From assembly GCA_015662905.1 (NCBI GenBank), contig DQTE01000080.1, positions 1 through 34,888 on the forward strand: a stretch of 34,888 nt of DNA. Reading direction: 5' to 3'. This DNA comes from Crocinitomix sp. Its GTDB lineage: Bacteria; Bacteroidota; Bacteroidia; Flavobacteriales_D; Crocinitomicaceae. The notes below the pieces were generated by a model that did no database searches, was not told the origin of the DNA, and saw only the letters and a program-made list of their open reading frames with translations. Shown here one piece after another: positions 1 to 34,888 of the stretch (position 1 is its first letter; every line of letters starts with the position of its first letter). A program made the translations under genes and the position numbers.

Positions 1-167
1 AAAACGAGCCTGCCTTTGTCGGCAGACAGGCATTCCCAATAATGGCGTGCAGTTTGGCTTTGCAGTAGAAGATACTTGCGGATTTAAGGTAATAGTAGAT
101 TGTTTAAATAAAAAGCGTATATTTTTTTCTCTAACCTGTAAAATAGATTTAAGGTATTATCTAAATA
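1..167. other. Window-edge intergenic or gene-end fragment with hairpin
   Basis: The first 167 bases hold no gene that I recognise. A plus-strand frame is open from base 2 to a stop at 215-217, but it has no convincing start and runs into the antisense of accC, so it could be the tail of a gene cut by the window edge or chance. Bases 11-32 form a hairpin: TGCCT pairs with AGGCA, and GTC pairs with GAC around a GGCA loop, with a two-base bulge. The hairpin resembles dispersed GCCTG...CAGGC repeats found between genes in Bacteroidota (inference from memory). Confidence 0.35.
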
Positions 168-1646
168 CTATCGTCTGCGCTCTTTCCAAGCAGAATACTC
201 TTGTTTTATTAGTTTAGGTTCAGTTTCTTTTTTTAATATTTTCATTGCCTCATAGGCATTTCTGGCTAATTGGTCGGTTATATTTGTTTTTAATTGTTCG
301 GGAGATGAATAATGTTCATTGACAAAATTTATAGTAAAGTTTCCATTTTTAAAATCAGGATGGTTTATCGCAAACCTACAAAAACCTAAAGTAGTGGCAA
401 AACCGTTTATTTTGTAATCATTAATAGCTTGAATCATTTTTTCAATGGCTTCATCTCTATCTTTACCGTGTACAATTAGTTTTGCAATCATAGAATCGTA
501 TTCTAAAGCAATGGGCATACCTTGCTCGTAGCCATCATCAACTCTAACGCCTAACCCTTTTGGCTTTTCATAGTAATCAATACTGCCTAAATCAGGTAAA
601 AAATCGTTTTCTGGATCTTCAGCATATACCCTAACCTCAATTGAGTGTCCATTTATAGAAAGGTCAGTTTGTTTAATATCTAAAACCTCTCCTCTTGCAA
701 CTTTAATTTGTTGTTCTACCAAATCTAAACCTGTTATCATTTCTGTAACAGGGTGTTCAACTTGTAGTCTTGTATTCATTTCAAGGAAATAAAAGTTTTT
801 ATCTTTATCTAGTAAAAACTCAACTGTTCCAACGCCTTCATAATTACAAGATTTAGCAACATTAATGGCAGCTTGCCCCATTTTTTCTCTTAATTTAGGA
901 GTTAAGACTGTAGAGGCAGAAGGGGCTTCTTCAACAACTTTTTGATGTCTTCTTTGAATAGAGCATTCGCGTTCAAATAAATGGATATAATTACCGTGTT
1001 GGTCAGCTAAAATTTGAATTTCTATATGTTTAGGTTCATGTACAAATTTTTCAATAAAAACAGCACCATTACCAAAAGAAGAAACGGCTTCAGATACAGC
1101 TCTATCGTATTGTTCTTCAAATTCTTCTTCATTTTCAACAACGCGCATTCCTTTTCCTCCTCCTCCTGCAGCTGCTTTAATTAGAATAGGGTAACCAATT
1201 TCTTTTGCTATAACTTTAGCTTCTGAAATATCATCAATGGCTTCATCTGTACCAGGTACCATAGGAACGTTAAATTTTTTGACGGCTTGTTTGGCATCAA
1301 TTTTATCTCCCATTATGTTAATAGCTTCTATACCAGGGCCAATAAATTTAATGCCTTCATTGGTAACTCGTTCAGCAAATTCAGAATTTTCGGATAGAAA
1401 ACCATAACCGGGGTGAATTCCTTCAGAATGAGTTTCAGTAGCAATTTTGATAATTTTATCTTGGTTTAGGTAACTCTCTGAAGGTATTGATAAGCCCAAG
1501 TGGTAGGCTTCATCAGCAAATTTAACAAAAGGAGCGTTTTTGTCTGCATCAGAATAAACAGCAACTGTTTGAATATTCATCTTTTTTAGTGTGCGCATTA
1601 TTCTTAATGCAATTTCTCCTCTGTTGGCTACCAATACTTTTTTCAT
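168..1646 (-). CDS. accC: Biotin carboxylase subunit of an acyl-CoA carboxylase
   Basis: Cytoplasmic ATP-dependent carboxylation of biotin on a carrier protein, the first half-reaction of acetyl- or propionyl-CoA carboxylase. The 492-residue protein opens with the biotin-carboxylase N-terminus (VLVANRGEIALRI, residues 4-16), has HPGYGFLSEN at 78-87, the glycine-rich ATP-grasp loop GGGGKGM at 161-167, ECSIQRRHQK at 227-236 and the catalytic/metal segment EMNTRLQVEHPVTE at 289-302. No biotinyl-lysine domain is fused, so a separate carrier is needed. It is about 40 residues longer than E. coli AccC, with a charged C-terminal tail. The ATG lies 6 nt after the tamB stop, suggesting co-transcription. 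Whether the acceptor is acetyl-CoA or propionyl-CoA cannot be told from this subunit. Confidence 0.93.
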   Translation of the reverse strand: MKKVLVANRGEIALRIMRTLKKMNIQTVAVYSDADKNAPFVKFADEAYHLGLSIPSESYLNQDKIIKIATETHSEGIHPGYGFLSENSEFAERVTNEGIKFIGPGIEAINIMGDKIDAKQAVKKFNVPMVPGTDEAIDDISEAKVIAKEIGYPILIKAAAGGGGKGMRVVENEEEFEEQYDRAVSEAVSSFGNGAVFIEKFVHEPKHIEIQILADQHGNYIHLFERECSIQRRHQKVVEEAPSASTVLTPKLREKMGQAAINVAKSCNYEGVGTVEFLLDKDKNFYFLEMNTRLQVEHPVTEMITGLDLVEQQIKVARGEVLDIKQTDLSINGHSIEVRVYAEDPENDFLPDLGSIDYYEKPKGLGVRVDDGYEQGMPIALEYDSMIAKLIVHGKDRDEAIEKMIQAINDYKINGFATTLGFCRFAINHPDFKNGNFTINFVNEHYSSPEQLKTNITDQLARNAYEAMKILKKETEPKLIKQEYSAWKERRR

Positions 1647-1652
1647 AATGTT

Positions 1653-4600
1653 TTAATTTTTGTTTAACTCCTCTATTTTAGCAGGATCGTAATTTTGTTG
1701 TACTTTAATTTTTCTATTATTTCCTTTACGTCTTTTGGTTTGCAAAACTACATCATTTTCTTTTTTTCTAAAAATATTTAAAAATCCTTGCCATAATTTA
1801 AAATCTTTACTGTTATTAAAGCTTTCTTTATAATGTAATCCTACACCTTGTGTAAAGCTTCCTTGATCTTGGTTAGACGTTTCTTGATTAGATTCATTAA
1901 ATACATTAACGGTAAAAGAGCCGTCATCATTTAATTCATATTCAATATTAACATCTCCAACAATATTTGAGGCAGAGCTATTATTTTCATTATCTGTGAC
2001 AACACCAACAGATGTTGTTATTTTTAGTTTGTCATCTAAAAATGAAGTGCTAAATCCCAAGGCTACTTTATCAGAACCTATGTCAGATTTTAGATTGTAA
2101 TTTTCACCTATTTTACCCAATACTGCGTCAATTTGTTGGTTTAATAAATCCGCCGCTACATTTTGTCCTCCCGATCCATCACCTGATCCGGCAACAGGTA
2201 TAAATTTTTGAATCATTAGTAAAGCAAAGAATTGTTTGTTTAAATCATCTTCAACCGCTCTAATTTGATTAAGTGCTTTTTTGGCTTCATCAGAAGCGTT
2301 TGGTGCTTGAATGTCAAATGATAGTTGTGGTTTCATTAAAGTGTTAGACAGGTTTAAATATCCATAGACTAAATTTTTTTTAGAATTATTTGATAATGAT
2401 GCAGTAACAATATCACTCATATCAACCATTCTAGTAAACCTAGTTTTAATGTCAATATTTGCATCATAAGGTGATTGAGTCCACGTAATAGTAGAACCAT
2501 CAACTATTTCAAAATCTTCTGCCACAATGTTTTTCATATTCATATTATATACACCTTCTTGAATTGTGTATTTTCCAAACATAGTCATTTCACCATAGTC
2601 ATCCATATTGAGTTCTATATCTCCTTCTCCAAAAGCTACAATTTGGTCTTCATAAACAGGGTCAAAAATGATAGTCATTTTAGCATCTGTAGTTACATTA
2701 AAATTCATATTTAAAGTCATCCCTAATCGTTCAATTGATTGATGAGAGGCAATTTGAACTGTTGTATCTTTAGGGTCATAAAATTGAATAAAATTATCTT
2801 CTTCAAGCTCTGAAGTGCCATAAAGTGGAAGGGTTATATCTGTTCCTTTTTCTGTTTTTGCTCTAACATCAATAGCAGTAGTGCCATCATATCCAAAAAT
2901 ATTTACGTCACCGGTTATGTATGCTTTTCCGTAATAATAATCTCCTTCTTTATAGTAAGTATCCATTACTAAAAAAGTCTCTGTGATGTTAGGATCAGAC
3001 ATATCTAATGTAATGTCGTAGTTCCAGTCTGTCCAATTAAAATGATAGATTTGCATCATTGCTACAGCTTCATTTCCATCTTGATCAAACAGTCTAAGAT
3101 TGTCGGCTAAAATTTCACCTTCTCCTAAGTTTAGTTGACCGTTTACTCCAAAGTAAACATTGAACATTGGAACTTTTACTTTTGCATTTGAAACATCTAA
3201 ATCGCCTTCAATTATTGGTGTAACTGGCGTGCCACTAACGTGTAAATTACCAGTAAGAATACCTTCAATATCAGTATATAAATCTGGGTCAGAAAAGGCA
3301 CTCAAAAAACCAATGTCGGTTTTATCAAAAGATACAAATAGGTCTAGACTATTTTCTTCTTTTTCAACATAATAATCACCAAAAAAAGTAAAAGTTTCTT
3401 TATGGTCACGTTTTAAAAAACCGTTTAGTTTGACAGAATTTGACTCAATATCCCACTTACTATCTACCAAAATATCTCCAACCTTTTCGTCATTAATTAC
3501 AAAGTTTTTTATGTCTGATATAGCCATAAAACGCATATTGTTATAAATATCAGCAGTTCCTCCATCAATATTAAGTATCCCGTCCAGTTTTATGCCGTTT
3601 ATAAGTTTATTTAAAGCACTTAAATCAAAATCTTTAACCCTAAAATTTAACCAGTCTTTTGGGTTTTTAGAAATAATTCCATCAAAACTTATTAAAGAAA
3701 TTTCGTTATGGATGTCAAAGTCTTTAATGCTAATTTTTTCAGGATTCCAACTAAAAGTTGATTTAGGATTAATCTCCCATTTCTCACCTTGTAAATAAAA
3801 GAAAGAAGGAAAAAATTCTGTGATGATATTGTTATCTGTTTCAAACTTTGTGTTGAATGCAAATAAAGAAGGTTCACCATTACTAATATTCTCCCAACCA
3901 CTGTTTGTAAATAGTTTGTTTGGTTTTATATAACTGTCAAAGTATAAGTTTTTTACAGACATGCTGTCGGTAAGTTGAGCGGTATTGATGAAGTAATAAA
4001 TACTTCCTCTGATTGAATCTAAGTTATTACTTAAAGCTATTCCATTAAATACTTTGCCATCATAAATAATTTTATCTGAATTAAAATTAAAGTCTAATTT
4101 TTTGGCTATAGAGTTATAAGCTCCCCAAAATTTAGAATTTGGTTCAATAAAAGTTTTTGTATCCAAAAAATCTAACAAAGGGTTAATGTCCTTAATATTT
4201 ATATTCAAATCAAAGTTTTGATAAACATCATTTGGAATTTTTTCTTGAGATAAGTAGTTGTCTAAAAGTAAGGCAACCTGATTTTTTAATATGGGATATA
4301 GGAACTCAAAATTAAATTCTCCTATCATTTCTGCATCAAAAAATGAGGAGTTAAGTTGTATTTTACTGATAGAATCAGACCTGTTAATGGATAGGTTTAA
4401 GGCTTCAAATATCAATTCTCTAGAGCCATCAAAATAATTAAATTTTGAAATAGAAACATCTCCAACAATTTTGTCAAGTGATGTTCCTTTTATATTTACC
4501 GACATTTTAGTCATTAATTTTGTAGCTAAATCGCCTTTAAACAGGTTCATTTTACAGAGGTAAGAACTGTCAATACTAACATCAAAGTTAAAGATTAACT

Positions 4601-6167
4601 CTTTTTTAAAATCTATATACCCATCATAGTTTAAGGCTAGATTATCATCTTCTATATCAATAATTCCTGTAAACCTATTATTGTTATATTGTCCCTCTTT
4701 AATGTTAATATTTTTGTAGTTATACCCATTTAAAGTGGTTGATGTAAATTTACCAGCAAATAATAAGTTAATGTCCTCAGGTGCAAAACCTCTAGTCCCT
4801 TGTTTGATTTTAAGATATCCTGTTGATTTGCCAAGTAAAGGATTTGAAGTTAAGGCGCCTAAGTCTAAATTTTCAACTATAATGTCTTTGGTTAACCCGT
4901 TATTAATTGTACCTTGATAATAGTATAAACCATCTTGATTGTTTTTTGTAAACTTTAATCCATTTTCAGATGAAATATTTCCTAGACCAGAAGTTAAATT
5001 GCCATCTACCACAAAGTCCGAGAGTAGGCCAGTAAAATGTCCATCAGTTAATCTGATAATATTTGCTATATGTAAGTTTTTAGGGATATTAATGAATTTT
5101 TGTCCATCAATAAAAGGGGATAAATTTAGTTTTTCAATATCAGAAATAGAAGTTTGAAAAAGGGTTATACGTTCATCAATAAAAGCATTATCTAAATCAT
5201 CTAGGTCTGGTATTTGAAAATTACCTTTTAAAATGGTTTCATCTAATAATCTTATTTCTGTATTTTTTAACTTCATTCCGTTTACAACTCCATTTATATC
5301 GCAACTAACAATGTTAACATTATCGGTCATTCCCCATAGTTGAGGAACAAAATATGCAATGTCTTTTAAAGATATGTTACTGTTCCTTATTTCTGAGTTG
5401 AAGTAAACTTTATTTAAAAAATCGCTAAAATCTTCAGACCCATTTGGTGTTTGAAGTTCAAAATAGCTTGCGTTTAATGAGGAGTTAGCCAATTCTAAGT
5501 TTAAATTTTTAAGCGAAATTGTTTTAGGGCTATAAAAGATATTTGTACTTAAATTTTTAAGATAAATGCCAGATTTATCATAAAAATGAAGACCTTTGAA
5601 TTTAGCTTGAATTGTATCACCATTTAAGTTAAATTTACTAATTTCACCACCCAAATTTTTAATGTAAATATTTGAATAATCAATACCATTTTCAATTGGT
5701 TTTACATTTTGGTCTTGATACATAAAATTAACATTGTTAAGTGTCAATTTTGCCGTGTTTATTATTATAGGGGCAGAGCTGGTGGTATCCTCACTCATTC
5801 CAAAATAGTCAATAATATATTGAAAATTAAAAACAGTGTCACCTTTATATTTTTTTAGTTTAACGGTTGCATCAGATAAAATAACATTATCAACATCAAT
5901 AAACATTGGCTCTTCAATTTGCCAATTGCTTATGCTTGCTTTTATAGTTTGAGCTAATAGTAAAGTATCGGTTTTACTGTCTTGTACGTAAACACCTTCA
6001 ATTAATAATTCATCAAAAAATATAAAGTCTAATTTATCAATTTTAACTTCTTTATCCCATTCTTTTGATAAAAAATCAGCTGCTTTTTTAGCAATAAAAG
6101 TTTGAAAAGATGAGGTTCTAATAGCAAAAGCAATAAAAATTAGAGCAACAAAAATCAGCTCAATCAA
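1653..6167 (-). CDS. tamB: TamB-family inner-membrane-anchored translocation/assembly protein
   Basis: TamB/AsmA-like proteins bridge the inner membrane and a BamA-family outer-membrane partner and help outer-membrane protein assembly or lipid transport. This 1504-residue protein has an N-terminal hydrophobic anchor, then a segment typical of the family (FQTFIAKKAADFLSKEW, about residues 21-37), a very long beta-rich region of polar/hydrophobic alternation, and a C-terminal DUF490-type region (about 1100-1430) with repeated strands such as EGDIELNMDDYGEMTMFGKY. The last 70 residues are a basic tail, as is common in Bacteroidota. The assigned start is TTG. The frame stays open upstream to a TAG at about 6234-6236 and there encodes KIIKILKGFGISL, which looks like the missing basic, hydrophobic start of the anchor, so the real start is probably upstream at a non-ATG codon. 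Confidence 0.88.
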   Translation of the reverse strand: MIELIFVALIFIAFAIRTSSFQTFIAKKAADFLSKEWDKEVKIDKLDFIFFDELLIEGVYVQDSKTDTLLLAQTIKASISNWQIEEPMFIDVDNVILSDATVKLKKYKGDTVFNFQYIIDYFGMSEDTTSSAPIIINTAKLTLNNVNFMYQDQNVKPIENGIDYSNIYIKNLGGEISKFNLNGDTIQAKFKGLHFYDKSGIYLKNLSTNIFYSPKTISLKNLNLELANSSLNASYFELQTPNGSEDFSDFLNKVYFNSEIRNSNISLKDIAYFVPQLWGMTDNVNIVSCDINGVVNGMKLKNTEIRLLDETILKGNFQIPDLDDLDNAFIDERITLFQTSISDIEKLNLSPFIDGQKFINIPKNLHIANIIRLTDGHFTGLLSDFVVDGNLTSGLGNISSENGLKFTKNNQDGLYYYQGTINNGLTKDIIVENLDLGALTSNPLLGKSTGYLKIKQGTRGFAPEDINLLFAGKFTSTTLNGYNYKNINIKEGQYNNNRFTGIIDIEDDNLALNYDGYIDFKKELIFNFDVSIDSSYLCKMNLFKGDLATKLMTKMSVNIKGTSLDKIVGDVSISKFNYFDGSRELIFEALNLSINRSDSISKIQLNSSFFDAEMIGEFNFEFLYPILKNQVALLLDNYLSQEKIPNDVYQNFDLNINIKDINPLLDFLDTKTFIEPNSKFWGAYNSIAKKLDFNFNSDKIIYDGKVFNGIALSNNLDSIRGSIYYFINTAQLTDSMSVKNLYFDSYIKPNKLFTNSGWENISNGEPSLFAFNTKFETDNNIITEFFPSFFYLQGEKWEINPKSTFSWNPEKISIKDFDIHNEISLISFDGIISKNPKDWLNFRVKDFDLSALNKLINGIKLDGILNIDGGTADIYNNMRFMAISDIKNFVINDEKVGDILVDSKWDIESNSVKLNGFLKRDHKETFTFFGDYYVEKEENSLDLFVSFDKTDIGFLSAFSDPDLYTDIEGILTGNLHVSGTPVTPIIEGDLDVSNAKVKVPMFNVYFGVNGQLNLGEGEILADNLRLFDQDGNEAVAMMQIYHFNWTDWNYDITLDMSDPNITETFLVMDTYYKEGDYYYGKAYITGDVNIFGYDGTTAIDVRAKTEKGTDITLPLYGTSELEEDNFIQFYDPKDTTVQIASHQSIERLGMTLNMNFNVTTDAKMTIIFDPVYEDQIVAFGEGDIELNMDDYGEMTMFGKYTIQEGVYNMNMKNIVAEDFEIVDGSTITWTQSPYDANIDIKTRFTRMVDMSDIVTASLSNNSKKNLVYGYLNLSNTLMKPQLSFDIQAPNASDEAKKALNQIRAVEDDLNKQFFALLMIQKFIPVAGSGDGSGGQNVAADLLNQQIDAVLGKIGENYNLKSDIGSDKVALGFSTSFLDDKLKITTSVGVVTDNENNSSASNIVGDVNIEYELNDDGSFTVNVFNESNQETSNQDQGSFTQGVGLHYKESFNNSKDFKLWQGFLNIFRKKENDVVLQTKRRKGNNRKIKVQQNYDPAKIEELNKN

Positions 6168-6206
6168 TAAATGAAGAGAAATGCCAAAACCTTTCAGTAT
6201 TTTAAT

Positions 6207-6214
6207 TATTTTTG
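6207..6214 (+). promoter_or_regulatory. Candidate -7 promoter element for tsaD
   Basis: TATTTTTG matches the Bacteroidota -7 consensus TAnnTTTG. It lies inside the longest tsaD reading frame, downstream of the ATG at 6171, so a transcript from it (start near 6220) could not include that ATG but would include the TTG at 6249. No clear -33 TTG is visible. Confidence 0.4.
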
Positions 6215-6248
6215 TGATGTTAAAAAAATTTCGCTAAAAATAATAAAA

Positions 6249-7271
6249 TTGAACAATAAACGCACCATAATTTTAGGAATTGAATCATCTTGTGATGATA
6301 CCTCTGCTAGTATTTTAATAAATGGAGAAGTAAAATCAAATATTGTAGCTGGTCAAGATGTCCATAGAACCTATGGTGGAGTAGTGCCAGAGCTGGCATC
6401 AAGAGCGCATCAACAAAATATTATACCTGTAGTAGATACTGCTATAAAAAAAGCGAATATTAATAAAAGAGATATTTCAGCCATTGCTTTTACAAGAGGG
6501 CCTGGTCTTTTAGGAAGTTTAATTGTAGGGACAAGTTTTGCCAAAAGTTTTGCTTTAGCATTAGATATTCCACTTGTAGAAGTTAATCACATGCAAGGTC
6601 ACATTTTAGCACACTTTATTAAAAATAACGAAAACAAATATCCTAGTTTTCCTTTTATATGTATGACAGTTAGTGGAGGACATACTCAATTGGTTTTGGT
6701 AAAGGGTTATTTTGATATGGAGGTGCTTGGTGAAACTATTGATGATGCGGCAGGAGAGGCTTTTGATAAAGCGGCTAAAATTATGGGGATACCATATCCA
6801 GGCGGACCTTTAATTGATAAGTTTGCCAAAAAAGGTGACCCAAAAAAGTATAAATTCCCTATTTCTAATTTAGATAATTACAATTATAGCTTTAGCGGGT
6901 TAAAAACGTCCATTTTATACTTTCTACAAAATCAAATGTCTAAAAACCAAAAGTTTATAGAGCAAAATAAAGCCGATATTTGCGCCTCATACCAATACAC
7001 GATTATAAAATCACTTTTTAAAAAATTGATTAAAGCAACAAGAGATTATAAAATAAAAGATGTAGCGATTGCTGGAGGAGTATCCGCAAATTCATTGTTA
7101 AGAGCCGAATTAGTTAGAATAGGAAAACAAGAAGACTGGCAAACATTTATACCGCCTTTTGAATACACAACTGATAACGCTGCAATGATTGCTATAGCAG
7201 GGTATTACAAGTTTTTAAAAGGAGAATTTGTAGGACAAAATATCGTGCCCAGTGCTCGCTTAAAAATCTAA
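6249..7271 (+). CDS. tsaD: tRNA N6-adenosine threonylcarbamoyltransferase
   Basis: TsaD transfers the threonylcarbamoyl group to A37 of ANN-decoding tRNAs (t6A), working with TsaB and TsaE in the cytoplasm. From the TTG start the protein is 340 residues, the family's normal size, and begins with the canonical ILGIESSCDDTSASI (residues 8-22). The metal-binding NHMQGH (His114 and His118) and the ASKHA phosphate motif SGGHTQ (142-147) are present, as are AGEAFDKAAK and, near the end, the AGGVSANS and DNAAMIA segments. An ATG at 6171 in the same frame would add 26 residues that do not resemble the family and would overlap the 5' end of tamB. TTG at 6249 fits both family length and the candidate promoter. 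The start is therefore inferred; the function is secure. Confidence 0.93.
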   Translation: MNNKRTIILGIESSCDDTSASILINGEVKSNIVAGQDVHRTYGGVVPELASRAHQQNIIPVVDTAIKKANINKRDISAIAFTRGPGLLGSLIVGTSFAKSFALALDIPLVEVNHMQGHILAHFIKNNENKYPSFPFICMTVSGGHTQLVLVKGYFDMEVLGETIDDAAGEAFDKAAKIMGIPYPGGPLIDKFAKKGDPKKYKFPISNLDNYNYSFSGLKTSILYFLQNQMSKNQKFIEQNKADICASYQYTIIKSLFKKLIKATRDYKIKDVAIAGGVSANSLLRAELVRIGKQEDWQTFIPPFEYTTDNAAMIAIAGYYKFLKGEFVGQNIVPSARLKI

Positions 7272-7322
7272 AAAATAAAACTAAATTTATTTTGTTTAAT
7301 TGTTAAAAACAATTTCATTTTG

Positions 7323-7355
7323 TTGATACATAACTCATTTTTTAATGTAAATTTG
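7323..7355 (+). promoter_or_regulatory. Candidate promoter for carB
   Basis: TAAATTTG at 7348-7355 is a perfect TAnnTTTG -7 element followed by C. A TTG at 7323-7325 sits 22 nt upstream, an acceptable -33 spacing for Bacteroidota. Transcription would start near 7361, about 40 nt before the carB ATG. Confidence 0.55.
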
Positions 7356-7401
7356 CAGGCAATTTAAACATAGACTATATGTCTAATATATTCTAAATTG
7401 T

Positions 7402-10218
7402 ATGCCTAAAGATAACAGCATTAAATCCGTATTAATTATTGGAAGTGGACCTATTGTAATTGGTCAAGCATGTGAATTTGATTACTCTGGTTCTCAAGCT
7501 GCTCGTTCTTTAAGAGAAGAAGGGATTGAAGTAACCTTAATCAATTCTAATCCCGCTACCATTATGACCGATAAAGTAGTAGCTGACAATGTGTATTTAG
7601 AACCATTAGAACCAGCTTCTATAGAAAAAATCCTCAGAAAACATAAAATTGACGCTGTACTCCCTACCATGGGGGGACAAACAGGGTTAAATCTTTGTAT
7701 GAAATGTGATGATATGGGGATATGGGAAGAATACGGTGTGCGAATTATTGGTGTAGATATAGACGCGATTGAAATTACAGAAAACAGAGAAGATTTTAAA
7801 AATTTGATGACCAAAATAGGGGTACCTATGGCACCACAAACTACTGCAAAATCTTTTTTAGAAGGAAAAGAAGTTGCGCAGGAATATGGTTTTCCTCTTT
7901 GTATTAGAGCTTCTTTTACCCTAGGGGGGGCAGGGGCAGCAGTAGTCTGGGATGAAAAAGATTTTGAAAAATATCTTACAGCTGGATTACATAAATCGCC
8001 TATTCATGAAGTAATGATTGATAAGGCATTAATGGGGTGGAAAGAATATGAGTTGGAATTGTTAAGAGATAATAATGACAATGTTGTTATAATTTGTTCC
8101 ATTGAAAACTTTGACCCAATGGGGATTCATACAGGAGACTCTATAACAGTTGCGCCTGCAATGACTCTATCGGATACAACTTTCCAACGTATGAGAGATA
8201 TGGCCATTAAAATGATGAGGTCCGTAGGCAATTTTGCGGGAGGTTGCAATGTACAATTTGCAGTTAGTGATGATGAAAAAGAAGACATCATAGCCATTGA
8301 AATTAACCCAAGAGTGTCTCGTTCGTCTGCTTTGGCTTCTAAAGCTACTGGGTATCCAATTGCTAAAATTGCGGCCAAATTAGCCATAGGGTATAATTTA
8401 GATGAGTTACAAAATCAAATTACAAAAACAACATCAGCTTTGTTTGAACCAACATTAGATTATGTTATTGTAAAAATACCACGTTGGAATTTTTCTAAAT
8501 TTGACGGTGCTGATGACAAACTAGGTCTTCAAATGAAATCTGTGGGGGAGGTAATGGGAATTGGAAGAACTTTTCAGGAGGCGTTGCAAAAAGCTTGTCA
8601 GTCTTTGGAAATTGGTAGAAATGGACTAGGTGCTGATGGAAAAGAAATCACAGACCAAAATAAAATTTTAGAATCTCTTCAGTTTCCTTCGTGGGATAGA
8701 TTATTTCATATTTATGATGCCATTAAACTAGGTATCCCTTTTAAAACAATCAAACAAAAAACTAAAATTGACAACTGGTTTTTAAGACAAATAGAGGAGT
8801 TGATTCTACTTGAAAAAAAAATTGAAAAATATCACATTGATAACATACCAAAAGACTTATTGTTTGAAGCTAAACAAAAAGGATATGCTGACAGACAAAT
8901 TGCTCATTTATTAAGATGTTTAGAGTCTGAAGTTTATAAAAAACGTGAAGGGTTTAACATAAAAAGAATTTATAAAATTGTAGATACTTGCGCTGCAGAA
9001 TTCCCGGCAGAGACACCATATTATTATTCAACGTTTGAATTTGAAAACGAATCGATTGTATCCGATAGAAAAAAAATAGTAGTGTTAGGGTCTGGACCAA
9101 ATAGAATAGGGCAGGGTATTGAGTTTGATTATTCTTGTGTTCATGGCGTATTGGCGGCTAAAGAATGTGGATATGAAACAATTATGATAAATTGTAATCC
9201 AGAAACTGTTTCTACCGACTTTGATACTGCTGACAAACTGTATTTTGAACCTGTGTTTTGGGAGCATATATATGATATTATTAAACACGAAAATCCAGAG
9301 GGTGTAATTGTACAATTAGGTGGACAAACAGCACTTAAGCTAGCTGAAAAATTAGAGCGGTATGGTATAAAAGTTATGGGGACTTCATTTGACGCCCTTG
9401 ATTTAGCTGAGGATAGAGGCCGTTTTTCTCAATTGCTTGAAAAAAATAACATCTTATTTCCAAAATATGGCGTAGTTGAATCTGCTGAGCAAGCACTTGA
9501 ATTAGCTAAAGATTTAGATTACCCTTTATTAGTAAGACCATCTTATGTGCTTGGGGGGCAAAAAATGAAAATTGTAATTAATGATGAAGAATTAGAGCAT
9601 CATGTGGTGGATATTTTAAATGAAATGCCTGATAATCAAATTTTATTAGACCATTTTCTTGGTGGAGCAATTGAAGCAGAAGCAGATGCGATTTGTGATG
9701 GTGAGAATGTTTATATTATAGGAATTATGCAACACATTGAACCTGCAGGAATACATTCTGGAGATTCTTATGCGGTATTGCCACCATATAATTTAGGGGA
9801 TATGATTATTCACGAAATTGAAGACATAACCCGTAAAATAGCTGTTGAACTTAAAACTGTTGGATTAATGAATATCCAATTCGCTATAAAAGATGACAAG
9901 GTTTATGTAATTGAGGCTAACCCTAGAGCGTCACGTACTGTGCCTTTCATTGCTAAAGCATACCAAGAACCTTATGTAAATTATGCAACCAAAGTGATGT
10001 TAGGCGAAAAGAAAGTTACAGATTTTGATTTTAAACCTATTAAAAAAGGATACGCCATTAAAATACCAGTGTTTTCTTTTGATAAATTTCCTAATGTAAA
10101 TAAAGAACTTGGTCCAGAAATGAAATCAACAGGTGAAGCTATAAGGTTTATTAAAAATCTAAGAGACCCTTTCTTTAAAGAAATTTATAGCGAACGTAAC
10201 TTATATTTGAGTAAATAA
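7402..10218 (+). CDS. carB: Carbamoyl-phosphate synthase large subunit without allosteric domain
   Basis: CarB makes carbamoyl phosphate from bicarbonate, ammonia (channelled from glutamine by CarA) and two ATP, feeding pyrimidine and arginine synthesis. The duplicated structure is clear: the first synthetase half starts with GSGPIVIGQACEFDYSG (13-29) and contains EINPRVSRSSALASKATG; the second starts near residue 560 with GSGPNRIGQGIEFDYSC and contains EANPRASRTVPFIAKA. At 938 residues it ends right after the second ATP-grasp unit and lacks the roughly 130-residue MGS-like C-terminal domain that binds UMP and ornithine in E. coli CarB. There is no frameshift or remnant after the stop. carA is not in the window. 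Confidence 0.95.
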   Translation: MPKDNSIKSVLIIGSGPIVIGQACEFDYSGSQAARSLREEGIEVTLINSNPATIMTDKVVADNVYLEPLEPASIEKILRKHKIDAVLPTMGGQTGLNLCMKCDDMGIWEEYGVRIIGVDIDAIEITENREDFKNLMTKIGVPMAPQTTAKSFLEGKEVAQEYGFPLCIRASFTLGGAGAAVVWDEKDFEKYLTAGLHKSPIHEVMIDKALMGWKEYELELLRDNNDNVVIICSIENFDPMGIHTGDSITVAPAMTLSDTTFQRMRDMAIKMMRSVGNFAGGCNVQFAVSDDEKEDIIAIEINPRVSRSSALASKATGYPIAKIAAKLAIGYNLDELQNQITKTTSALFEPTLDYVIVKIPRWNFSKFDGADDKLGLQMKSVGEVMGIGRTFQEALQKACQSLEIGRNGLGADGKEITDQNKILESLQFPSWDRLFHIYDAIKLGIPFKTIKQKTKIDNWFLRQIEELILLEKKIEKYHIDNIPKDLLFEAKQKGYADRQIAHLLRCLESEVYKKREGFNIKRIYKIVDTCAAEFPAETPYYYSTFEFENESIVSDRKKIVVLGSGPNRIGQGIEFDYSCVHGVLAAKECGYETIMINCNPETVSTDFDTADKLYFEPVFWEHIYDIIKHENPEGVIVQLGGQTALKLAEKLERYGIKVMGTSFDALDLAEDRGRFSQLLEKNNILFPKYGVVESAEQALELAKDLDYPLLVRPSYVLGGQKMKIVINDEELEHHVVDILNEMPDNQILLDHFLGGAIEAEADAICDGENVYIIGIMQHIEPAGIHSGDSYAVLPPYNLGDMIIHEIEDITRKIAVELKTVGLMNIQFAIKDDKVYVIEANPRASRTVPFIAKAYQEPYVNYATKVMLGEKKVTDFDFKPIKKGYAIKIPVFSFDKFPNVNKELGPEMKSTGEAIRFIKNLRDPFFKEIYSERNLYLSK

Positions 10219-10226
10219 AATTATCT

Positions 10227-10463
10227 ATGCTTCTTTTTATCAGCTTTAGGCAAATATTAGTAATTTTAGGTATCATTCTACTTATGCGATTTATTGGTAA
10301 AATTATGATGGCTAGAAGGGTGATAAAAGAACAAGATGCTTTAAAGCAACAATTAGCTGAAAAAGAAAAAGCAAAGAAAAATTACGGAAAAACAACCATA
10401 GGTAAAATAAATAAACAACAATTAAAAGATTCTGACTATACAGAATTTGAAGAGATTGATTAA
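10227..10463 (+). CDS. Small membrane protein, DUF4834-like
   Basis: This 78-residue protein has one N-terminal membrane segment (roughly residues 7-25), then a basic stretch and a charged lysine/glutamine-rich cytoplasmic tail ending in acidic DSDYTEFEEID. Size, layout and tyrosine-containing acidic end resemble the DUF4834 proteins of Bacteroidota, whose role is unknown. It follows carB after 8 nt, so it is very likely translated from the same transcript, and fabD begins 45 nt later. The family assignment is tentative; the coding call rests on position and on the membrane-plus-coil composition. Confidence 0.6.
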   Translation: MLLFISFRQILVILGIILLMRFIGKIMMARRVIKEQDALKQQLAEKEKAKKNYGKTTIGKINKQQLKDSDYTEFEEID

Positions 10464-10508
10464 ATTTATATCAAAATAAACTTTAATTTTAAACAAATAA
10501 AAAAAGAT

Positions 10509-11393
10509 ATGAAAGCATACGTATTTCCTGGTCAAGGCGCTCAATATATAGGAATGGGTAAAGACCTTTATGACAATTCTGAATTAGCAAAAGATTTATT
10601 TGAACAAGCAAATGATATTCTAGGCTTTAGAATTACAGATATTATGTTCTCGGGAACAGATGAAGAATTAAAACAAACTAAAGTTACACAACCTGCAATA
10701 TTTTTACATTCTGTAATTTTATCAAAAGTTATTGGAAATGATTTTAAACCAGATATGGTTGCAGGTCATTCCTTGGGTGAATTGTCAGCACTTGTAGCTA
10801 ATGGCACTTTAAAATTTGAAGATGGTTTAAAATTAGTATCTAAACGAGCATTGGCTATGCAAAAAGCCTGCGAAGCAGAACCTTCAACAATGGCAGCTAT
10901 TTTAGGATTAGAGGATGAAATTGTAGAAGAAGTATGTCAAAACATCAAAGGTGTAGTTGTAGCAGCAAATTATAATTGCCCTGGACAATTAGTAATTTCG
11001 GGCGCTGTTGATGCAATTGATGTAGCTTGTGAAACACTTACAAAAAAGGGCGCAAGGCGAGCATTAAAATTACCAGTTGGTGGCGCATTTCACTCGCCTT
11101 TAATGGAACCAGCACGTGAAGAATTAGCAAAAGCAATAGAGGAAACAGAATTTTCAACCCCAAGTTGCCCTATATATCAAAACGTAACAGCTATTGCAGT
11201 TACCAACCCAAAAGAAATTAAAGAAAATTTGATGGCGCAATTAACAGCCCCTGTTAAATGGACACAAACTATGAAACAAATGATAAGTGATGGTTGTTCT
11301 TCTGTAACAGAGGTAGGCCCAGGAAAAGTGTTACAAGGTTTATTTAAAAAAATTGACCGTAAATTCCCAACTGAAAGTGCCACAATACTTTAA
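10509..11393 (+). CDS. fabD: Malonyl-CoA:ACP transacylase
   Basis: FabD loads malonyl from CoA onto acyl carrier protein for fatty-acid elongation in the cytoplasm. The 294-residue protein shows FPGQGAQYIGMG at 6-17, QPAIFLHS at 61-68, the nucleophile elbow GHSLGE at 86-91 (Ser88) and the catalytic histidine in GGAFHSPLM (His195), with the conserved C-terminal EVGPGKVLQGL segment. Length is close to the family norm. No strong -7 element is seen in the 45-nt gap before it, so it may be read with the upstream genes. No other fab gene is nearby. Confidence 0.96.
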   Translation: MKAYVFPGQGAQYIGMGKDLYDNSELAKDLFEQANDILGFRITDIMFSGTDEELKQTKVTQPAIFLHSVILSKVIGNDFKPDMVAGHSLGELSALVANGTLKFEDGLKLVSKRALAMQKACEAEPSTMAAILGLEDEIVEEVCQNIKGVVVAANYNCPGQLVISGAVDAIDVACETLTKKGARRALKLPVGGAFHSPLMEPAREELAKAIEETEFSTPSCPIYQNVTAIAVTNPKEIKENLMAQLTAPVKWTQTMKQMISDGCSSVTEVGPGKVLQGLFKKIDRKFPTESATIL

Positions 11394-11488
11394 GTGTTTT
11401 CTTTACCTAAACAATAAATACAATTATAAATTAAAGGTAATTTTAAGTGTGGGTGATATTAGTTACTGTTTATAAAAAAATACAATTT

Positions 11489-11496
11489 TACTTTTG
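11489..11496 (+). promoter_or_regulatory. Candidate -7 element for rhodanese gene
   Basis: TACTTTTG fits TAnnTTTG and lies 30 nt before the ATG at 11527. No clear -33 TTG is present at the expected distance. Confidence 0.45.
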
Positions 11497-11526
11497 TCCT
11501 ACAAAATAAAATAATAATAAAAAAAT

Positions 11527-11832
11527 ATGGAAGTAATAAATGCAACTACATTACAAAAAATGTTAGCCAATGGCGAAGATGTTCAAGTTATAGATGTAAG
11601 AACACCAGAAGAGGTAGCAGAAGGTAAAATACCAAATGCTGTAAACATGAATGTTTTTGACCCGAATTTTGTTAATCAAATTCAAGACTTAGACAAGTCT
11701 AAACCTTATGTAATGGTTTGTCGTTCTGGTGCTAGAAGTGGACAGGCATGTATGCACATGCTAGGCGCAGGTTTTGAAAAAGTTTACAATCTTCAAGGAG
11801 GTATGATGATGTGGACAGGTGAAATAGTGTAG
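11527..11832 (+). CDS. Single-domain rhodanese-like protein
   Basis: This 101-residue cytoplasmic protein is one rhodanese domain: VIDVRTPEEVAEGKIPNAVN (residues 21-40, the CH2A-type motif) and the active loop CRSGARS (65-71) with Cys65 as the persulfide-forming residue, then NLQGGMMMWTGE at the C-terminus. The loop length is that of sulfurtransferases rather than Cdc25-type phosphatases. The in vivo sulfur donor and acceptor cannot be read from sequence. It has its own candidate promoter and a terminator, so it is probably monocistronic. Confidence 0.9.
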   Translation: MEVINATTLQKMLANGEDVQVIDVRTPEEVAEGKIPNAVNMNVFDPNFVNQIQDLDKSKPYVMVCRSGARSGQACMHMLGAGFEKVYNLQGGMMMWTGEIV

Positions 11833-11858
11833 TTTAACGCTTTTAATTTAACAATTTT

Positions 11859-11890
11859 AAAACCGATATTTTTTGATATCGGTTTTTTTT
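11859..11890 (+). terminator. Rho-independent terminator after rhodanese gene
   Basis: AAAACCGATAT (11859-11869) pairs with ATATCGGTTTT (11876-11886) around a 6-nt loop, followed by further T residues. Confidence 0.85.
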
Positions 11891-11900
11891 TGGCACAAGT

Positions 11901-11933
11901 TTTGTGAATATTGGAAACCTATACTTATATTAG
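11901..11933 (+). promoter_or_regulatory. Possible promoter for first beta-barrel gene
   Basis: TTTG at 11901-11904, a 21-nt spacer and TATATTAG at 11926-11933 approximate the Bacteroidota promoter with one mismatch in the -7 element. Transcription would start near 11940, about 32 nt before the ATG. Confidence 0.3.
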
Positions 11934-11971
11934 CAGTATATAAATTAAAAACAATTTTTAAATTTTAAATT

Positions 11972-12583
11972 ATGAAAAAAAAGATTACAATTTTGATGAG
12001 TGCTTTAGCCCTAAGTTTTGGGTATAATGCAAATGCACAAGCAGTAAGTAAAGGAAGCATACTGATTGATGCTTACTATGGATTCCCCAATTTTGGATCG
12101 GCATTATTAAAACAAATTGATGGTGTAGAAAATGCTAAAATAACAGGCGTTGGACCCATGGGTGGTCGATTTGAATATATGGTTGCAGATAAATTTGGTA
12201 TAGGTATTGATTTTATTTACAATAGTGTAAATATCTCTGGTACTATAGATTCCACTGATAATTTAGGTAATGTAGTAGAAACTTACGATTTAAAAGTATT
12301 CTCTCAAAGATATAGACCTCAAATTAGAATGAATTATCATTTTGTTTCAAATGAAGAGTTAGATGCTTATGTAGGTGTTGGCGTAGGGGCAAATATTAGA
12401 AGATTTGGGTTTAAAACTGACTATCCAAATTATGATGGAAACTCAGCTGTAGGTGCTTTAATACCTGTTTCGATGAGATTAGCACTAGGAATGAGATATT
12501 TCTTTACAGATAATATTGGTGCTAATTTAGAATTAGGTCTTGGTGGCCCATTTGTTTCTGGTGGACTCTCGTTTAAATTTTAA
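11972..12583 (+). CDS. Outer-membrane beta-barrel protein (paralogue 1)
   Basis: A 203-residue exported protein with a clear signal peptide (cleavage likely after NANA at about residue 22). The mature part alternates polar and aromatic residues as in small eight-stranded barrels, with strands such as RPQIRMNYHFV and MRYFFTDNIGANLELGLGG, and ends in phenylalanine (GGLSFKF), as is usual for barrels handled by BamA. The C-terminal block MRYFxTxNxxxxxExGLGGP and the N-terminal xAxxGxPN are shared with the next gene, so the two are paralogues. Ligand or role is unknown. A promoter-like sequence precedes it and a terminator follows. Confidence 0.8.
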   Translation: MKKKITILMSALALSFGYNANAQAVSKGSILIDAYYGFPNFGSALLKQIDGVENAKITGVGPMGGRFEYMVADKFGIGIDFIYNSVNISGTIDSTDNLGNVVETYDLKVFSQRYRPQIRMNYHFVSNEELDAYVGVGVGANIRRFGFKTDYPNYDGNSAVGALIPVSMRLALGMRYFFTDNIGANLELGLGGPFVSGGLSFKF

Positions 12584-12605
12584 TATAAGACAAAATATTT
12601 TTTTT

Positions 12606-12637
12606 AAAAAGAACCAATTAATTGGTTCTTTTTTTTT
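12606..12637 (+). terminator. Rho-independent terminator between the two barrel genes
   Basis: The perfect palindrome GAACCAATTAATTGGTTC (12611-12628), preceded by A residues, runs straight into a T tract to 12637. Confidence 0.8.
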
Positions 12638-12667
12638 GATTTAAAAAATAATTCATATCTTAGTCGA

Positions 12668-13327
12668 ATGAAAAAGATAAGAATCATCATATTTTTTATT
12701 GCAATTATCCAAAATTATGCTTTTGCGCAACCTTTAGGGGAAAAGGATTTTGTAATAGAAGCACACATGGGGTATCCTAATCTGTCTTATTTTAAATCAA
12801 ATATCCAAAGTCTTACTCACTTTAATGGGACATTAAATAATGACAGTGAGGTATTTAGAAGTATAGGGCAGTTTATTGTTAATGCAGATTTTTTTTTAAC
12901 AGATAAATTAAGTTTGTCTGTTGGGGCAAACTATGGTTACTATTATTATTATCAAGAAATAGAAGAATCTATTTATGATGGAAGCACGGGACAATATACC
13001 GTAAATACTTATTTTGCCGAAAAGCAAACACATAGGTTTAGAATTTATTTAGGTCCAAATTTTCACTTACTAAGAACTGATAGGTTAGATTCTTATTTTG
13101 GTATAAAAGCTGGGATAAAGAGAACAAATATCATTACCAATGACAATTTTCCAAACAATTCAAGCTATTTTGGATTTAACGATACAGAAATTGAATTTCC
13201 TGTTGGATTAAGATTGTGTTATGGTATGAGGTATTTTGTAACACATAATTTAGCAATTAGTACAGAGATTGGATTAGGAGGACCAGCAATAACTTTTGGA
13301 ATAACCTATAAATTAACAGATAATTAA
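12668..13327 (+). CDS. Outer-membrane beta-barrel protein (paralogue 2)
   Basis: A 219-residue exported protein with a signal peptide ending near residue 20 (NYAFA before QPLGE) and a barrel-like mature region. It shares the pattern EAHMGYPN near the N-terminus and MRYFVTHNLAISTEIGLGG near the C-terminus with the preceding barrel gene, but lacks a terminal aromatic residue (it ends KLTDN after the strand GITYKL). TATCTTAG at 12656-12663 is a one-mismatch -7 element only 4 nt from the ATG. The gene is followed after 13 nt by a small secreted protein, probably co-transcribed. Confidence 0.75.
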   Translation: MKKIRIIIFFIAIIQNYAFAQPLGEKDFVIEAHMGYPNLSYFKSNIQSLTHFNGTLNNDSEVFRSIGQFIVNADFFLTDKLSLSVGANYGYYYYYQEIEESIYDGSTGQYTVNTYFAEKQTHRFRIYLGPNFHLLRTDRLDSYFGIKAGIKRTNIITNDNFPNNSSYFGFNDTEIEFPVGLRLCYGMRYFVTHNLAISTEIGLGGPAITFGITYKLTDN

Positions 13328-13340
13328 AATAAGATAAAAA

Positions 13341-13682
13341 ATGAAAAAAGTATTATTAATTGTATTACTATTAGGGATAACATCTTTAACTTTTAGTCAA
13401 AAAACAACAGAATATTTATCTGTTAAGGTACAGTATGGTTTAAAAGTAAGTGGTTTTGTAACTGATATTTGGGTGGACATAGGTGATTCAGGAAGACATT
13501 CTTTAAGTGGAGAAATTACCAATAAAGACGGTGTTGTTGAAATTAATGGTAAAAAATACACCTCAGAGATTGACCTATTAAATTATTTTGGTAGTATTGG
13601 ATGGGAAGTCTATTCTGTAAGAAAGGTTAAAATCTTAAATGAAGAGTATGACCTTTATCTTTTAGTCAAAAAAACAGAATAG
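13341..13682 (+). CDS. Small secreted protein of unknown function
   Basis: A 113-residue protein with a signal peptide (hydrophobic residues 4-18, likely cleavage before QKTTEY). The mature part ends GWEVYSVRKV...YDLYLLVKK. This 'LNYxGSxGWEV' pattern with a final strand recalls small DUF4177-like proteins of Bacteroidota, but I cannot name the family. It lies 13 nt after the second barrel gene and 46 nt before the large hydrolase, so it may belong to one secreted-protein operon. No catalytic motif is visible. Confidence 0.7.
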   Translation: MKKVLLIVLLLGITSLTFSQKTTEYLSVKVQYGLKVSGFVTDIWVDIGDSGRHSLSGEITNKDGVVEINGKKYTSEIDLLNYFGSIGWEVYSVRKVKILNEEYDLYLLVKKTE

Positions 13683-13728
13683 TTTTAATATATCTATACT
13701 AGTAATAGCTTTTTAATTTTAAAAAATT

Positions 13729-16527
13729 ATGTTAAAAAATATCCTCTTATTTGTTTTGCTCACACTGTCATATTTTTCTTATAGTCAAAATATTAATGGT
13801 GTATTAGATGACATTAATGAGATGTTCATCAAACAAACTTATCAAGTTAAAACCAAGGACAATATTAGCTTGGCAACAGATATTTATTTGCCAGTTATGC
13901 AGGATTGTGTAATGATTGATATTCCAATAGGAAACAATACATTTTTAATTCAGTTAATTCCTAAAAATACCCAATATATTATTTTCGATACATCTAGTGT
14001 AAATAAAAATAGTTTTAGTTTACCCATTATATTTACAAGAACGCCTTATAATAAAAATGGAGGTGGAAACGGAGGTGATTTATTTCCCTTTTTAGGGTAT
14101 GGGTATGCTATGCAGGATATGAGAGGTCGTTATGAGAGTGAAGGGGTATATTTCCCAATGTTTAGTGACGCTTGGGCAAAATATATTTATATGCCTTTTA
14201 ATCCAATTCCTATGGATTTATACCCAACATCTAGTATGTCAAATGCTTTACACCATAGTGACGGAAGTGAATCTATTTTTTTTATTAATGACAGTCTTTA
14301 TAGATATTTTGATTGGAATCATGATGGGGTTGTTGACACATTCAAATTATGTAATGGAGACATGGGCATGTTTGGGGCATCCGCACTCGGAAATTCTCAG
14401 TATCAAGCTGTATCTAATATTCCATTTACAGTTAACAATCCAGTAAAATGTTTAATGCCTATAGTAGCAAGTAATGAGCACTACAATACCACTTTGTTTC
14501 ATAACGGAGTTTACAGAAATATGTTGGCAAGTGGGTGGATGCGTGGACAAATGTACGACATTGAAGACACTTTAATTCCGTATGATAATAGTTTAAGTAA
14601 CAATTTACATAGTTCTATTGATTATGGGTATTCTGATAAGTATGTCTTGACTGAAGATTTATTAGATTGGTTTATAGTAAATCCAATAGGAAGTTTACCA
14701 AGTGGTGCTTACCCAAATTCCCCTAATAGATTATTTTTAGATGCTTCTCCCGTAAGTATTGACAATAATGGTTCGAGTGATGTAAACGGTACAGTATCAC
14801 GCTATAAAAACTTAAACACTAATACTTATCATTTAACAGGGTGGTGGGATATTTTTATAAATGGTCAAATTGAGACTTTTAATATGATGAGAGATGAAAA
14901 TCCTAACAGTAAGCAAAAATTAGTAATTGGTCCTTGGACACATCAAACAATTGGAGCGGATAGTGTTGGTGACGTGAATTATCCTCAAAATGTTTATGAT
15001 GTGTTAGGCGTAGAAGACTTTGGAAATGTTGGGAGTATTTCGTCAACAGATACACTTTTTTTTAATCAACTTTATCAATCAGAAATATTAAACTGGTATA
15101 GAAGCAATTTGGGTGGAGAACCATTTTTTATAATTCCTGAATCTAATCAATGGCAAGTTTTAGACACAGTTGTAATAAGAATACCTTCAAAGAATTATAT
15201 TATTCCATATTATGAATTTATTAATTTTATAGGTGGACAGGGCGGATTAGATAACATTCCAATTCAAATTTATGACAGCACTAACTATACAGATCTTTCG
15301 TATAGTATTCCACAACAATCAAGTGGGGTAATTGCTTTACCAGCTCCAATATCATCTTCTGAAATAAATTTTGACAATATTCAAGACATAAGAGTTTATA
15401 TTAATGGGCCATCAAATGATGCATTAAACACTAATGTTGGCAATTATTGGGTAGGTTTAGACTCATTACCATTTAAAAATGGAATAGTAAACAAACAATT
15501 GTTTTTGCATCAAGATTTATCTTTAGATACCATTCAACCAATAATTAATGAAGGTACTCTGTCATATAATAATGACCCCACAGACCCAGTTTTAACAACA
15601 GGAGGTAACAATATGATTGTTAGAACACCTCAAAATGACAAACATTCTCAAGGTTCAATGGATTATTCTAATCCTAATTACGCGCCTTACACAATGGATA
15701 GGCCTGATGTGTTAAAATTTATAAGTCAACCTTTACAGGATACAATGCTTATTTTAGGATTTCCAAAAGCAGAAATATATGCAAAAGCTAACTCATTTAA
15801 TACAAATTTAACCGAAACAGATTTTGACATTTTTGTAAGAGTTTTAGATGTTTATCCTGACGGAAGAGAAATGTTTATAACTGAAGGGGCAGTAAATGCA
15901 AGAGCAAGAAATTATGCTCAAAGTATTTACCAAGATAACGAAAATATCAATGCGCCTTATGAAAATCCATTAAATGATGTGTATTATTTACTTAAATTTG
16001 ATATGTTACCAATTGGACATACATTTGGAGTAGGGCATCAGGTTAAGGTACTGATTAGTAGTAGTAATTTCCCAAAATATCAATCTAATCCTCAAGTGCC
16101 ATTAATGCCAAATGAATTTTTTAGATGGGAACCTGGGGACACTTCTGGTTATAACTATCAAGGAAGTTTACTATATCCAACCTCAAATACAATAACGTTA
16201 GAATTTAACCCTAATTCACCAAGTTTTATAAACTTTCCAGTTGTTTCAGAATTGCCACCTCAATTAAGCGTAAAAGAAAAAATATATTTGAATAATGAGT
16301 TTGAATACTATCCTAATCCAACAAATAATATTTTAACGGTAAAATTTAATACTGATGTCAAAACAAGCATTTATATTTATGATTTAAGTGGGAAATTAAT
16401 ACTAACAGAATATGTTAACAATCAGTCGATTTATTCTTTAGATTTAACAACTATTAAAAATGGAGTTTACATTTTAAAAATAGATGAATTTCCAAACAAA
16501 AATGAACTAATCATTAAAACAGATTAA
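13729..16527 (+). CDS. Secreted CocE/NonD-family hydrolase with T9SS sorting domain
   Basis: A 932-residue alpha/beta hydrolase of the X-Pro dipeptidyl-peptidase/CocE class. It has a signal peptide (1-19) and the family N-terminus (VKTKDNISLATDIYLPV, 40-56). The catalytic machinery is visible: RTPYNK with Tyr107, MQDMRGRYESEG (128-139), nucleophile GASALG with Ser218, GWWD with Asp374 and GPWTH with His405. The second half is the jelly-roll domain of the class, and about 70 C-terminal residues (YYPNPTNNILTV through ENELIIK-like end) form a type A T9SS sorting domain, so the enzyme is probably exported through T9SS to the surface or medium. Odd: between the MRGR motif and the nucleophile there is an insertion containing DWNHDGVVD (195-203), a calcium-loop-like sequence. 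Substrate (ester or Xaa-Pro peptide) is not determinable. Confidence 0.88.
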   Translation: MLKNILLFVLLTLSYFSYSQNINGVLDDINEMFIKQTYQVKTKDNISLATDIYLPVMQDCVMIDIPIGNNTFLIQLIPKNTQYIIFDTSSVNKNSFSLPIIFTRTPYNKNGGGNGGDLFPFLGYGYAMQDMRGRYESEGVYFPMFSDAWAKYIYMPFNPIPMDLYPTSSMSNALHHSDGSESIFFINDSLYRYFDWNHDGVVDTFKLCNGDMGMFGASALGNSQYQAVSNIPFTVNNPVKCLMPIVASNEHYNTTLFHNGVYRNMLASGWMRGQMYDIEDTLIPYDNSLSNNLHSSIDYGYSDKYVLTEDLLDWFIVNPIGSLPSGAYPNSPNRLFLDASPVSIDNNGSSDVNGTVSRYKNLNTNTYHLTGWWDIFINGQIETFNMMRDENPNSKQKLVIGPWTHQTIGADSVGDVNYPQNVYDVLGVEDFGNVGSISSTDTLFFNQLYQSEILNWYRSNLGGEPFFIIPESNQWQVLDTVVIRIPSKNYIIPYYEFINFIGGQGGLDNIPIQIYDSTNYTDLSYSIPQQSSGVIALPAPISSSEINFDNIQDIRVYINGPSNDALNTNVGNYWVGLDSLPFKNGIVNKQLFLHQDLSLDTIQPIINEGTLSYNNDPTDPVLTTGGNNMIVRTPQNDKHSQGSMDYSNPNYAPYTMDRPDVLKFISQPLQDTMLILGFPKAEIYAKANSFNTNLTETDFDIFVRVLDVYPDGREMFITEGAVNARARNYAQSIYQDNENINAPYENPLNDVYYLLKFDMLPIGHTFGVGHQVKVLISSSNFPKYQSNPQVPLMPNEFFRWEPGDTSGYNYQGSLLYPTSNTITLEFNPNSPSFINFPVVSELPPQLSVKEKIYLNNEFEYYPNPTNNILTVKFNTDVKTSIYIYDLSGKLILTEYVNNQSIYSLDLTTIKNGVYILKIDEFPNKNELIIKTD

Positions 16528-16908
16528 GTTAACCTTTTTTTTATTGGTGTATAAAGTCAATTGGCACTAATTGAGGATAATAAGTTATTTTGCGAAGGAT
16601 AGAACTTAAATATTACCATAGTAAAAGTATCTTCAGTTATATATAATTAAGGTTCGAACATCTTGTTCTTCAGCAGACTTTTTTATATTGAAGTAGTTTA
16701 AAGTCAAATAACAAGTTAAAAAATGATTCTTTTATCGTCTGCCTTTAAACAACTTCATTGTTAGATTTAGCTTGTCCAAATATTTTTAAAATTTCATTTA
16801 ACTTTTTACCAAATAAAGGTTTAAGTACACCCCAACTCTCAACTATAAAACTTTCCACTAAAACACTTTCCACTAAATCATTTTCAACTCTTAACTAACC
16901 AACTTTCA
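16528..16908. other. Non-coding region between convergent genes
   Basis: This 380-nt stretch separates the hydrolase gene from the convergent T9SS cargo gene. I see a weak 5-bp hairpin GAACA/TGTTC near 16656-16668, no convincing U-rich terminator for either gene, and the G-free repeats listed separately near the right end. No credible gene is present. Confidence 0.5.
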
Positions 16909-16914
16909 CTAAAC
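16828..16914. repeat. G-free repeat array A
   Basis: On the plus strand this stretch contains no G and consists of variants of ACTTTCCACTAAA and TCAACTCTCAACTA. Two near-identical units ACTTTCCACTAAA follow each other. The right end (TTCAACTCTTAACTAACC, then AACTTTCACTAAA) overlaps the last codon and stop of the minus-strand T9SS cargo gene and closely matches repeat B at 18839-18882. Confidence 0.6.
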
Positions 16915-18759
16915 TTTTATAAATTGCTTAATAATCTTACGGTCAAGATGATTAATAACAGTTATGGTATAAACGCCAGAATGAAAAGTAGATATATCAA
17001 TTTGATAATTATTTTTATTTTGTAAATTAACACTATAAACCCTTTTGCCAAAGGCATCATAAATTTGAATTTCTTTTATTTGAGTATCAGAATGATGAAT
17101 GTTTAAGATATTACTACAAGGATTAGGATAGAGCAGTAGCTCATTGTTATCAGTTTTATTTTCAACGGCTGAAAAATCGTAAGTTTTTGCAATATAATTT
17201 AATGGTGTCCCCAAGTTTTCTGTAAAATATCCACCTACAAAAAGACTATTTTCAAAAATAGCCATATCTATAACTGTACTATCAAAAAATCCAAAATCTT
17301 TTAATTCATCAGTTATTAAATTGTACTTAATTAAATGCGAAGACACGCCGTTAAACGTAGGGTATATAAAGTTACCTGCAATGAATAATTCAGAATTTGC
17401 ACTGCTACTATTGTATAAGATTTTACTGATATAAACATCTAGTACATTGGAACTATACAGGGTAGAGTATTGTATTAGAGGTAATGTAACACCATTTAGA
17501 TATTGCGTCAAACAAACTTCATTTGTGTTATTGCAACTGCCCCCAAAATATATGCTATTACCTATTACTTGAATTGTTTTAACAGTGTCTGGAATATCGT
17601 TAGATAGTATTTGATTCCAATTAGACGAATAATTCTCTTTCACAATAACATTATTAGTGACAATTGTATCGGTAATTACGTTATTTGAATATACAAAAAC
17701 AGAGTCAAAATGACCAGCATAAATTCTGCCTAAATAAGAGGGTTTTATATCATATATTTCTCCTGATACTTCAGCCACAAGTTGCCAATTAGAGTTTTGA
17801 TAATACCATAATTCTTGTCTATTAGGTTTAGATGAATGATTAAGTGCAATCTCTATATAACCACCATTAAATACTTTTGTTGCCGTAGCGCCTACCCTGT
17901 TAGGCACAGAAACATAATCCCATTGGTTATTAGAAAAAATGGCAAAAGGAAAAGTGTCTTGTACATTTAAAATTGTTCCGTAAGCCATAATATCAAAGTT
18001 TGTATTGTTTGAAATGCCATTTATTTTTCCCGACAATCCATTGCCCAAACAAGAAAATTGATTATTATCATATACCCCAATTTGTAAGCAGGGTAAATTG
18101 TTAATTGAACTAAAATCACCAGCAATAAGCAATTGATTAGTAGCCGGAATACGGTGTACAACTTTAACAGCATTATTAGTACCATCTAGTATTGGCTGAA
18201 AATTATTTTGAGGGTAGGCTGGTTGAATCCATTTCAGTTCTTCAACTAAAAAGCCATAATTAATGCCCCATTCAACTACTCCGTCAGTTGTGATATTTTT
18301 TATGTAGTCATAATTATGCTCTAATTTAATTTGTTGTGCTAATTTTTCGTTTCCAGACTGTTGCATTAAATAACCCACAGCACAATGTACATTTCTATGG
18401 TCAATAAAATATGGTTGTCTGTGGGGGTGATATAAATTTATTGGAAATATCTTGTTTTGAGCATATTCTAACAATGACAGTATTAATTTGTATCGTTCTG
18501 TTTTTTGTTTTTTTGTAAGGTTTTGAGGTGTACTTTTAACCAATTCATTACAAACCAATTTTAAGTGTAAGGCAATTCTTTCTTCATCAGAATCAAAAGC
18601 AATTTCACCTTTAGGACAAGCATTTTTATGATATTTCCATTCCTTATTTATAGTAAGTAAATGATTGTAGTAAGTAGCTTTGGTTTTATAATCTACAGCC
18701 TTTACAGCTATATGATTTGTTATAAACATAAAGCTAAAGAATAAATATAAAGTTTTCAT
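16909..18759 (-). CDS. Secreted T9SS-sorted protein with HCAVGYLM N-terminal region
   Basis: From the ATG at 18759 the protein has 616 residues; a TTG 7 codons upstream would add MQGKLLH ahead of the signal peptide and is less likely. Domains in order: signal peptide (about 1-20); an alpha-helical region with FDSDEERIALHLKLV and the distinctive FIDHRNVHCAVGYLMQQSG block ending in GFLVEELKWIQPAYP, a combination I recall from other Bacteroidota secreted proteins; a beta-rich central part with repeats of the type LLIAGDFSSIN, SIYFGGSCNN, LFIAGNFIYP and LFVGGYFTEN, probably a beta-propeller; and a C-terminal type A T9SS domain (LLYPNPCSNILNI onward). The repeated GG/AG-x-F motif suggests four or more blades. 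The biological role is unknown. The gene is flanked on both sides by related G-free repeats. Confidence 0.8.
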   Translation of the reverse strand: MKTLYLFFSFMFITNHIAVKAVDYKTKATYYNHLLTINKEWKYHKNACPKGEIAFDSDEERIALHLKLVCNELVKSTPQNLTKKQKTERYKLILSLLEYAQNKIFPINLYHPHRQPYFIDHRNVHCAVGYLMQQSGNEKLAQQIKLEHNYDYIKNITTDGVVEWGINYGFLVEELKWIQPAYPQNNFQPILDGTNNAVKVVHRIPATNQLLIAGDFSSINNLPCLQIGVYDNNQFSCLGNGLSGKINGISNNTNFDIMAYGTILNVQDTFPFAIFSNNQWDYVSVPNRVGATATKVFNGGYIEIALNHSSKPNRQELWYYQNSNWQLVAEVSGEIYDIKPSYLGRIYAGHFDSVFVYSNNVITDTIVTNNVIVKENYSSNWNQILSNDIPDTVKTIQVIGNSIYFGGSCNNTNEVCLTQYLNGVTLPLIQYSTLYSSNVLDVYISKILYNSSSANSELFIAGNFIYPTFNGVSSHLIKYNLITDELKDFGFFDSTVIDMAIFENSLFVGGYFTENLGTPLNYIAKTYDFSAVENKTDNNELLLYPNPCSNILNIHHSDTQIKEIQIYDAFGKRVYSVNLQNKNNYQIDISTFHSGVYTITVINHLDRKIIKQFIKV

Positions 18760-18838
18760 ATGTAGTAGTTTTCCTTGCAAGTTACAAAAAAAAAATGAAT
18801 AATAGGATTTAAGGTGTTACTTCATACAAACAATTTTT

Positions 18839-18882
18839 AACCAACCCACTTTCAACTCTCAACTAACCCACTTTCAACTAAA
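18839..18882. repeat. G-free repeat B
   Basis: Two 18-nt units, AACCAACCCACTTTCAAC (18839-18856) and AACTAACCCACTTTCAAC (18861-18878), are separated by TCTC. The stretch has no G on the plus strand and matches repeat A in the same orientation. Confidence 0.65.
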
Positions 18883-18911
18883 AAAAAGCCCTCCTAAAAT
18901 AGGAAGGCTTT
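18879..18911 (-). terminator. Rho-independent terminator of the initiator tRNA gene
   Basis: Read on the minus strand, AAAGCC-T-TCCTA pairs with TAGGA-G-GGCTTT (12 bp including one G-T wobble) around a 3-nt loop, followed by a run of T residues. It lies 25 nt after the tRNA 3' end. Confidence 0.85.
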
Positions 18912-18936
18912 GATTGAAAACTGTTGTTTTGCTTAG

Positions 18937-19008
<72 letters not shown>

Positions 19009-19038
19009 ATTTTTTATATGTTAGAATTTGTCCTTTGA

Positions 19039-19046
19039 CAAATTTA
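19039..19046 (-). promoter_or_regulatory. Candidate -7 element for the initiator tRNA gene
   Basis: On the minus strand TAAATTTG is a perfect TAnnTTTG about 30 nt before the tRNA. It overlaps one arm of a short inverted repeat, AATTTGTC-CTTT-GACAAATT at 19025-19044. Confidence 0.5.
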
Positions 19047-19081
19047 TTTTTTATATTTTAAGTAAAATACTTACCTTTTAA

Positions 19082-19113
19082 TTGCGAGTGCAAAGATATA
19101 ATTTGTTTCTTTG
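19082..19113 (+). promoter_or_regulatory. Possible promoter for the era operon
   Basis: TTG at 19082-19084, a 21-nt spacer and TTTCTTTG (19106-19113, one mismatch to TAnnTTTG, followed by C) would start transcription near 19119. This leaves the TTG at 19111 outside the mRNA and favours the ATG at 19138. Confidence 0.35.
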
Positions 19114-19137
19114 CAAAACAAATTTTTTTCAAAAAAA

Positions 19138-20013
19138 ATGCAACATAAATCAGGATTTGTAAATATCATAGGTAGCCCTAACGTTGGAAAATCAACACTA
19201 ATGAACAGATTAGTAGGTGAAAAGCTGTCAATTATTACCTCTAAAGCACAAACAACCAGACATAGAATTTTAGGTATTGTTAATGATGAAAATTATCAAA
19301 TTGTATTTTCAGATACCCCAGGTGTATTAGACCCGCATTATAAATTGCACGAAAATATGATGAGTTTTGTAAATTCGGCCTTAAAAGATGCCGATATTAT
19401 TTTACTTGTAACTGATATTTACGAAACCGGTATCAATCATGAAGCAACCTTAAAAAGAATACAAAAAACCACTATCCCTGTCATAGTACTTATCAATAAA
19501 ATAGATCAAGGAACACCTGAAATTTTAAATGAAAAAGTACAATACTGGGCACAACAACTACCTAATGCTGAAATATTACCAATATCTGCCTTAGAAAACG
19601 TAAATGTTGATATACTTTGGAATAAAATTATTGACATTTTACCTGAAAATCCACCCTTTTATGATAAGGAAGAATTGACAGATAAGCCAATGCGCTTTTT
19701 TATCAGTGAAATGATTAGAGAAAAGATATTTTTACATTACAAAAAAGAGGTGCCTTATGCCACACAAGTTGTAGTAGAAGAATATTTTGAAGATGACAAC
19801 ATTATTAGAATAAGAGCCATTATATTTGTAGAGCGTCCCACTCAAAAAGGAATTATCATTGGACATAAAGGCAATAAAATTAAACAAGTGGGGATTGAAG
19901 CAAGAAAAGATATAGAAAAATTTGTAAACAAACACATTCATTTAGAACTGTTTGTTAAAGTTGATAAGGATTGGAGAGAAAACGAAAAAAAATTAGATAA
20001 ATACGGATATTAA
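19138..20013 (+). CDS. era: GTPase Era
   Basis: Era binds the 3' end of 16S rRNA and is needed for 30S subunit maturation. The 291-residue protein has G1 GSPNVGKS (12-19), the switch region [10 protein letters not shown]3 DTPG, G4 NKID and a C-terminal KH domain with [11 protein letters not shown] and the usual [17 protein letters not shown] ending. The ATG at 19138 gives [12 protein letters not shown], the family's usual N-terminus; a TTG 9 codons upstream would add a non-conserved extension and lies at the candidate promoter. It is the first gene of an era-der-holA operon, with der starting 2 nt after its stop. Confidence 0.96.
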
Positions 20014-20015
20014 AA

Positions 20016-21326
20016 ATGTCAAATATTGTAGCCATAGTAGGAAGACCAAATGTTGGAAAATCAACATTGTTTAACAGATTAACCAAAAGTAGAAGTGCCA
20101 TAGTTGAGGAAATGAGCGGGGTAACGCGTGATAGAATTTATGGCTTGTCAGAATGGAATGGGGTAGAGTTTAGCGTAATTGATACAGGAGGTTATGTAAA
20201 AGGCTCTGATGATGTGTTTGAGGAAGAAATTAGAAAACAAGTAGAAATTGCCATAGATGAAGCTAACATCATTATTTTTATATCGGATGTAACTGTTGGT
20301 ATTACTGATTTAGATGAAGCCGTAGCTGATTTATTAAGAAAAACTAAAAAACCCGTATTTGTTGTAGCCAATAAAGTTGATAATAATGCACGGGCAAATG
20401 ATGCTTACGAGTTTTATAATTATGGATTAGGAGATGTTTATAACGTCTCGTCAATAAATGGTAGTGGAACAGGGGAGTTATTAGATGATTTAGTTAAAAA
20501 GTTTGAAAAAGAAGCAGACATTGAAGACGATAGCCATTTACCAAGAATATCAGTTGTGGGAAAACCAAACGTTGGAAAATCTTCTTTTGTAAACGCTATA
20601 ACTGGTACAGAACGTAATATTGTTACAGATATTTCAGGAACAACAAGAGACGCTATTGATACCAAATTTAATTTGTTTGGATTTGACTTTAAATTAATTG
20701 ACACAGCTGGCATACGTAAAAAAAATAAAGTTCATGAAGACGTTGAATTTTATTCAGTCATTCGTTCTATAAGGAGCATTGAAAATTCTGATGTGTGTAT
20801 TTTTATGATTGATGCTACAGAAGGCCTTCAAAAGCAAGACTTAAATATCTTTTATGTTATAGAAAAAAATAAAAAAGGAGTAGTGGTTTTAGTAAATAAG
20901 TGGGATTTAATTGAAAACAAAGACCAACATTATACCAAGGAGTATGAGGATAAATTAAGACAAGATTTAGCCCCTTTTAATGATGTACCCATTATTTTTA
21001 CCTCAACCATTACCAAACAAAGATTGCATAAAGCACTTGAAAAAACAATGGAAGTTTATGAAAATAGAATTCAAAAAATTCCAACCTCAGTACTAAATGA
21101 TTTTATTCAAGATATAGTGGCTAAAAATCCACCACCAGCCATTAAAGGTAAGTATATTAAAATTAAATTTGTAACCCAATTGCCAACTCATGCACCTGCA
21201 TTTGCTTTTTTTTGTAACTTGCCTCAATATGTTAAAGACCCTTACAAAAGATTTTTAGAAAATAAACTTAGACAAAGATTTAATTTTGAGGGTGTACCTA
21301 TTAGAATTTTCTTCAGAAAAAAATAA
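20016..21326 (+). CDS. der: Ribosome biogenesis GTPase Der (EngA)
   Basis: Der is a double-GTPase required for 50S subunit assembly. The 436-residue protein has two G domains: the first with GRPNVGKST (9-17), DTGG and NKVD; the second, from about residue 180, with [15 protein letters not shown] and NKWD; and a C-terminal KH-like domain ending PIRIFFRKK. Length matches the family. Its start lies 2 nt after the era stop and holA follows after 14 nt, so translation is probably coupled within one operon. Confidence 0.97.
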
Positions 21327-21340
21327 TAACTTTGTAACTG

Positions 21341-22348
21341 ATGGATTATAAAGATATCATTAAGCAAATCAAAAAAAGAGAGTTTAAACCTATTTATTTT
21401 TTAAATGGAGAAGAGCCTTTTTATATTGATAGAATTGTTGATTTTATAGCCAACAATGTGCTTGATGAATCAGAAAGAGATTTTAATCAAACAGTATTGT
21501 ACGCCAAAGATAGTCCACCAATAAGTGTAGTAGATGCAGCAAGCCGTTTGCCAATGATGTCCGATTACCAAGTGGTTATTGTTAAGGAGGCTCAAGAATA
21601 CAAAACTGCAAGTCAGTGGGAAGTGTTTGAAAACTATTTTGAATCGCCCTCTAAACAAACCATTTTAGTATTTGCCTACAAGTATAAAAAGTTTGATAAA
21701 CGTTCTAAAATCTATAAAATTTTAAAGAAAAAAGCCGTTATTTTTGAATCTGCTGGCGTTAAAGATTATCAATTAGATAAATGGATTAAAGATTATCTAA
21801 AAGATAAAAAATATCAAATAACTGATAAAGCAACAGCCTTATTGGCAGAATTTGTTGGTAATGATTTAAGTAGGTTAGCAAATGAGTTAGATAAACTATT
21901 TATTTTAGTTCCAAAGGAACAACAAATTACAGAAAAACATATTGAAGAAAATATTGGCATAAGTAAAGATTACAATGTGTTTGAGTTAGTTAATGCCGTT
22001 ATGGAAAAAGACAGCCTTAAAGCATTAAAAATTGTAAACTATTTTGAAAAAAATCCAAAAGCTACACATATTACAATTGTTTTAGCAAATCTGCTAACCC
22101 TATACCAAAGGTTATTTAAAGCTCATTTCTTAAAAACAGATAATCCAGCTCAAGTAGCCTCTTTGTTAAAAATAGCTCCTTACCCTGCAAGGTTAATTGT
22201 TTCTAACAAAAGAAAACATCCCCCAAAAATTATTTCACGTAACTTTTCTTATTTACGAGAATATGATTTATTAGCTAAAGGTGTAGGCAGTGCAGGAACA
22301 GATCAAGTTCAATTGATGAAGGAGTTAATTTTTAAGATTTTACACTAA
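21341..22348 (+). CDS. holA: DNA polymerase III subunit delta
   Basis: HolA is the clamp-loader delta subunit that opens the beta clamp during replication. The 335-residue protein has the family's N-terminus (PIYFLNGEEPFYIDRIVDFI, about 18-37), the RDFNQTVLYAKD and RLPMMSDYQVVIVKEAQ segments, the DLSRLANELDKL helix in the middle, and a helical collar domain at the end (about 210-335). It lacks a Walker A motif, as expected for delta. It is the third gene of the era operon. No U-rich terminator is seen directly after its stop, only a T-rich run that overlaps the next promoter element. Confidence 0.92.
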   Translation: MDYKDIIKQIKKREFKPIYFLNGEEPFYIDRIVDFIANNVLDESERDFNQTVLYAKDSPPISVVDAASRLPMMSDYQVVIVKEAQEYKTASQWEVFENYFESPSKQTILVFAYKYKKFDKRSKIYKILKKKAVIFESAGVKDYQLDKWIKDYLKDKKYQITDKATALLAEFVGNDLSRLANELDKLFILVPKEQQITEKHIEENIGISKDYNVFELVNAVMEKDSLKALKIVNYFEKNPKATHITIVLANLLTLYQRLFKAHFLKTDNPAQVASLLKIAPYPARLIVSNKRKHPPKIISRNFSYLREYDLLAKGVGSAGTDQVQLMKELIFKILH

Positions 22349-22365
22349 TAAAATCTTCCTTTTTT

Positions 22366-22373
22366 TATCTTTG
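22366..22373 (+). promoter_or_regulatory. Candidate -7 element for the 56-codon gene
   Basis: TATCTTTG is a perfect TAnnTTTG 18 nt after the holA stop. The predicted start near 22379 leaves a leader of about 110 nt before the ATG at 22492. Confidence 0.5.
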
Positions 22374-22419
22374 TAAAAGATAACCTAATAGCTAAAAAAT
22401 GTTAAATTGTCTAAAAAAA

Positions 22420-22488
22420 GTTAGTTTGTGTAAGCTAAGTTACACTTTTTATTGTTTTATTGTGTTATTATTGTACAAACAAACTAAC
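22420..22488 (+). promoter_or_regulatory. Structured 5' leader of the 56-codon gene
   Basis: GTTAGTTTG (22420-22428) is perfectly complementary to CAAACTAAC (22480-22488), which ends 3 nt before the ATG. Inside lies a second hairpin, GTGTAA/TTACAC (22428-22433 and 22440-22445). The long stem would place the start codon at its foot. It does not match a riboswitch class that I recognise. Confidence 0.5.
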
Positions 22489-22491
22489 ATT

Positions 22492-22662
22492 ATGGCTAGA
22501 AAAAAAACAAAAGAGAAAGTAGAAAAAATCATAAATGAGATTAAAAATTCTACGCCTAAATTTAAGCTACAATTGGATAGTAAGACTATAATTACACTTA
22601 AAACAGAAGAACAACTTGAAAAGTGGATGTCACTTTATCCCAAAGCTAAATTAATTTCATAA
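22492..22662 (+). CDS. 56-residue basic protein of unknown function
   Basis: From ATG 22492 the product is MARKKTKEKVEKIINEIKNS... ending PKAKLIS: a lysine-rich amphipathic helix (about 4-20) followed by a short beta/helix part (FKLQLDSKTIITLKTEEQLEKWMSLYP). A longer frame from 22399 exists, but its added residues are hydrophobic and cysteine-rich and coincide with the structured leader, so I prefer the internal ATG. Composition suggests a soluble, possibly nucleic-acid-binding protein; I do not recognise the family. It has its own candidate promoter and a strong terminator. Confidence 0.65.
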   Translation: MARKKTKEKVEKIINEIKNSTPKFKLQLDSKTIITLKTEEQLEKWMSLYPKAKLIS

Positions 22663-22685
22663 TAGTATTATTGAAACAAAAATAC

Positions 22686-22715
22686 AAGCCGTTTGTAACT
22701 ACAAACGGCTTTTTT
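22686..22715 (+). terminator. Rho-independent terminator after the 56-codon gene
   Basis: AAGCCGTTTGT (22686-22696) pairs with ACAAACGGCTT (22701-22711) around a 4-nt loop, then a T tract. Confidence 0.85.
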
Positions 22716-22814
22716 GATTTTTAATCTATAAGTTGGCTAATGCTTTTTTCAATAAATTCAAAGTAACCAATGTTTTAAAATTCCGTATTTAAAAAATATA
22801 TAAAATATAGGTGC

Positions 22815-24335
22815 TTGAAATTAAATTTATTAATACTACTTGCTTTTTTTTACGGTGTAAGTTGGGTAAAAGCCCAAACCATTGTAAAAGTACATGAAAT
22901 TAGAGGAAGCATAGCACCCAAATCCATTGTTAGTAGTTCAACAGGGTTATTTGCTGCCCAAAATATGATGTACAAACATACCGTTACCATTTACAACTCA
23001 TCAGGTGAATTATTGGCTACCATAAAAGATAATGTAAACTTAAAAGTGTATGGATATTCAGATTATAATGATGACACTTATCTTGGTGGACCTGTAGAAG
23101 CTTGTTTTAGTAATAAAGGAAAATTTTTATGGGTGTCTAATTATAGTATGATAGGAACAGAATTTATCAATGAAGGTTGTGATGCTTGTATGGGTAGCAT
23201 TTATGACCCAAGTTTTGTTTATAAAATAAATACAACAACTTTTAAAATTGAAAATGTCATTAAAGTAGGTTCAGTACCAAAATATTTAGCCATTAATGAA
23301 TTGATAGATATAATGGTAGTTTCAAATTGGACAAGTTCTGATGTTTCTATTATTGATTTAAGAACAGAAAAAGAAATTAAAAGGATAAAAGTAGGAAAAC
23401 ATCCAAGAGGTATTGTCATAACTAAAAATGGGCAATTTGCTTATGTTACTATTATGGGGAGTACAAAAATTGCAGTTATAAATCTTGAAACAAATCAGGT
23501 AAATTATATATATAATGTCGGTAAATCTCCTAGGCATTTAGTGTTAGATGAAAAAGAAGATTTTTTATATTGTTCAACCAATTCTGACAATCAATTGGTT
23601 AAAATAAATTTAAAAACTAAAAACATCATTAAATGCAAAACAAAAGCGGGACCTAGAACTATGATACTATCCGCTAATGATAAATATATTTATGTCGTGA
23701 ATTATTTTTCTGATTCATTTCAAAAAATTGATGTAGAAACCATGCAAGTTATAGAAACCATAAAAACAGGACATCACCCAATAGGGATAACGATAAACAA
23801 ACAAACTTCAGAGATATGGGTATCTTGTTATGAAGGTAAGATACAAATATTTAAAGATATAGAATTAGAACAACAACTGCAAAATTCAGAACTGTTAGCA
23901 GATGTTAAGCAAACTAAAATTAAACATATACCCACCTATGATGCTCAAAAATATTTAACCCATAAAAAACAAAAAAACACTGTGCAAAAAAAACAGTCAG
24001 CACATAAAAAATCATCAACAAATCAATCAGACAGTAAAATAGAAAATATATCAACTTCAAAAAATACAATAGCAAAAAACACCAATAATAACACTAATTC
24101 TAATTGTAAATATCACCTAATTATAGGCAGTTTTGGAGTTAAGTCAAACGCAGAACGATTAAAACAAAAAATGATAGAAAAAGGTTATCCTGCTCAACTT
24201 TTGCCATCATCTAATCAAAAGTTAACAATGGTTTCTATTCAATGTTTTGATACTCAGAATGAAGCGTTAAGTTCAAAATCAAAAATATTGCAAGATACAC
24301 AACAAAAAGGGTGGGTGTATGCAGTTGACAAATAA
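22815..24335 (+). CDS. Secreted YVTN beta-propeller protein with C-terminal SPOR domain
   Basis: A 506-residue exported protein starting at TTG, with a signal peptide (about 1-20, ending WVKA before QT). Residues about 25-360 are a YncE/YVTN-type propeller: repeats such as VPKYLAIN, HPRGIVITKNGQFAYVT, SPRHLVLDEKEDFLYCS, GPRTMILSANDKYIYVV and HHPIGITINKQTSEIWVS mark the blades. One blade carries a loop with NEGCDACMG, a CxxC pair. A lysine/serine/asparagine-rich linker (about 385-430) leads to a SPOR domain (about 433-506, HLIIGSFGVKSNAERLKQ), a fold that binds peptidoglycan stripped of peptide stems. It is therefore probably periplasmic and attached to the cell wall. Its partner or ligand is unknown. 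No catalytic residues are evident, and no clear promoter is seen in the 100 nt upstream. Confidence 0.8.
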   Translation: MKLNLLILLAFFYGVSWVKAQTIVKVHEIRGSIAPKSIVSSSTGLFAAQNMMYKHTVTIYNSSGELLATIKDNVNLKVYGYSDYNDDTYLGGPVEACFSNKGKFLWVSNYSMIGTEFINEGCDACMGSIYDPSFVYKINTTTFKIENVIKVGSVPKYLAINELIDIMVVSNWTSSDVSIIDLRTEKEIKRIKVGKHPRGIVITKNGQFAYVTIMGSTKIAVINLETNQVNYIYNVGKSPRHLVLDEKEDFLYCSTNSDNQLVKINLKTKNIIKCKTKAGPRTMILSANDKYIYVVNYFSDSFQKIDVETMQVIETIKTGHHPIGITINKQTSEIWVSCYEGKIQIFKDIELEQQLQNSELLADVKQTKIKHIPTYDAQKYLTHKKQKNTVQKKQSAHKKSSTNQSDSKIENISTSKNTIAKNTNNNTNSNCKYHLIIGSFGVKSNAERLKQKMIEKGYPAQLLPSSNQKLTMVSIQCFDTQNEALSSKSKILQDTQQKGWVYAVDK

Positions 24336-24352
24336 AAAAAAGTCAAAAACCA

Positions 24353-24769
24353 TTAGTTTTGCTCACAAACTTCTTTTAACTTATTTGCCATATAATTAAA
24401 CAAATTAGTTAAAGGTTTAACAACCATCATTTTTAAAAAAGCATTGATTTCGCCCTCAAAATTTAAAAAGGCCTCTGTAGTATTATCATCAATTGTATTG
24501 AAAGTAACCACCAAGGTAAAAGGAAATGGTGTTTTGTCACCAGAAATAATATTGATTTGTGAGTGGGGTGTACTATCTTTTTTTACAAGGGGGATAACAG
24601 CAGCATTTTGAATTTTAAAAGAACATTGATTCTCATCAGATTGCCAATCACTTATTTTGTCTTGTGGTAATAATTGAATGATGTGATTAAAATCATTCAT
24701 AAAATTAAAAACAAATTCTGCTGATTTGTTAATAATTACTCGGTTACTTTCTATTTTTGTTGATGCCAT
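24353..24769 (-). CDS. START/SRPBCC-like protein
   Basis: From the ATG at 24769 the product has 138 residues and reads as a small SRPBCC-fold protein: KIESNRVIINKSAEFVFNFMNDF at the start, a central beta sheet (FTLVVTFNTIDDNTTEAFLNFEGEIN), and a long C-terminal helix MMVVKPLTNLFNYMANKLKEV closing the hydrophobic cavity, as in polyketide-cyclase/CoxG-like proteins. No ligand can be inferred. A TTG 6 codons upstream would overlap the pyrE end; the ATG lies 5 nt after the pyrE stop, so the two are probably co-transcribed. Confidence 0.8.
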   Translation of the reverse strand: MASTKIESNRVIINKSAEFVFNFMNDFNHIIQLLPQDKISDWQSDENQCSFKIQNAAVIPLVKKDSTPHSQINIISGDKTPFPFTLVVTFNTIDDNTTEAFLNFEGEINAFLKMMVVKPLTNLFNYMANKLKEVCEQN

Positions 24770-24774
24770 ATTTA

Positions 24775-25416
24775 TTATTTTTTCCAACTATCAGGAGACT
24801 TTCTCCAAGCAGTTAGTGATTCAACGTCCTCTTGTGTAATATAGTTTTGTTCAACTGCTTTTTCTATCAAATGGTCATAATCAGACAAAGTAAAAAACTT
24901 ACAGTTGGCATTTTCAAAATTACGCTTAGCTTTCTCAAAACCATAAGTAAAAATAGCCCCCAAACCAATAATGTTTAACCCCCCCTTACGTAAAGCTTCA
25001 ATTGCTTTTAAACTACTTCCACCAGTAGAAATTAAATCCTCAATAACGACTACATTTTGCCCTTCTTCATACCCTCCTTCAATCTGATTTTGCATTCCAT
25101 GAGCTTTGGCAGAAGACCTAACATAAATAAAAGGTAACCCCATTTCTTCAGCAATTAATGCGCCTATGGCAATTCCACCCGTAGCAACTCCTACAATAAC
25201 ATCTGGTTTGCTGTATTGAGTATTTATACATTCTACAAAAGACTGTCTGATATAGGTTCTTATAGCAGGATATGATAAAATTTTTCGGTTATCGCAATAA
25301 ATAGGAGACAACCAACCACTAGACCATTGAAACGGATTTGAAGGTTTTAACTTAACTGCCTTGATTTGTAACAAAAAATCTGCTACCTTTAACGCCTTAT
25401 CTTTATCTAAAATCAT
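24775..25416 (-). CDS. pyrE: Orotate phosphoribosyltransferase
   Basis: PyrE converts orotate and PRPP to orotidine 5'-monophosphate in pyrimidine synthesis. From the ATG at 25416 the protein is 213 residues, the family's usual size, starting MILDKDKALKVADFLLQ; longer frames reach into the divergent NUDIX gene and add non-family residues. Family features include FQWSSGWLSPIYCDNR (29-44), the flexible SSAKAHGMQNQIEGG loop (101-115) and the PRPP-binding VVVIEDLISTGGS (122-134). A perfect -7 element lies 6 nt before the ATG, suggesting a leaderless mRNA. carB, in the same pathway, is about 15 kb away and not linked. Confidence 0.96.
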   Translation of the reverse strand: MILDKDKALKVADFLLQIKAVKLKPSNPFQWSSGWLSPIYCDNRKILSYPAIRTYIRQSFVECINTQYSKPDVIVGVATGGIAIGALIAEEMGLPFIYVRSSAKAHGMQNQIEGGYEEGQNVVVIEDLISTGGSSLKAIEALRKGGLNIIGLGAIFTYGFEKAKRNFENANCKFFTLSDYDHLIEKAVEQNYITQEDVESLTAWRKSPDSWKK

Positions 25417-25422
25417 AGAATG

Positions 25423-25430
25423 CAAATGTA
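25423..25430 (-). promoter_or_regulatory. Candidate -7 element for pyrE, inside the NUDIX start
   Basis: On the minus strand TACATTTG matches TAnnTTTG perfectly and ends 6 nt before the pyrE ATG. It overlaps both possible start codons of the divergent NUDIX gene. Confidence 0.5.
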
Positions 25431-26028
25431 TAAAGTTTTTATTGAAAATAAAGCCGTAATTTTTAAAATTAATCCACAACTTAATAAGAAAAACCAGTTG
25501 TCTAAAAAACAAATTTGGAAAAAAATTAAGTGGATAACCAAAACCCAGTTAGATGGAATAGCTTTTGAAATTAAAAGTAAGGATGAATTTAAAGAAATTT
25601 TTAATAAATATAAATTCATTAAGGCTGCTGGTGGATTAGTTCAACGTAAAAATAAATTTTTATTTATTAAAAGAAACGGTGTGTGGGACATTCCTAAAGG
25701 TAAACTCGAAAAAGGAGAAAAGGTAAAGAAAGCCGCAATTAGAGAAATTGTTGAAGAATGTAATGTAAACCCTCCAAAAATTAAAGCACATTTACTTAAC
25801 ACTTACCATACTTACACAATGAATGGTAAAAAATATCTAAAAAAAACCTACTGGTTTTGGATGATGGCTAATCAAAAAGATAAAAAATTAAAACCCCAAA
25901 CCGAAGAGGGCATTTCAAAGGTTAAATATGTTAAAGTAAAAAAGTTTGATAAAATTAAATCTAAGACTTACAAATCTATTGTTGAAGTTATAAATGTTTT
26001 AGAAAGTAGATTAGACAATATTAACTAA
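25426..26028 (+). CDS. NUDIX hydrolase
   Basis: A cytoplasmic pyrophosphohydrolase of about 200 residues. The NUDIX box is GKLEKGEKVKKAAIREIVEECNV (about residues 92-114), carrying the REUxEE metal-binding core; the usual glycine near the end of the box is asparagine. The residues before it (AAGGLVQRKNKFLFIKRNGVWDIPKG) are typical of the fold. An N-terminal region of about 65 residues precedes the fold. The ATG at 25426 gives MYKVFIEN, which I prefer over an ATG two codons upstream. Substrate unknown. The pyrE start codon lies 3-9 nt away on the other strand, and the 3' end overlaps the convergent small membrane protein gene by 8 nt. Confidence 0.87.
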   Translation: MYKVFIENKAVIFKINPQLNKKNQLSKKQIWKKIKWITKTQLDGIAFEIKSKDEFKEIFNKYKFIKAAGGLVQRKNKFLFIKRNGVWDIPKGKLEKGEKVKKAAIREIVEECNVNPPKIKAHLLNTYHTYTMNGKKYLKKTYWFWMMANQKDKKLKPQTEEGISKVKYVKVKKFDKIKSKTYKSIVEVINVLESRLDNIN

Positions 26029-26215
26029 GCCTTAAATGTATTAATGTAGCTACACTCCCAATAAAAACGGTAAGCCCCAAAACTAATAAGGGAGCTAGAG
26101 ATATAAAGTCACTTCCGTTAAAAAACCAAATAACAATAGCTACTACAAGTGAATACATCACTTCCAACATGATAATGTGTTTAATTGGTATTTTATATTT
26201 TCGCTTGCGTTTCAT
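26021..26215 (-). CDS. Small two-helix membrane protein
   Basis: A 64-residue product with a basic N-terminus (KRKRKYK) and two likely membrane helices (about 15-33 and 40-58), followed by a short polar end. Both termini would lie in the cytoplasm by the positive-inside rule. It is convergent with, and overlaps by 8 nt, the end of the NUDIX gene. I do not recognise a family. The clean helix-turn-helix membrane layout supports a real gene, but no promoter is obvious. Confidence 0.5.
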   Translation of the reverse strand: MKRKRKYKIPIKHIIMLEVMYSLVVAIVIWFFNGSDFISLAPLLVLGLTVFIGSVATLIHLRLS

Positions 26216-26317
26216 TTAAGTTTATATCAATAAACAATCTATATTACGTGTTAATAATTAGTAAGTTACAAATAATGGAGCAATATTTTAATCAAAAAAT
26301 TTGTTTAATTCAAAATA

Positions 26318-26339
26318 TATTTAGATATTTGCCTAAATA
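26318..26339. promoter_or_regulatory. Candidate ArsR-type operator upstream of the sdpR-like gene
   Basis: TATTTAG and CTAAATA are perfect 7-bp arms separated by 8 nt and end 10 nt before the ATG at 26350. A TTTG at 26300-26303 could be the -33 element, with the -7 region inside the repeat. AT-rich inverted repeats of this type are usual ArsR-family operators, so autorepression is likely. Confidence 0.55.
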
Positions 26340-26349
26340 ACTAAATGAT

Positions 26350-26604
26350 ATGAATGCCATTTTTAAAGCATTAAATGATGAAACCAGACGTAGAATTATT
26401 GAACTCTTGCGTGAAAAAGATATGAATGCGGGTGAGATTGCGAATGAGTTTAATATTTCTAAGCCTAGTATCTCACATCATTTGGATATTTTAAAACGAG
26501 CTGATTTAATCATAAGTGAAAAAAAAGGACAGTATATCAATTACGCTTTAAATACTACCATTATTGAAGATTTATTAAACTGGATATTAACAATAAAAAA
26601 ATAA
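26350..26604 (+). CDS. ArsR-family autorepressor, SdpR-like
   Basis: An 84-residue winged-helix repressor: FKALNDETRRRIIELLREKDMNAGEIANEF, then the recognition helix NISKPSISHHLDILKRADLI and a wing (SEKKGQYINYALN). The size and the downstream SdpI-like gene match the SdpR group of ArsR regulators, in which SdpR represses its own operon and is relieved when SdpI senses toxin at the membrane (shown in Bacillus subtilis). There are no metal-binding cysteines, so metal sensing is unlikely. The gene is 5 nt upstream of the membrane protein gene, and an inverted repeat suited to autorepression lies just before it. Confidence 0.85.
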   Translation: MNAIFKALNDETRRRIIELLREKDMNAGEIANEFNISKPSISHHLDILKRADLIISEKKGQYINYALNTTIIEDLLNWILTIKK

Positions 26605-26609
26605 AAATT

Positions 26610-27260
26610 ATGAAATTTGAATTAAAAAAAGAATTACCATTGATGTTCATTGTAGCATTACCATTTATGTATATGTATTTTATATGGAATGAATTAGCAG
26701 ATAAAGTGCCTTTACATTGGAATTATAAAGGTGAAGTTGACCGTTACGGAAGTAAATATGAATTGATTTTAATACCGTTTTTATTACCATTTTTAATATA
26801 TGTATTGTTTTTGATTATACCACTAATTGACCCAAAAGGTAAAATTGAAAAAATGGGAAAAAAATTTTATAGTTTAAAATTTATTTTGACCACAGGAATG
26901 TCAATACTTGCAATATACATTATTTATTCAAGTAAAGTAGAAAAAATAGCCAATCCTAATATGATTATTTTAGGAGTAGGGGCATTGTATCTTATTTTAG
27001 GAAACTATTTTAAAACCATTAAACCTAATTATTTTATTGGCATAAAAACACCTTGGACACTAGAAAATGAAACTGTTTGGAATGAAACTCATAAATTATC
27101 TGGTAAAATGTGGTTTGTTGGGGGATTATTAGTTATAATTTTGGCTTTAATTTTAAACCAAAAATTATTGTATCAAGTTTTTATAGGTATCACCATTTTT
27201 ATTACATTAGTACCTATTGTTTATTCTTACATAAGGTATAAAAAATATAAAACCCAATAA
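26610..27260 (+). CDS. SdpI-like integral membrane protein (DUF1648)
   Basis: A 216-residue membrane protein with about six hydrophobic segments. It shows the DUF1648 N-terminus (ADKVPLHWNYKGEVDRYGSK) and the SdpI-type C-terminal part (GNYFKTIKPNYFIGIKTPWTLENETVWNETHKLSGKMW). In B. subtilis SdpI gives immunity to the cannibalism toxin SdpC and titrates SdpR; here no sdpC-like gene is nearby, so the pair may respond to envelope stress or foreign toxins (inference). Co-transcription with the upstream repressor gene is very likely. Confidence 0.85.
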   Translation: MKFELKKELPLMFIVALPFMYMYFIWNELADKVPLHWNYKGEVDRYGSKYELILIPFLLPFLIYVLFLIIPLIDPKGKIEKMGKKFYSLKFILTTGMSILAIYIIYSSKVEKIANPNMIILGVGALYLILGNYFKTIKPNYFIGIKTPWTLENETVWNETHKLSGKMWFVGGLLVIILALILNQKLLYQVFIGITIFITLVPIVYSYIRYKKYKTQ

Positions 27261-27269
27261 ATAATTCAC

Positions 27270-27277
27270 TATATTTG
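27270..27277 (+). promoter_or_regulatory. Candidate -7 element for lpxH
   Basis: TATATTTG is a perfect TAnnTTTG match 17 nt before the TTG start at 27294, giving a leader of about 10 nt. Confidence 0.5.
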
Positions 27278-27293
27278 TCATCAAATTTTTAGA

Positions 27294-28046
27294 TTGACAA
27301 CCAATAAAAAAATATATTTTGCTTCAGATTTTCACTTGGGAGTACCCAGTTATGAAAAAAGTTTAGAACGTGAAAAAAAAATAATTGCTTGGCTAGAGCA
27401 AATCGAAAAAGATGCAGAAGAAATTTTTCTACTAGGTGACGTTTTTGATTTTTGGTTTGAATACAAACGTGCTATTCCTAAGGGATTTGTCAGACTACAA
27501 GGTAAAATTGCCAATTTAACTGATAAAGGTATTAAAGTCCATTGGTTTTTAGGTAATCACGATATGTGGATATTTGATTATATCCCAAAAGAATTAGGTG
27601 TAGAGCTTCATCAGTCCGAAATTGAAAGAAAGTTTAATAACCAATTATTTTTTATAGGCCACGGAGACGGGTTAGGACCTGGAGATAAAGGATATAAGTT
27701 TATTAAAAAAATATTTCGCTCTAAAATTAGTCAATGGTTTTTTGCCCGACTTCATCCTAACTTTGGAGTTGGTATTGCCAACTTTTGGTCGCATAAAAGT
27801 AGAAAACATACTGCCGATAATGATGCTAAATTTTATGGTGAAGATAAAGAAATGCTAATTCAATACTGTAAACAAAAGGTTAAAGAAAAACCTTATCATT
27901 TTTTTGTATTTGGTCACCGCCATTACCCTATTGATTTTAAAATAAATGAATCTTCACGCTACATAAATACTGGTGATTGGATTTCATATTTTACCTATGC
28001 CGTTTTTGATGGCGAAAATATGGAACTCAAAACATTTAAAGGGTAA
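27294..28046 (+). CDS. lpxH: UDP-2,3-diacylglucosamine diphosphatase-like metallophosphatase
   Basis: LpxH cleaves UDP-2,3-diacylglucosamine to lipid X and UMP in lipid A synthesis at the inner membrane. The 250-residue protein has all calcineurin-type metal motifs: SDFHLG (Asp12, His14), GDVFDFWFEY (Asp49 and following), GNHD (87-90), the GHGDGLG loop and VFGHRHYP near the end. The only start that keeps the KKIYFASDFHLG N-terminus is TTG; no in-frame ATG exists before the metal site. A perfect -7 element lies just upstream. LpxH-like proteins in Bacteroidota sometimes differ in substrate, so the exact reaction is inferred. Confidence 0.85.
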   Translation: MTTNKKIYFASDFHLGVPSYEKSLEREKKIIAWLEQIEKDAEEIFLLGDVFDFWFEYKRAIPKGFVRLQGKIANLTDKGIKVHWFLGNHDMWIFDYIPKELGVELHQSEIERKFNNQLFFIGHGDGLGPGDKGYKFIKKIFRSKISQWFFARLHPNFGVGIANFWSHKSRKHTADNDAKFYGEDKEMLIQYCKQKVKEKPYHFFVFGHRHYPIDFKINESSRYINTGDWISYFTYAVFDGENMELKTFKG

Positions 28047-28108
28047 AAAATTGTGTATGCACATTGTGCAAAAAAATGATTAGGAGTTTCTTTGAACTTA
28101 TCAAAGGT

Positions 28109-28699
28109 CTATAAATTAAATGTTTTTTCTACCGTTTTATCAATGTCTTTTAAAAATTGTTTAAAGAGTTTATCCATCTCTTTTTGATGTTTTAAATAAA
28201 TTGGTAAAGTGTCGTGTAAATTGTTGTTAAAATGTAGTTTTAAACTAAATTTATACAGGGTCAAGTCAATACCGTCTATAGATTGATACCTGTTTAACCA
28301 ATCCTTTTGTTTCATTTTTATAAACATTGTTTTAAATTCCTCTGGAAAATAAATAATATCTTTATCTGTTTGCTTATATATTTTTTTTATAAACCGCGCC
28401 TGATTTTTTGTGGTAAATTTTTTCCATTTTTTACCTAAGTAATGGTCAATTAATAAATCGGTAGCAATGTACGAAATTCGTTTAATACCATTGTCTTGTA
28501 AAATATGTGCTGCCTCTTGGACTGCTTTATGGTTATCTGTGTACGAATCTATAAACCTATGAATTTCTACCCCTTTAATAATATGCTTTGGTGTTTCTTT
28601 AAATAAATCTAAGTCACCTTTAAAAAAATCTCCACCTAAATTGCCTGATAAAAGTGTTTTGTCGTGTCTTGTTAAAAAACAATGTCCCAAAAAATTCAT
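28109..28699 (-). CDS. acpH: Acyl carrier protein phosphodiesterase (DUF479)
   Basis: AcpH removes the 4'-phosphopantetheine arm from holo-ACP. The 196-residue protein shows the family signature MNFLGHCFL (1-9), GNLGGDFFKGD (19-29), GVEIHRFIDSYTDNH (43-57, with the HD-like His/Asp pairs) and DLLIDHYLGKKW in the middle. Length agrees with the family. It is the second gene after a GNAT-like protein with a 6-nt gap, so the two are probably co-transcribed. It converges with lpxH. Confidence 0.9.
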   Translation of the reverse strand: MNFLGHCFLTRHDKTLLSGNLGGDFFKGDLDLFKETPKHIIKGVEIHRFIDSYTDNHKAVQEAAHILQDNGIKRISYIATDLLIDHYLGKKWKKFTTKNQARFIKKIYKQTDKDIIYFPEEFKTMFIKMKQKDWLNRYQSIDGIDLTLYKFSLKLHFNNNLHDTLPIYLKHQKEMDKLFKQFLKDIDKTVEKTFNL

Positions 28700-28705
28700 G
28701 CCTAT

Positions 28706-29449
28706 CTAATTTGACTCCAAAGTTAAGATTAACTTTAAACTACCTACGTTAAAAATATCATAATTTGAAGAAGTTGATAAAACACGTTTGTTATTTTTTA
28801 GTTTAAAGTATAGTGGTGGTTGTTTTTCTACTGTTTTAAACCCAATACGCTCAAATTTTGAACCATTGCTCCAATCTAAATCTACATAAGTCATTAAACT
28901 ATCAATTGAATGTTGTACCGAAAATGTTTTTATGAGTTTGCTTAAGCCGCCATTAATGTGATAATTATTTTTGGTGCAAAATCGTAGTAATTCGGCAGAG
29001 TACGTTCCATCTCTAAACTTTCTTTTTTTTGCAAACACACCCAGGGCAATTAGTTCATCATCTAAATATAGACCAATTCGTTTGTAGGCCGTTAATGGTA
29101 TCATTAAATGTGTGTTGAGTTGAAAATCAATAGCTGTAGATTTTTCAACGTATTTTATTGAAGTTTTTCGGGCATGTATTTTTTGTGATTTCCCTAATAA
29201 ATGAAACAGCTTTGATTTAATAATTTTAGGTTTTAATTCCCACAAATCCCACCAAATAAATATGAGTAGTTTGTTAAACTCTGTTTGATGTTTTTGCCTT
29301 AATGCTAATAGTTCTTCAACAGTTATTTCATCATTTTTATCAATAAAATAAATACTAAAAGGCACACTATTGAGTAAGATAATGTGTTGATTAACCTCAC
29401 AAGAAATGCTTTCAAGTTTTAAGTATTCCACAAGAGATTGAGTAGGCAT
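28706..29449 (-). CDS. GNAT-like protein of unknown function
   Basis: A 247-residue cytoplasmic protein. The N-terminal third (about 1-85) is a small alpha/beta region without a recognised motif; the middle contains KLFHLLGKSQKIHARKTS. From about residue 115 the pattern LTAYKRIGLYLDDELIALGVFAKKR, then SAELLRFCTKNNYHINGGLSKLIKTF and SLMTYVDLDWSNGSKFERIGFK, matches a GNAT-like (Mom-type) domain that I know mainly from phage and homing-endonuclease-associated proteins, where it is linked to nucleic-acid modification. Whether it acetylates or modifies anything here is unproven. It precedes acpH by 6 nt, a pairing that gives no clear functional hint. Confidence 0.65.
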   Translation of the reverse strand: MPTQSLVEYLKLESISCEVNQHIILLNSVPFSIYFIDKNDEITVEELLALRQKHQTEFNKLLIFIWWDLWELKPKIIKSKLFHLLGKSQKIHARKTSIKYVEKSTAIDFQLNTHLMIPLTAYKRIGLYLDDELIALGVFAKKRKFRDGTYSAELLRFCTKNNYHINGGLSKLIKTFSVQHSIDSLMTYVDLDWSNGSKFERIGFKTVEKQPPLYFKLKNNKRVLSTSSNYDIFNVGSLKLILTLESN

Positions 29450-29475
29450 TATTGGTTAATCTTTTATAAGATTAT

Positions 29476-29507
29476 AAAAATAAAAACGCCAAAACATTGA
29501 CGCTTTT
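29476..29507 (-). terminator. Terminator after lpdA
   Basis: On the minus-strand RNA, AAAAGCGUC pairs with GGCGUUUUU over 9 bp, using two G-U pairs, around an 8-nt loop, and is followed by a U-rich stretch. The fold is weak on the opposite strand because the wobbles become mismatches, which assigns it to lpdA. Confidence 0.7.
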
Positions 29508-29518
29508 ACTCTAAAATT

Positions 29519-30919
29519 TTAAATATGGATAGCTATTTTACCTGTTGCATCTAAAGCGGCTTCTTTAATTGCTTCTGTAAACGTTGGGTGAGGATGACAA
29601 ATTCTTGCAATGTCCTCAGCACTGGCTCTATATTCCATAGCGATTACAGCCTCCATAATCATATCAGCAGCTCTTGCACCTATCATATGAACACCTAAAA
29701 CTTCATCTGTTTCGGCATCTGCTAATATTTTAACAAATCCCATTAAATCCATACTGGCTCTTGAACGTCCTAACGCTTTCATAGGAAAAGAACCAACTTT
29801 ATAGTTTACACCTTCTGCTTTTAGTTCTTCTTCTGTTTTACCTACTGCAGCTACTTCTGGCCAAGTGTAAACTACACCAGGTATAAGGTTGTAATTAAAG
29901 TGTGGTTTTTGACCTGCTAATAATTCGGCAACAAACACCCCTTCCTCACTAGCTTTGTGAGCTAACATAGGACCTTTTACTACATCTCCTATGGCATAAA
30001 CATTAGAAACTTTGGTTTGCAACTGATGATTTGTTTCAATCATTCCACGTTTATCTGTTTCTATGCCTATGTTTTCTAAACCTAATCCTGTGGTATAAGG
30101 TTTGCGTCCTACAGCAACTAGGCAGTAATCTGCTTCAAATGTTACTTCCTCTTTCTTTTTATTAAGCGCAGTAACTTTTACACCTTTACCTGTATTTTCT
30201 ACGTTTTTAACCTGTGTTTGTAAATGGAATTTAAACCCTTCTTTTTTCAAAACTTTAGTTAATTCTTTCCCTAATGCTTTATCCATAGTTGGAATAATTG
30301 AGCTAGCAAATTCTAATACTTCAACCTTGCATCCTAAACGCGCGTAAACACTCCCTAACTCCAAACCAATCACCCCGCCACCAATCACTATCATCTTGTT
30401 TGGAACTTCTTTTAACTCTAAAGCTTCTGTTGAGGTAATAATTCTTTTTTTGTCTGGCACCATACCCGGAAAAAAATTAGGTTTTGAACCAGTTGCAATA
30501 ACCACGTAAGTGGTTTCTAAAATAGTGTCTTTTCCATCTGCATCTGTTACTTTAATGTGTGTGTTGTCCACAAAAGAACCCAAACCTTGATGTACTTCTA
30601 TTTTATTTTTATCCATTAAATACTTTATGCCATCACATGTTTGCGAAACCACCTGAGCCTTTCGCTCAATCATTTTGGCCATATCTACTTTTAAGTTATC
30701 TATAGAGATGCCGTGTTTTAAAAAGTTATGTGCGGCTTCATGATAATGCTCTGACGAGTCTAATAATGCCTTGGAAGGGATACAACCAACATTTAAACAG
30801 GTACCACCTAGTGTATTATACTTTTCTATCAAAGCAGTTTTAAAGCCTAGTTGAGCAAATCTTATAGCACTAACATACCCACCTGGTCCTGAACCAATAA
30901 TTACAACATCATACTTCAT
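29519..30919 (-). CDS. lpdA: Dihydrolipoyl dehydrogenase
   Basis: The E3 component of pyruvate and 2-oxoglutarate dehydrogenase complexes; it reoxidises dihydrolipoamide with NAD+ through FAD. The 466-residue protein has the FAD-binding GSGPGGY (9-15), the redox disulfide in GGTCLNVGCIPSK (38-50, Cys41 and Cys46), the NAD-binding GGGVIGLELG, the second FAD motif YAIGDVVKGPMLAHKASEEG and the C-terminal active-site HPHPTFTEAIKEA. Length is normal. No E1 or E2 genes are adjacent, so the enzyme is probably shared between complexes. Confidence 0.97.
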   Translation of the reverse strand: MKYDVVIIGSGPGGYVSAIRFAQLGFKTALIEKYNTLGGTCLNVGCIPSKALLDSSEHYHEAAHNFLKHGISIDNLKVDMAKMIERKAQVVSQTCDGIKYLMDKNKIEVHQGLGSFVDNTHIKVTDADGKDTILETTYVVIATGSKPNFFPGMVPDKKRIITSTEALELKEVPNKMIVIGGGVIGLELGSVYARLGCKVEVLEFASSIIPTMDKALGKELTKVLKKEGFKFHLQTQVKNVENTGKGVKVTALNKKKEEVTFEADYCLVAVGRKPYTTGLGLENIGIETDKRGMIETNHQLQTKVSNVYAIGDVVKGPMLAHKASEEGVFVAELLAGQKPHFNYNLIPGVVYTWPEVAAVGKTEEELKAEGVNYKVGSFPMKALGRSRASMDLMGFVKILADAETDEVLGVHMIGARAADMIMEAVIAMEYRASAEDIARICHPHPTFTEAIKEAALDATGKIAIHI

Positions 30920-30966
30920 AATTCTTTTTGTGTTTTTTTATTAACCACTATTGTTGTGGTGCTTTG

Positions 30967-30974
30967 CAAATGTA
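30967..30974 (-). promoter_or_regulatory. Candidate -7 element for lpdA
   Basis: On the minus strand TACATTTG (then C) is a perfect TAnnTTTG, 47 nt before the lpdA ATG. No clear -33 TTG is seen. Confidence 0.45.
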
Positions 30975-30987
30975 AATAGATTTTTAT

Positions 30988-31662
30988 TTATTTGACTCTA
31001 AAATCAACATAAAATGAAATTTTAACCACATCACCTACGCCCTTTTCGTGAGGCATACCATATTGTGTACGGTCAAACTCAAAACTGCCACTTACACCAA
31101 TTAAATTTTGTTTATTTTCTTGCGTTTTACCCAAAATATCAAATGGAAAATTTAGTGTTTTAGTGGTTTCTAGTAAATTTAATTTTCCATAAGCCATCAT
31201 CTGATGATTTTGTGGAATAAGTGAATCTGACTCATAGGTAATTAAAGGGAATTTTTGACTGTTAAAAAACTCATCACTTACTAAAGATTCATCTCGCATA
31301 CTATTATCTGTAAAAATGGAATTGCTTTTTATCTTAACACTTAAAACTGATGCTTTTCTATTATGTTTAACCTCTAAATTAACACTAACATCATCAAATC
31401 TGCCGGTTGTTTTTTTTAAACCGTCAATATTAAATAAGAGTTCCAAATTATCATTATTAGCATGTGATACTGTATAATTACCCTCATCAAATAATTTTAA
31501 GGTAAAAAATGTTTTGTTTACATCAGCAGAATCTGTTGTAGTGGTATAATTTGTTTTTTTTATTTCACTTTTAACCTCTCCCCAATTCCAATCCATTACA
31601 AAAATAAAAATGCCCAAAAATACACACAATCCAAGTAAAGAAATAACAATTTTCTTTTTCAT
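30988..31662 (-). CDS. YceI-family periplasmic protein
   Basis: A 224-residue protein with one N-terminal membrane segment or uncleaved signal (about 5-24, no lipobox), then a YceI lipocalin-like barrel. The YceI pattern is visible: SVNLEVKHNRKASVLSVKIKS, SLVSDEFFNSQKFPLITYES, YGKLNLLETTKTLNFPFDI, and the C-terminal GSFEFDRTQYGMPHEKGVGDVVKISFYVDF. YceI proteins bind isoprenoid or amphiphilic molecules in the periplasm; the ligand here is unknown. A perfect -7 element lies upstream with a leader of about 16 nt. Confidence 0.88.
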   Translation of the reverse strand: MKKKIVISLLGLCVFLGIFIFVMDWNWGEVKSEIKKTNYTTTTDSADVNKTFFTLKLFDEGNYTVSHANNDNLELLFNIDGLKKTTGRFDDVSVNLEVKHNRKASVLSVKIKSNSIFTDNSMRDESLVSDEFFNSQKFPLITYESDSLIPQNHQMMAYGKLNLLETTKTLNFPFDILGKTQENKQNLIGVSGSFEFDRTQYGMPHEKGVGDVVKISFYVDFRVK

Positions 31663-31683
31663 TATTTTTGATTAAAGATACAG

Positions 31684-31691
31684 CAAAGATA
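31684..31691 (-). promoter_or_regulatory. Candidate -7 element for the YceI gene
   Basis: On the minus strand TATCTTTG is a perfect TAnnTTTG, 21 nt before the ATG at 31662. Confidence 0.45.
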
Positions 31692-31723
31692 AAAAAAATT
31701 AGGTTATAATACCCTAAATTGTG

Positions 31724-32506
31724 TTAAACAGACAAAGGGATAAAATCTATCAAATAATCTTTTCGGTTAAGATATTTGGAATAACGTTGATATGATGAGC
31801 TTGGATAATAGATATACAAGCAAGTTCCCCCTTTAATCATATTAATAACTCTTTTTGTGTACTCGTAAGGTAGGGCAGGACAACCAAATGAACGCCCTAA
31901 TCTACCATATTTGTGAATATACTCATAAGAGGCATACTTTGCACCGTGTATTACAATTCCTCTACTACTTGCATGGTTATTTGTATGTTCTTTACCATCT
32001 ATACGTAAAGCTAAATCATATTTTTTACTGGTATAGGTTGAGGTAGTTACATAAAAACCAATGCTAGACTGATGAGATTCATCTTTATTTGAAAACTTTG
32101 TAGCATATAAACCTCCAGAATTTTGACCGTGAGCCACAACCGTACTAAACACTAACTCTTGCGCACATGCATCAAAAATGTATAACCGCTCCTCTGTTGA
32201 GGGCTTAGAAAAATCTATAATGGTTAAATAACGGTCATGTTTAATCTCATTGCGTTTAAGCATATTTAAGTAGCCAATAACACCTTGTTTAAAAGGTTCA
32301 AAACTTAAAGTAGAATCATTAGCTTTTTGATATAAACTTTGAATATATGTATTGAAACTATTTTTGGCTTTACTGTATATCGTATCAATCTCCAATAAAT
32401 CCATTGGAGCACTTCCTTTAACCATATTACCCATTGCGCGACTATTCACAACAAATAATAAAAACACAGCCAAAAAATATATTTTTTTGGTTTTACTTGC
32501 ACTCAT
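31724..32506 (-). CDS. YkuD_2-type murein L,D-transpeptidase
   Basis: From the ATG at 32506 the product has 260 residues; a TTG 3 codons upstream falls inside the promoter element and is rejected. It has a signal peptide (about 1-24) and a YkuD_2 catalytic domain from about residue 92 (YLTIIDFSKPSTEERLYIFD), with VVAHGQNSGG (123-132), IVIHGA (184-189, His187) and the nucleophile SFGCPALP (206-213, Cys209). Such enzymes form 3-3 peptidoglycan cross-links or attach molecules to peptidoglycan in the periplasm. The domain order and length match the Bacteroidota YkuD_2 group. It is divergent from prfC. Confidence 0.88.
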   Translation of the reverse strand: MSASKTKKIYFLAVFLLFVVNSRAMGNMVKGSAPMDLLEIDTIYSKAKNSFNTYIQSLYQKANDSTLSFEPFKQGVIGYLNMLKRNEIKHDRYLTIIDFSKPSTEERLYIFDACAQELVFSTVVAHGQNSGGLYATKFSNKDESHQSSIGFYVTTSTYTSKKYDLALRIDGKEHTNNHASSRGIVIHGAKYASYEYIHKYGRLGRSFGCPALPYEYTKRVINMIKGGTCLYIYYPSSSYQRYSKYLNRKDYLIDFIPLSV

Positions 32507-32512
32507 AGTGCA

Positions 32513-32520
32513 CAAAATTA
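32513..32520 (-). promoter_or_regulatory. Candidate -7 element for the L,D-transpeptidase gene
   Basis: On the minus strand TAATTTTG fits TAnnTTTG and ends exactly 6 nt before the ATG, as for pyrE. A TTG lies 23 nt upstream (32544-32546). Confidence 0.5.
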
Positions 32521-32532
32521 CGAAAAATACAG

Positions 32533-32540
32533 TACTTTTG
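32533..32540 (+). promoter_or_regulatory. Candidate -7 element for prfC
   Basis: TACTTTTG is a perfect TAnnTTTG. Transcription would start near 32546 and give a leader of about 70 nt containing the hairpin GTCTAA-TAT-TTAGAC (32561-32575). The two divergent -7 elements are only 12 nt apart. Confidence 0.5.
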
Positions 32541-32616
32541 TTTCAATTTTTTTAGTAAAAGTCTAATATTTAGACAAAAACAAGTATAATCTCCATTAAA
32601 ACCGAATAAAATTAAG

Positions 32617-34215
32617 ATGAGTTTTGAAACTGAAATAGAGAAAAGAAGAACATTTGCCATTATATCTCACCCAGATGCAGGAAAAACAACTTTAACAGAA
32701 AAATTACTACTGTTTGGTGGTGCGATTCAAACAGCTGGGGCGGTAAAAAGTAATAAAATTAAAAAAACAGCCACCTCAGATTTTATGGAGATTGAAAAAC
32801 AAAGAGGAATTTCAGTAGCTACGTCTGTCATGGCGTTTAAATATAATGGCAAACAAATTAACATTTTAGATACGCCCGGCCATAAAGATTTTGCGGAAGA
32901 CACATACAGAACTTTAACTGCCGTGGACAGTGTTATTTTGATTATTGATTGTGCCAGCGGGGTTGAGGAACAAACACGTAAATTAATGGAAGTGTGTAGA
33001 ATGAGACAAACACCTGTTATTGTGTTTATCAATAAAATGGATAGAGAAGGACGTGATGCTTTTGATTTGTTAGATGAGTTAGAAAATGAATTAAAAATTA
33101 AGGTACGACCTTTATCTTGGCCTATTGGTATAGGACATACATTTCAAGGGGTTTATACCATTTTTAACAAAGAACTTAATTTATTTTCAGCCAATAAAAC
33201 AAATATCAGTGATGATATTATTAACATAGATGATGTAAACGCACCACTAGTGGATGAAATGATTGGAGAAGAGGCAGCAACTACTTTACGTGAAGAGCTT
33301 GAATTGGTTGAGGGTGTTTATGATGAGTTTAAAGTGGAGGACTATTTAGATGGTAATGTAGCACCTGTATTTTTTGGCTCTGCCATTAATAACTTTGGTG
33401 TAAAAGAACTGTTAGAAGCATTTTTAGAAATTTCGCCTTCACCAATTGGAAGAGAATCAAACATTGGGTTTATTGAACCAAATAATGATAAATTTTCGGG
33501 GTTTGTATTTAAAATACATGCTAACTTAGACCCTAAGCATAGAGATAGAATTGCTTTTTTACGTATTGTATCTGGAAAGTTTGAACGTAACAAATTTTAT
33601 AACCATTCACGCATTGATAAAAAAATAAAGTTTGCCAATCCTACTTCATTTATGGCACAAGATAAAAGTATAATTGATGAAGCCTACCCTGGTGATGTAA
33701 TAGGGTTATATGATACGGGTACGTTTAAAATTGGCGACAGTTTGAGCGAAGGCGTTAAGCTACAGTATAAAGGTATTCCTAGTTTTTCTCCCGAAATTTT
33801 TATGGAATTAGAAAACAAAGACCCAATGAAAGCCAAACAGCTTGACAAAGGCATCAAACAACTTACAGATGAAGGCGTTGCTCAGTTATTTATACAACAG
33901 CCAGGTAACCGTAAAATTGTAGGAACCGTTGGACAACTCCAATTTGAGGTAATTCAATACCGTTTAGAGCACGAATATGGTGCTAAATGTAGCTTTACCC
34001 CAAAACGCTATTTTAAAGCCTGTTGGATGACAACCCATAATGAAGAGCAATTGAACAAATTTATTAGAGCTAAAACACAACACATTGCTAAAGATAAAGA
34101 TGACAATTATGTGTTTTTGGCTGAAACCCCTTTCTTACTCCAAATGGCACAACAAGATTATCCAGACATTACTTTCCATTTTACAAGTGATTTTAAAATA
34201 AAAACTAAGGCATAA
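32617..34215 (+). CDS. prfC: Peptide chain release factor 3
   Basis: RF3 is the GTPase that drives RF1/RF2 off the ribosome after peptide release. The 532-residue protein has G1 SHPDAGKTT (17-25), the switch segment [14 protein letters not shown]3 [16 protein letters not shown] and G4 NKMDREGRD, followed by domain II ([25 protein letters not shown]) and the RF3-specific C-terminal domain ([28 protein letters not shown]). The [20 protein letters not shown] stretch separates it from EF-G. Length matches the family. Divergent from the L,D-transpeptidase gene. Confidence 0.97.
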
Positions 34216-34229
34216 GTATTTTAAAATTG

Positions 34230-34793
34230 TCAATTTATAATGTAAAGATTTAAGCAAAACGAACCACTAAACGCCATGGTGTCTATAGGTGGTGCACCAT
34301 TTGTCCAAGGGTAAGAGTGCGCAAAACCTTGAAAACTACCAGCAACAGGGGAATACGTGCCGTCGGTTTCATTCAAATTGCTTTCTGTAATGTTAAAAGT
34401 TACTTCCGAAACATAAGCAGAAATAGTATCTACGTCTATTTCAAAAAAATCAAAATACAATGTGTCTGACGAAAAAGAAATTGTACCAACATCTAAAACA
34501 GCTGGTAAACCGGCTTCAATACTCATAAACTTATTAAATTGGTCTTTGGCGTAAATAATAAAATCGCTTGTATTGGCATTGTACCAGTTGTATAAAATTG
34601 TAAAATGGGTACTGCTATCAACAATCATTTCGTAATTTGTGCCTTTAATGTTGATGTTAAAAAAACCACTATATAAAGCACATGCTGGTGGTGTGTTTTG
34701 TTCGGTTGGTGTATTGTTAGAAACCTCTTCTTTTTTACAAGAAATAGTGACTAATGTTATACATATTAAAGTTACTTTCAATATTTTTTTCAT
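34230..34793 (-). CDS. Lipoprotein of unknown function
   Basis: A 187-residue protein with a lipoprotein signal: hydrophobic segment then VTISCKKEE with the lipid-modified Cys at about residue 19, and a threonine/proline-rich spacer after it. The rest alternates beta-strand-like segments (FFNINIKGTNYEMIVDSS, SFSSDTLYFDFFEIDVDTIS, AYVSEVTFNITESNLNETDGTY), suggesting a compact beta-sandwich. No family is recognised. It starts 14 nt after the stop of the truncated upstream gene, so the two are probably one operon of cell-surface proteins. Confidence 0.75.
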   Translation of the reverse strand: MKKILKVTLICITLVTISCKKEEVSNNTPTEQNTPPACALYSGFFNINIKGTNYEMIVDSSTHFTILYNWYNANTSDFIIYAKDQFNKFMSIEAGLPAVLDVGTISFSSDTLYFDFFEIDVDTISAYVSEVTFNITESNLNETDGTYSPVAGSFQGFAHSYPWTNGAPPIDTMAFSGSFCLNLYIIN

Positions 34794-34807
34794 AATTTCC
34801 CTTTTTA

Positions 34808-34888
34808 TTAATACTCTATTAAATAGGTTAAAGAATCTCCCTCGTTTAAGGTAAAAGTACCTGTACCTGTGGTTGTGCCACTTGGCCT
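34808..34888 (-). CDS. Partial CDS, C-terminal end of the upstream gene
   Basis: The last 26 codons of a minus-strand gene cut by the window edge: RPSGTTTGTGTFTLNEGDSL, then TYLIEY and a TAA stop at 34808-34810. The G/T-rich tail resembles the end of a secreted beta-rich protein, but the family cannot be named. It is in the same direction as the lipoprotein gene that begins 14 nt later. Confidence 0.55.
   Translation of the reverse strand, partial: RPSGTTTGTGTFTLNEGDSLTYLIEY

Follow-up and report, generated by a model that had tools for sequence, protein, structure and literature searches.

The leptospiral antigen Lp49 (PDB 3bws) and the archaeal YVTN surface-layer propeller 1l0q are the nearest solved relatives of the propeller analyzed here, the former by structure and the latter by sequence. 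Unlike the protein described below, Lp49 carries a second domain that is presumably Ig-like, and 1l0q has PKD domains attached according to its entry title, not SPOR. In mycobacteria, the seven-bladed propeller MSMEG_5308 is found at poles and septa and stabilizes the MmpL3/TtfA complex, as given in passages of PMC6593404. The SPOR domain has been characterized in RlpA, where, according to passages of PMC6895207, Q270 and a basic patch recognize the exposed lactyl carboxylates and the main chain supplies many of the remaining contacts; FtsN and DamX have counterparts of this glycan-contacting Gln, the basic patch can also be formed from different residues, and a beta-4 Trp (W416) is important in DamX. 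Literature searches, covering mostly papers available without subscription, retrieved no description of a YVTN and a SPOR domain in one protein, and in the retrieved passages naming a SPOR domain together with a beta-propeller, the terms concerned different proteins. Both domains are known, their combination is a new architecture, and the family is apparently undescribed; the first-pass annotation likewise had no named system for the architecture.

The window, a stretch of 34,888 nucleotides of Crocinitomix sp. contig DQTE01000080.1, encodes a 506-residue protein on its + strand (22815..24335, TTG start to stop; all features of the gene given below are on this strand). Alignment of homologs to the protein begins at its hydrophobic N-terminus, which by eye continues into VKA-Q, and residues 1 to 21 (22815..22877) form a probable signal peptide, by eye and hydropathy, without a lipobox, from which the protein is probably exported. 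A seven-bladed YVTN propeller follows (residues 23 to 348; 22881..23858), for which the Lactonase-type seven-bladed propeller PF10282 (9.2e-14, 51.8 bits against a cut-off of 21.7), YNCE (5.7e-11), and the NCBIfam YVTN repeat TIGR02276 (9.6e-25, 86.3 bits against 27.85) all scored above their cut-offs. An AlphaFold model built from 23 rows (mean pLDDT 82) contained 28 propeller strands in seven four-stranded blades and a beta-alpha-beta-beta-alpha-beta C-terminal domain. The two are joined by a flexible linker (residues 352 to 430; 23868..24104; K14, N11, Q9, S9, T9 of 79 residues) that is disordered by its pLDDT, below 50 over residues 360 to 428, and the C-terminal SPOR domain (residues 432 to 502; 24108..24320) matched PF05036 at 4e-7 (30.7 bits against 21). 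The succession of signal peptide, propeller with CxxC loop, Lys/Ser/Asn-rich linker, and SPOR domain read from the sequence in the first-pass annotation is therefore borne out by Pfam, NCBIfam, and AlphaFold, with the signal peptide still a probable one; the SPOR assignment held both against the Pfam model and in fold matches to CwlC, DedD, and RlpA, and the architecture recurred in the survey of the window's order described below.

Homologs were gathered by searching named genomes with sequence patterns (23 loci), by a family search (100 genomes including the window's own), and by an order search (299 genomes), the latter two made without the AQNMMYKH pattern considered below. The family search gave 15 strong matches at E 1.6e-120 or better, in the window's genome and in 14 of the other 99, and since all 14 of these other-genome homologs matched SPOR, the architecture is not due to chance. 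In the order search, 34 of 299 matched at 4.9e-113 or better, separated by a clear gap from the next four (6e-47 to 3e-44). At 1e-60, and with at most five candidates scored per genome, the phylum search returned only the window's own genome among 395, and the genus search covered that genome only. Kin are called Bacteroidota or Flavobacteriales from the titles of records carrying copies of the same genes. A SPOR profile, itself built from the SPOR domains of nine of these members, matched 36 of the 38 distinct members from the window's order, window included, at E 0.01 or better; in the remaining two, the frame leaves the end of the stretch (L082) or holds an unknown residue (L090). Several members have two SPOR domains in tandem, one has a stop inside its frame (L092), and in L084 a long charged spacer, probably a coiled coil, lies ahead of a SPOR domain truncated where the locus ends, with a weak score (4e-3).

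Residue conservation was counted mainly over 53 non-redundant aligned rows, window included, which are related by descent and so do not amount to 53 independent observations. Left out were a fragment (L023), the locus with the internal stop (L092), six copies of included loci (L069 to L074), and the repeats L068, L091, and L093 to L097; the order-search hit G567 was not part of the set. Wherever a letter was aligned, 38 propeller positions were invariant. One repeated blade position, just past the D-A loop, is invariant in all seven blades, its charged residues in blades 1 to 6 forming the ring: K36 in blade 1 (22920..22922; 52/52 rows with a letter), E95 of the invariant PVE in blade 2, the acidic member, beside V94 (23097..23099), K156 in blade 3 (23280..23282), R198 of PRG in blade 4 (23406..23408), R240 of PRH in blade 5 (23532..23534), R281 in blade 6, within PRT here and PRS in most rows (23655..23657), and I323 in blade 7, with E95 and the four basic residues after it each counted in 53/53. 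The signature AQNMMYKH of blade 1 (residues 48 to 55; 22956..22979) holds Q49, M51, Y53, and H55, again in 53/53 rows, and Y110, D123, Y136, N171, W172, W335, and Y339 are likewise invariant. Because the pattern search included AQNMMYKH, the invariance of that motif is partly built in and inflated, but the ring residues belonged to no search pattern and their invariance is free of this bias. Seven rows from the family and order searches (L082, L085 to L090) deviate from AQNMMY[KR]H and still keep Q49, M51, Y53, and H55.

Conservation was concentrated on one side of the propeller. Assigning faces from the strand order of the model rather than from coordinates, 44 of the 59 near-invariant positions (at least 35 of 37 rows) fell on the top (B-C/D-A) face, 13 in the middle, and 2 on the bottom face, against 152, 46, and 128 positions available (Fisher p 2.5e-11, top vs. 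bottom). The strongest conservation in the family is found on the charged propeller face, not in the cysteine loop or the wall anchor, and this pattern suits a ligand-binding role more than that of a broad scaffold. Together, the invariant ring and one-sided conservation point to an anion-binding, possibly catalytic, cup on the modeled propeller. Lp49, the best structural match (Z 38.0, rmsd 2.8, 305 residues aligned; Foldseek E 3.2e-20), shares a Lys at the K156 site and SNW, PRG, and RH in aligned blades, but is only about 20% identical, has Asn at the R281 site, and matches neither the profile of the first two blades of this family nor the SPOR profile. The closest solved structure by sequence, 1l0q (3e-52 with the family profile), differs in having M, Q, L, and K at four aligned ring sites, so that only one is basic. 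Other structural neighbors of the propeller included the hydrazine synthase beta subunit (Z 36.6), and since many WDR5 rows score about the same (around 36), the match reflects a common fold, not function. A profile specific to blades 1 and 2 of the family found nothing in the PDB (best E 0.087).

The propeller was also found without SPOR. Four genomes from another genus of the family encode a sister group of proteins of about 405 residues (L105:1833-3053, − strand, L106, L107, and L108), putative lipoproteins with lipobox-like starts by eye, that have no SPOR, CxxC, or AQNMMYKH. Aligned with the family, they retain K36, PVE95, K156, SNW, PRG198, MG, PRH240, PR281, W335, and Y339, and lose Q49, Y53, H55, and D123. 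As the basic ring is kept in this group and is largely missing in 1l0q, it can occur where no SPOR is fused and is not common to YVTN repeats at large. Eleven rows titled as Actinomycetota groups (L011 to L021) stop 0 to 7 residues past the aligned propeller, also without SPOR, and the 10 of these with a start (all except L020) have hydrophobic or lipobox-like N-termini. In the tree, the Actinomycetota rows form one branch (support 99) with L024 next to it (94), nested in a larger set that includes Bacteroidota rows (95), which suggests that these copies arose by transfer and loss of SPOR, given a root that rests on a long branch. Judged from these alignments, the anchor is exchangeable and the propeller is most likely the conserved working head. 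Within the same branch, a gene on a contig titled Bifidobacterium breve (CAMBEL010000115.1) is almost identical to an Acidimicrobiia one titled Baikal-deep (L013 and L014; end branches 0.02 and 0), and the Bifidobacterium record is probably mislabeled or contaminated.

The explanation we favor, at somewhat less than an even chance, is an exported, SPOR-held propeller whose invariant basic cup binds an anionic envelope ligand. After export, the C-terminal SPOR domain would hold the protein at peptidoglycan, with a disordered linker of some 75 residues in between. The propeller would be the working part, with its B-C and D-A loop face predicted to form a cup, its lining made up of E95, the five basic ring residues, and invariant side chains of His, Gln, Asp, Trp, and Tyr, in which a carboxylate- or phosphate-bearing ligand of the envelope may bind. 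The CDAC loop would be a disulfide clip over the cup, and the anchor, whether SPOR, membrane, or lipid, would do no more than hold the propeller close to wall or membrane. Should the cup have a defined ligand in the wall or envelope, the protein would work as a sacculus-bound sensor, scavenger, or enzyme.

The main rival makes the cup an active site, that of a Vgb- or lactonase-like hydrolase or lyase with an anionic substrate in the envelope, and has the anchor position the enzyme. Invariance of H55, E95, D123, Y110, Y136, and Q49 in 53/53 rows is of a catalytic kind, and the homolog L018 matched Vgb_lyase at E 1.2e-10, though at 41.1 bits this was under the cut-off of 50. The sister group, however, keeps the ring and E95 and, in the alignment, lacks the four residues listed above, so the full catalytic set is not common to these propellers. 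Of the enzyme models listed for the window protein, none but the broad Lactonase propeller one reached its cut-off: virginiamycin B lyase (PF24684) scored 16.4 of 50 bits (E 0.0042), and the NCBIfam equivalogs listed were all far under theirs, among them YncE (53.5 of 400 bits), L-NosZ (77.7 of 700), and hydrazine synthase beta (79.7 of 560). We regard an enzyme as unlikely, and as less probable than plain ligand binding by the cup.

The SPOR domain, modeled alone (pLDDT 88), adopted a beta-alpha-beta-beta-alpha-beta RNP-like fold with the CwlC SPOR domain and DedD as its first two Foldseek matches. VIA-align placed an exported Burkholderia protein first (6ozd, Z 10.4), with DedD at 8.8, CwlC at 8.7, RlpA SPOR at 8.3, and DamX at 5.4; FtsN, at 4.2, stood among unrelated rows scoring up to 4.7. 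The fold is clearly like those of CwlC, DedD, and RlpA and weakly like those of DamX and FtsN, and the domain differs from all of these in the replacement of the glycan-site Gln and in its fusion to a propeller. In an alignment of 41 rows, with one SPOR copy only aligned for tandem members, the RlpA Q270 site is I436 in the window protein and holds Gln in no row, mostly Ile or Val instead. The F274 site (F440) is Phe in 38 rows and the C-terminal Trp (W500) is Trp in 37. Sites judged equivalent to R309 and R311 of the RlpA patch (R302, R309, R311) are M472 and S474, with Arg in a single row each, though such a patch, as noted above, may be formed from different residues. With the RlpA-type Gln missing, septal targeting by this SPOR domain cannot be assumed, and with the beta-3 arginines missing as well by alignment, even tethering to the wall is something we infer; binding of wall glycan is plausible. 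A match of the SPOR profile to designed PPR proteins (6e-11) was the sum of many weak helical repeats and was discarded.

These results bear on the proposal in the first-pass annotation that SPOR directs the protein to septal, denuded glycan, with the propeller as a scaffold at division sites, and support it only in part. The targeting part has in its favor a genuine SPOR fold and the kept Phe and C-terminal Trp, and is weakened by the glycan-contacting Gln being found in 0/41 rows. In favor of a scaffold, denuded glycan could be made by two SPOR-bearing Amidase_3 proteins that the same genome encodes (L100, L104), and MSMEG_5308 offers a precedent as an envelope propeller stabilizing a transport complex at poles and septa, in the passages of PMC6593404 cited above. 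MSMEG_5308/Rv1057 resembles the window protein in being an envelope-associated propeller with seven blades, but is no close relative, as NF048007, the model for that stabilizer, scored 37.1 bits against a cut-off of 600. Retention of the propeller without SPOR in the 11 Actinomycetota rows and the sister group, together with conservation concentrated on one strongly basic face, where His, Glu, Asp, Trp, and Tyr residues are invariant, speaks against the scaffold, and we consider this role quite improbable.

Seven SPOR places were found in the window's own genome. By eye, L099, one of the domains of L102, and both amidases have the Gln, which is missing from the window protein and from L101 (HU-CCDC81) and L103 (PorP/SprF). 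The latter two also end in AW by eye, and differ from the window protein in their other partner domains. That three proteins of one genome do without the denuded-glycan Gln while two amidases keep it poses a question on the SPOR domains of Bacteroidota. L103 (346-1746, + strand) is a PorP/SprF type IX secretion membrane protein (PF11751, 6.7e-51) whose C-terminal SPOR match is barely above its cut-off (21.3 of 21 bits), and a role as wall anchor of the secretion or gliding machinery is possible. A literature search on this combination found nothing on the subject, judged by title. L101 (520-1710, + strand) combines an HU-CCDC81_bac_2 domain, a hydrophobic stretch by eye, and a SPOR domain ending in AWILK like the window-type SPOR, and may be an FtsN-like analog in its group.

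Cys122 and Cys125 of the CDAC loop (NEGCDACMG; 23178..23189) lie in the long B-C loop of blade 2, which by strand order belongs to the conserved face. The loop, which the first-pass annotation listed as part of the architecture, does not serve as the diagnostic feature of the family. Cys125 was accompanied by Cys122 in 41 of the 53 rows and by Cys173 in 10, the remaining 2 having none of the three, and no row had one alone. The simplest reading, which we regard as suggestive, is that Cys125 forms a structural disulfide with either partner; the tree requires only three changes and gives one to two independent pairs, so the pairing test has little power and offers no statistical proof. A thiol-redox or metal-carrying protein, to which the presence of Cys125 in 51/53 rows and the position of the loop on the conserved face would lend themselves, is highly improbable, as the switching of its partner suits a structural disulfide, albeit over those one to two pairs only. 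A possible disulfide within SPOR (Cys431/Cys477) was set aside: of 38 rows with letters at both positions, 12 had both cysteines, 1 had Cys477 only, and 25 had neither, and the tree gives only one to four independent pairs.

Taken as a single proposition, and more tentatively than the ligand-binding cup itself, these envelope propellers may make up an undescribed family found in Flavobacteriales and carried over to Actinomycetota, marked by an invariant cup of its own for anion binding or catalysis. Its head would have been re-tethered by membrane helices, by lipid, or by SPOR, the last singly or in duplicate and in one case after a long, charged spacer that is probably a coiled coil. Its SPOR would belong to a Bacteroidota class that recognizes the wall without the conserved Gln.

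The genomic setting of the gene was also scrutinized. A terminator-like hairpin of 11 pairs followed by a T-run (22686..22711, +) lies upstream and probably ends the preceding transcription unit; the pattern scan found four such sites in 22300-24600 against 0.8 expected, by itself no evidence of function. Given this hairpin and a convergent downstream ORF, the propeller-SPOR gene is probably its own transcription unit. By eye, the ORFs upstream resemble era, der, and holA, and one downstream resembles pyrE. Predicted neighbors were clustered over 38 sources including the window, with flanks of up to 6 kb per side for pattern-search loci and stretches of up to 20 kb in all from the other set. 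None of the window's neighbors clustered with a gene from the 37 other sources, in a clustering that missed the propeller cluster itself in L012, L017, and L023. Neighborhood was rejected as a clue to function, the clusters being only local blocks common to relatives and no neighbor indicating a ligand. Just before the hairpin, a small ORF (22399-22662, +; 87 residues) had no Pfam match at 0.001 and, read from an inner Met, gives a lysine-rich peptide of 56 residues. Elsewhere in the window (16909-18780, −), a second propeller protein with a TTG start is Rax2-like (6e-11) and carries a type IX secretion sorting tail (Por_Secre_tail, 2.9e-14).
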